The position numbers and the translations under genes were made by a program. Positions 1-64,000 of a stretch of DNA of 64,000 bases are shown here, piece by piece; position 1 is the first letter of the stretch; each line of letters opens with the position of its first letter. Under the pieces are notes generated by a model. The model was not told where the DNA came from. It ran no database searches and was given only the letters and a program-made list of their open reading frames with translations. The stretch lies in contig NZ_JACJLE010000015.1 of NCBI RefSeq assembly GCF_016901995.1, positions 1-64,000 on the forward strand. Direction: 5' to 3'. This DNA is from Bacteroides caecigallinarum (GTDB lineage Bacteria; Bacteroidota; Bacteroidia; Bacteroidales; Bacteroidaceae).

Positions 1-29
1 TTATTAATCTATCTAGGTTATACAATAAT

Positions 30-425
30 ATGAGATTTATATTAAATTACTTCAAGACAAAAGGAGTTGATATAAACTTACAAAGGTTTAATATAGAGAG
101 CGGCAAAAGTTTATTAGATTTACCAACACCCTTAAAAACAGATAGAGCAAAAAAGTATTTTGCCAAAGCAGAAGAAATGGGGTATCTGGAGAAAACAAAC
201 ACAGGTTATAAATCAAAATTTAGGACTAAAGTGTTATTAGCTTACTTTTTGGAATTAGTGTTTTGTCGTGACGACAACAACAAAAACAACTGTATGAGTT
301 TCCCAGAAACAATGTTAAATGAGTTATTTCAAGAAAAGAGGTTAGGAAAGTACAGAGGACAAATATACAATAACGCTAACGGAAAGCCCAAAGGTTATGA
401 GATAGTAGATAAGATATTTGATTAA
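30..425 (+). CDS. Hypothetical protein of the mobile element
   Basis: A 131-residue soluble protein with an ATG start. I do not recognise a family. It is rich in Lys and Asn, has no signal peptide or membrane segment, and has a middle section (about residues 40-75) that looks helical and basic, with an Asp/Asn-rich patch around residues 84-92. It is the first visible gene of the element and is followed by a hairpin terminator, so it is probably transcribed separately from the genes starting at 604. Its position beside a replication initiator would allow a replication or regulatory role, but nothing in the sequence shows this. Confidence 0.6.
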   Translation: MRFILNYFKTKGVDINLQRFNIESGKSLLDLPTPLKTDRAKKYFAKAEEMGYLEKTNTGYKSKFRTKVLLAYFLELVFCRDDNNKNNCMSFPETMLNELFQEKRLGKYRGQIYNNANGKPKGYEIVDKIFD

Positions 426-428
426 TAG

Positions 429-484
429 AAAACAGTGTTTTAGTGTGCACCAAATAGGACACCTTAAAGCACTGTTTTTGTTTT
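429..484 (+). terminator. Hairpin after the first element gene
   Basis: AAAACAGTG at 429-437 pairs with CACTGTTTT at 470-478, and the loop can partly pair again. A T-rich run follows. It begins right after the stop codon at 425 and ends just before the -7 box of the next gene. Confidence 0.6.
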
Positions 485-495
485 CCCTTTGCCTA

Positions 496-503
496 TATCT
501 TTG
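496..503 (+). promoter_or_regulatory. -7 box for the excisionase-rep gene set
   Basis: TATCTTTG fits the Bacteroidetes consensus TAnnTTTG exactly. A TTTG lies upstream at 477-480, slightly closer than the usual 19-21 bp, so the -33 part is uncertain. The transcript would start near 510, at the foot of the structured leader. Confidence 0.6.
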
Positions 504-510
504 CACATAG

Positions 511-576
511 AAAGCTGTTAGGAGTGCAAGACTAACAGACACGGCAAAGATGGGGCAGCCTTGCACCTGTACCCCA
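511..576 (+). ncRNA. Structured 5' leader with two hairpins and complementary loops
   Basis: Hairpin 1 is CTGTTAG (515-521) with CTAACAG (532-538). Hairpin 2 is TGGGG (551-555) with CCCCA (572-576). The loop of the first contains GTGCAAG (524-530) and the loop of the second contains CTTGCAC (560-566), a perfect 7-nt complement, so a kissing-loop fold is possible. It begins just after the predicted transcription start and ends about 27 nt before the ATG at 604. It may be a cis-regulatory RNA or a replication-control structure. The function is unknown and I cannot exclude a known Rfam class. Confidence 0.45.
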
Positions 577-603
577 GAAGCCAGACTATAAAAATATAAT
601 AAT

Positions 604-891
604 ATGGCAGAGGATTTAAAACAGGTTGCCGACATGGTAACAGCAAACACTATTTTTTGCACAAAAGAGGTATTAACAAGTGATGAGGCAGCAAAGTATA
701 TGGGTATATCTAAAAGCTACCTGTATAAACTTACTATGAAACAACAGATACCACATTTTAAGCCTATGGGTAAGATGTGTTATTTCAACCGTCTGGAGTT
801 GGAACAATGGCTACAAAGCAACAGGGTAGCGACTGAAACGGAAATAAATCAGAAAGCCCAATCGTTTTGCATGAAAGGAGGTATGAAATGA
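604..891 (+). CDS. Excisionase/MerR-like helix-turn-helix protein
   Basis: A 95-residue DNA-binding protein. Residues 24-70 contain the winged helix-turn-helix of the excisionase (HTH_17) family: a TSDEAAKYMGIS helix, a recognition helix starting SYLYKL, then the wing and an RLELEQWL helix. Proteins of this kind in Bacteroides elements act in excision or as local regulators. The ATG follows the structured leader. The C-terminus overlaps the next gene through ATGA at 888-891. The sequence encoding its last residues carries AAAGGAGGT, a strong Shine-Dalgarno for the next start and unusual for this group. A role as excisionase is inference, because no integrase is visible. Confidence 0.8.
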   Translation: MAEDLKQVADMVTANTIFCTKEVLTSDEAAKYMGISKSYLYKLTMKQQIPHFKPMGKMCYFNRLELEQWLQSNRVATETEINQKAQSFCMKGGMK

Positions 892-1418
892 TAACTCCAA
901 ACATACGTTATTATGCAAAAATGGAATACGATACAAACAGTAAGAAAACTCCAAAGTATGTTATTAAAGCGGAAGCAGGTTTTTATGAACCTATGGAACA
1001 CATAAAAGGGAGAAACGGATTTGTATCTATGTATCTGATGGAAAAGCTAAAAGATGGGGCAAATGTACCGTCTATGAGGCTGCAAGCTAAAGACAGTCTT
1101 AACTTTACAGGACTGAAAGATTATTTTATAGATGATAAATTAAGCGGTTTTGCATACGGCTACCCTTTGGCTGACAAGGTTTACAGTAGCAAGAAAATAG
1201 GAAACCCCTTTTATGAATATCGTAATGACGGTTTCCTGTTTATCATACACCAAGACCAGACAGCAGCCACTACCCCAGAACAAATAAGACCGACATCTAT
1301 AGAACTGATAGTTTTAGATGGTGCAAAGGTATTGATACCGTCTTACTGCAAACAATTAACGATGGGGGGATTTGATGAAGCTATTAATCTATTAAGAAAA
1401 CAGGCTAAAGTCTTATAA
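888..1418 (+). CDS. Hypothetical element protein, translationally coupled
   Basis: A 176-residue protein starting at the ATG of the ATGA overlap at 888, seven bases after AAAGGAGG. A longer reading from a TTG at 867 is less likely. I do not recognise the family. The protein is soluble with no signal peptide, and short segments such as YYAKMEYD and ELIVLDG suggest an alpha/beta fold. It sits directly before the replication initiator, and its last codons run into the first 44-bp repeat. It may help replication or copy control, but that rests only on position. Confidence 0.6.
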   Translation: MITPNIRYYAKMEYDTNSKKTPKYVIKAEAGFYEPMEHIKGRNGFVSMYLMEKLKDGANVPSMRLQAKDSLNFTGLKDYFIDDKLSGFAYGYPLADKVYSSKKIGNPFYEYRNDGFLFIIHQDQTAATTPEQIRPTSIELIVLDGAKVLIPSYCKQLTMGGFDEAINLLRKQAKVL

Positions 1419-1450
1419 TAATATGTAGTTTGTACCCAAATTTTGGTAAC
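1407..1450 (+). repeat. 44-bp repeat, copy 1, upstream of rep
   Basis: This copy runs from the last codons of the preceding gene to just before the rep ATG at 1452. It matches 2387-2429 at about 41 of 44 positions. The right half contains an imperfect palindrome around CCCAAATTTTGG. Each copy ends shortly before the start of a gene. Confidence 0.8.
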
Positions 1451-1451
1451 G

Positions 1452-2387
1452 ATGTATGATAAGTTAAAACTATGGGCAGCCAGAACCAGAGACACACCAG
1501 ACATTACAAAGTTTCTGGATAGAGCAAAAGAGCAGATAGACCACGACACAGGCGAGATAACAACTTTTGGCAGTCTGGATGGCTTAAAGGTTTCAATCTT
1601 TACAGGCGGTATTTCAATAATCGGCAGTTTGTCTAAATATCTATATCCAAACAATATTTATCCACTTGACAGGCACAGCACAGCGGAAGCGGTGGAAAAG
1701 TTATCTGATAACCTACATTTGAATATTTCTGATGCAAAGATAACAGGTCTGGAGTTTGGAACTCAATTTGTGATGAGGTACAAACCAGAGGACTATTTAA
1801 GAAAATTGGGAGATATGCCACGACTGCAAAGGTATCATTTTGAAGTTGGAACACTTTACTATAAACCCAAAGGGAAACAACAGCTTAAAGTGTTTGCGTT
1901 TTATGACAAGAAAGCGGATGCAGCAGTTAAGGGAATGACGCTACCAGACGGCTTTAGTGATGCAAACTTACTGAAATATGAAATGAGGTATAACCAGAGG
2001 TTACCCCAACAATTAGGAGTACCAGAAGTTACAGCCTCAACATTATCAGAAAAAGAGTTTTATCGGCAAATGGTGAAACGATACCAAGACTGTTATTTTT
2101 CAATATCCAAGCAGAACCAAGTAAAAACAAATGTTATGAATGAAATTAAGACTGTTTCAGACGCTTTTAATGTGTTGGTTGCACGATTAATCAACCAGAG
2201 CGACAAAACTCAAATAACGGAATTTCTGGAAGAACTGAAAGAAGCCAGAACCTTTGAGGACAGAAAATGTTATACCAGATTGAAAAAGAAAATCCAAGAC
2301 ATAGCGACTAAAGCGGATATATCGGTTACTGATGAACTTATTAAAGAACTTGACAACGAAGTTAAAAACGTGGGTGCATATATTTGA
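1452..2387 (+). CDS. Rolling-circle type replication initiator (phage/plasmid G2P/X-like)
   Basis: A 311-residue protein with the layout of phage/plasmid replication proteins of the filamentous-phage gene II/X type seen in Bacteroidetes elements. It has an N-terminal beta-rich part with GSLSKYLYPNN (about 57-67), a middle LEFGTQF segment, and the LLKYEMRYNQRL motif near residue 174 typical of these initiators. Such proteins nick one strand to start rolling-circle replication. I could not identify the active-site Tyr with certainty. The start is the ATG at 1452, since an in-frame TTG at 1443 lies inside the repeat. The gene lies between two 44-bp repeats, which could be origin or control sites. 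Assignment is from remembered motif pattern, so moderate. Confidence 0.65.
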   Translation: MYDKLKLWAARTRDTPDITKFLDRAKEQIDHDTGEITTFGSLDGLKVSIFTGGISIIGSLSKYLYPNNIYPLDRHSTAEAVEKLSDNLHLNISDAKITGLEFGTQFVMRYKPEDYLRKLGDMPRLQRYHFEVGTLYYKPKGKQQLKVFAFYDKKADAAVKGMTLPDGFSDANLLKYEMRYNQRLPQQLGVPEVTASTLSEKEFYRQMVKRYQDCYFSISKQNQVKTNVMNEIKTVSDAFNVLVARLINQSDKTQITEFLEELKEARTFEDRKCYTRLKKKIQDIATKADISVTDELIKELDNEVKNVGAYI

Positions 2388-2429
2388 AAGTCTTATAATA
2401 AGATGTATTTGTACCCAAAATTTGGTAAC
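2387..2429 (+). repeat. 44-bp repeat, copy 2, downstream of rep
   Basis: This copy starts at the last base of the rep stop codon and ends 22 bp before the next ATG. Compared with copy 1 it has one deleted base and two substitutions. One change moves the centre of the palindrome (CCCAAAATTTGG against CCCAAATTTTGG) but keeps the symmetric arms. Confidence 0.8.
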
Positions 2430-2451
2430 AGATTAAAAAGTGATAAATGAT

Positions 2452-2670
2452 ATGAAAACGAGAACTGATGCAGTAGTATTCACTACCCTAAAGAACAAAG
2501 ATATAATCACAACAGACAGTAACGGACATATAATGTTAGATGTAACAAAGCTGTTTGATACAGACGGAAGTGAGTTTCTTAAATGCAGAAATGTAGGTTA
2601 CTATACTGTGGGCGAGATTGAGAAACTGAAACACAAACTTAAAATACTGATTTATGGCAAGACGGAATAA
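2452..2670 (+). CDS. Small hypothetical protein of the element
   Basis: A 72-residue soluble protein from the ATG at 2452 (an upstream GTG at 2440 is possible). I do not recognise it. It is charged, with a VTKLFDTDGSEFLKC segment and a helical, Lys-rich end. It is the last gene before the element's terminator and lies downstream of the second 44-bp repeat, so it may be under the same control as rep. Confidence 0.5.
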   Translation: MKTRTDAVVFTTLKNKDIITTDSNGHIMLDVTKLFDTDGSEFLKCRNVGYYTVGEIEKLKHKLKILIYGKTE

Positions 2671-2776
2671 TAACAACAGGGGCGGGGTATTTTTTTAAAA
2701 GGGGGTATAATCACAGAACCCACTGAAACCACCTTTCATACCCAGACTAAATTTTAAAGTCATGGGGTATTACAAT

Positions 2777-2803
2777 AAAGCAGCCAGAACGGTTGCTTTT
2801 TTT
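2777..2803 (+). terminator. Terminator at the end of the element genes
   Basis: AAAGCAGCC (2777-2785) pairs with GGTTGCTTT (2791-2799) around a 5-nt loop and runs into seven T. The rest of 2671-2920 has no gene, only AT-rich sequence and a short direct repeat GGCTACC at 2855 and 2866. Confidence 0.8.
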
Positions 2804-2880
2804 ATTTTATAGCACTGTTTAATTAGTTTGAATATATATAGTAGTGTTGTTTTTGGCTACCCTTTGGCTACCTATAAAAA

Positions 2881-2911
2881 TAAAAAATCCTGTAAATCAA
2901 CGACTTACAGG
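2881..2911 (-). terminator. Terminator of the tRNA operon
   Basis: Read on the minus strand, CCTGTAA (2911-2905) pairs with TTACAGG (2895-2889) and is followed by ATTTTTT. It lies 11 bp past the tRNA-Leu 3' end. Confidence 0.7.
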
Positions 2912-2921
2912 GTATTATTAG

Positions 2922-3006
2922 TACTCGAAGCGGGACTTGAACCCGCACAGCTGCAATAGCCAAGGGATTTTAAGTCCCTCGTGTCTACCGATTCCACCAT
3001 TCGAGC
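2922..3006 (-). tRNA. tRNA-Leu (anticodon TAA)
   Basis: An 85-nt class II tRNA. The acceptor GCTCGAA pairs with TTCGAGT with one G-T wobble and a discriminator A. The anticodon loop reads CTTAAAA, giving TAA, and the T arm is GCGGG-TTCAAGT-CCCGC. It has the long variable arm of tRNA-Leu. CCA is not encoded. The 3' end faces the mobile element. Confidence 0.95.
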
Positions 3007-3022
3007 ATCCTTTCAAAGAGAG

Positions 3023-3095
3023 AGCGGAAAACGAGACTCGAACTCGCGACCCTAACCTTGGCAAGGTTATGCTCTACCAACTGAGCTATTTCCGC
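3023..3095 (-). tRNA. tRNA-Gly (anticodon GCC)
   Basis: A 73-nt tRNA. The acceptor GCGGAAA pairs with TTTCCGC. The anticodon arm CCTTGCCAAGG gives GCC and the T arm is normal. CCA is not encoded. It is transcribed before the tRNA-Leu from one promoter. Confidence 0.95.
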
Positions 3096-3106
3096 GTTAA
3101 CGGGTG

Positions 3107-3138
3107 CAAATGTATGGAGTTTTTGTATAACTTCCAAA
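3107..3138 (-). promoter_or_regulatory. Promoter of the tRNA-Gly/tRNA-Leu operon
   Basis: On the minus strand TTTG (3138-3135) is followed after 20 bp by TACATTTG (3114-3107), a full match to the Bacteroidetes consensus, 12 bp before the tRNA-Gly 5' end. Confidence 0.85.
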
Positions 3139-3262
3139 CATTTCGCCCGTTTTTATTAAAAAAATATCCGTTTTAATATATTCAAAAGCCTTTTTGCATA
3201 GCTTCAGGGTATATTTGCAAAACATTTTAAAAGTCTTTGCAAAGCATTTGCAAGTTTCAATG

Positions 3263-4603
3263 TTATCTTCCAAGAAGGGCCTTTTCAGCATTTTCAACCA
3301 CAGCAAAATCAAAACCTGACACAACTTTATCCATCAGTTCTGTGATGCGGTCGTTACACAGGTTACCGATACTTCCCTCATGAGTGTGATGAACCTGTTT
3401 ATTATGTGTAAACTTTCCTGCTTCAATATCAAGTCCAACCTTCTTGTATGCATCGCGGAATGGCATTCCTTCTGTTGCAAGGCGATTCACTTCCTCAACA
3501 CTGAAAATGTACAGATACTTGTCATCGTCAAGAATATGTTCGTTCACATAAATCTTGTCCATAATGTATGTAGCCATCTGCAGGCAGTCCTTGAGTTCGG
3601 AGAAAGCAGGCAGGAACACTTCCTTTATTATCTGCAAGTCGCGGAAATATCCCGAAGGCAGATTATTCATTATCATCATTATCTGCTGAGGGAGCGCCTG
3701 TATCTTATTACATTTTGCACGAGTAAGTTCGAACACATCAGGATTCTTCTTATGCGGCATAATACTTGAACCTGTGGTACATTCATCCGGAAGTTTCACG
3801 AAACCGAAATTCTGACTGCTGAACATACAAGCATCGAAAGCCATCTTAGATAATGTTCCGGCTATAGACGCAAGAGCAAAAGCTACGTTACGTTCCATTT
3901 TTCCACGTCCCATCTGTGCGTAAACAACGTTATAGTTCATTGAGTCAAATCCTAACAGACGTGTAGTCATCTCTCTGTTCAGAGGGAAAGAAGAGCCATA
4001 ACCGGCAGCAGAGCCTAACGGATTGCGGTTACACATCTTGTATGCAGCCTGAAGAAACATCATGTCGTCAACAAGACTTTCGGCGTATGCTCCAAACCAA
4101 AGACCGAACGACGACGGCATGGCTATCTGCAAATGTGTATATCCGGGCATCAATACATCCTTATACTTATTACTTTGGGAAATAAGGACTTTGAACAAGT
4201 CTTCTACAGCCTCAGCAATATCTTTTATTTGTGCGCGTGTAAACAATTTCAAATCGACAAGCACCTGATCATTTCTTGAACGTCCGCTGTGAATTTTCTT
4301 ACCGACATCTCCAAGTTTTCTTGTCAGCATAAGTTCTACCTGAGAATGTACATCTTCAATACCGTCTTCTATCACGAAATCACCTTTCTCAGCAGAAGCA
4401 TATATGTTTTTAAGTTCTTCAAGCAACACTTTCAGTTCGTCAGACTTTAAAAGTCCGATACTCTCGAGCATAGTTATATGAGCCATTGAACCCAGTACAT
4501 CATGCTTTGCAAGGTAGAGGTCCATCTCACGGTCTCGTCCCACAGTAAAACGGTCTATCTCCTCGTTTACCTGAACATTTTTTTCCCAAAGTTTCTGAGC
4601 CAT
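3263..4603 (-). CDS. argH: Argininosuccinate lyase
   Basis: A 446-residue cytoplasmic enzyme that splits argininosuccinate into arginine and fumarate, the last step of arginine synthesis. The fumarase/aspartase superfamily signature GSSIMPHKKNPD lies at about residues 278-290 and carries the catalytic Ser loop. HSGRSRNDQV (about 105-114) and GYTHLQ (about 153-158) are the other two conserved blocks. Length is normal and the start is the ATG at 4603. Other arginine genes are not nearby, and the gene starts 36 bp after the SRPBCC gene, probably in one transcript with it. Confidence 0.97.
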   Translation of the reverse strand: MAQKLWEKNVQVNEEIDRFTVGRDREMDLYLAKHDVLGSMAHITMLESIGLLKSDELKVLLEELKNIYASAEKGDFVIEDGIEDVHSQVELMLTRKLGDVGKKIHSGRSRNDQVLVDLKLFTRAQIKDIAEAVEDLFKVLISQSNKYKDVLMPGYTHLQIAMPSSFGLWFGAYAESLVDDMMFLQAAYKMCNRNPLGSAAGYGSSFPLNREMTTRLLGFDSMNYNVVYAQMGRGKMERNVAFALASIAGTLSKMAFDACMFSSQNFGFVKLPDECTTGSSIMPHKKNPDVFELTRAKCNKIQALPQQIMMIMNNLPSGYFRDLQIIKEVFLPAFSELKDCLQMATYIMDKIYVNEHILDDDKYLYIFSVEEVNRLATEGMPFRDAYKKVGLDIEAGKFTHNKQVHHTHEGSIGNLCNDRITELMDKVVSGFDFAVVENAEKALLGR

Positions 4604-4638
4604 TCCTGTATGATTTTTAGTTCTAAAATAAAAAGAGA

Positions 4639-5070
4639 TTAATAAGGTATAGCCGAAAGCATGTCAGCCAGTTTCTCCACTCCTTCCTGAAGTGGTTTGG
4701 AAACCATAGCCTTCATAAACATGTTTACTTCGGCACGTATTGTAACCTTCATTTTCGACTGATTGTCAGACACCGGAAGCATCTGTATCCACAAGTTCAT
4801 AGGTACAGGCGATTTGTCACCTTCAAACTTGATACACTTCATCGGTTCACGTTCGATTATTCTAAGTGTCAGACTTATACCCTGCACCTTCAGAGTGATT
4901 GAATCCTGATCGAACGTCATATCCTCCAACTTGCCCTCAAGTTTATCTTTTACTGCATCAAGGCGCTGGCGTACAGACTCAAGATTATTCAAATCCGACA
5001 GTTTGTTATATACTCGTTCCTGACTGTAAGGAACATATTTCACAGTACTTTCGTATTGTAATGTTGCCAT
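4639..5070 (-). CDS. SRPBCC-fold (START-like) protein
   Basis: A 143-residue protein with the pattern of the SRPBCC/polyketide-cyclase fold: an opening strand ending at a YSQERVYNKLSD helix, a central beta sheet (MTFDQDSITLKVQGISLTLRI) and a long C-terminal helix (EGVEKLADMLSAIPY). Such proteins bind hydrophobic ligands, and the ligand here is unknown. I chose the ATG at 5070 (MATLQYES), because the longer reading to 5112 runs into the hairpin after pyrE. Conserved proteins of this type sit between pyrE and argH in other Bacteroides, as far as I recall. Confidence 0.8.
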   Translation of the reverse strand: MATLQYESTVKYVPYSQERVYNKLSDLNNLESVRQRLDAVKDKLEGKLEDMTFDQDSITLKVQGISLTLRIIEREPMKCIKFEGDKSPVPMNLWIQMLPVSDNQSKMKVTIRAEVNMFMKAMVSKPLQEGVEKLADMLSAIPY

Positions 5071-5084
5071 ATCCTTTAAAATAT

Positions 5085-5152
5085 AAAAAACACGGATTTT
5101 ACCGAATGACACGATTCGCTATCATGAACCGTGAGACCAGTAGAATCCGTGT
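5085..5152 (-). terminator. Nested hairpin after pyrE
   Basis: On the minus strand ACACGGATT (5152-5144) pairs with AATCCGTGT (5098-5090), followed by six T. Inside the loop a second stem forms from CACGGTTC and GAATCGTG with one G-T pair. It looks like a terminator with an internal hairpin, placed between pyrE and the SRPBCC gene. Confidence 0.6.
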
Positions 5153-5175
5153 CTTCAATTATAAATTAATATTCA

Positions 5176-5811
5176 TTATTTTCCTGTCCAGTGTGCAGGA
5201 TCTTCTCTCCATGCCTGAAGTACAGGAATATCTTCTTCGTCGATGTAGTTAGTCTTTAATGCAGCATCAAGCACAGCATTGTAGTTTGTCAAAGTAAAAA
5301 GTTCTACTTTTGCATTGAGGAATGCCTTTACAGACACATCGAAACCATAAGTGAATGAAGCTACCATACCGATAACCTCGCAACCGTCACGACGGATAGC
5401 CTCAACAGCTTTCAAGCTGCTACCGCCTGTAGAAATCAAGTCTTCTACAACTACTACTTTCATACCCGGACGCAATTCACCTTCGATAAGGTTTTCCAAT
5501 CCATGGTCTTTTGGGCTTGAGCGAACATATACGAATGGCAAGTTGAGTTCTTCTGCAACCAATGCACCCTGAGCGATAGCTCCTGTAGCCACACCGGCAA
5601 TAGCGTCAACCTGACCGAATTTTTCAAGAATAACACGACAAAGTTCCAACTTCACGAAGTTACGAAGTGCAGGGTAAGACAAAGTCTTACGGTTGTCGCA
5701 ATAAATAGGAGATTTCCAACCTGAAGCCCAAGTGAAAGGGTTAGCCGGCTGAATTTTAATAGCTTTTACTTTCAGCAATTTCTCTGCGAATAATTTTTCC
5801 AAAGCTTTCAT
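5176..5811 (-). CDS. pyrE: Orotate phosphoribosyltransferase
   Basis: A 211-residue enzyme that joins orotate and PRPP to make OMP in pyrimidine synthesis. The PRPP-binding loop VVVVEDLISTGGSS is at residues 119-132, and the hood loop VRSSPKDHG at about 96-104 has the catalytic Lys typical of the family. The start is the ATG at 5811 (MKALEKLF), which gives the usual length. The longer reading to 5844 adds 11 residues absent from homologues. It is followed by a hairpin and then the SRPBCC gene. Confidence 0.96.
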   Translation of the reverse strand: MKALEKLFAEKLLKVKAIKIQPANPFTWASGWKSPIYCDNRKTLSYPALRNFVKLELCRVILEKFGQVDAIAGVATGAIAQGALVAEELNLPFVYVRSSPKDHGLENLIEGELRPGMKVVVVEDLISTGGSSLKAVEAIRRDGCEVIGMVASFTYGFDVSVKAFLNAKVELFTLTNYNAVLDAALKTNYIDEEDIPVLQAWREDPAHWTGK

Positions 5812-5919
5812 AATTTTACTAATATCTGATAAACATTTGTGCAAAAGTAGAGAAATACATCGGTATTTGAAAATTTATATGTATTAATTTTGCTAAAAAC
5901 CGACATAAAGCATCATATA

Positions 5920-6612
5920 TTATGATTTTGTCCACGCCAATGTTACAACACTGATTTTTACGAAATCTATCTTTTTCAGCGCATCAAGACAGGCAGAGAT
6001 TGTAGCGCCTGTAGTAAGCACATCGTCTATCAGAAGTATATGCCTGCCACTTAATGAATAAGCCTTTTCGGTAACTTCAAACAATCCTTCGGCATTTCCC
6101 CACCTTTCAAAAGCTGATTTATGAGTTTGTGTGGCATTATTGTGGGTCCTTATCAAAGCATCCGTAACTACAGGAATCGAAGTTATATCAGAAATACCTC
6201 TTGCCAACAATTCCGACTGATTATAACCTCTGGTTCTCAGTCTGTTTTTATGCAACGGAACGGGTAAAATAAAATCTATCCCATCAAAAAATCCGGAATC
6301 CAGCAATTCAGTCCCCATAATACATCCCATCTGTCGGCATAATCTCTTCCTTCCATGATATTTCATTCCATGAAGTATATTTGCTACAATTCCTCCTTTT
6401 GCGTAATAATACAATGCTGTGGCACGTTCTACAGGAAATATTCCCCAGAAATATCGTTCCATCTCATTCCCTGGAGTATTCAGTAATCCGGTTTTTGGCA
6501 GTGATACCATACATGAAATACACAAGCTCTCTTCTTGTGATGAAAGAAGTTTTCCACAACATACACAGGTGCGTGGAAAAAAGAAATCACGTATGTCACC
6601 AAGAATGTTCAT
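5920..6612 (-). CDS. comF: ComF family phosphoribosyltransferase-like protein
   Basis: A 230-residue protein with a zinc-ribbon start (Cys16, Cys19 and a second CISC pair near residues 33-36) and a type I phosphoribosyltransferase domain with LLIDDVLTTGATISA at about 185-199. ComF proteins are linked to DNA uptake or repair, and their substrate is unclear. The true start is the ATG at 6612, which shares one base with the recX stop (TGATG), so the two are coupled. The recX-comF pairing supports a DNA-related role. Confidence 0.9.
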   Translation of the reverse strand: MNILGDIRDFFFPRTCVCCGKLLSSQEESLCISCMVSLPKTGLLNTPGNEMERYFWGIFPVERATALYYYAKGGIVANILHGMKYHGRKRLCRQMGCIMGTELLDSGFFDGIDFILPVPLHKNRLRTRGYNQSELLARGISDITSIPVVTDALIRTHNNATQTHKSAFERWGNAEGLFEVTEKAYSLSGRHILLIDDVLTTGATISACLDALKKIDFVKISVVTLAWTKS

Positions 6613-7076
6613 CAATCAAAATCGGCTTTAACAAATCTCATTATCTCCTGCATGGTAAATCCCCTGCCAGCAGCAAAACGGATAAGTTTGGCATTGCGCT
6701 CATAATCCGTCTCCGCCTTGATACCTTTAAGTTTCTGTTTCAAAAGACTTTGAAGAATGGAGTTATACTCATCTTCGTCTATATCTTCCATTCCAGCGTT
6801 TATCTCTTCCGATGTCAACCCCTTCATACGCAATGACTGGGCAATCTTTACCCTGCCCCACTGGTTGAAACGATATTTGTCGCGTACGTATGCACTGCAA
6901 AACCTTATTGTATCAAGATACTTTTCCTTGAACAGATGAGCCATAACCGCAGCAACTGTTTCCGGACTCGCTCCCCAGCCTTTAAGTTTTGCCTCAACAT
7001 CCGACGGGCATCTCTCCACCGCCGAGCAATAAGCCTCAGCCTTGTTCAATATTTCTTTTTCCGTATATTCTTTCAT
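6612..7076 (-). CDS. recX: Regulatory protein RecX
   Basis: A 154-residue, all-helical protein that limits RecA filament growth. It shows the three-helix repeats of the family, with the RFCSAYVRDKYRFNQWGRVKIAQSL block (about residues 58-82) as the best signature. It overlaps prmC by ATGA upstream and touches comF downstream, so three genes form a tightly coupled operon. Confidence 0.92.
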   Translation of the reverse strand: MKEYTEKEILNKAEAYCSAVERCPSDVEAKLKGWGASPETVAAVMAHLFKEKYLDTIRFCSAYVRDKYRFNQWGRVKIAQSLRMKGLTSEEINAGMEDIDEDEYNSILQSLLKQKLKGIKAETDYERNAKLIRFAAGRGFTMQEIMRFVKADFD

Positions 7077-7912
7077 GGTCTCAAAGCCTTAATCATCCTG
7101 TCATTACTAGACAAGTCTTTCCTCAATTCAATATTCTTATATCCCATTGAAGCCAGCATCCCTACTGTCTCACTACCGTATGCCCTGTTTATCTCAAAAT
7201 ATATCATGCCCCCGTCATTCAATATATCCAACCCTAACTCTGCTATACGTCTGTAGAAACGTAACGGGTCATTATCAGGTACAAACAGTGCCAGATCCGG
7301 TTCCCATTCCAGAACATTTCTCTCCATATCCTTCTTTTCACTTTCCGTAATATAAGGAGGATTGCTTACAAGAATGTCAACCTTTATATTGGGAATATCA
7401 GTTCCAAGCACATCTACACGACTGAAAGCCACATCCGCCTTATTAATACGTGCATTTTCAGACGCTACGGACAATGCCTCTTCCGAAATATCCCATGCCG
7501 ACACTACAGGCGAATCCATCATCAAAGCCAACGAAACAGGGATACATCCGCTTCCGGTACCGACGTCAAGGACATGTGCACCTTCACGTTTGTTGTCCTT
7601 CACTATCCAGTCTATCAATTCCGCAGTCTCAGGTCGTGGAATAAGAACTGCAGGCGTCACCTTAAAGCGATAGCCGCAAAACCATGTTTCACCAATAATA
7701 TATTGCAAGGGTTCGTACGACTTCAGGCGCGCCAGAATATCATTTACCTCCGAAAGTTTTTCTGACGAAAAATTCATATCTTTGCCTGCATATAAGTCAA
7801 GAGCCGACAGTTGGTATTTCTCTGTCAGTATATATTTTGCCATGGCAGTAGCCTCGGCATCCGGATAGAAGCCGGAAAGTTCTTGTCGTATATAAGTATA
7901 TATTGGATGCAT
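7073..7912 (-). CDS. prmC: Release factor glutamine methyltransferase
   Basis: A 279-residue methyltransferase that modifies the GGQ glutamine of peptide release factors. It has an N-terminal helical domain for RF binding, the SAM motif VLDVGTGSGCIP near the middle, and the catalytic NPPY tetrapeptide in VSNPPYITESEK. The ATG at 7912 is chosen, because the longer reading begins at a TTG. The start lies only 32 bp from the divergent ribD start. A CAAAAGTA at 7919-7926 reads TACTTTTG on this strand, a -7 box so close that the message would be nearly leaderless. Confidence 0.94.
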   Translation of the reverse strand: MHPIYTYIRQELSGFYPDAEATAMAKYILTEKYQLSALDLYAGKDMNFSSEKLSEVNDILARLKSYEPLQYIIGETWFCGYRFKVTPAVLIPRPETAELIDWIVKDNKREGAHVLDVGTGSGCIPVSLALMMDSPVVSAWDISEEALSVASENARINKADVAFSRVDVLGTDIPNIKVDILVSNPPYITESEKKDMERNVLEWEPDLALFVPDNDPLRFYRRIAELGLDILNDGGMIYFEINRAYGSETVGMLASMGYKNIELRKDLSSNDRMIKALRP

Positions 7913-7944
7913 AATATGCAAAAGTAAGAAAAAAGCTCAATAAT

Positions 7945-8982
7945 ATGACTACAGATGAGAAATATATCCGCAGATGTATAGAACTTGCATCAAACGGACT
8001 GTGCAATGCAGCTCCCAACCCGATGGTAGGAGCAGTGATAGTACACAACGGAAAAATTATCGGCGAAGGCTATCATGCCAGATGCGGTGAAGGTCATGCC
8101 GAAGTCAATGCCATACGCTCCGTGAAAGATGAAGGCCTGCTCAAGGAATCCACCATATACGTAAGCCTTGAACCATGCTCGCACTATGGGAAGACACCTC
8201 CATGTGCCGACCTTATCATCAGCAAGGGTATTCCACGTGTTGTAGTTGGCTGTATCGACCCTTTCTCGCAAGTATCAGGCAGAGGAATACAAAAACTGCG
8301 CAATGCCGGTATTGACGTAACAGTAGGAGTATTGGAGGATGAATGCAAGAACCTCATCAGACGCTTCGTGACATTCAACACACAAAAACGTCCGTATATC
8401 ACGCTGAAATGGGCAGAATCGGCAGACGGATTTATCGACATTAACCGTGAAAACGGCTCTCCTGTAGTATTGTCAACCCCAATCACATCAATGTACGTTC
8501 ACAAGCAAAGGGCAGAACACAAGGCTATACTCGTAGGCAGAAGAACGGCTCTTCTTGACAATCCTTCGCTGACCACACGCAATTGGTACGGTGCCAATCC
8601 ATTAAGATTAGTCTTAGACCGTACTCTCTCGCTGCCTTCCAATCTCAGACTGTTCGACCACACTACACCGACACTGGTATTCACCGAAAAGGAAAAAGCA
8701 GGAGAGGAAAATCTGGAATACATAACATTAGATTTCTCAAAGGACATATTACCACAGATGCTTACCGTCCTTTATGAAATGAAAATACAGTCTCTGCTTG
8801 TAGAGGGGGGCACTACCCTGCTCCAATCATTCATCGATTCAGGTCTGTGGGATGAGATGTTTGTTGAACACTCGGAAAAAGTATTGGGGGAAGGTGTGGA
8901 ATCGCCTGTAATACCTAAAGGAATTAAAATGCAATCTGAATTAAGAGACAAAATTTGTGTCAGTCATTACATACATGATTAA
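7945..8982 (+). CDS. ribD: Riboflavin biosynthesis deaminase/reductase
   Basis: A 345-residue bifunctional enzyme for the second and third steps of riboflavin synthesis. The N-terminal cytidine-deaminase-like domain has the zinc site HAEVNAI and PCSHYGKTPPC. The C-terminal half is the NADPH-dependent reductase (TLKWAESADGFID, then LVEGGTTLLQSFI). Length is normal. It is divergent from prmC and convergent with the GH92 operon, with a 22-bp-period palindrome array in between. Confidence 0.96.
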   Translation: MTTDEKYIRRCIELASNGLCNAAPNPMVGAVIVHNGKIIGEGYHARCGEGHAEVNAIRSVKDEGLLKESTIYVSLEPCSHYGKTPPCADLIISKGIPRVVVGCIDPFSQVSGRGIQKLRNAGIDVTVGVLEDECKNLIRRFVTFNTQKRPYITLKWAESADGFIDINRENGSPVVLSTPITSMYVHKQRAEHKAILVGRRTALLDNPSLTTRNWYGANPLRLVLDRTLSLPSNLRLFDHTTPTLVFTEKEKAGEENLEYITLDFSKDILPQMLTVLYEMKIQSLLVEGGTTLLQSFIDSGLWDEMFVEHSEKVLGEGVESPVIPKGIKMQSELRDKICVSHYIHD

Positions 8983-9009
8983 AGACTTATGAAAACGGTT
9001 TCATCTTCC

Positions 9010-9097
9010 GACACGTGTCAGTAGCATTACAGACAGCTGTCAGCCGCATTACAGACACGTGTCGGAAACTATACTGACACGTGTCAGCAATACGGCT
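9010..9097. repeat. Palindrome array A: four 22-bp units
   Basis: The palindrome GACACGTGTC starts at 9010, 9054 and 9076, and the variant GACAGCTGTC at 9032, so the starts are exactly 22 bp apart. The 12-bp spacers are partly alike (GCATTACA twice). A partial fifth unit GAC begins at 9098. The array lies between the convergent ends of ribD and a GH92 gene. An extra palindrome ATGAAAACGGTTTCAT precedes it at 8989-9004. Confidence 0.9.
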
Positions 9098-9124
9098 GAC
9101 AAACTTATTTTAATTGAACATTTG

Positions 9125-11356
9125 CTACTTGTAGAACCTTAAAGTTCCAGATTCTACCAGCGAATTATGCTTCACTCTATATCCGCATGATGAATTTCCC
9201 ATTTCGATACGTTTTATATACCCGTCGGTATTCTTTTCATCATCCACGACCTCTATTACAAGCTGTTTCTGTTTATAGAACTTTGGATTCAGAGTTATGG
9301 TTATCTTGTCGAAAGTAGGAGCAGTCAGAGTATATTCCGGCACTCCAGGACAATCAGGATAGAATCCCATCATACTGAATATCGCCCATGCCGACATTGT
9401 TCCTGCGTCATCATTTCCAGGAATACCGTCGGGAGTTGGTTTGAAATATTTTTCAAGCAACATTTTGACAGTCTTCTGCGTTCTCCATTCTTCACCTTTA
9501 AAGTAACTGAAAAGATAAGGATAGGCTATGTCCGGCTCGTTGGCAGGGTCGTAATACCCCTTGTCGAATATCATCTGTAGCTTATCTACAAACTTTTTCT
9601 TTCCTCCCATAAGTTTTGCCAGTCCTTTTACGTCGTGAGGCACATAGTATGTATAGTTCCATGCGTTTCCTTCGTGGAATCCAGGACTAGGCTCGAAGTT
9701 TTCGCCCTGTTTAGGATCGAAAGGGCTGTAGAACTCTCCGTTTGGCAAGATAGGACGTAAGGTGCCGAACTCCTTGCAGTAGTAATTCTTATATCCCATA
9801 GAACGCTTATAGAACATCTTTGCGTCATCATTCTTTCCCAGTTCTTTAGCAAGAGTTGACAAAGCATAATCAGCAATGTAATATTCCAGTGCATGAGACA
9901 CGGAATTATCGAACTGTTCCATCAACGGAACATAACCTTTTGAGATATAATCGTCATTATCAGGACGCATCAGATTATCTTTTCCCGGCATGGTGGCTGA
10001 CTTATACATTGCCTCGTATGCCAGATTGATGTCGAAATCTCTGAGTCCTTTCATCCATGTATCGACTATGACCGGCAAACTAGGGTCGCCCTCCATAGTG
10101 AGCGTTTCCCTTCCATAAAGTTCCCATTTTGGAAGCCAGCCATGTTCTCTGTACATATCCAACATAGTTTTCACCATCTCAATCTGACGTTCAGGATAAA
10201 CGAGTGTCATCAGCTGATGTAGATTTCTGTATGTATCCCATAAAGAGAATACCGTATATCTGTCGCCCTTAGTAGAAAGTATCTCATCACCTTCCATCGA
10301 AGGATACTGTCCGTTTACGTCCTGCAGGATGTTCGGATGAATAAGTGTATGATAAAGGGCTGTATAGAACACTGTCTTCTGTTCTTTTGTTCCTCCTTCC
10401 ACCATTATTCTGCCCAGGTCGTCATTCCACCTGTTTCTTGCTTCCTGATGTATTTCGGCAAAATGTCTTCCGGCTTGTTCCTTATCAAGATTTTCTCTGG
10501 CATTTGCAATACTTACAAACGATACGCCTATGGATACTTCTATTTCTTCACCTTCGGAGGTATTGAATGTGTACCACACTCCTATATCGTCGCCTGCAAT
10601 GTCTTTTCCATATTTATCGTAAATCTTGTATTTCCCGTTGTCTTTGTCCCACTCTGCCTCAACGCCATACATTTTTCTCTGTTTTTTCCAATATCCGGAC
10701 TCGGCAGGAGCCTTGCTGACTCTCATCACGAAATATATCGGAAAGACAGCCTGTGGATTATAGCAGAAAGTACCAAGAAGCTTCATTCCCTCAATCTCGG
10801 TTTCACTGACTTTTCTTACGAAAGCACCTGTCTCATTGGTCAGACCTTCGCCCAGATTAAGCAGTATATTGCTTTTTCCTTCAGGAAAAGTGAAACGTGT
10901 CAGTCCGCTTCTCATGGTAGCAGTCGCCTCTGCCAGTATATTGTACTTTTTCAGATAGATGCTGTAATATCCCGGATTGGCCGTTTCCTTTTCATATTTA
11001 CTGCCGTAGTTCTTATAATCGACATCCAGTTCGCCGGTTGTAGGCATCAAAAGCAAAGATCCCAACTCCGGACATCCCACTCCACTGAGGTTTACATGAG
11101 AAAATCCGGTAAAGTAACTGTTCGTATAATCATACGGAGTTGACCACCAACGCGCATCCTTGTCATACACATTATCGGCGGAACCCATAACATTAAACGG
11201 AACTACGGACATCATCCCATTTGGACAAACGGCACCGGGATTACATGTTCCGAAATTGGTAGTACCTATAAACGGATCAACATAATCTGCCGGCTGCTGC
11301 GACATTGCAGTTCCGGCAGAGAAAAAGAATAAGGTGTATAATAGTAGTTTTTTCAT
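9125..11356 (-). CDS. GH92 alpha-mannosidase, last gene of the N-glycan operon
   Basis: A 743-residue exported enzyme with a type I signal peptide (residues 1-19, ending AMSQ). GH92 enzymes are calcium-dependent inverting exo-alpha-mannosidases acting on N-glycans. The VDPFIGT start and HVNLSGVGCPE block are typical of the N-terminal domain. The likely catalytic acid is Glu562 in HEGNAWNY, and the base is in GNDDAG around Asp649-650. Linkage (alpha-1,2, 1,3 or 1,6) cannot be read from sequence. It lies 38 bp after the GH130 gene. It differs clearly from the other two GH92 copies, so the three probably split the linkages. Confidence 0.95.
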   Translation of the reverse strand: MKKLLLYTLFFFSAGTAMSQQPADYVDPFIGTTNFGTCNPGAVCPNGMMSVVPFNVMGSADNVYDKDARWWSTPYDYTNSYFTGFSHVNLSGVGCPELGSLLLMPTTGELDVDYKNYGSKYEKETANPGYYSIYLKKYNILAEATATMRSGLTRFTFPEGKSNILLNLGEGLTNETGAFVRKVSETEIEGMKLLGTFCYNPQAVFPIYFVMRVSKAPAESGYWKKQRKMYGVEAEWDKDNGKYKIYDKYGKDIAGDDIGVWYTFNTSEGEEIEVSIGVSFVSIANARENLDKEQAGRHFAEIHQEARNRWNDDLGRIMVEGGTKEQKTVFYTALYHTLIHPNILQDVNGQYPSMEGDEILSTKGDRYTVFSLWDTYRNLHQLMTLVYPERQIEMVKTMLDMYREHGWLPKWELYGRETLTMEGDPSLPVIVDTWMKGLRDFDINLAYEAMYKSATMPGKDNLMRPDNDDYISKGYVPLMEQFDNSVSHALEYYIADYALSTLAKELGKNDDAKMFYKRSMGYKNYYCKEFGTLRPILPNGEFYSPFDPKQGENFEPSPGFHEGNAWNYTYYVPHDVKGLAKLMGGKKKFVDKLQMIFDKGYYDPANEPDIAYPYLFSYFKGEEWRTQKTVKMLLEKYFKPTPDGIPGNDDAGTMSAWAIFSMMGFYPDCPGVPEYTLTAPTFDKITITLNPKFYKQKQLVIEVVDDEKNTDGYIKRIEMGNSSCGYRVKHNSLVESGTLRFYK

Positions 11357-11394
11357 AATTATATATAACTACTACAGTACAAGTCAGTATTTCC

Positions 11395-12366
11395 TTATAC
11401 TATAGAATTGTTTTTTACAAAATCTATTATCTCTGAGATATACCCGAATGCCATACCTACCACTGTATCGGCAGCACCGTAATAAACGGCTACCCTTTCG
11501 CCATCCTGGAGTGCGGCACATGGGAACACTACGTTAGGCACATCTCCCTGGAGTTCATAAGGAGCGGCAGGAGCGAGCAGATAAGGGCGAGTACGATACA
11601 ATACCTTTTCCGGATTATCCTTGTCGAGTATCACAGCCCCCATTGAATATCTGAAACCGTTGCACGTAGTAATAACTCCGTGATAGAACATAAGCCAGCC
11701 TTCATCTGTAAGGAACGGAACAGAACCTGCACCTATCTTTGTGCACTGCCATGCACTTTCAGGGAAAGGAGTCACTTTCATCACACATCTGTGTTCTCCC
11801 CAGTATTTCATATCAGGACTGTAGCTGATATATATATCACCAAATGGAGTATGTCCATTATCACTAGGACGACTCAGCATGGCATACTTGCCGTTAATCT
11901 TCTGTGGGAACAGCACACCGTTTCTGTTGAACGGAAGGAAAGCATTCTCACACTGGAAGAATTCCTTGAAATCGAAAGTATAGGCTATGCCGATAGTTGG
12001 TCCGTGATAACCGTTACACCATGTAATCCAGTAGCGGTCTTCAATCCAAGTGACACGAGGGTCGTACTTGTATTCCGACTCTATCATATCAGTATTTCCC
12101 GCCTTGAACTTAATAGGCTCATGATTAATCTCCCAGTTTATACCATCCTTACTGAAACCTGCAAAAATATTCATCTGGACAGCTTTGTTATCACAACGGA
12201 AAACTCCGGCAAACCCATCTCCAAAAGGAACAACAGCACTATTGAATATACTATTAGAAGTCGGAATATGATATCTTCCGATAACAGGATTCTTTGAATA
12301 TCTCCACATTACATCGTTGCAACCTGCCGGGCGTTCTTCCCAAGGCATAATAAATTTTTCTGTCAT
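11395..12366 (-). CDS. GH130 beta-mannoside phosphorylase (probably Man-beta-1,4-GlcNAc)
   Basis: A 323-residue cytoplasmic enzyme with no signal peptide. The five-bladed fold is shown by repeats such as [19 protein letters not shown] and by the proton-donor Asp102 in YDPRV. Size and layout match the GH130_2 N-glycan core phosphorylases of human gut Bacteroides (UhgbMP, BT1033), which turn Man-beta-1,4-GlcNAc plus phosphate into mannose-1-phosphate and GlcNAc. The neighbouring MFS transporter and GH92 genes support this substrate. It starts 18 bp after the transporter gene. Confidence 0.92.
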
Positions 12367-12384
12367 AATTATTAGATTTAAATG

Positions 12385-13749
12385 TTATATAATAAGTTTA
12401 CTCTCTCCTTCAATAAGTGTACCATCCTGATTATATTTGAACGGTATAAAGTAAGTTATCAAAAATGCCGGTATAGTGGCAATCAGAACGAATATGAAGA
12501 ATGGTTCGTAACCTCCAGGTCTGTTGAACCATTCACCCAATGTCTCACAAACCCATCCGCTCATCATTCCCGGTATCATCACTCCAAGATTCATTATTCC
12601 TGAGGCAAAGGCATAATGCGCCATCTGGTGTTTGCCCGGAGCAACTTGCTGCATCATAAACAATGTCAGGCCTACGAAACCGAAGCCATATCCGAAATAC
12701 TCGAATACTATTCCACTGCATATTATCAAACCGCTTTCCGGCTGGAAGAAAGCCAGAAAGGCATATACCACAAACGGTAAGTTAAATATACAGCATAAAG
12801 TGAATAAAGTATTTTTCAACCCTTTTGCAGAAATGTAATATCCGGCAAGCAATGACCCTAATACAAAGGCTGCAGCACCATATGTACCATAATAAAGGCC
12901 TATCTCTTTTTCAGACAGTCCTAATCCTCCGGCTTCTCTGGCAGCTTTCAGGAACAATGGTACAATCTTCATCACAAAGCCTTCCGCAAATCGGTATAGA
13001 ATAATGAAACAAATATAATATATTATATGAGTCTTACGGAAAAAATCCGACAATACATTATACAACTCTGATAAGATTTCTTTTCCGCTTCTCTTACCTT
13101 CATTCTTTACCACCTTTGTCGATGGCAATGCAAATATATGATACAAGGCCAGCAATATCATAACGGCAGACAGTATAAGCATGATTGTCATCCATGATTT
13201 CTTGTTTGCCTCAAGCACCGAACCTGCTTCCGAATAACTCTCTATAAAATATCCGGCAAGATAGACCAGTCCTCCTGTAGCCACAATCTTAGCGATATTA
13301 TAGAACGCGCCCTGCCATCCTATATATTTAGCCTGTTCTGAGTTGGATAGTTCGCTCATATAAACGCCATCGCACGCAATATCATGTGTAGCCCCACTGA
13401 AAGCTATCACAGCAAGCAATGCTATGGATATAGCAAAGAAGCTGCTCAAATTCAGCGACAAGGCTACAAGACCGAATGCGATACCCGTTGTCAGCTGGGT
13501 TGCCACTACAAAAAACTTCTTGGTCTTGAAAAGTTCCAGGAAAGGACTCCACAAAGGTTTCAATGTCCACGGGAGAAGTATCAATGATGTCCAGAATGTT
13601 ATAAGCTTATCATCTACTTCCAATCCCTTGAACATGAGTACCGTCACCATATTCAGGACTACAAAAGGCAGTCCCATAGCAAAATACGCCGACGGAACCC
13701 ACGTTATAGGACTTCTACGTTTAGTGTTACTATTATCCATAACAATCAT
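12385..13749 (-). CDS. MFS sugar transporter of the N-glycan operon
   Basis: A 454-residue inner-membrane protein with about 12 membrane helices, of the AmpG/BT1034-like branch of the major facilitator superfamily. Characteristic parts are the WVPSAYFAMGLPF first helix and the IAFSGATHDIACDGVYM segment. In the related B. thetaiotaomicron cluster the equivalent gene sits between GH130 and GH92 genes and is thought to import Man-GlcNAc. The start at 13749 overlaps the upstream GH92 stop by ATGA. A second ATG at 13740 is possible. Confidence 0.9.
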   Translation of the reverse strand: MIVMDNSNTKRRSPITWVPSAYFAMGLPFVVLNMVTVLMFKGLEVDDKLITFWTSLILLPWTLKPLWSPFLELFKTKKFFVVATQLTTGIAFGLVALSLNLSSFFAISIALLAVIAFSGATHDIACDGVYMSELSNSEQAKYIGWQGAFYNIAKIVATGGLVYLAGYFIESYSEAGSVLEANKKSWMTIMLILSAVMILLALYHIFALPSTKVVKNEGKRSGKEILSELYNVLSDFFRKTHIIYYICFIILYRFAEGFVMKIVPLFLKAAREAGGLGLSEKEIGLYYGTYGAAAFVLGSLLAGYYISAKGLKNTLFTLCCIFNLPFVVYAFLAFFQPESGLIICSGIVFEYFGYGFGFVGLTLFMMQQVAPGKHQMAHYAFASGIMNLGVMIPGMMSGWVCETLGEWFNRPGGYEPFFIFVLIATIPAFLITYFIPFKYNQDGTLIEGESKLII

Positions 13750-16034
13750 TTCTTTTCGTTTGAGAATGAATATGGAGCATCTGTCAATTCTATACCACGT
13801 TTCAGATTAGGCTTACTATCCATCTGAATATCAATGGTACAGCCCTTCATAAGTTCCGAATGATTAATATAGTTCTTCGAATAATCAGTGCCGTTCCACT
13901 TCATATTCCGGATATACTTATTATCATCGTTATTTCCGTTCGCATTGATAACAACTTCATTGCCGTTTTCAAGATGCAGCACTGCTTTCTTAAACAATGG
14001 AGCTCCCAATACGTACTCATCTGTTCCAGGGCATACAGGATAGAATCCAAGTGCAGTAAACACATACCATGCAGAGGTCTGTCCGTTGTCTTCATCCCCA
14101 CAATAGCCGTCAGGAGTGGCAGAATACATTCTGTTCATCACTTCCCTCAACCAGTATTGTGCCTTCCATGGCTGACCTGCATAGTTATACAGGTATATCA
14201 TGTGTTGTATCGGCTGGTTTCCATGTGCATAGTTACCCATATTCATTACAGTCATCTCACGAATTTCGTGTATCACCTGACCGTAATAGCTTTCGTCAAA
14301 CAATGGCGGTACAGAGAAGACAGAGTCAAGCATAACGACAAACTGTTCCTTGCCTCCCATCAGATCAATCAATCCTTGAGGATCGTGGAATACCGACCAT
14401 GAATAGTGCCAGCTGTTACCTTCAGTGAAGGCATCACCCCATTTCAGCGGAGAGAAAGGTTTCATGAATTCTCCATTCTCATTACGTCCTCTCATCAGGC
14501 AAGACTCCTTATCAAAAAGGTTTTTGTAATTCATTGCACGTTTGGCATAAAGATTTACCTCTTTCTTAGGACGTTTCAATTCTTTTGCCAGTTTATAGAT
14601 ACACCAGTCATTATAAGCATATTCCAAAGTACGTGCAGCGTTCTCATTTATTTTTACATCGTAAGGTACATATCCCAGTTTGTTGTAATATTCATATCCC
14701 AGACGTCCTGTAGAAGAGATTTCAGGATGTACATTATTTGTACCATGAATCAATCCTTTATAGAGTGTTTCCAGATCTTCCACTTTCACACCTTTCATAT
14801 ATGCATCTACCAATACAGAAGCCGAATTGTTTCCTATCATACATCCTCTATGTCCCGGGCTTGCCCATTCAGGGAAGAATCCACTTTCCTTATAAGTATT
14901 GATCAATCCTTCCTGAATTTCTTTGTTGACAGACGGATACATCATGTTAAGCAAAGGGAACAGACATCTGAATGTATCCCAAAAGCCTGTATCTGTGTAC
15001 ATATATCCTGCAAGAACCTTACCGTTATAAGGACTATAATGAACCACCTGTCCGTCTTTATCTATCTCATAGAACTTTCTAGGGAAAAGCAATGATCTGT
15101 AAAGGCATGAATAGAAAGTCCTGTACTGGTCAAGGTTTCCACCTTCTACCTCTATCCTTCCAAGGACATCATTCCATGCGTCTTTTCCCTTGGCAACGAT
15201 AGTATCGAAACTGTCATTACCCAATTCCTTCAGATTTATTTCTGCCTGTTCGTGGCTTATAAACGATGAAGCCACACGGGCATGAACCTTCTCTCCTTTT
15301 TTAGTACTGAATCCAATAACGGCATACACATGGTCAGCATGTTGTTCTTTAGCCTTTTCGTCCAGCTTTCCATCTGCCACTGTAGCAGTATAGGTAAAAG
15401 GTTTGTCGAACTCTATAACAAAATAGTTCTTGAAATTATCAGGCACTCCACCGCTGTTTCTTGTAGTGTATCCTATAATCCTGTTCTTATCGGCATCAAC
15501 TTTTATATATGGGCATTCCTTAAATTCGCCTTTATGGAATGCATCAACCACGATGTATGATTTTTCATTCTCTGGGTATGTAAATCTGAACATTGCAGCT
15601 CTCTCAGTAGGAGTCAACTCCGTCACTACATCATGTTCCGCCAAATACACTTTATAATAATAAGCTTTAGCCACTTCACCCTTATGAGAGAACCAGCTGG
15701 AACGTTTTTCCTCATCAAACTCAGGTTTGCCTACAACCGGCATTATAGAGAATTGTCCATAGTCATTTATCCAAGGACTTGGCTGATGTGTCTGTTTAAA
15801 GCCCTTGATTTTATACGCATTATAGGTATATTGCCATCCGTCACCCATTTTTCCTGTCTGAGGTGTCCAGAAATTCATACCCCAAGGTCTGGCTATAGCC
15901 GGATAAGTATTACCTGTTGACAATTCGAAAGACGACTGGGTTCCTACCAATGGATTTACATAGTCCGCATAATTACTTGCATATGCTGCAAATGCTATGC
16001 ATAATAGAAATATAGGCAGCAAAAGTTTTTTCAT
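13746..16034 (-). CDS. GH92 alpha-mannosidase, second copy
   Basis: A 762-residue exported enzyme. The signal peptide (MKKLLLPIF to about residue 19) points to the ATG at 16034, and the longer reading to 16073 adds a non-signal extension. GH92 signatures are YVNPLVGT, the acid Glu in TEGNSWHYSW, and the base region GDEDNGQTSAWY. The FKQTHQPSPWINDYGQFS block in the N-terminal domain differs from the HxxLSGxG form in the other two copies, which suggests a different subfamily and linkage. The stop is fused to the MFS start (ATGA). Confidence 0.95.
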   Translation of the reverse strand: MKKLLLPIFLLCIAFAAYASNYADYVNPLVGTQSSFELSTGNTYPAIARPWGMNFWTPQTGKMGDGWQYTYNAYKIKGFKQTHQPSPWINDYGQFSIMPVVGKPEFDEEKRSSWFSHKGEVAKAYYYKVYLAEHDVVTELTPTERAAMFRFTYPENEKSYIVVDAFHKGEFKECPYIKVDADKNRIIGYTTRNSGGVPDNFKNYFVIEFDKPFTYTATVADGKLDEKAKEQHADHVYAVIGFSTKKGEKVHARVASSFISHEQAEINLKELGNDSFDTIVAKGKDAWNDVLGRIEVEGGNLDQYRTFYSCLYRSLLFPRKFYEIDKDGQVVHYSPYNGKVLAGYMYTDTGFWDTFRCLFPLLNMMYPSVNKEIQEGLINTYKESGFFPEWASPGHRGCMIGNNSASVLVDAYMKGVKVEDLETLYKGLIHGTNNVHPEISSTGRLGYEYYNKLGYVPYDVKINENAARTLEYAYNDWCIYKLAKELKRPKKEVNLYAKRAMNYKNLFDKESCLMRGRNENGEFMKPFSPLKWGDAFTEGNSWHYSWSVFHDPQGLIDLMGGKEQFVVMLDSVFSVPPLFDESYYGQVIHEIREMTVMNMGNYAHGNQPIQHMIYLYNYAGQPWKAQYWLREVMNRMYSATPDGYCGDEDNGQTSAWYVFTALGFYPVCPGTDEYVLGAPLFKKAVLHLENGNEVVINANGNNDDNKYIRNMKWNGTDYSKNYINHSELMKGCTIDIQMDSKPNLKRGIELTDAPYSFSNEKK

Positions 16035-16059
16035 GGTTATTGATATATTAAGTTTATAA

Positions 16060-18297
16060 TTATTTTTCTGCAATCACGCCCCATTTTGTAGGTTTGTCGG
16101 TCATAGTAAACTCTATGACACCACCTTTCATAATATCTTTATGGTTGATGAACGGTTTCTCTAAAGCGACACCATTCAATTTTACAGATTTCACATAGCA
16201 GTTTTCACGACTTACATTCTTTGCTAATATCTTAAAAACCTTATTTTCAGCAAACCTTATTTTCATTTCCGAGAACATAGGAGTACCTATCTGATATTCC
16301 CCAGATACTGGATTGACAGGATAAATTCCCATTGCACTCATTACATACCAAGCCGACATCTGTCCGCAGTCCTCATTTCCACATAATCCGTCAGGCGAAT
16401 TCTTATATAATTCATGCATTATTTCAGAAACATATTTCTGCGTTTTCCACGGGCTGTCAGTATAATTATATAGATAAGCCACATGATGACTAGGCTCATT
16501 TCCGTGAACATACTGACCTATCATACCTGTACTGAATATAGGAAGCTGTTCATTTTCTTTAGGAGTAAGTGTAAACATACTGTCCAATTTCTCTTCAAAA
16601 CGTTTTTTACCACCTATCAACTCTATCAGTCCATCTACATCATGCTGCACTGACCACAAATACTGCCATCCGTTGCTTTCCGTAATGTGCGGTGTATATT
16701 CCTCTGGTTTGAACCCTGATATAAAATTACCCTTACTGTCCTTTGGTTGCATGAACGAAGAATTTTCATTGAATACATTTCTATAGTTCGAGGCTCTTTT
16801 ATAGAAATTATCTGCAAGATCTTCCTTGCCCATCTTTTCTGCCATTATGGCTATACAATAATCATCGAATGCATACTCTAAAGTCTTTGACAACGACCAA
16901 TTTTCGCTATTGTATTTATCTACAACATCATAAGGTATATACCCCATATTTTTATAAAGCCCTATCTGTCTGTAATCATCAAGATTTGCAGTTTTCACAC
17001 ACTCTTTCAATGCCGATTCTGCATCAAAATCACCTATACCTTTAAGGTATGCATCAACTATTACCGGAACAGAATGGTAACCTATCATCATATCAGTCTC
17101 ACTTCCAAACATGTTCCACACCGGCAACCTTCCATTCTGCTCAGAAAATGCAATAAGGGATTTTACCATATCATTTACCCTTTTTGGCTGTATGATAGTA
17201 AATAACGGATGTGCCGCTCTATAAGTGTCCCAAAGAGAGAATGTGCTATAATTGGTCCATCCATCAGCCTTATGTATCTTTTTATCAGGTCCGTAATAGC
17301 TACCATCCACATCCCCATAAATTGTAGGTGCCAGCATGCTATGATAAAGAGCTGTATAGAATGTTACAGTTTCATCCATATCGCTGTTTTCAACTTCTAT
17401 TTTACCCAAAGCATCATTCCACAGCTTTTTGGCTTTATACAAATATGAGTCAAAATCACTTTCCTGTGCTTCGGCCATAAAGTTTCTTTCAGCACCTTCC
17501 ATACTTACACCGGAAATAGCTGTTCTTATCACAATCTGCTCATTTTCGGAAGTATTATAATTTATTCTGGCAACATATCCATGACCGTTCTCCTTGCCAT
17601 CTTTAATTATCGGAGACTTATCGAGTTGCAAACTGTCAAACGGTCTTGAGAACTTGGTATAGAAATATATTTTCTGGTTTCTTGCCCAACCATTGGAATA
17701 TCTGTAACCTTTAAGTGTTACCGAATCGACCTGTTCTATATATGAATCCTGTGTTTCATCCCAATTCATAGCTTTTTTCAGGTTAAGGAATATAGCAGAT
17801 TCTGCCTTAGGAAATGTATATCTCTGTATGCCACACCTCTCTGTTGCAGTCAATTCCACATTAATTTTGTAATCTTGTAAGAACACTTGATAATATCCTG
17901 CATATGCACTTTCTTTTTCATGTGAGAATTTGGAATGAATTCCTAAAGGCTGTTCGGCTTCATTGTATGGCAGAGTTACAGGCATAAACGATATATCATA
18001 AAGATCTCCGGCTCCCGTGCCAGAAAGATGCGTATGACTGAAACCTGCAATAGTACTGTCCGGATAGAAATATCCGGCTATTCTGTCCCATCCAGGTAAA
18101 CCGTTATCGGGACTAAGCTGTACCATTCCGAAGGGTACCTGTGCCCCCGGATAAGTATTACCTGTAAAATCCGTCCCTATAAAAGGATTCACAAACTGAG
18201 TATAATCTAAAATCTGATTACTCTCTTTTTCATTACATGACGAAACTGTTACAGCCGTCAAAGCCAGACCCACACATATAATAGTCAAATATTTCAT
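16060..18297 (-). CDS. GH92 alpha-mannosidase, lipoprotein copy
   Basis: A 745-residue lipoprotein with lipobox VSSC (Cys21) followed by NEKES, so it is probably membrane-anchored and perhaps surface-exposed. GH92 features are FVNPFIGT, HTHLSGTGAGDLYD, the likely acid in TESNGWQYLWS, and GNEDCGQMSAWY as the base region. In gut Bacteroides a lipid-anchored GH92 often trims mannans outside the cell and soluble ones finish in the periplasm. That role is inferred. It lies 97 bp after GH97 and 25 bp before the next GH92. Confidence 0.95.
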   Translation of the reverse strand: MKYLTIICVGLALTAVTVSSCNEKESNQILDYTQFVNPFIGTDFTGNTYPGAQVPFGMVQLSPDNGLPGWDRIAGYFYPDSTIAGFSHTHLSGTGAGDLYDISFMPVTLPYNEAEQPLGIHSKFSHEKESAYAGYYQVFLQDYKINVELTATERCGIQRYTFPKAESAIFLNLKKAMNWDETQDSYIEQVDSVTLKGYRYSNGWARNQKIYFYTKFSRPFDSLQLDKSPIIKDGKENGHGYVARINYNTSENEQIVIRTAISGVSMEGAERNFMAEAQESDFDSYLYKAKKLWNDALGKIEVENSDMDETVTFYTALYHSMLAPTIYGDVDGSYYGPDKKIHKADGWTNYSTFSLWDTYRAAHPLFTIIQPKRVNDMVKSLIAFSEQNGRLPVWNMFGSETDMMIGYHSVPVIVDAYLKGIGDFDAESALKECVKTANLDDYRQIGLYKNMGYIPYDVVDKYNSENWSLSKTLEYAFDDYCIAIMAEKMGKEDLADNFYKRASNYRNVFNENSSFMQPKDSKGNFISGFKPEEYTPHITESNGWQYLWSVQHDVDGLIELIGGKKRFEEKLDSMFTLTPKENEQLPIFSTGMIGQYVHGNEPSHHVAYLYNYTDSPWKTQKYVSEIMHELYKNSPDGLCGNEDCGQMSAWYVMSAMGIYPVNPVSGEYQIGTPMFSEMKIRFAENKVFKILAKNVSRENCYVKSVKLNGVALEKPFINHKDIMKGGVIEFTMTDKPTKWGVIAEK

Positions 18298-18394
18298 ATA
18301 AATAAAGTTACAGTTATCACATTAATAACAATTACATATAATTACGTTTTAAACGGTCATTGAAAAGAAGTCAAATGCCATTATAAAACATAAT

Positions 18395-20401
18395 CTAGTC
18401 TAGCAATTTAAAATAAACAGCCTGTCCACCTCCACGCGCCATCTTTATATGCAAGGAGTCTTTATTACTCACTTTACAATGAGTTATTTTGTAGGAAGAC
18501 GGATTTGTTTCCCAATCGGCATCATCGCCGTCTGCATATATCACAGCATCATAATAATATCCATCTTCCAGAAAGTCTAGTTTTATATCTATATCACGTG
18601 CCTGTTCATTTGTGGAAGCACCAAGGAAAAACTTATCCTTAGCTTTCCTCACTATTACTACATATTCGCCAGGCTCACCGTCTAAAGCCTTAGACCATTC
18701 ACAGTCCGGGTCAAAATCACGGAAAAACTGGAATGCTGGATGACCTTCATAATTCTCTATCATATCCGAAGCCATCTGAAGTGGCGAATACAATATAACC
18801 CAATTGGCTATCTGTTTTGCCAATGTAGTATTTACACGACAGTCTTTACTGTCTTTCATATTCCACTTTTTCCTGTCAGGAGAGTTTTTTATACGCTCAT
18901 AAGTAATATCAAATATTCCCGGAGTATAGTCCATAGGCCCTGCAAGCAATCTGGTAAATGGCAATATAACATGATGTGAAGGAGGATTGCCATCACTCCA
19001 TGCATTCCATTCCATACCTCTGGCACCTTCACGAGTCATCATATTAGGATATGTCCTGCGAATACCGGTATCTTTTATCGGTTCATGCACGTCAAGTGTG
19101 GTATGATACTTGGCTGCTGTTTCCACAACTTTACGGTAATGACGTACATTAAACTGTCCATGATGATTATGACCATTAGGAAGTCCGCCGGCATAGCCTG
19201 TCTTTACAGCGTTTATACCCATGTCAGAATACCATTTATAGGCATTGTCAAGCTGGCGCTCATAATTCAATATGTTTCCACCTGTTTCATGATGTCCTAT
19301 TATCCTAACTCCTTTTTTATTAGCATAATCCACAAGTTCTTCTATATTGAAATCATCATATGGAGCTGTATAATCAAAATGTTGTGTACCTCCCCAGTTT
19401 TCCCAACCTTTGTTCCACCCCTCATACATAACAGCATCAATGTTATTCTCAGCTGCAAAATCTATATAACGTTTTGCGTTGGCAGTTGTTGCACCATGTC
19501 TTTTACCTTCATACCACGTTTCCACCCCTAAATGCATACCCCACCAGATACCGATATATTTCATTGGCCGAATCCAATCCGTGCTTTCCAATTTACAAGG
19601 CTCGTTAAGATTCAAAATCAATGAAGAGTTTATCAAATCCACGGCTTTCGAACCAATCTGAACAGTCCTCCACGGAGTTACAAATTTTCCTCCTGCAATC
19701 TTAACCTTTATCCCATCAGGCCATGGTGCAAGTTCCGATTTGAAAGTTGTACCTTCAATACGTTTCAATGTCATCTCAGGAAAATCCGTAAGAGCTGCTT
19801 CATGAATACTTGTATAAACACTTCCGGACTTAAAGGTAATCGGAGTATTGGCGTTCTCTATCTCGCTTAACGATTTGTTTCTATATAATAATTCATAAGT
19901 TTCAAAATTGGCAGGTATTGACCAGGATTTGCCATCTTTTGCAATATTGAATTCTGTAAGTTCATCAATAATAAACAGGCTGTCAACATCACGGACATCG
20001 TATTCGTATCTGAAGCCAACACCATCATCAAAAGCCCTGAAACGTATGGTCAGATCTACTTGTTTACAATCTGAAAGTCTGACTGCCATCTCATTATATT
20101 TATTCCGTATGGTTTTATTTTCTCCCCACGGTTGCGTCCATGTTTCATCAGCAGAAGTATGTTCTACACCGTTTATCTTAAGATGAGATGATAAAGAAGC
20201 ACCATACAAGTCCCTAAACCCCATTACTGAAGGAAGAATCAGAACACTGTCTTTCACTTTTATCTGATATGTAGGCTTATTTTCATTATTTACAGTAAAA
20301 ATCACATTAATTGTTTTATCCGGTGAAGACACTTCTGTTTTTCCTCCGGAACAAGCATAAATAAAAAAAGACAAAACGGCAAGTAATGTTATTTTATTCA
20401 T
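18395..20401 (-). CDS. GH97 lipoprotein, inverting alpha-glucosidase type
   Basis: A 668-residue lipoprotein (lipobox IYAC, Cys17) of family GH97. GH97 holds inverting alpha-glucosidases such as SusB and retaining alpha-galactosidases. This copy has Glu372 (HHETGG), Glu440 (DVHEP) and Glu464 (GMEWN). The 68- and 24-residue gaps match the SusB base/base/acid set Glu439, Glu508 and Glu532 as I remember it. The nucleophile position of retaining members has KTGY instead of an Asp. So it should be inverting and act on alpha-glucosides. As first gene of a mannosidase operon it might remove glucose caps of Glc-Man9 N-glycans. That substrate is speculation. Confidence 0.9.
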   Translation of the reverse strand: MNKITLLAVLSFFIYACSGGKTEVSSPDKTINVIFTVNNENKPTYQIKVKDSVLILPSVMGFRDLYGASLSSHLKINGVEHTSADETWTQPWGENKTIRNKYNEMAVRLSDCKQVDLTIRFRAFDDGVGFRYEYDVRDVDSLFIIDELTEFNIAKDGKSWSIPANFETYELLYRNKSLSEIENANTPITFKSGSVYTSIHEAALTDFPEMTLKRIEGTTFKSELAPWPDGIKVKIAGGKFVTPWRTVQIGSKAVDLINSSLILNLNEPCKLESTDWIRPMKYIGIWWGMHLGVETWYEGKRHGATTANAKRYIDFAAENNIDAVMYEGWNKGWENWGGTQHFDYTAPYDDFNIEELVDYANKKGVRIIGHHETGGNILNYERQLDNAYKWYSDMGINAVKTGYAGGLPNGHNHHGQFNVRHYRKVVETAAKYHTTLDVHEPIKDTGIRRTYPNMMTREGARGMEWNAWSDGNPPSHHVILPFTRLLAGPMDYTPGIFDITYERIKNSPDRKKWNMKDSKDCRVNTTLAKQIANWVILYSPLQMASDMIENYEGHPAFQFFRDFDPDCEWSKALDGEPGEYVVIVRKAKDKFFLGASTNEQARDIDIKLDFLEDGYYYDAVIYADGDDADWETNPSSYKITHCKVSNKDSLHIKMARGGGQAVYFKLLD

Positions 20402-20612
20402 AATATAAAGATTTTGATTTATAAAGGGTTAACTAATCAAATGGTTTTAAGATATTATTGTTCTTGTTATTTTTACATTAAAAATAATAGCAAAAAACCA
20501 TTGTACATAAAAAAGACAAAATAATAAGTATTTCAGTGACTATTATTTTCAGGGCTCTGTGCTTTTCAATTCATTTCCAATATCAGCAACGTTTTAAAAA
20601 AACTCATATATG

Positions 20613-20643
20613 CAAATATACTATTTTAATTTATTATTTACAA
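20613..20643 (-). promoter_or_regulatory. Putative promoter of the N-glycan operon
   Basis: On the minus strand TTG (20643-20641) is followed after 20 bp by TATATTTG (20620-20613), a full -7 match. It would give an mRNA leader of about 200 nt before the GH97 start. The 490-bp divergent region 20402-20892 contains no gene and is very AT-rich. Confidence 0.55.
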
Positions 20644-20856
20644 TAATAATCCTAGAGAACTATTAAAAACAAAGACAGCATAATAAAAGCATATATTCTC
20701 CGAAATGTTCATATACAGATTTAAAAACCTATTAAACAGCGTTTAAATACATTTTAAAATACTATACATTCCACTGTTGGGCGATAAAAACGGAGAGTTT
20801 ATCCATAATTTTATATAAAACTGACGGAAATGTTCTGTTTAGACAAAAAAACTTTC

Positions 20857-20864
20857 TACTTTTG
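20857..20864 (+). promoter_or_regulatory. -7 box of the envelope gene cluster
   Basis: TACTTTTG fits TAnnTTTG and lies 28 bp before the ATG at 20893. No clear TTTG is seen at the -33 spacing. Confidence 0.5.
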
Positions 20865-20892
20865 CAACTTGTAACATAGAAATCATTTGCAA

Positions 20893-22290
20893 ATGAAAAT
20901 AAGAATATTACCATCTTTAGTTGCCGGCATAATGACGGCTACATTTTTTTTATCTTCGTGTCTGGGAAATGATTACGAAGAAATAGAGTATCCTTCTACA
21001 TCTAGTATCACATCATTTTCTATCGGTACACTACACCAGACATTCTATGTGAAAAGTTCGAAAGGGGAAGACAGTGTATATACAGATACAGTGAGCTATG
21101 CTGATGTCCCTTTTACCATAGACCAAATCAACAGAAAAATATATAATAAGGACTCTTTGCCTAAAGATGTTGACATAACGAGAGTTGTGGCAAGTATTTC
21201 TGCAGATTATGCGGCTGTATATTACGTAAAGAATGATAAAGACACAATATGGACAACCGCCGACTCACTGGATTTCAGCAAACCGGTGACATTCAAGGTA
21301 ATGACTTTCAATCCTACACTTAACCAGTTTGATTTTGGAGCTCCATACGTAGTAAGCGTTAATGTACATAAACTGAATCCGGATTCTCTGGTTTGGAAAC
21401 ATTTCGAAAACAATAAATTTGCAAACGGTACTACTTATGCCAGACAAAAGGCCGTTTACACTAACGAAACTTTATATGTATTCGGTGAAACTGCAGATGG
21501 AAACGTACTGGCAAATAAGGCATCAGTAGAAAGAGGTAATATATCCAGCTGGGCAGAAATTACACTTCCTGCCGGTACAAACATTTATTCAGCTACAGCT
21601 TTCAACAATAATATTTATTTCGTAGCAAACAGAGAATTATACTTTCTGGAAAATCAATTCACTAAAATCGGCAATTCTACCGGATTGACTAATCTGATTT
21701 CTGTCAGCAACGGTAAGCTTTTGGCATACAAAGGTAATGAGAATAAAGTAGTTACTATCGATTCTGAAGGAAATGAACTGACAGAAAGTAATTTTGTGAA
21801 CGGGAATAACCTGAACGGACGTATGTCTGCCATATCAATGCCTTCATCTCACAATAAGGATTTATGGAGAACCATCGTAATGACAAACAATATCGGGACA
21901 TCCGAAGCAGATTCTACTGCTACAGTATTCAGCTACATTTCAAATGACACAGAATGGGTGAAATATCAGCCAAACAACCCTACTACATGCCCTAATCAGG
22001 GAAATATCTCTATGATTACTTACGACGGCAAAATATATGCATTCGGTGAAGATTTCGATTATTTCTATACTTCAAACGATAACGGACTGAATTGGAATCA
22101 GGAAACCGGATACATGGTGTTCCCATCTGAAAACAAAAACGGAATAGACAAGCTTACAACTTACCGCGGAAACGGAAGCTACTCTGCTGTAGTAGAGGAA
22201 AATGGTAACAAAGGCTCGTTTATCTGGTTCATATGGGAGGACGGAAGTGCTACCAGAGCACTCCTGAACAGACTTACGCCTAAGGAATGA
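20893..22290 (+). CDS. Lipoprotein, DUF6242-like, with beta-propeller-like C-terminus
   Basis: A 465-residue lipoprotein with lipobox LSSC (Cys23). The ATG at 20893 is used because the longer reading starts at TTG. Residues 35-160 form a beta-rich domain with pairs of strands ending in [12 protein letters not shown]. From about 170 on there are repeated [27 protein letters not shown]-type strands, as in Kelch/BNR propellers. I recall related Bacteroides lipoproteins annotated DUF6242 beside the uppS gene. Function unknown. Overlap with uppS and bamA suggests an envelope role, but this is only context. Confidence 0.85.
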
Positions 22291-22310
22291 TTATTAAAAC
22301 AAAGAACAAG

Positions 22311-23042
22311 ATGCTATATAGAGAAAAAATAGATAAAACCAGAATACCCGCACACATAGCAATAATAATGGACGGTAACGGCAGATGGGCTAAGGAAAGA
22401 GGTCATGCCCGTACGTTCGGTCATCAGGCTGGTGCGGAGACTGTACATATAATAGCAGAAGAATCAGCCAGACTTGGTGTGAAATTTCTTACCCTATACA
22501 CTTTCTCGACAGAGAACTGGAACAGACCTGTTGACGAAGTGGCCTCCCTTATGAGTCTGCTCATGGATTCGATAGAGGAAGAGACTTTCATGAAGAACAA
22601 TATTAGCTTCAGAATTATAGGTGATACATCAAGACTTCCGAAAGATGTACTCGACCGTCTGAAAAAATGTATTGAAAATACATCACGCAATACCGGCATG
22701 TGTCTGACTCTGGCTTTAAGCTATTCTTCAAAATGGGAAATAACAGATGCAATGAAACAGATTGCAGGAAAGGTAAAACGAGGAGAATTGTCTGTAGATG
22801 AAATAACAGACAAGACCATCGACAGCCATCTGGCAACTAATTATATGCCTGACCCTGAACTACTGATCAGAACAGGAGGAGAAATAAGACTGAGCAACTA
22901 CCTTTTGTGGCAATGTGCCTACTCTGAGCTTTATTTCTGTAACACCTACTGGCCGGATTTCAAGGAAGAAGAGTTATGTAAAGCCATCTGCGATTATCAA
23001 AGCAGAGAACGCCGATTTGGAAAAACTAGTGAACAATTATAA
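22311..23042 (+). CDS. uppS: Isoprenyl transferase (undecaprenyl diphosphate synthase)
   Basis: A 243-residue cis-prenyltransferase that builds undecaprenyl diphosphate, the lipid carrier for peptidoglycan and surface glycans. The catalytic [14 protein letters not shown] motif has its Asp at residue 21, followed by GHQAGAE, and the C-terminal block [18 protein letters not shown] binds the homoallylic pyrophosphate. I chose ATG 22311 because [17 protein letters not shown] aligns with the usual family start. An ATG at 22287 overlapping the previous stop would add eight residues. It is followed nine bases later by bamA. Confidence 0.95.
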
Positions 23043-23051
23043 TATTAAGCA

Positions 23052-25703
23052 ATGAGATACCGTCTTTTACTCATATCTATGATGACCATGGGCTTGTCTT
23101 TCGTATATGACAAAGGATATGCCCAGGATAATACTACCGAAAACGATAAACCTGTAATTCTATACAACGGTTCGCCAAAGAAATACGAGATTGCGGATAT
23201 AAAGGTTACAGGCGTGAAAAACTATGAAGATTATGTACTTGTAGGAATTTCAGGTCTTGCTGTTGGACAGACCATCACTGTGCCTGGCGACGACATTACT
23301 GGAGCCGTAAAGAAATACTGGAGGCACGGATTGTTTTCGGACGTAAAAATCTCGGCAGACAAGATTGAAGACAACAAAATATATCTGCATATCGAGCTGA
23401 AACAACGCCCGCGTATAACTGACATACGTTTCTATGGGGTAAAGAAGAGCGAGCGTGAAGATTTGCAGGCAAAACTTGGATTGGTAAAAGGTAGTCAGAT
23501 TACACCAAACCTGATAGACCGTGCAAAAATCCTAATCAAGAAGCACTTTGACGAAAAAGGTTTCAAAAATGCTGAGGTAAACATCATAGAAAGAGAAGAT
23601 ACAGCCAACGTAGAACAGGTATATGTAGATGTGAACATTGACAAGAAGGAAAAAATCAAAGTTCACCAGATTACAATAGACGGTAACACTGTCCTGACAG
23701 ACAAGAAGCTTAAAAGGGTAATGAAGAAGACAAACGAAAAAGGCAAACTAGTAAACCTTTTCCGTACAAAGAAATTCATCGAAAGCAACTTCGAGGCTGA
23801 CAAGCAGCTCATCATAGACAAATATAACGAACTTGGTTACCGCGACGCTCTTATCGAAATGGACAGCGTCAGCCAATATGACGACAAAACTGTAAACATC
23901 TACATGAAGATATACGAAGGTGATAAATATTACCTGAGAGACATTACATGGGTGGGTAATACAGTTTATCCTTCGGACTTGCTGAGCGAACAGCTTAGAA
24001 TGAAGAAAGGTGACGTTTATAACCAGAAACTGCTTAACGAACGTATCAGTGGAGACGAAGACGCCATCGGTAACAACTACTATAACAGAGGATATGTGTT
24101 CTATAACCTCGATCCTGTGGAAGTAAATATAGACGGTGACTCTATCGACCTGGAAATGCGTATCACAGAAGGTCCGCAGGCTACTATCAGCCACGTACGT
24201 ATAAACGGCAACGACCGTCTGTATGAAAACATTGTTCGTCGTGAGTTGAGAACCCGTCCGGGTGACCTCTTCAGTAAAGAAGCTCTGGAACGTTCATATC
24301 GTGAAATTGCACAGATGGGACACTTCAACCCAGAAAACATTCAGCCAGACGTACAGCCTAATCCACAGGACGGTACGGTTGATATCAACTGGGGACTGGA
24401 ATCAAAGGCCAACGACCAGGTGGAATTCTCTGCAGGTTGGGGACAGACAGGGGTTATCGGTAAACTGAGTTTGAAGTTCACCAACTTCTCATTTGCCAAC
24501 CTGTTCAGAAAGAATGACAATTACCGCGGTATCCTTCCTCAAGGAGACGGTCAGACACTTACAATCAGTGGTCAGACAAACGGTAGATATTATCAGTCGT
24601 ACAGCGTTTCGTTCTTCGACCCATGGTTCGGAGGAAAACGTCCTACATCTTTCTCTGTATCGGCATTCTACTCTGTTCAGACTGACGTCAGCAGTAACTA
24701 CTATAACTCGGCATATATGAACAACTACTATAACATGCTTTACGGTTACGGTAGCTATTACAACAACTATTACGGCAACTACTATAATAACTACGAATCT
24801 TACTACGACCCTGACAAATCTATCAAGATGTTCGGTGCGTCAATCGGTTGGGGTAAGCGTCTGAGATGGCCTGACGACTATTTCACTATCTCGGCTGAGT
24901 TGTCTTACCAGAGATTCATGTTGAAAGACTGGAGCTACCTGTACATCAAGCTGAACAACGGACAGTATATGAACACAGGTAACTGTAACAACATCAACCT
25001 GAACCTGACACTTGCCAGAAACTCTACAGACAACCCTATCTTCCCAAGATACGGTTCTGAATTCTCGGCATCGGTATCGTTCACTCCGCCATACTCACTG
25101 TTCAGTAAAAAGGATTATTCTACTTACGGAAAAGATAACTACGAAGAAGCTGCAAGCATGTACAAGTGGATTGAATACCACAAATGGAAATTCAAAGCAA
25201 AAACTTATACAGCATTGCTGCCTATACAGAAATGTCCTGTATTGATGACACGTACTGAGTTCGGTATCTTAGGTCATTACAACAAATACAAACGTTCTCC
25301 GTTCGAAACATTCTATGTGGGTGGTGACGGTATGACAGGATATAGCTACAACTACGCATCAGAAACTATCGCACTCCGTGGTTATGAAAACGGTTCATTA
25401 ACTCCATACGGTAGCGAAGGTTATGCATACATCAGACTTGGTGCTGAGTTGAGATACCCGCTTATGCTTGAAAATTCAACAAGTATCTATGCTTTAGGAT
25501 TTGTGGAAGCAGGTAACGCCTGGACAGATGTGGCTGACTTCAACCCATTCCAGTTGAAGCGTTCAGCCGGTGTCGGTGTTCGTATCTTCCTTCCAATGAT
25601 CGGTATGATGGGTATTGACTGGGCATATGGTTTCGACAAGATAAACGGCTCAATGCAGTATAGCGGCAGCCAGTTCCATTTTATAATCGGACAGGAGTTC
25701 TAA
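23052..25703 (+). CDS. bamA: Outer membrane assembly factor BamA
   Basis: An 883-residue outer-membrane protein that folds and inserts beta-barrel proteins. It has a signal peptide (to about residue 24), five POTRA domains (about 45-460, e.g. IADIKVTGVKNYEDYV, ITDIRFYGVKKSE, KVHQITIDGNTVL), and a C-terminal barrel ending in Phe (HFIIGQEF). The barrel keeps RGY (ALRGYENGSLTPYG). Unusual is a Tyr/Asn-rich stretch at about residues 549-588 with some 16 Tyr and 10 Asn in 40 residues, in what should be an early extracellular loop. Gene order uppS-bamA-ompH-ompH is typical for Bacteroidales. Confidence 0.97.
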   Translation: MRYRLLLISMMTMGLSFVYDKGYAQDNTTENDKPVILYNGSPKKYEIADIKVTGVKNYEDYVLVGISGLAVGQTITVPGDDITGAVKKYWRHGLFSDVKISADKIEDNKIYLHIELKQRPRITDIRFYGVKKSEREDLQAKLGLVKGSQITPNLIDRAKILIKKHFDEKGFKNAEVNIIEREDTANVEQVYVDVNIDKKEKIKVHQITIDGNTVLTDKKLKRVMKKTNEKGKLVNLFRTKKFIESNFEADKQLIIDKYNELGYRDALIEMDSVSQYDDKTVNIYMKIYEGDKYYLRDITWVGNTVYPSDLLSEQLRMKKGDVYNQKLLNERISGDEDAIGNNYYNRGYVFYNLDPVEVNIDGDSIDLEMRITEGPQATISHVRINGNDRLYENIVRRELRTRPGDLFSKEALERSYREIAQMGHFNPENIQPDVQPNPQDGTVDINWGLESKANDQVEFSAGWGQTGVIGKLSLKFTNFSFANLFRKNDNYRGILPQGDGQTLTISGQTNGRYYQSYSVSFFDPWFGGKRPTSFSVSAFYSVQTDVSSNYYNSAYMNNYYNMLYGYGSYYNNYYGNYYNNYESYYDPDKSIKMFGASIGWGKRLRWPDDYFTISAELSYQRFMLKDWSYLYIKLNNGQYMNTGNCNNINLNLTLARNSTDNPIFPRYGSEFSASVSFTPPYSLFSKKDYSTYGKDNYEEAASMYKWIEYHKWKFKAKTYTALLPIQKCPVLMTRTEFGILGHYNKYKRSPFETFYVGGDGMTGYSYNYASETIALRGYENGSLTPYGSEGYAYIRLGAELRYPLMLENSTSIYALGFVEAGNAWTDVADFNPFQLKRSAGVGVRIFLPMIGMMGIDWAYGFDKINGSMQYSGSQFHFIIGQEF

Positions 25704-25713
25704 TATTAAGAGA

Positions 25714-25780
25714 ACAAGGTCTCAGTTACAAGTTGATAGAAAGGTTCTCCATCCGGATGGCAACCTTGTCAACTTGTCAA
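25714..25780. repeat. Nested inverted repeat between bamA and ompH
   Basis: ACAAGTTGA (25728-25736) pairs with TCAACTTGT (25769-25777), AAGGTT (25741-25746) with AACCTT (25762-25767), and the centre is the perfect palindrome CCATCCGGATGG (25749-25760). Together they form a stem-loop of about 50 nt. CTTGTCAA occurs twice in tandem at 25766-25781, and ACAAGGT at 25714 gives an alternative partner. It may be a terminator-like or mRNA-processing structure in the operon. Confidence 0.7.
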
Positions 25781-25818
25781 CTAACTTAAGAACTAACAAA
25801 CTCAAAAACTCAAATATT

Positions 25819-26334
25819 ATGAAGAAATTGTTTCTATCACTGCTGATAATTATGTCAGGCATAGTAGCAGCACATGCACAGAAATTTGCACTCATAGACA
25901 TGGAATTCATTCTGAAGCAAATCCCTTCATACGAACAGGCCAACAAGCAAATGGAAACCCTGTCAAAACAATGGCAAGCAGAAGTTGAAGCCAAGTCAAA
26001 AGAAGCAAAGGCACTGTACGAAGCATATCAGAAATCAGCATCAGGCTTGAGCACTGAACAAAGGACAGCCAAAGAAGAAGAAATAATTGCCAAGGAAAAG
26101 GAAGCTGCTGAATTGAGACAGACATACTTCGGTCCTCAAGGCGAAGCAATGAAGAAAAGACAGGAGCTAATTTCTCCAATACAGGATGCAATCTACAATG
26201 CTGTAAAAGAAATAGCTACACAGAAAGGATATGATGCCGTAATCGACAGGGCTTCGGCACAAAGTATGATTTTTGCATCTCCGCGCATTGATATTAGTAA
26301 TGAAGTTCTTTTGAAATTAGGATATTCAAAATAA
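25819..26334 (+). CDS. OmpH/Skp family periplasmic chaperone, first copy
   Basis: A 171-residue periplasmic protein. A signal peptide (MKKLFLSLLIIMSG...AHAQ, about 21 residues) fixes the start at 25819, and the longer reading has none. The rest has a short beta strand (KFALIDMEFILKQIP) and a long charged coiled coil (about residues 40-110), then the closing AIDRAS strand region, as in Skp. Skp-type chaperones guard unfolded outer-membrane proteins on the way to BamA, which is encoded just upstream. Confidence 0.93.
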   Translation: MKKLFLSLLIIMSGIVAAHAQKFALIDMEFILKQIPSYEQANKQMETLSKQWQAEVEAKSKEAKALYEAYQKSASGLSTEQRTAKEEEIIAKEKEAAELRQTYFGPQGEAMKKRQELISPIQDAIYNAVKEIATQKGYDAVIDRASAQSMIFASPRIDISNEVLLKLGYSK

Positions 26335-26410
26335 TTTTATACATTTGCAACCGAAAGAAAAACACACGTAATAAACTAAGAATATAACAATAAAATAGAA
26401 AACAAAGATT

Positions 26411-26980
26411 ATGTTGAAAAAATTAGCATTATTGCTTATGCTCGTTGCACCAATGAGCATATTTGCACAGAAGTTCGGATACTTCAAATCAGAATCAATT
26501 ATCTTGGTAATGCCTGAATACGCAAAAGCTCAGACTGATATCCAGGCTTTGCAGAAACAATACGAAGATGAAATCAAGCGCGCTTCTGACGAGTTCAACA
26601 AGAAATTCGCAGAATTCCAGCAGGAACAGAAGAACCTTCCTCAGAACATCCTTGAACGCCGTCAGAAAGAGCTTCAGGAACTTTCTGAAAAAGGAATGCA
26701 GTTCCAGCAGGATGCTCAGCAGCAGCTGCAGAAAGCTTACGCTGACATGATGAACCCTATCTACGAAAAGATGGAAAAAGCTGTTCAGGCTGTAGGTAAG
26801 GCAGGTGGTTATGTATTCGTATTCGACTTGAACCGTACTGATATTCCTTACGTTGACGAAACTCAGGCTAAGGATATCACAAACGATATCAAGACTAACC
26901 TTGGAATAAGCTTGACAGCTACTCCATACGTGCCACAGGCTCCTGCTACACTTCCAGCAGCTCCCAATACAAACAAATAA
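26411..26980 (+). CDS. OmpH/Skp family periplasmic chaperone, second copy
   Basis: A 189-residue periplasmic protein with a signal peptide (to FAQ, residue 20), the KFGYFKSESIILVMPEY opening and a long Gln/Glu-rich coiled coil (about 45-115). It ends in a Pro/Ala-rich tail (ATPYVPQAPATLPAAP) that the first copy lacks. Codon use is more biased than in the first copy, which suggests higher expression. The pair in tandem may form mixed trimers, which is inference. Confidence 0.93.
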   Translation: MLKKLALLLMLVAPMSIFAQKFGYFKSESIILVMPEYAKAQTDIQALQKQYEDEIKRASDEFNKKFAEFQQEQKNLPQNILERRQKELQELSEKGMQFQQDAQQQLQKAYADMMNPIYEKMEKAVQAVGKAGGYVFVFDLNRTDIPYVDETQAKDITNDIKTNLGISLTATPYVPQAPATLPAAPNTNK

Positions 26981-27007
26981 TTAAAGAATTTATAAATTAA
27001 ACATACC

Positions 27008-27060
27008 GGTGAGGAACCTGTTCACACAAATGCCGTGTTTACAGGTTCTTCACCTTTTAA
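27008..27060 (+). terminator. Terminator between ompH and murI
   Basis: GGTGAGGAACCTGT (27008-27021) pairs with ACAGGTTCTTCACC (27041-27054) with one mismatch and is followed by TTTTAATTTTATTT. It ends 11 bp before the murI ATG, so murI is partly insulated from the upstream genes. Confidence 0.85.
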
Positions 27061-27070
27061 TTTTATTTGC

Positions 27071-27913
27071 ATGCCATATTTAATTAATCAGATAAAAGGA
27101 CCAATAGGAGTTTTTGATTCCGGATACGGCGGACTAACCATACTGAAAGAAATAAGAAAGCTGTTGCCCGAATATGACTTTATGTACTTGGGTGACAATG
27201 CACGCACTCCTTATGGAACACGTTCGTTCGAAGTCGTGTATGAGTTTACTCTACAAGCTGTCATAAGACTTTTTGAACTAGGGTGTCCGTTAGTTATTCT
27301 GGCATGTAACACAGCATCAGCAAAAGCTCTTAGAAGCATACAGCAAAACGACCTACCTTATCTTGATAATTCCAGAAGAGTGCTTGGAGTAATACGACCT
27401 ACAGCCGAAAGTATCGGTAAAGCAACCGTAAGCAGACATGTAGGTATATTGGCTACATCAGGGACAATAAAATCTGAATCTTATCCGATGGAAATAAAGA
27501 AACTGTATCCTGATATAAAGGTTACTGGTGTAGCATGCCCTATGTGGGTACCACTGGTAGAGAACAACGAATTCGACTCGGATGGAGCTGACTTTTTCGT
27601 AAAGAAGTACATAAACGAACTTTTGGAAAAAGACAATCAAATAGATACAATAGTACTGGGATGTACCCACTATCCGTTGCTTATAGACAAAATAAGGGAA
27701 TTTACTCCTGACGGAATAAGAATAATTACTCAAGGAGAATACGTGGCAGACAGTTTAAAAGACTACCTGAAAAGACATAAGGAAATAAACTCCAGATGCA
27801 CAAAAGGAGGAAATTGTCAGTTTCTCACTACAGAATCTGTAGAAAAATTCAAAGAATCAGCATCAATCTTCCTACATGAGGATGTTTCAGTGAAGAGTAT
27901 TACACTGGGGTAA
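27071..27913 (+). CDS. murI: Glutamate racemase
   Basis: A 280-residue cytoplasmic enzyme that makes D-glutamate for peptidoglycan. It has the GVFDSGYGGLT start, the two catalytic Cys in LACNTASAKA and LGCTHYPLL, and YLGDNARTPYG. The ATG at 27071 gives the usual length, and the longer reading to 27035 would begin inside the terminator. Only 11 bp separate its stop from that of the convergent permease gene. Confidence 0.96.
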   Translation: MPYLINQIKGPIGVFDSGYGGLTILKEIRKLLPEYDFMYLGDNARTPYGTRSFEVVYEFTLQAVIRLFELGCPLVILACNTASAKALRSIQQNDLPYLDNSRRVLGVIRPTAESIGKATVSRHVGILATSGTIKSESYPMEIKKLYPDIKVTGVACPMWVPLVENNEFDSDGADFFVKKYINELLEKDNQIDTIVLGCTHYPLLIDKIREFTPDGIRIITQGEYVADSLKDYLKRHKEINSRCTKGGNCQFLTTESVEKFKESASIFLHEDVSVKSITLG

Positions 27914-27924
27914 ACAGATTGGTT

Positions 27925-29148
27925 TTACAGTAACCTCTTGCTAAGATATCTTACCGGATACCACACTGAGATAAAGCCAATCACAAGTACCGTAATAAAT
28001 ATAAGTACTACATCCCAAGCATGAACACTTACAGGATAAGAATCGACAACAAAACTGCCGGAATTTCCCAATGATATTATTCCATATTCCTGCTGCACAA
28101 GACAGAGAATCAATCCCAAGATTACTCCTGCAACAGCACCAATAAATGATATCATCCTTCCTTCAAATAGAAATATCCTTACTATCTGATTGTCGGAAGC
28201 TCCAAGGTTTCTGAGTGTCTGAACATCGTTTTTCTTGTCAATTATAAGCATGGACAATGAACCTATAACATTGAAACATGCTATCATGAGTATAAAGGTC
28301 AGGAATATATACGAAATAAGCTTTTCTATCTCCATTATTCTGAATGTATCAGCCTGCTGCTCGTATCTGTCCTGCACATAGAAGTCTTCGCCCAGAATTC
28401 TTTTTATCTTTGAGATTACATCCTTCTCGTTAGCTGTTGGATGAAGACGTAAGTTGACAGCCGAAACCTCTTTATCATACTGAAACAAATTGCGTGCAAA
28501 GTCAATTGATGTCAGAATATATGAGCCATCATATTTCTCCTGATTTACAGTAAAAGTCAGTCCTGAAGAGAAAAGGTCATCACTTACAAAACTGCTCATT
28601 GGATTAGCCATGTTTATTTTTGCTCCACGCTTTGGAGCATAAACTTCAAGAGGATCAAGGAAACGGATACCCGTACCTAATGTGGAAAGCAACTGCAAGC
28701 CAGGAATAGCATAATCCGCAACTTCGTCGTGAAGAATAAGTTCGCCACGGCCAAACAATATACTGTCTATTGGAGTAAGCTTATCAAAGTTATCCTCTAC
28801 TCCTTTTATAACTGCCATTACCTGTCTCCCTTTATATTGCACCATTGCATTATCTTCAACAGACTCTGAATAGACGGCTACCTCAGGCATATTTTTAATC
28901 TGCGACAGAACAGGCAGACTACCGTCAAACACTTTTCCTTTGACTGAAGTTATCTTCACCTGAGGATCAAATGCAGTGAAGAATGTTGCCACCATATCCT
29001 GGAAGCCATTAAAAACAGAAAGTGTGCAGACCATTGCTAATGTAGCCAAAGCAACTCCGCACACAGAAATACCTGAAATTACATTTATTGCATTATGCGA
29101 TTTCTTCGAAAACAAATACCTTTTAGCGATGTAAAAAGGGAAATTCAC
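27925..29148 (-). CDS. FtsX-like ABC permease, LolC/LolE type
   Basis: A 407-residue inner-membrane protein. One membrane helix lies near the N-terminus (about 21-45), then a large periplasmic domain (about 50-265), and three further helices (about 272-300, 320-348, 370-398). The layout and the IAKRYLFSKKSHNAINVIS start match lipoprotein-release permeases that pull lipoproteins out of the inner membrane. No ATPase gene is adjacent. The start is a GTG. It is the last gene of an operon with aroQ, pyk, O-methyltransferase and rbfA. Confidence 0.88.
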   Translation of the reverse strand: MNFPFYIAKRYLFSKKSHNAINVISGISVCGVALATLAMVCTLSVFNGFQDMVATFFTAFDPQVKITSVKGKVFDGSLPVLSQIKNMPEVAVYSESVEDNAMVQYKGRQVMAVIKGVEDNFDKLTPIDSILFGRGELILHDEVADYAIPGLQLLSTLGTGIRFLDPLEVYAPKRGAKINMANPMSSFVSDDLFSSGLTFTVNQEKYDGSYILTSIDFARNLFQYDKEVSAVNLRLHPTANEKDVISKIKRILGEDFYVQDRYEQQADTFRIMEIEKLISYIFLTFILMIACFNVIGSLSMLIIDKKNDVQTLRNLGASDNQIVRIFLFEGRMISFIGAVAGVILGLILCLVQQEYGIISLGNSGSFVVDSYPVSVHAWDVVLIFITVLVIGFISVWYPVRYLSKRLL

Positions 29149-29185
29149 GGCAATTAAATTTTATCAGTAATACGACAAGCCTCTA

Positions 29186-29518
29186 TTATTTAAGAAGCTG
29201 ATCTATCTTTTCAGCATAATCCAAAGAATCGTCGATAAAGAACTTCAGCTCCGGAATTATACGCAGCTGATGACGCACGCGTCCTCCGAGTTCAAATCGT
29301 ATTGCTTTGGCATTTGCATTAATATTCTTTACTATCTCTTCTGCCCTTTCCGACGGGAAAATACTTAGATAAGCACGAGCATAACTCATATCTGGACTGA
29401 TTCTCACTACGCTGACAGATACCAATACGCCAGGCATTGATTTTGTCTGTGCCAAAAATATTTCGCTCAATTCTTTCTGAATCAGTCTGGCAATTTTATT
29501 TTGTCTGGTTGTTTCCAT
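29186..29518 (-). CDS. rbfA: Ribosome-binding factor A
   Basis: A 110-residue protein for late maturation of the 30S subunit. It has the type II KH-like fold with RQNKIARLIQKELSEIF at the N-terminus, VSVVRISPDMSYARAYLSIFP in the middle, and the ending LKFFIDDSLDYAEKIDQLL. Length is typical. It is placed 10 bp after the O-methyltransferase gene and before the LolC/E-like gene. Confidence 0.94.
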   Translation of the reverse strand: METTRQNKIARLIQKELSEIFLAQTKSMPGVLVSVSVVRISPDMSYARAYLSIFPSERAEEIVKNINANAKAIRFELGGRVRHQLRIIPELKFFIDDSLDYAEKIDQLLK

Positions 29519-29528
29519 AAAATTATTT

Positions 29529-30170
29529 CTATTTTTTTCTTATTATTGTAAGACCGTCACGCATTGGCAATATCACCTTTTCCACCCTGTCGTCTGCCGC
29601 TACCAAGTCATTAAATTTCTTAATTCCTATAGTCTGCAAATCGGTGTGATGCGGATTTTCCTCAAGAACATGACCATCCCATAAAGTATTATCTGCCAGA
29701 ATATACCCACCACTTCGAAGCTGTTTCAATATCATTTCGTAGTATTCCACATAGAAACGTTTGTTACCATCCATAAATGCCAGATCGAATGTTATATCCA
29801 GTGTAGGTACTATCTGCATTGCATCACCTATGTAGAACTTTATCTTGTCGGAATATGGCGAATTTTCCAACCATGGACGTGTAAAGTCCTCTTGTTCATC
29901 ATTAATCTCGAAAGTGTGAAGCATAGCTCCATCCTCTAGTCCTTCAGCCAGACAAAGGGCGGAATATCCACTGTATGTTCCTATCTCAAGAACCTGTCTT
30001 GGGCGAATCATTTGGACAAACATCTTCAACATTCTACCCTGAAGATGTCCTGAAGCCATACGGGGACGCAGTAGTTTTACATGCGTCGCCCGATATAATG
30101 CTTTCAGATAATCTCCTTCTTCATCAATATGCTGAAGTATATAATCGTCCAGAGCGTCCGTTTCTTTCAT
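29529..30170 (-). CDS. Class I SAM-dependent O-methyltransferase
   Basis: A 213-residue enzyme of the catechol-O-methyltransferase-like family. The SAM motif VLEIGTYSGYSALCLAEGL is near residue 60, and metal-binding acidic residues are suggested by LAFMDGNKRFYVEYYE and ILADNTLWDGHV. The substrate is unknown. It lies between pyk and rbfA with gaps of 8 and 10 bp, so it is surely in the same operon. Confidence 0.9.
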   Translation of the reverse strand: MKETDALDDYILQHIDEEGDYLKALYRATHVKLLRPRMASGHLQGRMLKMFVQMIRPRQVLEIGTYSGYSALCLAEGLEDGAMLHTFEINDEQEDFTRPWLENSPYSDKIKFYIGDAMQIVPTLDITFDLAFMDGNKRFYVEYYEMILKQLRSGGYILADNTLWDGHVLEENPHHTDLQTIGIKKFNDLVAADDRVEKVILPMRDGLTIIRKK

Positions 30171-30178
30171 TATATTGA

Positions 30179-31639
30179 TTATAAATAACGGTTCTTGTTA
30201 GGAAGAACATAATCTTCTGCATGTTCAAGAACATCGTTCACCTGATTGATTTCAAGGAATGAAGTCTTTGTACCTGCCTTACCACTACTCAAATATGCCA
30301 CCATATCATTGCCGGACAATACTCCATCGTTTATCAGCTTACGAAGAGCAGTAAAATAATATTCCTGTCCGTTTGCCTTCTCTGGCATATAGATAGCTTC
30401 TACACCATACGAGAGAGCAAGATGACGCATTGTCTTTTCCTTATAACAGATAGCCAATACAGGATGCTTTCCACGATATGCAGCAAGGCTGCGAGCTGTC
30501 AAACCGCTGAAACTGTCTGTAATGATAGCGTGTATAGGCATTAGGTTAGTAGCACGTACTGCCGATTTTGCAAGGAATCCTGTTACATCTGCATTTTCAG
30601 GAGTAAGACGAATCTGAATATCGTTTTCTTCCATTTTATCCTTTTCTGCCTGAGCAGCAATCTTAGCCATAGTCTTAACTGCTTCAACAGGATACTTACC
30701 ATATGCAGTTTCACCACTTAACATCAAAGCATCTGTACGATAATAAATGGCATTTGCAATATCGGTAACTTCAGCACGTGTAGGACGTGGATTATTAATC
30801 ATAGTATGAAGCATCTGAGTTGCAACGATTACCGGTTTACGTGCAAGAATACACTTCTTGATCAACTGACGCTGAATACCAGGAATGCGTTCCTGTGCCA
30901 CTTCAATACCAAGGTCACCACGGGCAACCATCACACCGTCTGCCACTTCAAGGATTTCATCAATATTGTCAACACCTTCCTGATTTTCGATTTTTGCAAT
31001 AATCTTTATATCACTGTTGTGAGCATCAAGAATTTCACGAATATCAAGTACATCCTGACGATTACGTACAAATGAATGTGCAATAAAGTCAATATCTTTT
31101 TCTATAGCATAAAGAATATTGTTACGGTCTTTTTCAGTCAATGAAGGAAGGTTGATACGAACTCCAGGTACGTTCACACTCTTACGGCTTCCCAAAGTAG
31201 CATCGTTCTGTACTTCGCAGAACAGAGTTGTCTCATTCTTATCGACAACTGTCAATGCCAAATCACCATCATCAATAAGAACAGAAGCGCCCACTGACAA
31301 ATCGTGAACAAAATTCTTATATGTAACAGAAATACATTCTCTTGTAGTTTCCTGATCCGGATTTCCTACGATCTGTACTTTATCACCTATTTTAAAATCG
31401 ATAGGACCTTCTGCGCTTGCAGTTGTACGCACTTCAGGACCTTTTGTATCCATCAGAATAGCTATACGGTTAGAAACTTGGCGCACATTGGATATCAATT
31501 TTTCGAAACCTTCACGGCTGGCATGCGCTGTGTTCATACGAACAACATTCATACCCGCATTAAAAAGATCTCTGATAAAATCCACTTCACAGCGCAAATC
31601 TGAAATGGAAGCAACGATTTTTGTTTGTTTAAGCATCAT
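30179..31639 (-). CDS. pyk: Pyruvate kinase
   Basis: A 486-residue glycolytic enzyme that transfers phosphate from phosphoenolpyruvate to ADP. It has the active-site block IAKIENQEGVDNIDEI with the catalytic Lys, MVARGDLGIEV, and PVIVATQMLHTM. The small B domain lies at about 70-160 and the C-terminal allosteric domain after about 345. Two ATG codons stand in tandem at 31639 and 31636, and either is possible. It follows aroQ by 29 bp. Confidence 0.97.
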   Translation of the reverse strand: MMLKQTKIVASISDLRCEVDFIRDLFNAGMNVVRMNTAHASREGFEKLISNVRQVSNRIAILMDTKGPEVRTTASAEGPIDFKIGDKVQIVGNPDQETTRECISVTYKNFVHDLSVGASVLIDDGDLALTVVDKNETTLFCEVQNDATLGSRKSVNVPGVRINLPSLTEKDRNNILYAIEKDIDFIAHSFVRNRQDVLDIREILDAHNSDIKIIAKIENQEGVDNIDEILEVADGVMVARGDLGIEVAQERIPGIQRQLIKKCILARKPVIVATQMLHTMINNPRPTRAEVTDIANAIYYRTDALMLSGETAYGKYPVEAVKTMAKIAAQAEKDKMEENDIQIRLTPENADVTGFLAKSAVRATNLMPIHAIITDSFSGLTARSLAAYRGKHPVLAICYKEKTMRHLALSYGVEAIYMPEKANGQEYYFTALRKLINDGVLSGNDMVAYLSSGKAGTKTSFLEINQVNDVLEHAEDYVLPNKNRYL

Positions 31640-31668
31640 AATAAAAAAACTATTATACCTGTTTTACA

Positions 31669-32091
31669 TTATTTCGAATTTAAAAAAGCTTCGACAGCCA
31701 ACCTGTATGAGTCAAGCCCGAAACCACATATTACTCCACGGCAAGCACATGATATCATAGACTTATGTCTGAATTCTTCCCTGGTATGGACATTGGAAAT
31801 ATGTACCTCAATGGCAGGAGTAGTGACAGCCCGCAAAGCATCCTGAAGCGCTATTGATGTGTGCGTATAAGCTCCGGCATTCAAGATTATGCCATCATAA
31901 GAAAATCCCACTTCATGGATTTTATTGATCATTTCACCTTCCACATTCGACTGGAAATAGTCAAATTCTACATTCGGATACAGCTGAGACAGTTTCTTAT
32001 AGTACTCTTCAAAAGAAACAGCCCCATAAATGGAAGGCTCACGTTTTCCCAATAAATTTATATTCGGGCCATTGATAATTTGTATTCGCAT
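31669..32091 (-). CDS. aroQ: 3-dehydroquinate dehydratase, type II
   Basis: A 140-residue enzyme of the shikimate pathway that forms dodecameric type II dehydroquinase. It has the INGPNINLLGKREPSIYG loop with the catalytic Tyr and Arg, LNAGAYTHTSIAL and VHISNVHTREEFRHKS. It is the first gene of the operon that continues with pyk, and is divergent from xerD. A CAAAGATA at 32137-32144 gives a -7 box TATCTTTG on this strand. Confidence 0.96.
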   Translation of the reverse strand: MRIQIINGPNINLLGKREPSIYGAVSFEEYYKKLSQLYPNVEFDYFQSNVEGEMINKIHEVGFSYDGIILNAGAYTHTSIALQDALRAVTTPAIEVHISNVHTREEFRHKSMISCACRGVICGFGLDSYRLAVEAFLNSK

Positions 32092-32115
32092 CGTTTATTT
32101 GATATAAACTTTTTG

Positions 32116-32144
32116 TACCTTTGTAATAATATGGTGCAAAGATA
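32116..32144. promoter_or_regulatory. Divergent -7 boxes of aroQ and xerD
   Basis: TACCTTTG at 32116-32123 faces xerD, and TATCTTTG on the minus strand (32144-32137) faces aroQ. The two overlap back to back in a 63-bp gap, so both promoters share the same DNA. The -33 elements are not clear. Confidence 0.5.
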
Positions 32145-32154
32145 ATAAAAAAGA

Positions 32155-33072
32155 ATGAATAAACAGGAAGTTAACGGACAAATTATAATAAAGTATAGAC
32201 AATATCTAAGACTGGAAAAGTCACTGTCAGACAATACGGTCATGGCCTACACCAACGACCTGGACAAACTTTTATATTATCTTGAAGAAGAAAAAATAAA
32301 CATCCTTGACGTTTCTCTTGAAGACCTAGAACACTTCAGCGCCGGTCTGAGAGACATAGGCATCAGTCCGCGTTCACAAGCAAGAATACTGTCAGGCATT
32401 CGTACATTCTTTCATTTCCTACTGATTGAAGACTATATCCGTCAAGATCCGTCGGAGCTGTTAGAATCACCTCAAATCGGGAAACATCTGCCCGACATTC
32501 TGAGTGTAGAAGAAATCGACAACCTTATAAGTGCCATCGACAGAAGTACAAGAGAAGGACAGAGGAACTGTGCAATACTTGAAACACTGTACAGTTGCGG
32601 ACTTCGTGTTTCAGAATTATGCAACCTGAAGATTTCCGATTTGTATCTTAACGACGGATTTATAAGAGTAGAAGGAAAAGGAAGTAAGCAAAGACTTGTT
32701 CCAATATCCCCAAGAGCCATCGAAGAAATAAAGAATTATTTTATCACGAGAAACGAGGGACTGATAAAACCGGGATATGAGGATTTTTTGTTTATCAGCA
32801 AATTCGGCAAAAACATTTCAAGAATAATGGTGTTTCATATAATAAAAGAACTGGCTGATAAAATCGGATTAAAGAAAAGCATAAGTCCGCATACTTTCAG
32901 ACATTCATTCGCCACACACCTGCTGGAAGGTGGGGCAAATTTAAGAGCTATTCAGAGTATGTTAGGACATGAAAGTATTGGCACAACCGAAATTTACACC
33001 CACATTGACAGACGAAAACTTAGGGATGAAATAATAAATCATCATCCCAGAAATAACAAAAAATTACTATAA
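32155..33072 (+). CDS. xerD: Site-specific tyrosine recombinase XerD
   Basis: A 305-residue recombinase that resolves chromosome dimers at dif together with XerC. It has an N-terminal SAM-like core-binding domain (about 5-95) and a C-terminal catalytic domain with Arg151 (CGLRVSEL), Lys in EGKGSKQRLVP, HTFRHSFATHLL, His in MLGHESIGTTE, and the nucleophile Tyr281. The housekeeping surroundings and length point to XerD rather than an element integrase. Confidence 0.95.
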   Translation: MNKQEVNGQIIIKYRQYLRLEKSLSDNTVMAYTNDLDKLLYYLEEEKINILDVSLEDLEHFSAGLRDIGISPRSQARILSGIRTFFHFLLIEDYIRQDPSELLESPQIGKHLPDILSVEEIDNLISAIDRSTREGQRNCAILETLYSCGLRVSELCNLKISDLYLNDGFIRVEGKGSKQRLVPISPRAIEEIKNYFITRNEGLIKPGYEDFLFISKFGKNISRIMVFHIIKELADKIGLKKSISPHTFRHSFATHLLEGGANLRAIQSMLGHESIGTTEIYTHIDRRKLRDEIINHHPRNNKKLL

Positions 33073-33161
33073 ACGGGGTAGAAACTATCATTTTTAAGCA
33101 TTTTTCAGTCATGATAGAGTAAAAAAAAGGACAAATATGGACGACACTATATCTTTTTTCG

Positions 33162-33169
33162 TATCTTTG
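33162..33169 (+). promoter_or_regulatory. -7 box of the TPR lipoprotein gene
   Basis: TATCTTTG matches the consensus and stands 64 bp before the ATG at 33233. The gene has strongly biased codons, so a strong promoter is expected. Confidence 0.6.
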
Positions 33170-33232
33170 TGGCGACTGAACATATTAAAAAGACAAATTT
33201 ATATAATTATACAAACCTAATTTTTAAAGATC

Positions 33233-34906
33233 ATGATTAAGAAGTTGTATTTGCCTATCGTGGCATTATTAGTTCTTGCTTTCTCTTCATGTAGCAAGAT
33301 GGGAGAATTGTCTTCTGACTACTTCACTACAAATCCTGAAGTTTTGGAAGCTGTTGGAGGTAAAGTTCCTGTAACTATCACAGGTAAGTTCCCTGAAAAG
33401 TATTTCAAGAAAAGTGCAACTGTTGAAGTTACTCCAGTTTTAAGATGGGAAGGTGGCGAGGCTAAAGGTCAGCCAGCTATGTTCCAGGGAGAAAAAGTAC
33501 AAGGCAACAACCAGACTATTTCTTACAAGGCTGGTGGTACTTACACTATGAAAGCTTCTTTCGACTATGTTCCAGAAATGGCTAAATCTGAACTTTATCT
33601 TGATTTCAAGATTAAGAAAGGAAGCAAAGAATACACAATCCCTTCAGTTAAAATTGCTGATGGTGTAATCGCTACCTCAGAACTTCCTACAGTAGCTTCT
33701 GCTAACGCTGCTAACGCTGCTGATGCATTCCAGCGTATCATCAAAGAAGCTAAAGAAGCTCAGATTATGTTCTTGATCCAGCAGGCTAACCTTCGTTCTA
33801 GCGAATTGAAAACAGAAGGTATCAAAGATTTCCACAAACAGGTTGCAATCGTTGCTGGCGACACTAAGAACTATAAACTTAACAACATCGAAATTTCTGC
33901 TTACGCTTCACCTGATGGTGGTGTTAAACTGAACACAGGATTGGCTGAAAACCGTCAGAATAACACTGAAAAATACATGAAACAGCAGTTGAAGAAAGGT
34001 AAGATTGAAACTACAGTTGACACTGAATACACAGCTCAGGACTGGGAAGGTTTCCAGGAATTGGTTTCTAAATCAGACATCCAGGACAAAGATCTTATCT
34101 TGCGTGTTCTTTCAATGTATCAGGATCCAGAACAGCGTGAAACTGAAATCAAGAACATCTCTTCAGTTTACAAGACATTGGCTGACGAAATCCTTCCTCA
34201 GTTACGTCGTGCTCGCTTGACTGCTAACTATGATGTTATCGGCCGTAGCGACGAAGAAATCAATGCTGCATTCGATTCAGATGCATCAGTATTGAGCGTA
34301 GAAGAACTTTTGTATGCTGCTACTTTGACTAACGACAACGCTCGCAAAGAAGCTATCTACAAGAAGACTATCGAAATGTATCCTAACGACTATCGTGCAT
34401 ACAACAACCTTGGTGAAATGGCATACGTATCAGACAAAGCTACTGCTGAAAAATACTTCAAACAGGCTGCTAGCAAAAACGCTAACGCTCCTGAAGTTAA
34501 CACTAACCTTGGTTTGATCGAATTGTCTAAGGGTAATGTTGCTAACGCTGAAACTTATCTTGCTAAGGCTACAGGTGCTAACACAGCTAACGAAGCTCTT
34601 GGTAACTTGTATATCAAACAGGGTCAGTATGACAAGGCTGTAGCTGCATTCGGTGATACTAAGACTAACTCAGCTGCTTTGGCTCAGATCTTGGCTAAAG
34701 ACTACAACAAAGCTAAGAATACTTTGACTGCAGTTAAGAATCCAGATGCTTACACTGACTATTTGATGGCTATCGTTGGTGCTAGAACTAACAATGCTGA
34801 CTTGGTTAAGACTAGCATGGCTAAGGTTGCTCAGAAAGACGCTGCTCTTGCTGCTAAAGCTGCAAACGACCGTGAATTTGCTAAATATGCAAACGAAATC
34901 AAATAA
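33233..34906 (+). CDS. Abundant-looking TPR lipoprotein
   Basis: A 557-residue lipoprotein (lipobox FSSC, Cys20). The N-terminal half is beta-rich (GGKVPVTITGKFPEKYF) and is followed by an OmpA-like segment with NIEISAYASPDGGVKLNTGLAENR (about 220-245). The C-terminal third has tetratricopeptide helices (EAIYKKTIEMYPNDYRAYNNLGEMA, about 380-405) and an Ala/Asn-rich end. Codons are strongly biased to a few choices (GCT, AAG/AAA, GAA), unlike the neighbours, which suggests very high expression. An anchoring role in the outer membrane is plausible, but I do not recognise a characterised function. Confidence 0.85.
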   Translation: MIKKLYLPIVALLVLAFSSCSKMGELSSDYFTTNPEVLEAVGGKVPVTITGKFPEKYFKKSATVEVTPVLRWEGGEAKGQPAMFQGEKVQGNNQTISYKAGGTYTMKASFDYVPEMAKSELYLDFKIKKGSKEYTIPSVKIADGVIATSELPTVASANAANAADAFQRIIKEAKEAQIMFLIQQANLRSSELKTEGIKDFHKQVAIVAGDTKNYKLNNIEISAYASPDGGVKLNTGLAENRQNNTEKYMKQQLKKGKIETTVDTEYTAQDWEGFQELVSKSDIQDKDLILRVLSMYQDPEQRETEIKNISSVYKTLADEILPQLRRARLTANYDVIGRSDEEINAAFDSDASVLSVEELLYAATLTNDNARKEAIYKKTIEMYPNDYRAYNNLGEMAYVSDKATAEKYFKQAASKNANAPEVNTNLGLIELSKGNVANAETYLAKATGANTANEALGNLYIKQGQYDKAVAAFGDTKTNSAALAQILAKDYNKAKNTLTAVKNPDAYTDYLMAIVGARTNNADLVKTSMAKVAQKDAALAAKAANDREFAKYANEIK

Positions 34907-34933
34907 TTAGATAATTATTAAATCTATATTATT

Positions 34934-34967
34934 AAGGCTGGGACCAATTGTTCCAGCCTTTTTTTTT
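34934..34967 (+). terminator. Strong terminator after the TPR lipoprotein
   Basis: AAGGCTGG (34934-34941) pairs with CCAGCCTT (34953-34960), with further pairing in the loop, then an uninterrupted run of T to 34967. Confidence 0.92.
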
Positions 34968-35040
34968 GTAAATAAAATACTGTATAATTCCGACTTTACA
35001 TCATTTTTATGTATTTTCGCAGAAAACAAACTATAATTTT

Positions 35041-36048
35041 ATGAAAATACTCTACAAAGCTATATTACTATGCACTCCTATCGTATTAACATCATGCGGT
35101 GGTGGCGACATGTTTACATTAAATATTGAATTAAATAATAAAGAAGAAAAAAACATATACGCCATATATGATGATCCTATAGCTAAAATAGATACCATAA
35201 AATTAAATGAAGGAAAATTCGAATATACATTCTTACCAGATACGATAACATTAATGAGACTTGTAAATGACTCAGGTCTCTATGTTCCTGTTTTTGCCGA
35301 TAAAGGATGGAAAGTAAACTTTAAAGGTAGCTTCTCAAAGCCTCAGATTACTGGTAACGGTCCGAACGACGAGCTTCAGAATTTCAGAAATCTTATCAAT
35401 AAAGACACAACAGACATAAGCTCCAAAGCTCAAGATTTCATTCTATCAAACAGAGAATCATATGCATCAGCATATATATTCAACCAATATTTCATACAAA
35501 GTCCTAATCCTGACCTGCAAAAGCTTAACGAAATCATAACGCAGATGGATGGACATATAAAAGACTGCAGAATTGTAGATATAACACAAAAGATATTATC
35601 CGATAATAAGGAAGAGAAATCAGAATATCTGAATTACTTTTCCTGCAAAGACAGGAGCGGCAAATATGTATCATGGAGCAGCAAAGAAGAGCTTTACACA
35701 CTAGTAAATGTATGGGCTTCATGGGACGAACAAAGCAAATCTATAAGAGATTCACTATACATAAAAATAAAATCACTGCCTAAAGAAGAATTCAGAGTAT
35801 TGAATATATCAATCGACTTTGATAAATCAGAATGGGAAAAACATTGTAAGAAGGAAAATGAACAATGGATTGAAACATGCGACTTTGAAGGATGGCAAAA
35901 TGTTATAGTGAAACAAATGAACATATCCAAACTGCCATACAATATACTGGTTACAAAGAACAGAAAGATCATCACTTCATGCATATATGGTGATGAACTT
36001 GTTCAAAAAGTTAAGGATCTGATACAGGAAAACAAGAAAAAGAAATAA
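35041..36048 (+). CDS. Thioredoxin-like lipoprotein without active-site cysteines
   Basis: A 335-residue lipoprotein (lipobox LTSC, Cys19). Residues 25-115 look like the DUF4369 domain found in front of TlpA-type thioredoxins in Bacteroides. The C-terminal thioredoxin-like domain keeps the strand and tryptophans of the active site (LVNVWASWDEQSKSIRDSL), but the CxxC is DEQS (Asp229 to Ser232). It keeps the later cis-Pro region KLPYNILV. Redox activity is therefore lost, and a binding or structural role is likely. It has its own promoter region and is six bases from yifB. Confidence 0.85.
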   Translation: MKILYKAILLCTPIVLTSCGGGDMFTLNIELNNKEEKNIYAIYDDPIAKIDTIKLNEGKFEYTFLPDTITLMRLVNDSGLYVPVFADKGWKVNFKGSFSKPQITGNGPNDELQNFRNLINKDTTDISSKAQDFILSNRESYASAYIFNQYFIQSPNPDLQKLNEIITQMDGHIKDCRIVDITQKILSDNKEEKSEYLNYFSCKDRSGKYVSWSSKEELYTLVNVWASWDEQSKSIRDSLYIKIKSLPKEEFRVLNISIDFDKSEWEKHCKKENEQWIETCDFEGWQNVIVKQMNISKLPYNILVTKNRKIITSCIYGDELVQKVKDLIQENKKKK

Positions 36049-36054
36049 TCAATT

Positions 36055-37593
36055 ATGCTTGTAAAGCTATACGGAGCCGCAGTTCAAGGCATTGACGCAA
36101 CTATAGTAACAATAGAGGTCAACAGTTCAAGGGGAATAAAATTCTTTCTTGTAGGACTTCCTGACTCTGCCGTAAAAGAGAGTCACGAAAGAATCATGTC
36201 GGCATTGAATGTAAACGGATATAAGATTCCCGGATGCCAGATAGTTGTCAATATGGCACCGGCAGACATCCGAAAAGAAGGTTCATCATACGACCTTCCA
36301 TTGGCCATTGGAATAATGGCTGCAACAGGTATCGTATCGTCTGAAAAGCTTGGACAGTATCTAATTATAGGAGAACTCAGTCTGGACGGAAGCCTTCAAC
36401 CTATAAAAGGAGCCTTGCCTGTAGCTATAGCGGCAAGAGCTCAAGGATTCAAAGGCTTTATACTACCAAAACAGAATGCACGCGAAGCCGCCGTAGTGAA
36501 CAATCTGGATGTTTACGGCGTAGATAATATAAAAGAAGTAGTTGACTTTTTCAACGGTACACATAATTTAGAACCAACAATAGTACATACGAGAGAAGAA
36601 TTTTACCAAAACCAAAGTGATTTTCCATTCGATTTTGCTGATGTCAAAGGACAGGAAAACGTAAAACGTGCTCTGGAAGTAGCAGCCGCTGGAGGACACA
36701 ACATCATAATGATAGGTGCTCCAGGTAGCGGAAAGTCAATGATGGCAAAAAGGTTGCCAAGCATATTACCGCCACTTACTTTATCAGAAAGTCTTGAAAC
36801 CACTAAAATACATTCCGTTGCAGGTAAATTAGGCAAAGACATATCACTGATAGCAACAAGGCCTTTCAGAAGTCCTCATCACACCATATCACAGGTGGCA
36901 ATGGTAGGTGGGGGTACTAACCCTCATCCGGGAGAAATCAGCCTTGCACACAACGGAGTTCTTTTCTTAGACGAACTCCCTGAATTCAACAGAAGCGTAT
37001 TGGAGGTTCTAAGACAACCGTTGGAAGACAGACATATCACAATATCAAGAGCCAAATATGTATTGGACTATCCTGCCAGTTTTATGCTTGTTGCCTCAAT
37101 GAATCCATGCCCGTGCGGCTACTATAATCATCCTACGCGCAACTGTGTATGTTCACCAGGGCAGGTACAGAGATATCTTAACAAAATATCCGGTCCTCTT
37201 CTTGACAGAATAGACATACAGGTAGAAATAGTTCCTGTCCCATTCGAAAAGATTTCCGAACGTGAAAAAGGTGAAAGTAGTGCAGCTATAAGGGAAAGAG
37301 TAATTAAGGCGCGTAAAATCCAGGAAAAAAGGTTTGAAAAGGAAAAGGGCATACACTGTAATGCGCAGATGACCTCATCACTCCTGCATATACATGCACA
37401 ACCCGATGCCCAAGGTCTTAACCTGCTGAAAAATGCAATGACAAGATTGAATTTGTCAGCACGTGCCTACGACCGTATTCTTAAGGTATCAAGAACAATT
37501 GCAGACCTTGAAGGCAGTCAGGAAATACTGTCATCACATATAGCAGAAGCTATAAGCTACAGAAATCTTGACAGAGAAAACTGGGCCGGATAA
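36055..37593 (+). CDS. YifB/ComM family AAA+ ATPase (Mg chelatase-like)
   Basis: A 512-residue protein with an N-terminal ChlI/Lon-like domain (about 20-140), an AAA+ core with Walker A GAPGSGKSMMAKRLP and Walker B VLFLDELPEF, a Cys-rich insert MNPCPCGYYNHPTRNC, and a C-terminal Mg-chelatase domain (about 400-495). ComM of this family is a hexameric branch-migration helicase for DNA integrated during transformation. It lies directly after the thioredoxin-like gene. The link to comF at 5.9 kb is suggestive only. Confidence 0.93.
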   Translation: MLVKLYGAAVQGIDATIVTIEVNSSRGIKFFLVGLPDSAVKESHERIMSALNVNGYKIPGCQIVVNMAPADIRKEGSSYDLPLAIGIMAATGIVSSEKLGQYLIIGELSLDGSLQPIKGALPVAIAARAQGFKGFILPKQNAREAAVVNNLDVYGVDNIKEVVDFFNGTHNLEPTIVHTREEFYQNQSDFPFDFADVKGQENVKRALEVAAAGGHNIIMIGAPGSGKSMMAKRLPSILPPLTLSESLETTKIHSVAGKLGKDISLIATRPFRSPHHTISQVAMVGGGTNPHPGEISLAHNGVLFLDELPEFNRSVLEVLRQPLEDRHITISRAKYVLDYPASFMLVASMNPCPCGYYNHPTRNCVCSPGQVQRYLNKISGPLLDRIDIQVEIVPVPFEKISEREKGESSAAIRERVIKARKIQEKRFEKEKGIHCNAQMTSSLLHIHAQPDAQGLNLLKNAMTRLNLSARAYDRILKVSRTIADLEGSQEILSSHIAEAISYRNLDRENWAG

Positions 37594-37612
37594 GACCTAA
37601 TCCGGAGCTTTT
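37586..37612 (+). terminator. Terminator between yifB and the CDF gene
   Basis: CCGGAT (37586-37591) pairs with ATCCGG (37600-37605), followed by AGCTTTTATT. An alternative stem CCTAAT/ATTAGG (37596-37618) serves the minus strand. It includes the yifB stop codon. Confidence 0.6.
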
Positions 37613-37613
37613 A

Positions 37614-38609
37614 TTAGGCTTTCATCTCATCTTCATTGAGAATAAAACTAGACAATGTTATTTTCTCCGGCTTAACCATAGGAGCTTTTCTGTATTTACA
37701 TGATTCAAATATACATGTACTGCATTTAGGCTTCTCAAAAATATCACACGGATCAAGATGTAATGTCAGCTGTACCTTCTCATTATATCTGTCCGTCAGT
37801 ACACTCTTTAGTTTCTCACCAGACTTGTGTCCCTCCGATACAGTATAATACCATGGAACAGTAAGGTCACAATCTATATATATACAGTTTCCGGATTTTA
37901 TAACCTTGGTATTATGTATATCTACCCACTCGGGTTGCCTGTTGTCATTAAGCAGTTCTGCCAACTCTTCCAACAGTTTGTCATCTGCAGTATCAAGCAA
38001 TCCTGCAATAGTATTTTTCAATATAGAAACTCCGGTTATTATAATAATCGATCCGAAGATAAGAGCCAACACACTATCTATCCATGCAAGACCTGTAAAA
38101 TACAATACTAACAGTCCGGCTACAAGTCCGATAGTAGAATAAGTATCCGACTGCAAATGCTTTCCTCCAGCCACCAGTGCCATAGAACCGTATTTTTTAC
38201 CAGTCTTGATACTATAATATCCCATAAGATAATTCAATACACCAGACACTGCAACAATTACTATACCTATGTCCAGTTTCTCTACTTCTGCAGGAACAAC
38301 AAGTCTCTTAATAGCCTCGTATATAATCATGGCTCCAGCCACACTAATCAGGATTCCTTCTACCGATGCTGATATAAGCTCTATTTTTCCGTGTCCGAAA
38401 GGATGTTCCTTATCACCCGGCTTGGCTCCCCATCTGAGACAATACAGACTTATAAGCCCAGCCACGACATTTACTATACTCTCCATGGCATCAGTCAATA
38501 CTCCCACAGAGTTAGTAACAAAATAAGCAATGAATTTACCTATAAGTATAAGTCCAGAAATAAGGACTATACGTTTCTGGACCTTGAGTTTTATCTGTTC
38601 TTCATTCAT
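37614..38609 (-). CDS. Cation diffusion facilitator family transporter
   Basis: A 331-residue inner-membrane protein with six membrane helices in the first 210 residues and a cytoplasmic metal-binding domain at the end. CDF features are the HPFGHGKIELISA motif in the second/third helix region and LAWIDSVLALIFG for the fifth helix with an Asp. The C-terminal tail has a Cys cluster (CDIFEKPKCSTCIFESC), which may bind a metal. It probably exports zinc, iron or manganese. The specificity cannot be read. Confidence 0.9.
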   Translation of the reverse strand: MNEEQIKLKVQKRIVLISGLILIGKFIAYFVTNSVGVLTDAMESIVNVVAGLISLYCLRWGAKPGDKEHPFGHGKIELISASVEGILISVAGAMIIYEAIKRLVVPAEVEKLDIGIVIVAVSGVLNYLMGYYSIKTGKKYGSMALVAGGKHLQSDTYSTIGLVAGLLVLYFTGLAWIDSVLALIFGSIIIITGVSILKNTIAGLLDTADDKLLEELAELLNDNRQPEWVDIHNTKVIKSGNCIYIDCDLTVPWYYTVSEGHKSGEKLKSVLTDRYNEKVQLTLHLDPCDIFEKPKCSTCIFESCKYRKAPMVKPEKITLSSFILNEDEMKA

Positions 38610-38839
38610 ATATCAAATGTATTAATTGGTCCGCAAAGTTATAAATATTAGATATAATTAGAATAATAAATCCATCAGCTTTTTCATATAGTGTTTTAAT
38701 GATTTAAAAACCATACTAAAAACTCTATTTATACTACAAAATAAAACGTACTGTCATACCAAACAGAATGCTATGTCATTCGAAAGCGAACGTCTTTTCT
38801 TTTTTTCAAAACGTATAAAACCATCTTTAAGCTATTCAA

Positions 38840-38870
38840 TTGCACAGCTGATAAATAATGTATATCTTTG
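38840..38870 (+). promoter_or_regulatory. Promoter of metG
   Basis: TTG at 38840-38842 is followed after 20 bp by TATCTTTG at 38863-38870. This gives a leader of about 37 nt. The rest of the 305-bp gap from the CDF gene holds no gene that I can see. Confidence 0.75.
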
Positions 38871-38914
38871 CACTCATCTTAAACCAGTTACAACAAAATA
38901 TAACTATATAGCAA

Positions 38915-40957
38915 ATGGAAAAGAAATTCAAAAGAACAACCGTAACATCGGCACTTCCATACGCCAACGGTCCTGTACACATAGGACACCTGGCCGGAGT
39001 TTATGTTCCTGCCGATATTTACGTCCGCTATCTTCGCCTCAAGAAAGAAGATGTAATCTTCATCGGAGGATCAGACGAACATGGTGTGCCTATCACTATC
39101 CGCGCAAAGAAAGAAGGCGTTACTCCACAAGATGTAGTAGATCGTTATCATACACTTATACGCGACTCATTCAAGGAATTCGGTATTTCATTTGATGTTT
39201 ACGGACGTACTTCATCAGAAATACATCATCAGACAGCTTCAGATTTCTTCCGCAAGCTTTACGATAAAGGCGAGTTCATAGAAAAGACTTCTGAACAGTA
39301 CTACGACGAGGAGGCAAAAACATTCCTTGCCGACAGATATATCACCGGCGAATGTCCTCGCTGTCATGCAGAAGGTGCATACGGCGACCAGTGTGAAAAG
39401 TGTGGTAGTACACTCTCTCCTACTGAGCTTATCAATCCTAAGAGTGCCATCAGCGGTAGCCAGCCTGTAATGAAGGAAACAAAACACTGGTATCTGCCAC
39501 TCGACAAACACGAAGGATGGTTGCGCAAATGGATTCTTGAAGACCATAAGGAATGGCGTCCTAACGTATATGGTCAGTGCAAGAGCTGGCTTGATATGGG
39601 ACTTCAGCCACGCGCCGTAAGCCGTGACCTTGACTGGGGTATTCCTGTTCCTGTAGAAGGAGCAGAAGGAAAAGTGCTTTACGTATGGTTCGACGCTCCT
39701 ATCGGATATATCTCAAACACTAAGGAACTGCTTCCTGATTCATGGGAAAAATGGTGGAAAGATCCGGAAACACGTCTTGTACACTTCATCGGTAAGGACA
39801 ACATCGTGTTCCACTGTATCGTTTTCCCTGCCATGCTGAAGGCTGAAGGCAGTTATATCCTGCCGGACAATGTTCCTTCAAACGAGTTCCTGAACCTTGA
39901 AGGCGACAAGATTTCAACTTCACGCAACTGGGCTGTATGGTTGCACGAATACTTGAAAGACTTCCCTGGCAAGCAGGACGTTCTGCGTTATGTCCTCACA
40001 GCTAACGCTCCTGAGACTAAGGATAATGACTTCACCTGGAAAGATTTCCAGGCACGCAATAACAACGAACTTGTTGCCGTGTATGGTAACTTCGTAAACC
40101 GCGCACTCGTTCTTACAGGCAAATATTTCGACGGTAAAGTTCCTGCTGCAGGCGAACTGACAGACTACGACCGTGAAACTCTGAAAGAATTTGCAGACGT
40201 TAAGGCTGAAGTGGAAAAACTTCTTGACGTGTTCAAGTTCCGCGATGCACAGAAGGAAGCAATGAACCTGGCACGTATCGGTAACAAGTATCTTGCAGAT
40301 ACAGAACCTTGGAAACTTGCCAAGACAGATATGGACCGTGTGGCTACTATCCTGAACATAGCTCTTCAGCTTGTTGCCAACCTTGCAATAGCATTCGAAC
40401 CGTTCCTGCCATTCAGCTCTGCAAAACTACGCACAATGCTTAATATGGATTCATTCGAATGGGATAACCTGGGACGTACAGACCTTCTTGCTACAGGTCA
40501 CCAGCTTGGTAAAGCAGAACTTCTGTTCGAAAAGATTGAGGACAGCGCCATCGAAGCACAGGTACAGAAACTTCTTGACACAAAGAAAGCCAACGAAGCT
40601 GCAGCTTACAAGGCTACCCCTATCAAGCCGACAATAGCATTCGAAGATTTCGAAAAGCTTGATATCCGTGTGGGTACAGTTCTGGAATGCGAAGTAGTGC
40701 CTAAGATGAAGAAACTGCTGAAATTCAAGATTGCCGACGGACTTGAAAACCGTACTATCGTAAGCGGTATAGCACAGCACTACAAACCGGAAGATCTGGT
40801 AGGAAAACAGGTATTGTTCATAGCCAACCTTGCTCCACGTCAGTTCAAGAACGGTCTGGTGAGCGAAGGTATGATTCTGAGTGCAGAAAACTTCGACGGC
40901 TCTTTGGCTGTTACTTCACTGCTTAAAGAAGTAAAACCGGGAAGCCAAGTTTGCTAA
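38915..40957 (+). CDS. metG: Methionine-tRNA ligase
   Basis: A 680-residue class I aminoacyl-tRNA synthetase. It has the HIGH-type [10 protein letters not shown] near residue 20, the zinc knuckle [18 protein letters not shown] (about 145-162), and the KMSKS-type loop [10 protein letters not shown]-terminal tRNA-binding domain of the EMAP/Trbp111 type ([16 protein letters not shown] onward, about residues 575-680) gives dimerisation and extra tRNA contact. It is followed by a strong terminator. Confidence 0.97.
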
Positions 40958-40988
40958 CAGATTAATCAACACAAATCAACAATAAAAG

Positions 40989-41015
40989 GGCGGGATATGG
41001 ATGTCCCGCCTTTTT
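40989..41015 (+). terminator. Terminator after metG
   Basis: GGCGGGA (40989-40995) pairs with TCCCGCC (41004-41010), followed by five T. Only 16 bp lie between it and the GTG of the flippase gene. Confidence 0.9.
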
Positions 41016-41031
41016 CATAAAAGACAGAAAC

Positions 41032-42477
41032 GTGTCAAACAATTCTCTAAAGGAAAAAACAGCGAAAGGACTTCTATGGGGTGGGCTCAGCAACAGTATG
41101 CAACAACTGCTCAACCTCTTTTTCGGGATATTCTTATCACGAATACTGTCTCGTACAGATTATGGAATGATTGGGATGTTAAGCATTTTCTCACTCATTG
41201 CATCATCCATACAAGAGAGCGGATTTACTGCAGCACTGACAAACAAAAAAGATATACAGCATAAAGATTATAATGCCGTATTTTGGTTCAGTTCTTTAAT
41301 GGGACTGTTCCTTTATCTTGTACTGTCAATGTGCGCCCCACTTATTTCGCGTTTTTACGATACGCCCGAACTGGAATCATTGTCAAGATATTCATTCCTC
41401 TGTATATTCATATCCAGTCTTGGCACGGCACAAAGCGCATACATGTATCGTAATCTGATGATCAGACAACGCACCATAGCATTGAACATAAGTCTGGCAA
41501 TATCAGGCATTACCGGTGTGATAATGGCACTTAACGGATATGCATATTGGGGTATAGCCACACAGAATTTGGTTTACGTGTCATCTGTAACATGTTTCTA
41601 CTGGTATTTTTCTCCATGGCGCCCAAGCCTTAAGATAGATTTCAGTCCGTTGAAAAATATGATTTCATTCAGCGGACGTCTGCTTCTTACAAATATATTT
41701 GGTCATATAAACTATAATATACTGTCTGTTATTCTTGGTAAATTCTATTCTGGTCAGGAAGTCGGCGATTTCAACCAGGCTAACAAATGGAACTATATGG
41801 GCTACTCTGTAATTACAGGAACTATATATGGTGTAGCGCAGCCGGTACTATCAAGGGTTGACGACGAGAAGGAAAGACAAAAAAGGATTTTCAGGAAAAT
41901 GCTGCGTTTCACATCTCTCGTCACATTTCCTGTCATGTTCGGACTGTCCATCACAGCAAATGAGCTTATAACAATAGCCATCACTTCCAAATGGTCAGAA
42001 AGTGCATATATCCTACATATATTATGTATAGGTAGCGCATTCACAAGCATATCCTATCTTTACTCCAATCTGATAATCAGTAAAGGCAAATCAAGGATTT
42101 TCATGTGGAATACCATATTCCAGGGAATTACACAGACCATAATAATGGTAATCAGCCATCCATACGGAATACCTGTAATGATAAAACTTTATGTCTGCAT
42201 AAACATTGCATGGCTTGCCGTATGGCAGTATTTCGTATGGAAAGAAATCAGACTGAGCATTATGGAAGCATTGCGCGATATTATGCCATACCTGTCAATA
42301 GCGGCAATAACAATGTTTGTTACTACATATATAGTTGAAAACAGTATCTCAAACATTTATCTGGCATTAATATCAAAAATCATCATAGCGTGTATATTAT
42401 ACCTATCGTCGGTATGGTTATGCGGCTCTGTCACTCTGAAAGAAAGTTTTGAATATCTAATAAAAAAGAAAAGATGA
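41032..42477 (+). CDS. Oligosaccharide flippase, Wzx/MATE-like
   Basis: A 481-residue inner-membrane protein with about 12-14 helices. The start KGLLWGGLSNSMQQLLNLFFGIFLSRIL is typical of lipopolysaccharide and capsule flippases, which move lipid-linked sugar units across the inner membrane. The start codon is GTG at 41032. No ATG is available nearby in frame, and the metG terminator lies just upstream. The end overlaps the next gene by ATGA. It is the first gene of the glycan locus. Confidence 0.9.
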   Translation: MSNNSLKEKTAKGLLWGGLSNSMQQLLNLFFGIFLSRILSRTDYGMIGMLSIFSLIASSIQESGFTAALTNKKDIQHKDYNAVFWFSSLMGLFLYLVLSMCAPLISRFYDTPELESLSRYSFLCIFISSLGTAQSAYMYRNLMIRQRTIALNISLAISGITGVIMALNGYAYWGIATQNLVYVSSVTCFYWYFSPWRPSLKIDFSPLKNMISFSGRLLLTNIFGHINYNILSVILGKFYSGQEVGDFNQANKWNYMGYSVITGTIYGVAQPVLSRVDDEKERQKRIFRKMLRFTSLVTFPVMFGLSITANELITIAITSKWSESAYILHILCIGSAFTSISYLYSNLIISKGKSRIFMWNTIFQGITQTIIMVISHPYGIPVMIKLYVCINIAWLAVWQYFVWKEIRLSIMEALRDIMPYLSIAAITMFVTTYIVENSISNIYLALISKIIIACILYLSSVWLCGSVTLKESFEYLIKKKR

Positions 42478-43418
42478 AAACTGTTTCTGTAGTAATGTGT
42501 ACATATAATGGAGAGAAATACCTGCGCGAGCAGCTTGATTCTCTTGCCGGACAGACATATCCTATAATGGAACTGATTATCCAGGATGACGGTTCGGATG
42601 ATGAAACAATAGAAATCATAAACGGATATAAAGAACGTCATCCGGAGTTGAATATCAGGTTATACAGGAATTCCATAAATCTGGGGTTTAACAGAAACTT
42701 TTTCAGCGCAATACTGAAAGCAAAAGGAGACTACATAGCATGTTGCGACCAGGACGACATATGGGAAGTCTGCAAGCTGGAAATGATGATAAAGAATATA
42801 GGAGACGCATCACTTATATTCCACAACTCCGTTCTTTTCAATTCTAACTCAGTTATAGGAAAACTTCACAACAGACCGTTGTGCGAATTTCCATCAAGCA
42901 TAAACGCCCTGATGATTCCCCGTAGTTACGGACACCAGATTATGTTCAGAAAAGATATACAGGAATTACTCATACCGTTCGCAACACTAAACCTTTCGTA
43001 TGACTATTTCATATACAGTCTGAGCGGGGTTACTGGAAAAATCAGATACATTGATACACCGCTCGTCAGGTGGAGAAGACACGAGAGTGCATCAACATAT
43101 TCAGAAAAGAAAGGCGAAGGAAAAATCCATGGATACATAAATGCTGCAAAAGCATTATTCAGAACGTCGAACATGAATACTACGCGAAGCTACTTCAAGT
43201 TATACAGTTCAATTCCTGTGGCAGACAAAACAGCAAGAAAATTGGCTGATAAAATGAGCAGAATAAACATTGTAAATTTTATCGGTATATGCTACCTTTG
43301 CTATAAACATAGATACGAACTCATAACAGAGTGTAGCGGAATAAAACAAAGTTTAAGGGCTTTCTTTGTTCCATTGTTTTTTGTACGGGATTACGGACAA
43401 TATATTTTAAGGAAATAG
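42474..43418 (+). CDS. Glycosyltransferase family 2, rhamnosyltransferase-like
   Basis: A 314-residue GT-A enzyme. It has the N-terminal SVVMCTYNGEKYLREQL start, the nucleotide-binding IIQDDGSDDET, and the DxD-type CDQDDIW near residue 90. The C-terminal third contains a long helical region and VRWRRHESAST, common in rhamnosyl- or galactofuranosyl-like GT2 proteins. Donor and acceptor are unknown. The ATGA overlap with the flippase shows coupling. Confidence 0.9.
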   Translation: MKTVSVVMCTYNGEKYLREQLDSLAGQTYPIMELIIQDDGSDDETIEIINGYKERHPELNIRLYRNSINLGFNRNFFSAILKAKGDYIACCDQDDIWEVCKLEMMIKNIGDASLIFHNSVLFNSNSVIGKLHNRPLCEFPSSINALMIPRSYGHQIMFRKDIQELLIPFATLNLSYDYFIYSLSGVTGKIRYIDTPLVRWRRHESASTYSEKKGEGKIHGYINAAKALFRTSNMNTTRSYFKLYSSIPVADKTARKLADKMSRINIVNFIGICYLCYKHRYELITECSGIKQSLRAFFVPLFFVRDYGQYILRK

Positions 43419-43421
43419 GAA

Positions 43422-44387
43422 ATGAAAACAATACCGGTATTTTTCACTTTCGACAAGAACTATGTTCTGGCAGCAAAAGTGGCTATCCACTCCATGCTGG
43501 TTCATGCATCAAAAGATTATAAGTATGAATTATATATTCTGCATACTTCTCTTGATGACAACGACTATAGAAACATCCGATCCGTAACAGAAGATTTCAA
43601 CGCCGGAATTCATTTCATCAATGTTTCTGAATACGAAAAGAAGATAGAAGGACTGCATGGCAAGGCACACTATTCAAAAGAAATATTCTACAAACTGATT
43701 GCCGCCGACATTTTTCCGGAATATGACAGAATTTTATGTACTGATGTAGATGTTATATTCACAGGAGACATATCAGAAGCCTTTTTCATGTTCCCCAATG
43801 AAGATTTCATCTATGCAGGAGTTGGGCCTACAAACAATTCGGGACGTATGCCTAAATATATGGATAAATTTTCAAAAGACGAACTGGCAATATTGGAACA
43901 TGAGATTGGAGCAGGTTTTCTTCTGCTAAATCTAGAGGCGATACGTCGCCATGACAAGCAGAAAGAGATGACAGACTTCTACATCAACAACTACGAAAGA
44001 CTTTTACTGCCCGAACAGGATTGTATGATCCTTACATGCTGGCCTTTAGTGAGATACATACCAACCAAGTTTGTTGTTATAAACTCATTTTATAAAATAG
44101 ACATAGACAAATTTCATTTCTATGAAGGGACTCCGGATTTCGACTGCCCGCACAGAGAAGCTGCCGAACATTTCAAATCAGCATTGGACAACCCAGTACA
44201 AATACATTACGCCGGCCCCGACAAACCATGGAACAGTATAATGGTGACAAAACAAATGGAATGGTTAAAAGCAATGATCAAGGCCGGATGTTTATGGGAA
44301 TATATCTATAGCCAGCCTAAATTCTTTGCGCAAAAAATAAAAAAATACAGTTTAAGAAGATTTATCCGTAAACACTTCAATATTTAA
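43422..44387 (+). CDS. Glycosyltransferase family 8
   Basis: A 321-residue retaining GT-A enzyme like LPS galactosyl- and glucosyltransferases. It has IPVFFTFDKNYVLAAKVAIHSML at the start, the DxD motif Asp108-Val-Asp110 in LCTDVDVIF, a GAGFLLLNLEAIR strand, and the metal-binding HYAGPDKPW near the C-terminus. The Lys-rich end (KIKKYSLRRFIRKHF) suggests contact with the membrane face. Confidence 0.92.
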   Translation: MKTIPVFFTFDKNYVLAAKVAIHSMLVHASKDYKYELYILHTSLDDNDYRNIRSVTEDFNAGIHFINVSEYEKKIEGLHGKAHYSKEIFYKLIAADIFPEYDRILCTDVDVIFTGDISEAFFMFPNEDFIYAGVGPTNNSGRMPKYMDKFSKDELAILEHEIGAGFLLLNLEAIRRHDKQKEMTDFYINNYERLLLPEQDCMILTCWPLVRYIPTKFVVINSFYKIDIDKFHFYEGTPDFDCPHREAAEHFKSALDNPVQIHYAGPDKPWNSIMVTKQMEWLKAMIKAGCLWEYIYSQPKFFAQKIKKYSLRRFIRKHFNI

Positions 44388-44397
44388 CAAGCGGAAC

Positions 44398-45498
44398 ATG
44401 AGCAACAGACAAAATAAAGTACGAGTTATAGCATTTTATCTTCCACAGTTTCATCCTACACCGGAAAACGACAAATGGTGGGGTAAAGGTTTTACAGAAT
44501 GGACAAATGTAGGCAAAGCCAAACCTTTGTTCAAGGGACACTATCAGCCTAAAGTTCCGGCGGACCTAGGATATTATGACCTTAGAGTACCGGAGACAAG
44601 AAAAGCTCAGGCTGATATGGCCAAGGAATATGGTATAGAAGGTTTCTGCTATTGGCATTATTGGTTCGGCAACGGAAGACGTCTTCTTGAAAGGCCTTTC
44701 AACGAAGTATTGAACAGTGGTGAGCCGGATTTCCCTTTCTGTCTGGCATGGGCAAATCACAGTTGGGAAGACAAGCAGTTCAGTAAGGACGGAGGCCATA
44801 AGATGCTCATGGAACAGCTTTATCCTGGAGACGAAGACTATATAGCACACTTCAATGCTGTTCTTCCTGCATTTAAGGATCATAGATACATCCGTGTGAA
44901 CGGTAATCCTGTTTTCGTAATATATTCACCTATGAATGTACCTGATGCGGCTCATTTCATCAGTTTATGGCAGGAATTGGCAAAACCACATGGTTTTCAG
45001 ATACATTTTGTGGCACATACCTCAAAACCCGAAGAAATGGAACAGTATAAGAAATGGGGATTTAAAGCTACAATAATGGTCAGACTGTTCGATGTTTTCA
45101 AGCACGACTTTTCCCTATTGGAACGCATAAACGCCAAATTCCAGCGTATTGCTTTCAAACAGGGACGAAGAATAGACTATTCAAAAGCCGCAAAATATTT
45201 CTGCGGACCTGAAGACAAGAATACAGACTGTTATCCTACTCTAATACCAAACTGGGATCACTCGCCCCGTTCGGGAAGAGCAGGACACATACTGATAAAC
45301 TCAACTCCGGATAAATTTGAGAAGCATGCGGAGCAGACGTTTAATAATGTGAAGGACAAGCCTGAAGAAGAAAGAATCGTTTTCCTGAAATCATGGAACG
45401 AATGGGCTGAAGGTAATTATATGGAACCCGATTTAAAATTCGGAAGAGGATACCTTGAGGCTCTGAAAAAAGCAATGAACAAAGTCTTTGGAGAATAA
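44398..45498 (+). CDS. WbsX-like protein (GH99-like domain)
   Basis: A 366-residue protein of the WbsX family, common in O-antigen and capsule loci. It has the conserved opening VIAFYLPQFHPTPENDKWWGKGFTEWTNV, GFCYWHYWFGNGRRLLERP, and the ending SWNEWAEGNYMEPD. Its fold is like GH99 glycosidases, but it is counted among glycosyltransferase-type genes. The activity is not settled. Length is typical. Confidence 0.9.
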   Translation: MSNRQNKVRVIAFYLPQFHPTPENDKWWGKGFTEWTNVGKAKPLFKGHYQPKVPADLGYYDLRVPETRKAQADMAKEYGIEGFCYWHYWFGNGRRLLERPFNEVLNSGEPDFPFCLAWANHSWEDKQFSKDGGHKMLMEQLYPGDEDYIAHFNAVLPAFKDHRYIRVNGNPVFVIYSPMNVPDAAHFISLWQELAKPHGFQIHFVAHTSKPEEMEQYKKWGFKATIMVRLFDVFKHDFSLLERINAKFQRIAFKQGRRIDYSKAAKYFCGPEDKNTDCYPTLIPNWDHSPRSGRAGHILINSTPDKFEKHAEQTFNNVKDKPEEERIVFLKSWNEWAEGNYMEPDLKFGRGYLEALKKAMNKVFGE

Positions 45499-45508
45499 AC
45501 ATTCAATT

Positions 45509-46609
45509 ATGAAAATAGCATTAGTCAAACAAGAAGTATATCAGGATCTTTACGTTTGCCCGGTAACAGAGAAAAACGCGGCAAACATTCTCTTCTCGTC
45601 AATGGGAAGAGTGGGCCCTATCGGCCTTATGGCAGAACTTGGTGCCGACTTCTATATAGTGAAGGAAGAACCGGAGTACGAAACACAGATTTACCGCAAA
45701 GTGATACCACATATCTCCAAACATCTTTATCTGCTCAAGACTGAGACACTCGACAAGATTCCGGGACAGGAATTCAAACAGCCGGGGAGTCCGTTTCCGA
45801 ACGGTAAATTCGCAATTGACAGCCACGATATAGACTGGGGAAAATACGATGTTGTGATTTCCATTAACGTCAGCCTTCCTACGTCTGTCGTAAGAAGCTA
45901 CCCGCAGACACTCTTCGCATATATGATAGGCGAAGCCAACATGGCTACGGGAAGCGTACACTTCGGATACGATGTCACCATGAACCAGATGGCAAGAGGA
46001 ATAGTTTCCAAGAAATGCGGCATTATGGATTTCCCATATACTTTCCTCAGCTCGGACACTCTGCAGAAAATCATGCGAAATCACCTTGGCAGAGAATCGG
46101 AAAACAAGGGTGTTTTCATGGAAATAAATTCCACTACAGAACGTCCCGTAACAAAGGCACCCGCACATTTCCAGCCTCTCATAGATGCCGGATACGAAAT
46201 AATTCTCCACAAGCAGCGTATATTCGACAATCTGAAAAGCATATACGACGCGAAGTATTTCGTAAAGATGGGTGGACGACATATACGCGGAAACTCTGTG
46301 GCAGAAGCTGTTTCTTTAGGGACACTGGCTATAATGGACAAGAACGAAGTGACACACCATGAACTGATAATTGACGAATGTGACGTGAAAACTATGGATC
46401 AAATGGTTAGCCTGATAAACAAGTTGGAAAACAATCCGGATTTGTATCAGGAACTATTGGCCAAACAGCGTAAAGTGTTGAAAGAATTATTCTTCGATGC
46501 ACCGGTACAATCACTCGCCAACTGTCTTGAAGAAAAAAGAAAAGCCGGGAAGGCAAAACCTTATAAATGGTATAACAAAATAGCAGACAGACTCTGTTTC
46601 ATTAAATAA
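45509..46609 (+). CDS. Glycosyltransferase-like protein, GT-B fold
   Basis: A 366-residue protein I recognise only at fold level. The start is taken at 45509 (MKIALVKQEVYQD), since the longer reading overlaps the previous gene. The C-terminal part AKYFVKMGGRHIRGNSVAEAVSLGTLAIMDKNE has the typical GT-B donor-site pattern of an acidic residue in a Ser/Ala-rich helix. The N-terminal half is less typical (NAANILFSSMGRVGPIGLMAELGADF). It is likely a glycosyltransferase of the locus, with donor unknown. Confidence 0.7.
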   Translation: MKIALVKQEVYQDLYVCPVTEKNAANILFSSMGRVGPIGLMAELGADFYIVKEEPEYETQIYRKVIPHISKHLYLLKTETLDKIPGQEFKQPGSPFPNGKFAIDSHDIDWGKYDVVISINVSLPTSVVRSYPQTLFAYMIGEANMATGSVHFGYDVTMNQMARGIVSKKCGIMDFPYTFLSSDTLQKIMRNHLGRESENKGVFMEINSTTERPVTKAPAHFQPLIDAGYEIILHKQRIFDNLKSIYDAKYFVKMGGRHIRGNSVAEAVSLGTLAIMDKNEVTHHELIIDECDVKTMDQMVSLINKLENNPDLYQELLAKQRKVLKELFFDAPVQSLANCLEEKRKAGKAKPYKWYNKIADRLCFIK

Positions 46610-46623
46610 AAGACAAAACTAAC

Positions 46624-47532
46624 ATGAATGCCCCTATACTCCTCTTCGTATTCAACCGTCCGGATCATGTACGACGGACTGTAGAAGCTCTGCAACGCAA
46701 CACTCTTGCGACTGAAAGCATATTATACATATATTCCGATGCGGCACGCACTCCAGAACAGAACGAAACAGTAAGCGAAGTAAGAAAATACATACACACC
46801 ATAAACGGATTCAAGAAAATAAACATCATTGAAAGAGAAGAGAATTGGGGACTTGCCAGAAGCATAATAGATGGTGTAACCACACGCGTAAAAGAATACG
46901 GAAGGGTAATCGTGCTGGAAGATGACCTTATCACCGCACCGTACTTTCTTCAGTTCATGAATGATGCGCTGGAGACTTACAAAGACGAAGAAAAAGTGGG
47001 CCACATACAGGGATGCGACTTCACACAAGATCCTTCCCTGCCCGATACTTTCCTCATAAAATGGACTGGAAGCTGGGGATGGGCTACATGGGAACGGGCA
47101 TGGAAGTATTTCAATCCCGACGGAAAGGCCCTTCTTAAAGAACTTGAAGACAGAAAGCTGACATATACCTTCGACTTCGACGGTAAATACGGTTACACAC
47201 GTATGCTCCGCCGTCAGATTGAAGGGAAAAACAATTCCTGGGCTATACGATGGAATGCCTCTCTATTCCTCAATGACATTCTATCGCTCAATGTAGGAAA
47301 ATCACTTGTACAAAACGAAGGTTTCGACGGTAGCGGCACAAACTGTGGAGGTGGCGGACTATATTCCTCAAACCTGTTCATGGACAGGATTGCGGTGAAA
47401 AGAATTACTCCTGCAGTGGAAAACAAAGAAGCAAGACAGGCATACGTGAGATACTATGCACGCACCAATTCATTCATGGCTAAAGCCATCAGAAGGATAA
47501 AACGCACGCTAAAAGGTGATTTTGGCAGATAA
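46624..47532 (+). CDS. Glycosyltransferase, GT2/GnT I-like
   Basis: A 302-residue GT-A type protein. It begins APILLFVFNRPDHVRRTVEALQRN and has the metal-site VIVLEDDLITAPYFL near residues 96-110. The middle has GSWGWATWERAWKYF and the end GSGTNCGGGGLYSSNL, as in sugar transferases of Bacteroides and Campylobacter surface loci. It ends the first transcription block. A promoter follows in the next gap. Confidence 0.85.
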   Translation: MNAPILLFVFNRPDHVRRTVEALQRNTLATESILYIYSDAARTPEQNETVSEVRKYIHTINGFKKINIIEREENWGLARSIIDGVTTRVKEYGRVIVLEDDLITAPYFLQFMNDALETYKDEEKVGHIQGCDFTQDPSLPDTFLIKWTGSWGWATWERAWKYFNPDGKALLKELEDRKLTYTFDFDGKYGYTRMLRRQIEGKNNSWAIRWNASLFLNDILSLNVGKSLVQNEGFDGSGTNCGGGGLYSSNLFMDRIAVKRITPAVENKEARQAYVRYYARTNSFMAKAIRRIKRTLKGDFGR

Positions 47533-47586
47533 AATGGCCTCAGACGTCGTTTTTAACTATATTATCATTAATTATTCATGCATCAA

Positions 47587-47620
47587 TTGGGATAAAAAAG
47601 GTCAGTAAGCATTATCTTTG
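47587..47620 (+). promoter_or_regulatory. Internal promoter of the glycan locus
   Basis: TATCTTTG at 47613-47620 matches the -7 consensus, with a TTG at 47587-47589 and 23 bp between, slightly long. It would allow the last two transferase genes to be expressed separately. Confidence 0.55.
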
Positions 47621-47638
47621 CAAAAAAAATTCCCGACC

Positions 47639-48901
47639 ATGAGAATACTTATCATAAACACGGCAGAACGTATAGGAGGTGCAGCCATAGCAGCCAGCCG
47701 ACTGATGGACGCACTAAAGAACAATGGTATAAAAACAAAAATGCTCGTCCGTAACAAACAGACAGAGCAGTTAACCGTTATTCCTCTGAAAAACTCATGG
47801 AGGAGAATATGGCAGTTCGCCTGGGAACGTATCGTAATATGGATAGCCAACGGATTTACACGCCGTAATCTCTTTGCTGTAGATATAGCAAATACAGGAA
47901 CAGACATCACAAAACTGCATGAATTCGTACAGGCAGACGTAATACACCTGCACTGGATTAACCAGGGAATGCTTTCGCTTAACGACATCGACAAAATCCT
48001 GAAATCCGGAAAACCTGTGGTATGGACCATGCACGACATGTGGCCATTCACCGGAATATGTCATTATGCAGGCTCATGTAAGAAATATGAAGAGCATTGT
48101 CACAACTGTGAGCTTCTTCTAAAGCCTCACAAGAAAGATCTTTCATATAAAACATTCAAAAAGAAACAAAGGATTTTCTCAAACTCGAAAATAACCTTCG
48201 TAGCATGCAGTCACTGGCTGGAGGAAATGGCAAAGAGCAGTGCACTTATAGGAAGACAGAACATCACAAGCATTCCTAATGCCATTAACACCAACCTGTT
48301 CATGCCACGCAACAAACGTCAGTCAAGAGAGAAACTTAACTTACCTCAGGACAAAAAACTTCTGCTTTTCGGATCGGTCAAGATTACTGACAAGCGCAAA
48401 GGTATAGACTATCTGATAGAGGCATGCAAGATACTGACACAAAGCAATCCGGAACTAAGCAAAGAACTCGGAGTTGTGATATTGGGCTCGCATCCGGAAC
48501 AACATTCTTCACTGTTTCCGTTCCCTATATATACGATGAACTATGTAAAGAGTGAAAAAGATCTGGTAGATATATACAATGCAGTTGATATATACGTTAC
48601 GCCGTCACTGCAGGACAATTTGCCCAATACTATAGTGGAAGCCATGTCGTGCGGTATCCCTTGCGTAGGATTCGAAACAGGAGGTATCCCGCAGATGATA
48701 GACCATCTGCACAACGGATATGTAGCAGAATATAAGTCGGCATCCGACCTCGCCAACGGCATAAAATGGGTGCTTACCGACGGTAACTATCAGACCCTAA
48801 GCGAGGAAGCCCACCGTAAGGCAGTAAACACTTATTCCGAATCTGTTGTCGCACACCAGTATCTGCAAATCTATAACAAGCTGACAGGCAAAAATGCATA
48901 A
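47639..48901 (+). CDS. Glycosyltransferase family 4
   Basis: A 420-residue retaining GT-B enzyme. The ATG at 47639 gives MRILIINTAERIGGAAIAASRLM, the glycine-rich loop of the acceptor domain. WTMHDMWPFTGICHYAGSC carries the central region, and PSLQDNLPNTIVEAMSCGIPCVGFETGG is the donor-binding E-x7-E-like motif. WbaZ/WcaC-like colanic acid transferases have the same look. The end overlaps the next gene by 8 bp. Confidence 0.92.
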   Translation: MRILIINTAERIGGAAIAASRLMDALKNNGIKTKMLVRNKQTEQLTVIPLKNSWRRIWQFAWERIVIWIANGFTRRNLFAVDIANTGTDITKLHEFVQADVIHLHWINQGMLSLNDIDKILKSGKPVVWTMHDMWPFTGICHYAGSCKKYEEHCHNCELLLKPHKKDLSYKTFKKKQRIFSNSKITFVACSHWLEEMAKSSALIGRQNITSIPNAINTNLFMPRNKRQSREKLNLPQDKKLLLFGSVKITDKRKGIDYLIEACKILTQSNPELSKELGVVILGSHPEQHSSLFPFPIYTMNYVKSEKDLVDIYNAVDIYVTPSLQDNLPNTIVEAMSCGIPCVGFETGGIPQMIDHLHNGYVAEYKSASDLANGIKWVLTDGNYQTLSEEAHRKAVNTYSESVVAHQYLQIYNKLTGKNA

Positions 48902-49670
48902 CACCGCTCCAAATTACCACATACAGCACCAGCATCCTAAGTTCAGCATTATCACAGTGACGTATAATGCCGAAAAGGTATTGGAGGACACTATACAGAG
49001 TGTCATCACACAGTCGTACAAGAATGTGGAGTACATCATTGTTGACGGCGGTTCGAAAGACGGAACACTAGGTATAATAGAAAAATACAGACAGCACATA
49101 GCACACCTGGTAAGCGAACCTGACAAAGGACTGTATGACGCGATGAACAAGGGAATCAGACTTGCTACCGGCGACTATCTGTGTTTCCTCAATGCCGGTG
49201 ACGAATTGCATGAGGATGATACTTTGTTCTATATGGTACACAGCATAAAAGGCAATACCCTGCCCGACGTGATTTATGGCGAGACACAGATAGTTGACGA
49301 AAACGGACATTTCATCAGGATGCGGCGTCTCTCGGCTCCGGAAGTACTCACGTGGAAAAGTTTCAAGAAAGGTATGCTTGTATGCCATCAGGCTTTCTTC
49401 GCACGCCGCGAACTGGCTGTAAACGAACCATACAATCTGAAATACCGTTTCTCTGCCGATTTTGACTGGTGCATACGCATAATGAAGAAAAGCAAGAGCA
49501 TACATAATTCAGGACTTACAGTTATAGACTATCTAAGCGAAGGTATGACCACACGAAACCATAAGGCTTCACTCATGGAGCGTTTCCATATTATGTGTCA
49601 TCATTACGGATATATATCTACCATTGCTCATCATATGTGGTTTGTAATCAGAGCAGTCTTGAAAAAATAA
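48894..49670 (+). CDS. Glycosyltransferase family 2, last of the locus
   Basis: A 258-residue GT-A enzyme with FSIITVTYNAEKVLEDTIQSV, YIIVDGGSKDGTL, the donor-binding DKGLYDAMNKGI, and FLNAGDEL as metal site. CHQAFFARRE and SADFDWCIR near residues 165-200 are typical of WcaE/WcaA-like transferases. It overlaps the GT4 gene, so both act in one pathway. The locus ends here, with no polymerase, ligase or sugar-nucleotide gene in it. Confidence 0.92.
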   Translation: MHNTAPNYHIQHQHPKFSIITVTYNAEKVLEDTIQSVITQSYKNVEYIIVDGGSKDGTLGIIEKYRQHIAHLVSEPDKGLYDAMNKGIRLATGDYLCFLNAGDELHEDDTLFYMVHSIKGNTLPDVIYGETQIVDENGHFIRMRRLSAPEVLTWKSFKKGMLVCHQAFFARRELAVNEPYNLKYRFSADFDWCIRIMKKSKSIHNSGLTVIDYLSEGMTTRNHKASLMERFHIMCHHYGYISTIAHHMWFVIRAVLKK

Positions 49671-49742
49671 ACAGACATTTCAACCGAAAGTTGAAAATAC
49701 ATCTTAATAAATCCGAAAAACAAATAAGATCAAGTCTATAAA

Positions 49743-49773
49743 TTTGTAATGATTACAATTTTATATATTTTTG
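49743..49773 (+). promoter_or_regulatory. Promoter of the broken hydroxyisourate hydrolase gene
   Basis: TTTG (49743-49746), 19 bp, then TATTTTTG (49766-49773): a perfect consensus promoter 40 bp before the ATG. The promoter is intact although the gene has an in-frame stop. Confidence 0.8.
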
Positions 49774-49813
49774 TCTCATATGCTATTCATTAACCATTTA
49801 AAACCAAAAACTT

Positions 49814-50230
49814 ATGAGAAAGATCTTAACACTATTCACACTGTTCGCATTATTATCAACCATACATGTATTCTCGCAATAGAAACAATATCAGTTGTCA
49901 AGCCATATCCTCGATATCAATACAGGCTACCCTGCAAAGGATGTAAAGATAAGTCTATCAAAAATGAACAATGCCAGCCAATGGACTGTAATAGACGAGA
50001 AAGTTACTGATACTAACGGCAGGGTGAAAGACTTCCTTCCACAGAATGATAAATCGGATAATAAAGGTATATATAAGCTGACATTCCACACCGAACCTTA
50101 CTTCAAATCGCAGGACAAAAGCTCATTCTATCCTTTTATCGAGGTAGTGTTCGAGATAAAGGACGACAGCCACTACCACGTACCTATAACCCTCTCACCT
50201 TACGGATACTCCACTTATAGAGGAAACTGA
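49814..50230 (+). pseudogene. Hydroxyisourate hydrolase (transthyretin-like), interrupted by TAG
   Basis: From ATG 49814 the frame encodes a full signal peptide (MRKILTLFTLFALLSTIHVFSQ), then TAG at 49880-49882 (codon 23), then continues in the same frame to the end. The downstream part has the family signs: catalytic His in LSSHILD, Arg in GRVKD, and HYHVPITLSPYGYSTYRG. The enzyme hydrolyses 5-hydroxyisourate in urate breakdown. Bacterial members often carry such signal peptides. The TAG probably replaces CAG (Gln), a single transition. The last residue is Asn where the family has YRGS. It could still give a short protein without signal if translation restarts (TTG at 49895). Confidence 0.85.
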
Positions 50231-50260
50231 CAAATAAAAATCACACACATAAATGAAAGA

Positions 50261-50311
50261 AGGCGTTTCATGGACTATCACTTCAGATAATCCGTGAAAC
50301 GCCTGTATTTT
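50261..50311 (+). terminator. Terminator of the hydroxyisourate hydrolase gene
   Basis: AGGCGTTTCA (50261-50270) pairs with TGAAACGCCT (50295-50304), with extra pairing inside, then GTATTTTT. It lies directly before palindrome array B. Confidence 0.85.
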
Positions 50312-50315
50312 TACC

Positions 50316-50399
50316 GTTACACGTTCGTGTCACACTCGTCACACGTACGTGTCACATGCGTCACTCCTTCGTGTCACGGTAGTCACACGTACGTGTGAC
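50316..50399. repeat. Palindrome array B: four 22-bp units
   Basis: Units start at 50316, 50338, 50360 and 50382, exactly 22 bp apart. Each has an 18-bp dyad of the form GTCACACGTACGTGTSAC with some changes, then a 4-bp spacer (ACTC, ATGC, GGTA). The last unit is a perfect palindrome. Each unit also splits into two 11-mers that begin with GT. The array fills the gap between the convergent hydroxyisourate hydrolase gene and yfhO. Core letters resemble those of array A (ACACGT), but the sequence is different. Confidence 0.92.
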
Positions 50400-50410
50400 G
50401 CAAAATACGA

Positions 50411-52900
50411 TTATACTTTACGCTTTTTATATTCTGAAATCATCACCGCTATTACCCCAAGGGCAAGTAAAGTCAATGCTATATAAGCAATGGTTTCAGT
50501 AGTATGAAGCGATTTTGGATCGAACTTGAACTCTATCACATGTTTTCCTGCAGGAACATTCATCGCACGGAGGATATAGTCGGCACGTCCGTGTTCCACC
50601 TCCTCGCCATCTATAGTTGAAATCCAACCCGGATAATATATTTCCGAGAATACCACTACCCCACCGTTCTTGGAATCAACCTCATATTTCAATGCGTTAG
50701 GCTGATACTCTTTCAGAACAATTGAGCTGAGTGAGTCTGGAGCGGCAGTCATCTTAACCTGTTCAGCAAATTTCTTATCAACCACGGCTGTGTGAAGCGG
50801 ATTAATATCATGCAATGCATCTATCTCCTCATTTGCATTGTCAACATATTTCACATCGCCTACAAACCAAGCGTTTCCGCAAGCATAAGGATTAAACACC
50901 GGAGCAGTTTTTCCGTCCTGAAGCGGAAGGATGAAATATCTTGTGTTAAGCATGTTCAGAACTGGGAAAGCATTCCTGTCAACTTTAGCCATATCACCAC
51001 CTGCCTCTGATAATTTAGAGAATATACCATTCATTTCACCATGGATATGTTCCTCAATTATCTCCTGATAACGGCGAAGTTTAGCTGCGTGATATCCTCC
51101 GATACTCTTATGCCAGTAAGCTGTATTGTTCTCATTGAATGTATTCACAGCCAGGTTCAATACTCTGTAATCCAAAGATTTGTCCTTCAGAATTTCCTTA
51201 TCCGTTTCCGAAGGTTCCAGATATGGTTTCATCTCAGTTCCTTTTGCCACGAACTGTTCGTCGTACAGATAGCGTTTGTTCACATTCCACATATCCACAA
51301 GACACAACAGAGCTATAAGAGCTACCGTAACCTTCGGTTTCAGTTTTCCAATCGAATAAGCATATATCAAAGCTACACCTATCAGAATAATTACAAGGCT
51401 GCGCCATGCATCGGAAGTAAATATTGAAACACGAACCTCTTCAAGATTTGTCAATATAGGAACAAGCTGATCCTGAGGAATAGCATTCTGAAGAGCTGAC
51501 ATCTCCATTGTGGAAATATACGAAGGGAAGAACACCTGAGGAGCCAAAGCAAACAGAAGCGACAAACCTCCTGTCAGTGCCAGACTGGTATAAAATCCTT
51601 TCGCATTCTCCTTTATTACGGAAGGACGTTCCATTATCTCTTTCAATGCCATGATGGCAAGCAGAGGAATAGTAAATTCCGCTATAACCAGAATAGACGA
51701 AACGGCACGGAACTTATTGTACATAGGAACGTAATCGATAAAGAAGTCTGTCACTCCCATGAAATTCTTTCCCCACGACAGCACAATAGAGAAGACTGTA
51801 CCCACTACAAGAGCCCATTTCATAGGCCCTTTCACAATGAAACATCCCAAGATGAAAAGGAACATCACAAACGCACCGACATAAACCGGACCTGAAGTGC
51901 CCGGCTGTTCGCCCCAGTACTGTCCCAACTGCGAGTACAGCCCACGATACATCGGATTAGCCTTCTTCATCGCATCCTCATTTGCAGCCAAAGGTACAGA
52001 CGCTCCACCCTTCACATTAGGAACAAGCAGCGAGAATGTTTCTCCTATACCATAGCTCCATTGTGTGATATAATCGCGTTCAAGTCCGCTTCCTGTCTGA
52101 TTGGCAGAGTTCTTCTTCACAAGTTCACTCTTGCCTCGCATACTCTCCTTGCTGTACTGATATGTGTGATAAAGATTGGAAAGATTAATACAGACACCTA
52201 TCACACCTGCAACGACAAGCACTCCGGTTGCCTTGAAGAAATCTTTCAGCTTATTTTCCTTATAAGCCATCACACCGTAGGCTACAGCCATAAACAGCAT
52301 AACGAACAGGAAGTAATAACTCATCTGCGGATGATTTGCAACTATCTGCAGTGCGACAAACAATGCCGTGAGCAATCCTCCGGCAAGATATTTTCCACGA
52401 TAAACCAACACCATACCGGCTATTGTAGGCGGGATGTAAGCCAGAGTAACAAATTTCCATATATGTCCAGCCGCAATGATAATAAAGAAATAGGATGAGA
52501 AAGCCCATATTATTGCGCCAAGAGCAGAAAGCCATACTTTGAAGTTGAATGCACGAAGCAGGATATAAAAACCTAGGAGCATCACAAACACATACCACAC
52601 GTATGTAGGCAGGAACAGATGATAAACCTTCTGGATGAATCCCAAAGCTTCGGTAGAATCATAACTTGGAGACATCTGATAGGTAGGCATACCTCCGAAA
52701 ATAGAGTTTGTCCAACGGGTACGCTCACCTGTTTTTTCCAGATACTCCTTTTGTTCCTGACCAGAGCCGATACCCGCTACGGCATCATGCTGGGCCAATA
52801 TTCGTCCTTCAGTGACTGCCGGAAAGAAGTATGCGAACGATATTACCGCAAACAATACCACAGCCACAATGTCCGGAATAAGTTTCTTGAATAAATTCAT
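50411..52900 (-). CDS. YfhO family membrane protein
   Basis: An 829-residue integral membrane protein with about 13 helices and a C-terminal domain outside the membrane. YfhO proteins are GT-C-like. In Gram-positives they glycosylate lipoteichoic acid, and in Bacteroides their role is unknown. It has a first helix near residues 9-31, then FPAVTEGRILAQHDAVAG, which holds acidic residues typical of GT-C active sites, and a late soluble domain (about 690-795). The promoter region is shared with mtnN. Confidence 0.9.
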   Translation of the reverse strand: MNLFKKLIPDIVAVVLFAVISFAYFFPAVTEGRILAQHDAVAGIGSGQEQKEYLEKTGERTRWTNSIFGGMPTYQMSPSYDSTEALGFIQKVYHLFLPTYVWYVFVMLLGFYILLRAFNFKVWLSALGAIIWAFSSYFFIIIAAGHIWKFVTLAYIPPTIAGMVLVYRGKYLAGGLLTALFVALQIVANHPQMSYYFLFVMLFMAVAYGVMAYKENKLKDFFKATGVLVVAGVIGVCINLSNLYHTYQYSKESMRGKSELVKKNSANQTGSGLERDYITQWSYGIGETFSLLVPNVKGGASVPLAANEDAMKKANPMYRGLYSQLGQYWGEQPGTSGPVYVGAFVMFLFILGCFIVKGPMKWALVVGTVFSIVLSWGKNFMGVTDFFIDYVPMYNKFRAVSSILVIAEFTIPLLAIMALKEIMERPSVIKENAKGFYTSLALTGGLSLLFALAPQVFFPSYISTMEMSALQNAIPQDQLVPILTNLEEVRVSIFTSDAWRSLVIILIGVALIYAYSIGKLKPKVTVALIALLCLVDMWNVNKRYLYDEQFVAKGTEMKPYLEPSETDKEILKDKSLDYRVLNLAVNTFNENNTAYWHKSIGGYHAAKLRRYQEIIEEHIHGEMNGIFSKLSEAGGDMAKVDRNAFPVLNMLNTRYFILPLQDGKTAPVFNPYACGNAWFVGDVKYVDNANEEIDALHDINPLHTAVVDKKFAEQVKMTAAPDSLSSIVLKEYQPNALKYEVDSKNGGVVVFSEIYYPGWISTIDGEEVEHGRADYILRAMNVPAGKHVIEFKFDPKSLHTTETIAYIALTLLALGVIAVMISEYKKRKV

Positions 52901-52949
52901 ACTATATCAAAGAATTGAAAAATTAAATAAACTATTAGTATTCAGTCGG

Positions 52950-52988
52950 CAAAGATAACATAATACTGCTTGAAATGTTGTAAATTTG
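52950..52988. promoter_or_regulatory. Divergent -7 boxes of yfhO and mtnN
   Basis: On the minus strand TATCTTTG (52957-52950) faces yfhO. On the plus strand TAAATTTG (52981-52988) faces mtnN. The -33 elements are not clear. Confidence 0.5.
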
Positions 52989-53022
52989 CCGGCGAAAATC
53001 AAAATTAGAACAAATTTACCGA

Positions 53023-53721
53023 ATGAAAATAGGAATTATCACAGCCATGTCTTCCGAACAGAAGCAACTGGCAAACCAACTCACAGAGATAAAAGAATCA
53101 AGTAAAGGTCCTTTCAGCTACATAGAAGGAAAAATCAACAGCAACGAAATAGTACTGATGCAGTGCGGTATAGGAAAAGTAAATGCAGCTGCCGGAACAG
53201 TGGAAATGATAAACAACTTCCAGCCTGACTGTATCATCAGTACCGGTGTGGCAGGAGGTATAGACACTTGTCTGAAGATAATGGACGTAGTTGTAAGCCG
53301 CAATATTGTATATCACGATGTATGGTGCGGCGAAGGTAATGCCTACGGACAGATTCAGGGACTGCCTACTTTCTTCGAAGGTAACGAAACCCTCTACAAT
53401 ACAGCAATGTCTCTTGATACTGAAACAGCTATCCACGGAGGCCTCATCTGTACCGGCGACAAATTCATCACCGACCGCAAGGAACTGGACGAAATAAAAT
53501 CAAACTTCCACGAAGGTCTGGCTGTAGATATGGAATCTGCTTCAATAGCTCAGATTTGCTATCTGTATAAAGTTCCGTTCATCAGCTTCAGAATAATAAG
53601 CGATACTCCGGGAGCAGAAAACCACTTCGACCAGTATCTGAACTTCTGGGGAGAAATGGCTAACCGTTCGTTCAAGGTGACAGAGACATTCCTTAAGGCA
53701 TTGCCTAACAAAATTGGATAA
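53023..53721 (+). CDS. mtnN: 5'-methylthioadenosine/S-adenosylhomocysteine nucleosidase
   Basis: A 232-residue cytoplasmic enzyme that removes adenine from methylthioadenosine and S-adenosylhomocysteine. It has the GIITAMSSEQKQL start with the catalytic Glu, VLMQCGIGKVNAA, STGVAGGI and the substrate-binding VDMESASIAQ with Met and Glu. It is directly upstream of luxS, the next enzyme in the methyl cycle. Confidence 0.96.
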   Translation: MKIGIITAMSSEQKQLANQLTEIKESSKGPFSYIEGKINSNEIVLMQCGIGKVNAAAGTVEMINNFQPDCIISTGVAGGIDTCLKIMDVVVSRNIVYHDVWCGEGNAYGQIQGLPTFFEGNETLYNTAMSLDTETAIHGGLICTGDKFITDRKELDEIKSNFHEGLAVDMESASIAQICYLYKVPFISFRIISDTPGAENHFDQYLNFWGEMANRSFKVTETFLKALPNKIG

Positions 53722-53753
53722 TTTTTAATTATTAATTTTTTAATTCTTCACTC

Positions 53754-54233
53754 ATGGAAAAGATACCAAGCTTTACAATAGACCATATCCGTCTGCTACG
53801 CGGAATATATGTATCAAGAAAAGACCAGGTAGGAACAGAAACTGTAACTACATTCGATGTACGCATGAAAGAGCCTAACCGTGAGCCTGCATTAAGTCCT
53901 TCGGCTATCCACACAATTGAGCATCTGGCTGCAACATTCCTTCGCAACCATCCTGTATGGGCAGACAAGATTATATACTGGGGACCTATGGGCTGCCTCA
54001 CAGGTAACTATCTTGTAGTAAAAGGTGACTTGAAATCGGCAGATATACTTCCGCTGATGATAGAAACTTTCCGTTTCATTGCCGATTATGAGGGTGATGT
54101 TCCGGGAGCTACAGCCAAAGACTGCGGTAACTATCTGATGATGAATCTTCCTATGGCAAAATGGGAATCAAAGAAATATCTGGAAGAGGTACTGGAAAAG
54201 GCAACTGAGGAGAATCTGAATTATCCTGCATAA
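53754..54233 (+). CDS. luxS: S-ribosylhomocysteine lyase
   Basis: A 159-residue iron enzyme that turns S-ribosylhomocysteine into homocysteine and DPD, the precursor of autoinducer AI-2. The metal ligands are His53 and His57 in [14 protein letters not shown] (with Glu56) and Cys124 in AKDCGNY. The catalytic Cys81 lies in GPMGCLTG. The 32-bp gap from mtnN suggests one transcript for detoxifying S-adenosylhomocysteine. Whether AI-2 is used as a signal cannot be told. Confidence 0.97.
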
Positions 54234-54241
54234 TGAGAAAA

Positions 54242-54284
54242 AGCCGTTCAGCGAACATTCACTAAACGTTCACTGAACGGCTTT
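54242..54284. terminator. Bidirectional terminator with 11-bp repeats (array C)
   Basis: AGCCGTTCAG pairs with CTGAACGGCT in a long perfect stem flanked by A and T runs, between convergent luxS and higA. Inside it are three 11-mers in direct order: GTTCAGCGAAC (54246), ATTCACTAAAC (54257) and GTTCACTGAAC (54268). The outer two are palindromic and 22 bp apart. Confidence 0.85.
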
Positions 54285-54287
54285 AAT

Positions 54288-54623
54288 TTAAAATACCGCT
54301 ACAGATTTTCGTATATTATCCAAAATGGCAGACAACTTGCTATCATGTCTGGCCATCTGCATATTATATGCAGACTGCATATTAATCCAAATGTAAGCAG
54401 GAATATCTGTTGCTGCTTCTATCTTAAGAGCCGTATCAGTCGTTATAGGTCTTTTGCAATTTATAATCTCATTAAATGCAGTATATGCCATACCTATAAT
54501 AGCAGCGAATTTACGCTGCGAAATGCCACGTGCCTCAAGTTCATCTTTAAGCATCTCTCCGGGATGTACTGGCATAGATGGAACCAATTCGTATGGGGCA
54601 TAGATTTTCTTTGATGTATCCAT
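54288..54623 (-). CDS. higA: HigA-type antitoxin
   Basis: A 111-residue antitoxin of the HigA/VapI family. The XRE helix-turn-helix is RGISQRKFAAIIGMAYTAFNEIINCKRPIT (about 33-62), preceded by MPVHPGEMLKDELEA. Such proteins block the HigB toxin and repress their own operon. It follows the toxin gene by 6 bp, the toxin-first order typical of higBA. Confidence 0.92.
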   Translation of the reverse strand: MDTSKKIYAPYELVPSMPVHPGEMLKDELEARGISQRKFAAIIGMAYTAFNEIINCKRPITTDTALKIEAATDIPAYIWINMQSAYNMQMARHDSKLSAILDNIRKSVAVF

Positions 54624-54629
54624 ATTTAC

Positions 54630-54947
54630 TTATTTATAATGGTTACTTATTTCCAATAATCGACATACAGTTATTATCTGCTCGCCCATTTCTTCTCTAA
54701 CAGTAAACTCAAGACGATACTTACGGTTTACTCTAACTGACGAAATACCTTCCTTATCTCCATGCAATGCTTCATAATTTAAAGCATTGAAACGGAATAA
54801 ATCGGTTATGGTATTAGCTGAAATAATAGTAAACACAGCTTTCTGGTATCCTCTTATGACCTCTGGCTGATAGCGATGTTTTCTATCATTCGTATGACCA
54901 TTTTCAAATAATTCACGCAGATATTCCTTGTCAAACTCAATATACAT
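54630..54947 (-). CDS. higB: HigB/RelE-type toxin
   Basis: A 105-residue toxin of the RelE/HigB superfamily, predicted to cleave mRNA on the ribosome. Typical parts are the helix near the start (YLRELFENG), the RFNALNYEALHGDKEGISSVRVNRKYRLEF core, and the ending LLEISNHYK with the His-Tyr-Lys pattern of this subgroup. It is the first gene of the pair, and the operator lies upstream. Confidence 0.88.
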   Translation of the reverse strand: MYIEFDKEYLRELFENGHTNDRKHRYQPEVIRGYQKAVFTIISANTITDLFRFNALNYEALHGDKEGISSVRVNRKYRLEFTVREEMGEQIITVCRLLEISNHYK

Positions 54948-54971
54948 TAATCTTTATATTATTGTCTGACA

Positions 54972-55011
54972 CAAAGATAGTTGTTTTATTTATATTCACC
55001 AAATAAGTGAA
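54972..55011 (-). promoter_or_regulatory. higBA promoter with operator
   Basis: On the minus strand TTTG (55003-55000), 20 bp, TATCTTTG (54979-54972), a perfect promoter. The inverted repeat TTCAC (54995-54999) and GTGAA (55007-55011) with a 7-bp centre covers the -33 box, a natural site for HigA autorepression. Confidence 0.75.
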
Positions 55012-55034
55012 CATATAATCGTGACAATTATTTT

Positions 55035-57680
55035 TTATAACCATTTTACAAATTTTCTTATATACCAATTCTTTATCATCTGTGTGAGAACACAGTAGGA
55101 CAACAATATTCCAAAGAGCCATGGGAAATAACTCAAAGGCAGCGGCTGTAATCCTATGGCACTTCCGAAACTGCTGAAAGGTATGAACAGACCGATGGCA
55201 ACAATTATCACTGTAAGGCATCCGACCTGCCATGATGAACGGCTCTGTATGAAAGGTATCTTGCGGGTTCTTATCATGTGTACAATAAGAGTCTGCGACA
55301 ACAGTCCTTCCACAAACCAGCCTGACTGGAACAATGCCTGATGTTCCACAGAGTTACATCCGAAAACATACCACATCACTACATATGTCAGTATATCGAA
55401 TATGGAGCTTATAGGCCCTATGTACATCATGAAACGACTCAAATCAGAAGCATCCCAACGACGAGGTTTCTTTAGATATTCCGCATCCATCTTATCGAAA
55501 GGTATTGTGGTCTGCGACACGTCATACAGCAAATTCTGTATCAGCAGATGAATAGGCATCATAGGCAGGAAAGGCAGAAACGCACTGGCAACCATCACAC
55601 TGAACATATTACCGAAGTTGGAACTTGCAGTCATCTTTATATACTTTGTAATATTACCGAAAGTCTTTCTGCCTTCAAGCACTCCGTCTTCAAGTACCAT
55701 AAGATCTTTTTCCAACAGAATGATATCCGCACTCTCCTTGGCAATATCAACAGCGGAATCAACAGATATACCTATATCCGACTGGCGCAATGCTGCCGCA
55801 TCATTTATTCCGTCTCCAAGGAAACCTACCGTATTATCCTGCTCCTGAAGAAGAGTTATAATACGTGTCTTCTGCATCGGTGTAAGTTTTGAGAATACTG
55901 TAGCTTTGGCTACGGCAGTTCTCTGCTCTTCATCTGACATTGAATCGAATTCCGGTCCGGTAACAGAGTTTGCAGTATCAATACCTACCTGACGGGCGAT
56001 GGTACGCACAACGGCATCATTATCTCCGGAAAGGACTTTCACCTCCACACCATGCTCATGCAACTGACGGATAGCATTAGCAGCCGATGGTTTCGGTGGG
56101 TCAAGGAAAGCCAGATATCCTATCAGAACCATATCGTTTTCATCGTCAATACAGAAATCAGATTCTTTATCGAGAAAACTCTTCTGAGCCACAGCAATAA
56201 CCCTCATTCCCTGACGGTTCATTCTCTCACTTATCTCGCGTGCCTTATCCTTCAATTCTACAGTCAGCGGATGTACGTCACCGGCAAATTCTGCATGCGA
56301 GCATATTTCAAGCATTTCTTCCACGGCTCCCTTGGTTATAATCTGACGTTTTCCCTGAGTATCCTCCACCACTACCGACATGCGGCGACGTGTAAAATCG
56401 AAAGGTATTTCATCTACTTTACGGTAATTATCTTTCAGATATTCAAGCGAAAGGTCTTTCACGTGCGAAAGAATAGCCTTGTCCATAAGGTTTTTCAGTC
56501 CGGTCTGGAAGAAACTGTTGAAATAGGCATGACGCAGGATACGCTTGTTCTCGTCGTTGCTGCCATCGGCATTGATATATTTTTCAAGGACTATCTGGTC
56601 GCAAGTCAATGTACCTGTCTTGTCCGTACACAGAATGTTCATTGCTCCGAAATTCTGAATGGCATTAAGGTCTTTCACGATGGTTTTCTTTTTCGACATA
56701 GCAACGGCTCCTTTAGACAAGTTGGCAGTAACAATCATAGGAAGCATCTCAGGAGTAAGGCCTACAGCCACAGATACTGCAAATATGAAAGCCTCAAGCC
56801 AATCGCCTTTGGTAATACCGTTAACAAGAAAAACAAAAGGAATCATCACAAGCATAAAGCGTATGAGCAGGAAGCTGACCTTACTGATCCCCTTGTCGAA
56901 GGCTGTAGCGGCACGATGTCCTGCTATACTGCGCGCAATAGTGCCAAGATATGTATTATTTCCTGTAGCAATGACTATACCTACACCGGAACCGCTCACC
57001 ACATTAGAGCCCATGAAACAGATATTACCCAGTTCCACCACACTGCCACTTTTTGCGCCCTTACAGTCCGGTGTTTTTTCTATAGGATCCGATTCTCCAG
57101 TCAGCGATGCCTGACTTACGAACAGGTCTTTAGCCTCAACAATTCGCACATCGGCTGGAATCATATCTCCGGCAGCTATTCTCACTACATCACCAGGAAC
57201 CAGTTCAGTAATGCTTATCTCACATGTATCATCATCGTCCTGCCTTATTACACTGCAAGTATTGGTTACCATCTTCAGTAAGGCTTCACTCGAGACATTT
57301 GCTTTCCACTCCTGCCAGAAACGAAGTATCGAACTTGATACAACCATTACAGATATGATTATTATGGCAGTCCAGTCCTGCTCACCCGGAGCAGCAAGAG
57401 CTACATCAAGAATAAACGAAACAATGACCAATATGGTAAGAACACCTATAAATGGATTTATGAACGCCTTGACAAAAACTGATATAGGATTTTTCTTTTT
57501 CTCATGTTCCACCTCGTTCGCTCCATACTCGAAACGGCGGATTTCCACTTCTTCAGCAGAGAGCCCTCGCGGGTTGGTCTGAAAATAGTTGAATACTGAG
57601 CCTACAGGCTGTGAAGCAGCAAGAAATACTTTCTCTGCATTAAAAGCTGAATTTGGTCCGAATTTTTTCTTCCTCAACAT
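55035..57680 (-). CDS. mgtA: Magnesium-translocating P-type ATPase
   Basis: An 881-residue P3B-type ATPase of the inner membrane that drives magnesium uptake with ATP. The phosphorylated Asp353 lies in LCTDKTGTLTC. It also has the TGES-type LTGESDPIEKTP, the hinge GDGINDAAALRQSDIGISV, and about 10 membrane helices (pairs near 65-110, 270-330 and six after 680). Length is typical. It lies 124 bp downstream of the sensor kinase gene, and the gap carries a -7 box and five phased repeats, so it is very likely controlled by that two-component system, perhaps in response to low Mg2+. Confidence 0.96.
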   Translation of the reverse strand: MLRKKKFGPNSAFNAEKVFLAASQPVGSVFNYFQTNPRGLSAEEVEIRRFEYGANEVEHEKKKNPISVFVKAFINPFIGVLTILVIVSFILDVALAAPGEQDWTAIIIISVMVVSSSILRFWQEWKANVSSEALLKMVTNTCSVIRQDDDDTCEISITELVPGDVVRIAAGDMIPADVRIVEAKDLFVSQASLTGESDPIEKTPDCKGAKSGSVVELGNICFMGSNVVSGSGVGIVIATGNNTYLGTIARSIAGHRAATAFDKGISKVSFLLIRFMLVMIPFVFLVNGITKGDWLEAFIFAVSVAVGLTPEMLPMIVTANLSKGAVAMSKKKTIVKDLNAIQNFGAMNILCTDKTGTLTCDQIVLEKYINADGSNDENKRILRHAYFNSFFQTGLKNLMDKAILSHVKDLSLEYLKDNYRKVDEIPFDFTRRRMSVVVEDTQGKRQIITKGAVEEMLEICSHAEFAGDVHPLTVELKDKAREISERMNRQGMRVIAVAQKSFLDKESDFCIDDENDMVLIGYLAFLDPPKPSAANAIRQLHEHGVEVKVLSGDNDAVVRTIARQVGIDTANSVTGPEFDSMSDEEQRTAVAKATVFSKLTPMQKTRIITLLQEQDNTVGFLGDGINDAAALRQSDIGISVDSAVDIAKESADIILLEKDLMVLEDGVLEGRKTFGNITKYIKMTASSNFGNMFSVMVASAFLPFLPMMPIHLLIQNLLYDVSQTTIPFDKMDAEYLKKPRRWDASDLSRFMMYIGPISSIFDILTYVVMWYVFGCNSVEHQALFQSGWFVEGLLSQTLIVHMIRTRKIPFIQSRSSWQVGCLTVIIVAIGLFIPFSSFGSAIGLQPLPLSYFPWLFGILLSYCVLTQMIKNWYIRKFVKWL

Positions 57681-57728
57681 TGTTCTTTCTTTTTTCAGCG
57701 TTACACATCATGGTTAAATTTCACGCTG

Positions 57729-57736
57729 CAAAGGTA
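57729..57736 (-). promoter_or_regulatory. -7 box of mgtA
   Basis: TACCTTTG on the minus strand is a perfect -7 match, 48 bp before the ATG. No TTTG stands at -33. That place is taken by the 11-bp repeats, as expected for an activator-dependent promoter. Confidence 0.75.
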
Positions 57737-57748
57737 GTGTGGAGACGT

Positions 57749-57799
57749 TTAGAACAGTGTTAGAAGACTATTAGAACGGTATTAGAATTCCATTAGAAC
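57749..57799 (-). promoter_or_regulatory. Five 11-bp repeats, predicted response-regulator binding site of mgtA
   Basis: TTAGAAC or a one-base variant starts at 57749, 57760, 57771, 57782 and 57793, every 11 bp without exception. On the mgtA strand the unit reads STTCTAA plus 4 bp. The nearest copy ends 12 bp upstream of the -7 box. Tandem 11-bp repeats over the -35 region are how PhoB/PhoP/OmpR-type regulators bind. The regulator encoded at 59172-59861 is of this type. Confidence 0.8.
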
Positions 57800-57804
57800 A
57801 ATAT

Positions 57805-59175
57805 TTAAAGATGCTCCATTTCGACCACGAATGTTGTTCCCTTTCCCTCATCGGACAATACGTTTATTTTACCCTGATGAAGATTTACTATCTTCTGGGC
57901 CAGGGCCATACCTATACCATGACCTACCGCAACATGTTCCTGCTTACCTCTGTAAAACAGTTTGAACATGTTCTGCTGCTCATCATCGGAGAGTCCCGCT
58001 CCATTGTCGGACATACGGACTACTGTCCATTTGTTCCAAAACGAAATCTGCACAAATGAAGTCCTGTCCGGTGAGTACTTGCAATTATTCTCTATCAGAT
58101 TTGAGAAAGCGATACTGAGAAGATATGAGTTTCCGCTGACGGTGACAAAACGGTCATCATCCGTTTCCTGTTCATCAAAAACCAGTTCAATCTTATATTC
58201 AGGGTGCGCCCTGAGAATACATTCGCGCACATCAAGCAGAAGTTCGTCAAGACGTATTTCCTGCATACTTATCTGCTCCTTACCATAATCAGCCTTGGCA
58301 AGATTAAGTAGTCCGTCTATCAGACTGTTCATCCTGCGCGCATCGTTCATCACATTGTCAAGTGCATCCCTGTACTGCTGCTGAGTACGCTCTTTCTGAA
58401 GTGTTATTCCCAGCTCTGCCATCAAAGCCGCAAGCGGAGTACGCAGTTCGTGCGACACATTGCTTACAAACATCTTCTGCGAATTGAAAGACTCTTCAAG
58501 CCTTGAAAGCAAATCGTTGAATGTAGTTGCCAGTTCGCCAAGTTCATCCTTTTCGTTCTTGACAGGCAAGCGGCGACTGATACTTGTAGCTGAGATATTC
58601 TCTGCCTCTGACACAATATCACGGATTGGCTTTAATGCCGCACGCGAAAGATAATATCCCGAAACGAACAAAAGACTCAGTCCGATAACAAACAATACTA
58701 TAAGTGCATTAAGAAGAGAGGAGAGATTATCATATCCATATCCGTCATACGCAGCTGCTGTAACCACATACTTTCTTCCTCCATAGTCATAAAGCATACC
58801 TATACACTGATAACCGTCAACATAAAACTCCATATCGCCATCAGTCACTATGGTCTGTATCATAGCGCTGTCCTCCTTTATTATATCGTTCTGCACTGCA
58901 TCATGATAGAGCATACGGAATGATGTGTCATACACAGCCACTTCCACCTCATTGATAAACTTGCGGTTATTAAGATATATAGACTGCATCACTTCCGAGT
59001 CCACCTGCCCTCCCAAGAAAAGATGAGCCTTTGTCACAGCCTCGCTCCTGAGGTCATGAAAAAAAGTTTTGCTCCGGATATGCTCGCTCGCCACATATAC
59101 CAATGACAAGCATAGCGCGAAAACAGCTGCTGTTACAAGCGAATTTTTAAGAGTTAGTGCGGTTCTTATCTTCAT
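57805..59175 (-). CDS. Sensor histidine kinase
   Basis: A 456-residue inner-membrane kinase. It has one helix near residues 12-30, a periplasmic sensor region of about 120 residues (35-150), a second helix (about 152-174), HAMP (about 175-225), the dimerisation domain with His242 in FVSNVSHELRTPLAAL, and the ATPase domain (NLIENNCKYS, DNGAGLSDD, GHGIGMALAQ). The periplasmic part has several acidic residues (DVDSEVM, KEDSAM, DGDMEF), which would suit a cation sensor. It overlaps the regulator gene by ATGA, and its stop is 5 bp from the mgtA repeats. Confidence 0.94.
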   Translation of the reverse strand: MKIRTALTLKNSLVTAAVFALCLSLVYVASEHIRSKTFFHDLRSEAVTKAHLFLGGQVDSEVMQSIYLNNRKFINEVEVAVYDTSFRMLYHDAVQNDIIKEDSAMIQTIVTDGDMEFYVDGYQCIGMLYDYGGRKYVVTAAAYDGYGYDNLSSLLNALIVLFVIGLSLLFVSGYYLSRAALKPIRDIVSEAENISATSISRRLPVKNEKDELGELATTFNDLLSRLEESFNSQKMFVSNVSHELRTPLAALMAELGITLQKERTQQQYRDALDNVMNDARRMNSLIDGLLNLAKADYGKEQISMQEIRLDELLLDVRECILRAHPEYKIELVFDEQETDDDRFVTVSGNSYLLSIAFSNLIENNCKYSPDRTSFVQISFWNKWTVVRMSDNGAGLSDDEQQNMFKLFYRGKQEHVAVGHGIGMALAQKIVNLHQGKINVLSDEGKGTTFVVEMEHL

Positions 59176-59861
59176 AGCGGTTTATCAGTCAGAATAAATC
59201 CCATTCCTGGTTTTGTGTGTATAAGTTTGGTATCGAAATCCTTGTCTATCTTCTTGCGCAGATAGTTTATATAGACATCAATGAAGTTTGTTCCAGTGTC
59301 GAAATGAGTGTTCCAAACCTTCTCGGCTATCTCCATACGGCTTATCACCCTTTCCGGGTTTTCCACCATATAGACAAGCAGGTTATATTCTTTAGGAGAC
59401 AATTTTATCTGTACACCGTTTCTTGTTACTTCGCATGTATTAAGATTGATTGATATGTCAGAATATGACACAGAGTCCTGCCTTACAGTCTGTGGCGATG
59501 AATATCTTTTCAGCAATACCCTGATACGTGCGTTAAGTTCCCTGAAATCGAATGGTTTCAGCATATAGTCGTCTACTCCGGCATCAAAACCGTCAAGTTT
59601 ATCATCGGTAGAACCAAGAGCCGTAAGCATAAGCACCGGTACATCCGGATTTATTTTCCTTATCTCCTTGCATAAACCGAAACCGTCAAGCCCGGGAAGA
59701 ACGATATCCGAGATCACCAGATGAAACTCATTTGAGCGGAAGAGACGTAAACCCATCTCTCCATCATATGCCACCATCACACTATAGCCATTCTCTTCAA
59801 GCCCGGCCTTCAGCAAGTCGGCTACACGCTTCTCATCTTCTACTATCAATATACTTTGCAT
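59172..59861 (-). CDS. OmpR-family response regulator
   Basis: A 229-residue regulator. The receiver domain has ILIVEDEKRVADLL, phospho-acceptor Asp52 (VISDIVLPG), Thr in MLTALGS and Lys102 (MLKPFDF). The C-terminal winged helix (about 128-226) has LSPKEYNLLVYMVENPERVISR and TNFIDVYINYLRKKID. Members bind direct repeats about 11 bp apart, and such an array lies upstream of mgtA on the same strand. A -7 box TATCTTTG (59892-59885) is 24 bp before the start. Confidence 0.95.
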   Translation of the reverse strand: MQSILIVEDEKRVADLLKAGLEENGYSVMVAYDGEMGLRLFRSNEFHLVISDIVLPGLDGFGLCKEIRKINPDVPVLMLTALGSTDDKLDGFDAGVDDYMLKPFDFRELNARIRVLLKRYSSPQTVRQDSVSYSDISINLNTCEVTRNGVQIKLSPKEYNLLVYMVENPERVISRMEIAEKVWNTHFDTGTNFIDVYINYLRKKIDKDFDTKLIHTKPGMGFILTDKPL

Positions 59862-59884
59862 AGCACGTTTTTTATTGTTTTAGG

Positions 59885-59892
59885 CAAAGATA
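59885..59892 (-). promoter_or_regulatory. -7 box of the two-component operon
   Basis: TATCTTTG on the minus strand stands 23 bp before the ATG at 59861. The place of a -33 box overlaps palindrome array D, so a protein bound there could affect this promoter. Confidence 0.65.
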
Positions 59893-59904
59893 ATATTAAT
59901 AAGA

Positions 59905-59966
59905 AAAACGCCTCGTCGTTTTAATTAAAATAACAAAGCGTTTTAATCAAAACGACAGGGCGTTAA
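59905..59966. repeat. Palindrome array D: 22-bp units
   Basis: CGTTTT starts at 59917 and 59939, and CGTTAA at 59961. AAAACG starts at 59905 and 59949, with AAAATA at 59927. All are 22 bp apart. Together they form palindromes such as CGTTTTAATCAAAACG and a long hairpin AACGCC...GGGCGTT with 14 of 16 pairs. The array lies between the rpsO terminator and the two-component promoter. Confidence 0.85.
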
Positions 59967-60012
59967 AAAAAATGAGTTATCACCCATTTTAGTTCGGAAG
60001 ATAACTCATTTC
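59963..60012 (-). terminator. Terminator of rpsO
   Basis: On the minus strand AATGAGTTATC (60010-60000) pairs with GATAACTCATT (59981-59971), followed by a run of T. Confidence 0.88.
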
Positions 60013-60037
60013 TAAATTTCCGTGCAGCAAGTAATAA

Positions 60038-60307
60038 TTACTTACGCAAGCCAAGCTCTTTAACGATAGCACGATATCTTTCGATGTCGCGATCCTTCAG
60101 GTAGTTAAGTAAAGCACGACGCTTACCTACCAAAGTTGTAAGAGCTCTTTCAGTACTATAATCTTTTCTGTTGAGCTTCATGTGCTCAGTCAGGCGAGAA
60201 ATACGGTATGAAAACAATGCTATCTGCGATTCAGCTGATCCAGTATCAGTGTTAGACTTTCCGTACTTTTCAAAGATTTCTTGTTTTTTAGCTGCGTCTA
60301 AATACAT
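60038..60307 (-). CDS. rpsO: 30S ribosomal protein S15
   Basis: An 89-residue ribosomal protein that binds 16S rRNA in the platform of the small subunit. It has the typical GSAESQIALFSYRISRLTEHMKLNRKDYSTERALTTLVGKRRALLNYLK and ends YRAIVKELGLRK. Monocistronic, with its own promoter and terminator. No gene for polynucleotide phosphorylase is adjacent, unlike in E. coli. Confidence 0.98.
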   Translation of the reverse strand: MYLDAAKKQEIFEKYGKSNTDTGSAESQIALFSYRISRLTEHMKLNRKDYSTERALTTLVGKRRALLNYLKDRDIERYRAIVKELGLRK

Positions 60308-60351
60308 AATTTTGACTGTTTTTAAAATGTATAAATTTGATTTGCGGGTGC

Positions 60352-60383
60352 AAAGATACTAACAATCTTTATATTAGACAAAA
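60352..60383 (-). promoter_or_regulatory. Promoter of rpsO
   Basis: On the minus strand TTTG (60383-60380), 20 bp, TATCTTTG (60359-60352): a perfect consensus. The leader is about 40 nt. The remaining gap to 60493 holds no other gene. Confidence 0.88.
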
Positions 60384-60493
60384 TATAATGGACTTTTTTT
60401 TCCTGTTTCTGAATAAAATACACGAATATGTCCGCCTATTAATTAAAATATATTCAATATCTTTACGATGTTTAATAAAAGAGAAACGCCATT

Positions 60494-61288
60494 ATGCACA
60501 AATTCATAACAATCATACTGATAGTAATATTGCCAATATTAGACATAAATGCAATAAACTATACGCCAGATTATAATGATACAATACAAGATTTCCGTCC
60601 CGATAACGAAAATGAATTTAAATTCAATGCCAAGCAATTAATAGCTCCGGGCATACTTATAGCAGCTGGTTCTTTGGGAGTGTGCAACAAAGGATGGTTT
60701 CACAAAAACATAAATACCAAGGTAAAAGACAGATTACAGGATTGGCGTAGAGATAAAAGATTTAAGGCTGACGACTATATACAATACTTACCATTAGTGG
60801 CACATCTTGGTCTGAGTGCTTGTGGTGTAGAAGCAAAGACATCATATAAAGAACGTATAGCGGTGATAGCCACATCGTATATCGCTCTTGGCATAATTGT
60901 TAACGGTACTAAATATACTGTCAAGAAATTACGTCCTGACAGCTCAAAGAGGAATTCATTCGTATCAGGACATACTGCCACCGTATTTATGGGAGCTGAA
61001 CTTGTAAGAACAGAATATAAAGACGCGTCACCGTGGTATGGTATAGGAGCATATACCATTGCAACAGGAGTAGGATTTCTCAGGCTATATAACAACCGCC
61101 ATTGGGTGAGTGATGTTATAGCCGGAGCCGGTGTGGGGATACTCAGTGCACGTATCGGATATTGGCTTTTACCTTTAGAGAAAAAACTGTTCGGATGGGA
61201 TAATAAGGAAAACCGTACGCTGGTAGCCGTTCCTTATTATCAGCCTGACACCAAATCTTTGGGAGCGTCATTCAGTATGGTTTTCTAA
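60494..61288 (+). CDS. PAP2 superfamily phosphatase
   Basis: A 264-residue membrane-associated phosphatase. Motif 1 is Lys140 to Arg147-Pro148 (KYTVKKLRPD), motif 2 Ser158-Gly-His160 (FVSGHT), motif 3 Arg197, His203 and Asp207 (RLYNNRHWVSD). It has a signal-like N-terminus and about five hydrophobic segments. Bacteroides LpxF, the lipid A 4'-phosphatase that gives resistance to cationic peptides, is of this family. An undecaprenyl-diphosphate phosphatase is the other option. I cannot separate them by motif. Confidence 0.9.
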   Translation: MHKFITIILIVILPILDINAINYTPDYNDTIQDFRPDNENEFKFNAKQLIAPGILIAAGSLGVCNKGWFHKNINTKVKDRLQDWRRDKRFKADDYIQYLPLVAHLGLSACGVEAKTSYKERIAVIATSYIALGIIVNGTKYTVKKLRPDSSKRNSFVSGHTATVFMGAELVRTEYKDASPWYGIGAYTIATGVGFLRLYNNRHWVSDVIAGAGVGILSARIGYWLLPLEKKLFGWDNKENRTLVAVPYYQPDTKSLGASFSMVF

Positions 61289-61373
61289 AAAACAAATACC
61301 ATATTGAGCAATATTCACTTCTAAAAAATATAAAAACCATAACGCATTATACCTGTCTTTCAATGAAAAATAG

Positions 61374-61381
61374 TAAATTTG
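61374..61381 (+). promoter_or_regulatory. -7 box of typA
   Basis: TAAATTTG matches TAnnTTTG and stands 27 bp before the ATG at 61408. No clear -33 box. Confidence 0.5.
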
Positions 61382-61407
61382 CAGCCAATAATATATAGGT
61401 ATATAGT

Positions 61408-63210
61408 ATGCAAGACATTAGAAACATTGCCATCATTGCCCACGTTGACCACGGTAAGACAACGTTAGTGGACAAGATGATGCTGGCGGGACACCTGTTC
61501 CGCGGAGACCAGACAAACGGTGAGCTGGTATTGGATAACAACGATTTGGAACGTGAAAGAGGTATAACAATCCTTTCAAAGAACGTATCAATCAATTACA
61601 AGGGTACTAAAATCAACATCATAGACACTCCGGGACACGCCGATTTCGGTGGTGAAGTGGAACGTGTGCTGAACATGGCAGACGGTTGTATTCTTTTGGT
61701 GGACGCTTTCGAAGGTCCTATGCCACAGACACGTTTCGTACTGCAGAAAGCTCTCCAGATAGGACTGAAACCAATAGTAGTAGTAAACAAGGTAGATAAG
61801 CCAAACTGCCGTCCTGAAGAAGTACACGAAATGGTATTCGACCTGATGTTCAGCCTTAACGCAACTGAAGACCAGCTCGATTTCCCAGTACTGTACGGTT
61901 CGGCAAAAAACAACTGGATGGGTGAAGACTGGAAAACTCCTACAGACAGTATCACTCCGCTGCTTGATGCAATCGTAAAATATATTCCTGCTCCACAGAT
62001 TCTTGAAGGAACTCCACAAATGCTTATCACATCATTGGACTATTCTTCTTACACAGGACGTATAGCTGTAGGACGTGTACACAGAGGTACAATCAAAGAA
62101 GGAATGAATATAACATTGGCCAAACGTGACGGAACATTGGTCAAATCAAAAATAAAAGAAGTACATACATTCGAAGGTCTAGGACGTAAAAAAGTAGAAT
62201 CGGTTTCTTCTGGTGATATCTGCGCAATAGTGGGTATAGAAGGTTTTGAAATCGGTGATACTATATGCGATTTCGAAAATCCGGAACCACTTCCACCAAT
62301 CGCTATCGACGAGCCTACAATGAGTATGCTTTTCACAATAAACGACTCGCCTTTCTTTGGCAAGGAAGGTAAATTTGTGACATCACGCCACATTCACGAC
62401 CGTCTGATGAAAGAACTGGACAAGAACCTTGCCCTCCGCGTAAGAAAGACAGAGAACGAAGACGGTAAGTGGATTGTTTCCGGACGTGGTGTGCTCCACT
62501 TGTCTGTGCTTATCGAAACAATGCGTCGCGAAGGCTACGAGCTTCAGGTAGGTCAGCCACAGGTTATCTATAAGGAAATAGACGGAGTGAAATGCGAACC
62601 TATCGAAGAGCTTACAATCAGCGTGCCTGAAGAATTCTCAAGCAAGATGATTGATATGGTGACTCGCCGTAAAGGTGAACTTACATCAATGGAAACTCAG
62701 GGCGACCGTGTAAACATTGAGTTCAATATGCCTTCACGCGGTATCATCGGTTTACGTACAAACGTGCTTACTGCATCTCAGGGAGAAGCTATCATGGCAC
62801 ACCGCTTCAAGGAATACCAGCCATATAAGGGTGAGATAGACCGCCGTACAAACGGTTCAATGATAGCCATGGAATCTGGTACAGCATTTGCATATGCAAT
62901 AGATAAGCTTCAGGATAGAGGTAAGTTCTTTATCTATCCGCAGGATGAGGTCTATGCAGGACAGGTAGTAGGTGAACACGTACATGAGAATGACCTGGTA
63001 ATCAACGTAACAAAATCGAAGAAGCTTACAAACATGCGTGCTTCCGGTTCAGACGACAAGGCACGTATCATTCCTCCGGTAATATTCTCACTTGAAGAAG
63101 CGTTGGAATACATCAAGGAAGACGAATACGTAGAAGTTACTCCTAAGAGTATGCGTATGCGTAAGATAATACTTGACGAAACAGAACGCAAGCGTGCAAA
63201 CAAGAACTGA
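61408..63210 (+). CDS. typA: Translational GTPase TypA/BipA
   Basis: A 600-residue GTPase related to EF-G that binds the ribosome and helps 50S assembly at low temperature and under stress. It has the G domain with AHVDHGKTTLVDKM (G1), DTPGHADFGGEVER (G3), NKVDKPNCR (G4), then the beta-barrel domain, two EF-G-like alpha/beta domains, and the TypA-specific end (KSKKLTNMRASGSDD, about 540-554). Length is typical. Confidence 0.97.
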   Translation: MQDIRNIAIIAHVDHGKTTLVDKMMLAGHLFRGDQTNGELVLDNNDLERERGITILSKNVSINYKGTKINIIDTPGHADFGGEVERVLNMADGCILLVDAFEGPMPQTRFVLQKALQIGLKPIVVVNKVDKPNCRPEEVHEMVFDLMFSLNATEDQLDFPVLYGSAKNNWMGEDWKTPTDSITPLLDAIVKYIPAPQILEGTPQMLITSLDYSSYTGRIAVGRVHRGTIKEGMNITLAKRDGTLVKSKIKEVHTFEGLGRKKVESVSSGDICAIVGIEGFEIGDTICDFENPEPLPPIAIDEPTMSMLFTINDSPFFGKEGKFVTSRHIHDRLMKELDKNLALRVRKTENEDGKWIVSGRGVLHLSVLIETMRREGYELQVGQPQVIYKEIDGVKCEPIEELTISVPEEFSSKMIDMVTRRKGELTSMETQGDRVNIEFNMPSRGIIGLRTNVLTASQGEAIMAHRFKEYQPYKGEIDRRTNGSMIAMESGTAFAYAIDKLQDRGKFFIYPQDEVYAGQVVGEHVHENDLVINVTKSKKLTNMRASGSDDKARIIPPVIFSLEEALEYIKEDEYVEVTPKSMRMRKIILDETERKRANKN

Positions 63211-63232
63211 TAAACAATAAAGAACATAAACA

Positions 63233-63267
63233 AATTCCATTGGACAAATCATAAGTCCAATGGAATT
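63233..63267 (+). terminator. Terminator after typA
   Basis: AATTCCATTGGAC (63233-63245) pairs perfectly with GTCCAATGGAATT (63255-63267) around a 9-nt loop. The T-run after it is short and broken (GTTATTATT), so it may work partly by structure. Confidence 0.7.
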
Positions 63268-63352
63268 GTTATTATTGACAATCCTTGAATTTTATATCTG
63301 GAAAACAATCATATCCTATCATTAAGGATTCACATCTAAAAACAAAGCAATT

Positions 63353-64000
63353 ATGAAAATATTGGTTACAGGTGCAGCAGGTTTCATTGGATCAAAATTA
63401 ATGTACCAACTGGCAAAAAGAGGTGATACAGTAGTAGGCATTGACGAAATAAATGATTACTACGACGTTCGTCTTAAATTTGCAAGGTTAAAAGAATGCG
63501 GAATAGCTGTTCCTGACAACTCTTACATCTATAATGAAAGAGTGCAAAGCACTGTTTTCAATAATTGCTCGTTCATAAAGATGTCAATAGACGACAAGGG
63601 TTCAATAGACAAACTGTTTGAAAAGGAGAAATTCGACAAGGTTATGAATCTTGCAGCACAGGCCGGTGTAAGATATTCGATAACCAATCCGTATTCTTAT
63701 CTTAACAGCAATATAGTAGGTTTCCTTAATATACTTGAGGCATGCAGAAACTATGGAGTGAAACATCTTATATTCGCATCATCAAGCTCGGTTTACGGAC
63801 TGAACTCAAAAACTCCTTATTCTGAAGACGACAAGGTGGACAGCCCGGTAAGTCTTTATGCAGCCAGCAAGAAATCGAACGAACTGATGGCACACGCCTA
63901 CAGCAAGCTATATGGTTTTGCTGTTACAGGATTAAGATACTTCACTGTTTATGGCCCGTGGGGACGCCCTGACATGGCCCCTATGCTTTTTGCAAAAGCC
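63353..64000 (+). CDS. NAD-dependent nucleotide-sugar epimerase, cut by the window end
   Basis: The first 216 codons are present, with the rest past 64000. It has the Rossmann motif TGAAGFIGSKL (residues 6-16), an NLAAQAGVRYSI block, SSSSVYG and the catalytic YAASK (about 177-181), then RYFTVYGPWGRPDMA. The sequence is most like UDP-glucuronate 4-epimerases (about 350 residues), which make UDP-galacturonate for surface polysaccharides. The glycan locus at 41-49.7 kb lacks its own sugar-nucleotide genes, so it might supply one. That link is inference. Confidence 0.88.
   Translation, partial: MKILVTGAAGFIGSKLMYQLAKRGDTVVGIDEINDYYDVRLKFARLKECGIAVPDNSYIYNERVQSTVFNNCSFIKMSIDDKGSIDKLFEKEKFDKVMNLAAQAGVRYSITNPYSYLNSNIVGFLNILEACRNYGVKHLIFASSSSVYGLNSKTPYSEDDKVDSPVSLYAASKKSNELMAHAYSKLYGFAVTGLRYFTVYGPWGRPDMAPMLFAKA

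Follow-up and report, generated by a model that had tools for sequence, protein, structure and literature searches.

A conserved array of TTCTAAT repeats upstream of mgtA is the predicted operator of an adjacent two-component system in scattered lineages of Bacteroidia

A tandem array of 7-bp units separated by 4-bp spacers lies between a sensor histidine kinase gene and mgtA in the window, that is, the whole 64,000-nucleotide stretch of Bacteroides caecigallinarum DNA analyzed here. Comparison with related genomes makes it very probable that the neighbouring two-component system uses this array as its operator, and that the family of this system runs a Mg2+/divalent-cation regulon in scattered lineages of Bacteroidia. 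The features are as follows.

55035-57680, minus strand: mgtA, Mg2+-translocating P-type ATPase (TIGR01524, 1269.6 bits; cut-off 610.75)
57681-57728, minus strand: -7 box to mgtA start codon, which would contain the transcript leader
57729-57736, minus strand: -7 box TACCTTTG of the mgtA promoter, matching TAnnTTTG
57748-57798, minus strand: five tandem 7-bp units, one every 11 bp, predicted response-regulator binding sites
57748-57754, minus strand: fifth unit, TTCTAAA, clade-specific and promoter-proximal
57759-57765, minus strand: core unit 4, TTCTAAC
57770-57776, minus strand: core unit 3, TTCTAAT
57781-57787, minus strand: core unit 2, TTCTAAT
57792-57798, minus strand (the mgtA strand): core unit 1, TTCTAAT
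57805-57807, minus strand: kinase stop codon
57805-59175, minus strand: sensor histidine kinase (HAMP, HisKA, HATPase_c; PDC-like sensor domain in a structure model)
59172-59861, minus strand: OmpR/PhoB-type response regulator (Response_reg and Trans_reg_C), with a 4-bp overlap with the kinase start

The five phased units that the earlier note had placed at 57749, 57760, 57771, 57782 and 57793, in a frame of its own, proved correct on re-reading, as did, in the same frame, its gap of 12 bp to the -7 box and its distance of 5 bp to the kinase stop codon. In the frame used here, core unit 4 is 22 bp and the fifth unit 11 bp from the TACCTTTG box. The consensus of the main sigma factor of Bacteroides (sigma ABfr) comprises TAnnTTTG at -7 and TTTG at -33 (PMC7366714). 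The -7 element is present in front of mgtA and the -33 element is absent, no TTTG being found 18-22 bp upstream of the -7 box, which confirms what the earlier note had said of this promoter. When periodicity is scored by comparing five 7-mers taken every 11 bp and counting the identical pairs, the array reaches 63 of 70, the maximum of the window; 100 dinucleotide-shuffled versions of the complete window gave maxima with a mean of 40.3, the highest being 48. The periodicity is far beyond chance. Rfam at the gathering threshold recovered two tRNAs only in the window, and no Mg2+-sensing RNA or riboswitch.

For comparison we used 37 loci encoding a relative of the kinase plus 11 of 151 family genomes with the kinase, the own genome of the window included; some of the named genome records are MAGs. 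Examination of 38 of those loci for the position of mgtA and for the array revealed mgtA directly downstream of the kinase gene at 26 (25 distinct). The full array, with four units of which the last ends exactly 22 bp before TAnnTTTG, is present at 23 of these 26 loci, and the remaining three (L014, L016 and L026) have two strong units with the helical phase kept within one base. The conserved core comprises three TTCTAAT and one TTCTAAC with 4-bp spacers and 22 bp to TAnnTTTG; a fifth unit was seen only in the clade of the window. The five-unit array ending 12 bp from the box, as first described, is real in this genome, but the conserved element has four units and a gap of 22 bp.

A wider collection of sites, each scoring 22 or more out of 28 over the four units and followed by TAnnTTTG after 21-23 bp, has 60 members that are distinct over 68 bp of sequence. 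The gap is 22 bp in 56 of them, 23 bp in three and 21 bp in one. Mean information content in 50 sites with the 22-bp gap is 1.51-1.94 bits per position in the units and 0.48-0.75 in the spacers, compared with 0.24 bits in the gap and 0.13 bits in the upstream flank. The sites precede genes for MgtA (29), RND adaptors (9), MgtC (6), CzcC (3), outer-membrane proteins (3) and others (10), mgtA being over-represented because most loci were fetched via the neighbouring kinase.

The regulator has receiver (PF00072) and C-terminal winged-helix (PF00486) domains above cut-off, and, as in operators of the OmpR/PhoB class, direct repeats spaced by about 11 bp precede the core promoter. The kinase shares 97% identity with its counterpart in Candidatus Phocaeicola faecipullorum. 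The best NCBIfam models for the kinase and the regulator are heavy-metal families, both below cut-off (TIGR01386, 204.4 bits versus 292.55; TIGR01387, 215.3 versus 279.2), so that the two proteins do not qualify as members of CusS/CzcS and CusR/CzcR. In a structure model (pLDDT 79.6), the kinase sensor is a PDC-like domain between two long helices. Pfam gave no match of any kind in the sensor domain of the kinase, and PhoQ_Sensor (PF08918) was found in none of 61 family genomes including the own genome, the E. coli control being positive; when the sensor by itself was compared with the PDB in Foldseek, nothing matched at E <= 0.001 (best E 2.8e-3). In VIA-align, the modelled sensor matched WalK (Z 9.9), PhoQ 3bq8 (Z 9.7, rmsd 3.3, 105 aligned, 13% identity) and also the CusS sensor domain (Z 8.3). 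WalK, PhoQ and many Cache domains score close together; the modelled fold is of the PDC type and is non-specific to PhoQ, and because of this near-tie it names no ligand. Kinase positions 31, 45, 76, 92, 97, 101 and 144 (among them D92, D97 and E101) are invariably acidic across the 27 closer relatives, and position 78 is acidic in 26 of the 27. Position 97 is hydrophobic in three paralogues. In the kinase of Dysgonomonas (L049), encoded in a genome whose mgtA is preceded by a two-unit array, lysine is found at 76 and 97 and histidine at 101. These conserved acidic positions are regarded as candidates only.

The earlier note had predicted that the system activates mgtA. The array at mgtA supports that target, but the predicted regulon in relatives is wider, and includes MgtC, an OprB-like protein, a CzcCBA-type RND system and, as a near-match, MgtE. 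Order- and phylum-wide pattern searches were run independently of mgtA. With up to three mismatches, the order search gave 18 matches in 16 of 393 genomes, and the backward control gave one; with up to two mismatches, the phylum search gave matches in nine of 296 genomes and none for the backward control. Two of the nine genomes were previously known, and seven belong to the same class outside the order. No array-plus-box pattern was found in the sampled phylum genomes outside class Bacteroidia, and the system appears scattered and patchy within that class. According to homology and ORF reading, the genes behind the 25 distinct matches encode MgtA, MgtC or MgtE (10), CzcB-/CzcC-type RND components (9), outer-membrane proteins (2) and other or small products (4). 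The RND gene starts around 400 bp downstream at L233 and is a 33%-identical fragment at L164, and the MgtE case (L161) is a near-match that departs from the pattern at three positions, two of them in unit 3 and the third in the -7 box. Curated cut-offs were passed by MgtC (PF02308), MgtE (TIGR00400) and CzcA (TIGR00914); the RND adaptors passed the general adaptor model (TIGR01730) and not the CzcB model (TIGR00999), and the OprB match of the outer-membrane protein is sub-threshold only.

Several arrangements place Mg2+ and metal-export genes together. Leyella stercorea has mgtA and mgtC diverging from back-to-back full arrays, and Dysgonomonas has mgtA and an RND adaptor gene diverging from back-to-back two-unit arrays. 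Bacteroides faecis MAJ27 (L032) carries a full array at mgtA and a further one ahead of an RND operon. G772, a class-level relative, has regulator, kinase, array, mgtC, orf and mgtA in this order, the last running off the contig end, and in G776 the kinase gene and a gene on the opposite strand are followed by the array, mgtC, an adaptor gene, czcA and, by reading, czcC. In G153, mgtC is split over two frames in the assembly and lies between the kinase gene and mgtA, with a weak divergent array seen by eye. MgtC as a general target was rejected, since among 30 scored loci of the MgtC family the array occurs only at L223 (G321). The MgtC copy of the window genome itself (L218) has no array (best score 16 of 28), and the array-bearing mgtC copies of G152 and G209 are outside the 30.

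Other observations concern the surroundings of individual sites. At L083, L084, L085 and L097 the array has a gap of 22 or 23 bp and is followed by genes for small secreted Lys/Ala-rich proteins, and the genomes concerned have a paralogous regulator branch with 55-57% identity; at L085, a Cys-rich small protein is encoded behind the array beside a transporter that reads as Nramp-like. In G321, the two arrays at L170 and L191 lie next to a different regulator of the clade and precede genes for a putative TonB-dependent receptor and an outer-membrane-like protein. In G175, a second copy of mgtA is accompanied by an array and a regulator of its own (L148). The mgtA matches at L048 (5501-8295) and L022 (2420-5004) are in two pieces, with no read-through in the assemblies.

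Low Mg2+ is the likeliest signal on this evidence, because MgtA, MgtC and MgtE are unrelated proteins that share only Mg2+ biology; the RND half of the predicted regulon nevertheless keeps a metal-stress signal alive. A heavy-metal or divalent-metal stress sensor of the CusRS/CzcRS type, activated by toxic metal and inducing mgtA and mgtC as metals displace Mg2+, is an unlikely but not negligible alternative. The best NCBIfam models for both proteins are indeed those of a heavy-metal regulator and kinase, but both miss their cut-offs. CusS is among the fold matches of the sensor, and nine of the 25 distinct order and phylum sites precede CzcB-/CzcC-type genes; on the other side, ten precede MgtA, MgtC or MgtE, and mgtA is the direct neighbour at 26 of the 38 loci. 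In G155, the regulator is present, mgtA is absent and the array precedes a metal-efflux (RND) operon, so that Mg2+ need not be the signal. The window genome, however, has no array-plus-box site besides that of mgtA. In an iron study of B. thetaiotaomicron (PMC10434189), the change in mgtA was opposite to that of two CzcA-type RND operons and agreed in direction with that of a third; co-regulation is therefore not shown there, the mgtA and RND operons having been taken for this comparison regardless of array presence.

The position of the array relative to the promoter bears on the sign of regulation. The fifth unit in the clade of the window reaches to 11 bp from the -7 box, and it is conceivable, though improbable, that the array overlaps the contact region of the polymerase and that the regulator represses mgtA, with phosphorylation relieving or causing the repression. 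Against this, TTTG at -33 is found in none of the 60 sites (18-22 bp upstream of the -7 box, which was itself required for counting), as expected for activator-dependent promoters, and even the two-unit forms preserve their helical phase relative to the -7 box to within one base.

Several lines of evidence connect the array, as a predicted activator site, with the neighbouring two-component system. Among the 151 family genomes, the kinase is present in 11 (E <= 1e-60), mgtA in 10 (E <= 1e-200) and the array in 10. Kinase and array occur together in nine genomes, the kinase only in two, the array only in one and neither in 139 (Fisher p 6e-12, a value inflated by the relatedness of the genomes), and the backward-pattern control gave no match in these 151 genomes. 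Both genomes with the kinase and no full array (G009 and G037) have two-unit arrays, and the single array match without the kinase (G014) resembles an 11-bp minisatellite. mgtA is present in all eight genomes with a kinase at least 44% identical and absent from all three with a 35-37% identical paralogue. The full array accompanies six of the ten mgtA genes of the family, and the two-unit form three (G009, G037 and G059); the tenth (G150) has none, and the best regulator of that genome is 47% identical and outside the regulator clade. Eight genomes in which mgtA had not been seen directly behind the kinase gene were searched for it, and it was found in five, with the full array at mgtA in four and two strong units in Dysgonomonas G158. 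The array tracks mgtA even when apart from the kinase gene, and therefore belongs to mgtA and not to the 3' end of the kinase gene.

In a midpoint-rooted tree of 53 rows (47 different), from which class-level relatives and the partial L156 regulator were left out, 51 regulators form one group (100/100) versus two outgroups with 46-47% identity, and the recognition helix GTNFIDVYINYLRKKID is identical or near-identical in most of the regulators compared, including those beside mgtA, mgtE and czcC. This shared helix, together with the co-occurrence of array and kinase, makes it very improbable that a regulator other than the adjacent one binds the array. In the own genome 33 candidate regulators were scored, and boxes of the OmpR family are short and similar, but only the adjacent regulator passes E <= 1e-60. 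Arrays were also found in two genomes with no regulator at that threshold, a two-unit array at mgtA in G059 and an array before an outer-membrane protein gene in G469, the two assemblies being fragmented or 89%-complete. Conversely, G157 has the regulator gene and no array match, and L156 has an array-like site (three mismatches) beside a partial regulator with a different recognition helix. Autoregulation through a box just before the regulator gene was rejected, as no array lies within 130 bp of its start at 33 loci (best score 18 of 28). The idea in the earlier note of an OmpR/PhoB-type activator array for mgtA, served by the adjacent system, is strongly supported at the level of prediction by the geometry, the tie of array to mgtA, the co-occurrence with the two-component system and the arrays at mgtC, but as first put it was incomplete.

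Repeats occur elsewhere as well. The genome-wide search for TTCTAA-type repeats that the earlier note had proposed recovered the mgtA array but no second array-plus-box site, and mgtA is the only array-plus-promoter site in the own genome. With up to three mismatches over 18 positions, the own genome has seven forward and eight reverse matches, the frames of the mgtA array included, and the backward control has seven and 10; therefore weak single sites mean nothing. The other good array of the own genome, C215:646-735 (L149), was rejected as a site, having no -7 box and lying downstream of a gene that reads as a putative ribosomal-protein methyltransferase. This array and four places in the close relative G160 (L139-L142) are long 11-bp-phased arrays without a -7 box, several of which alternate TTCTAAT and TTCGAAT and in places continue into TTTAAACGCTA-type units; they look like a clade-specific minisatellite with units like those of the mgtA array. 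The window also has intergenic arrays at 50315-50396 and 9010-9089, each made up of 3.6-3.7 copies of a 22-bp unit with a palindromic core (ACACGTACGTGTCAC and GACACGTGTC types); the former is its second-strongest 11-bp-phased region. A 22-bp direct repeat, CGTTTTAATTAAAATAACAAAG, at 59917-59960 upstream of the response-regulator gene overlaps a 24-bp inverted repeat (arms within 59907-59964). It is present in the window and, as judged by eye, in L022 but absent in L023, and therefore was not read as part of the system. That the repeats at mgtA are likewise an 11- or 22-bp intergenic tandem minisatellite without regulatory role, as the C215 and G160 arrays and the two 22-bp arrays of the window might suggest, is extremely improbable and largely refuted by conservation of the mgtA array across families at a fixed promoter spacing, with the same geometry in other families of Bacteroidia and mostly functionally related downstream genes.

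The array, its geometry and conservation, its co-location with the two-component genes and the recognition helix shared by the regulators are all observed in the DNA, and from them we infer regulator binding, activation of mgtA, dependence on phosphorylation and a Mg2+ signal. In the operator model that we favor, the PDC-like domain of the kinase would respond to divalent cations in the periplasm, most likely to a scarcity of Mg2+. Molecules of the phosphorylated regulator would then line up head-to-tail along the array, each occupying one TTCTAAT unit, and with the 4-bp spacers the resulting tandem oligomer would lie on one face of the DNA. Bound in this manner, it would recruit RNA polymerase to the mgtA promoter, which has a good -7 box and no -33 box, and would stand in for the missing -33 contact, so that transcription of mgtA would depend on the regulator (class II-like activation). 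In scattered Bacteroidia lineages, the regulon would take in mgtA, mgtC and probably mgtE, together with an outer-membrane protein and CzcCBA-type metal export.

PhoP autoregulates, and enterics have a long mgtA leader. Here, in contrast, no array lies just before the regulator gene (promoters within 130 bp), and the mgtA leader is too short to be of the enteric kind. The system resembles PhoP/PhoQ of Enterobacteriaceae in its predicted mgtA and mgtC targets (mgtC in relatives, not in the window genome) and in the PDC-type fold modelled for the kinase sensor. It differs in having no PhoQ_Sensor domain, an operator of four TTCTAAT-N4 copies and metal-export RND genes in the predicted regulon. 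The PhoP/PhoQ regulator activates Mg2+ transporter genes and mgtC, and mgtC has been recruited independently in different lineages (PMC2650801). The earlier note's suggestion of a PhoPQ-MgtA counterpart therefore holds for the Mg2+ genes among the predicted targets but not for descent, given the sensor domain and the lack of an array before the regulator gene; the best reading would be a system functionally like PhoPQ and not orthologous to it.

The 7-bp motifs recognized by PhoP of M. tuberculosis must be separated by 4 bp, and runs of three or four motifs are bound more tightly (PMC4832192). This is a structural precedent for an operator built of 7-bp direct repeats and 4-bp spacers, although motif sequence, phylum and targets differ. 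The PmrA box of Klebsiella and Salmonella has head-to-tail half-sites 11 bp apart, CTTAAT and CCTAAG with a 5-bp spacer (PMC3973317). The core is related and the 11-bp spacing is shared, whereas that box has two six-base half-sites and polymyxin-resistance targets and the array here has four units. CusRS and CzcRS supply the closest curated protein models, and some regulators of the clade are located beside czcC; however, scores are below the model cut-offs, the linked gene is mgtA and the operator is a direct-repeat array.

Among the papers listed by searches of the open-access literature, with most subscription papers falling outside it, none was seen to deal with this operator or with a Mg2+ two-component system in Bacteroidia. 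Because the system is patchy, it would explain Mg2+ sensing in some lineages and not in all. Bacteroidia are a dominant group of the human gut, and the array offers a predicted operator with predictions at the level of bases, spacing and genomes. If the proposal is correct, it would represent convergent evolution with PhoPQ, the same genes being controlled through a different sensor family and a different box, and it would link Mg2+ uptake with metal export via a shared operon and back-to-back promoters. We tentatively suggest, as an idea somewhat short of an even chance, that one ancient Bacteroidia two-component regulon, independent of PhoPQ, couples Mg2+ acquisition to CzcCBA-type export, with the operator kept and the targets swapped. 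The acquisition half of such a regulon would consist of MgtA, MgtC, MgtE and the outer-membrane protein, and the coupling would mean that unselective Mg2+ routes are opened in scarcity while the transition metals that leak in are pumped out at once.
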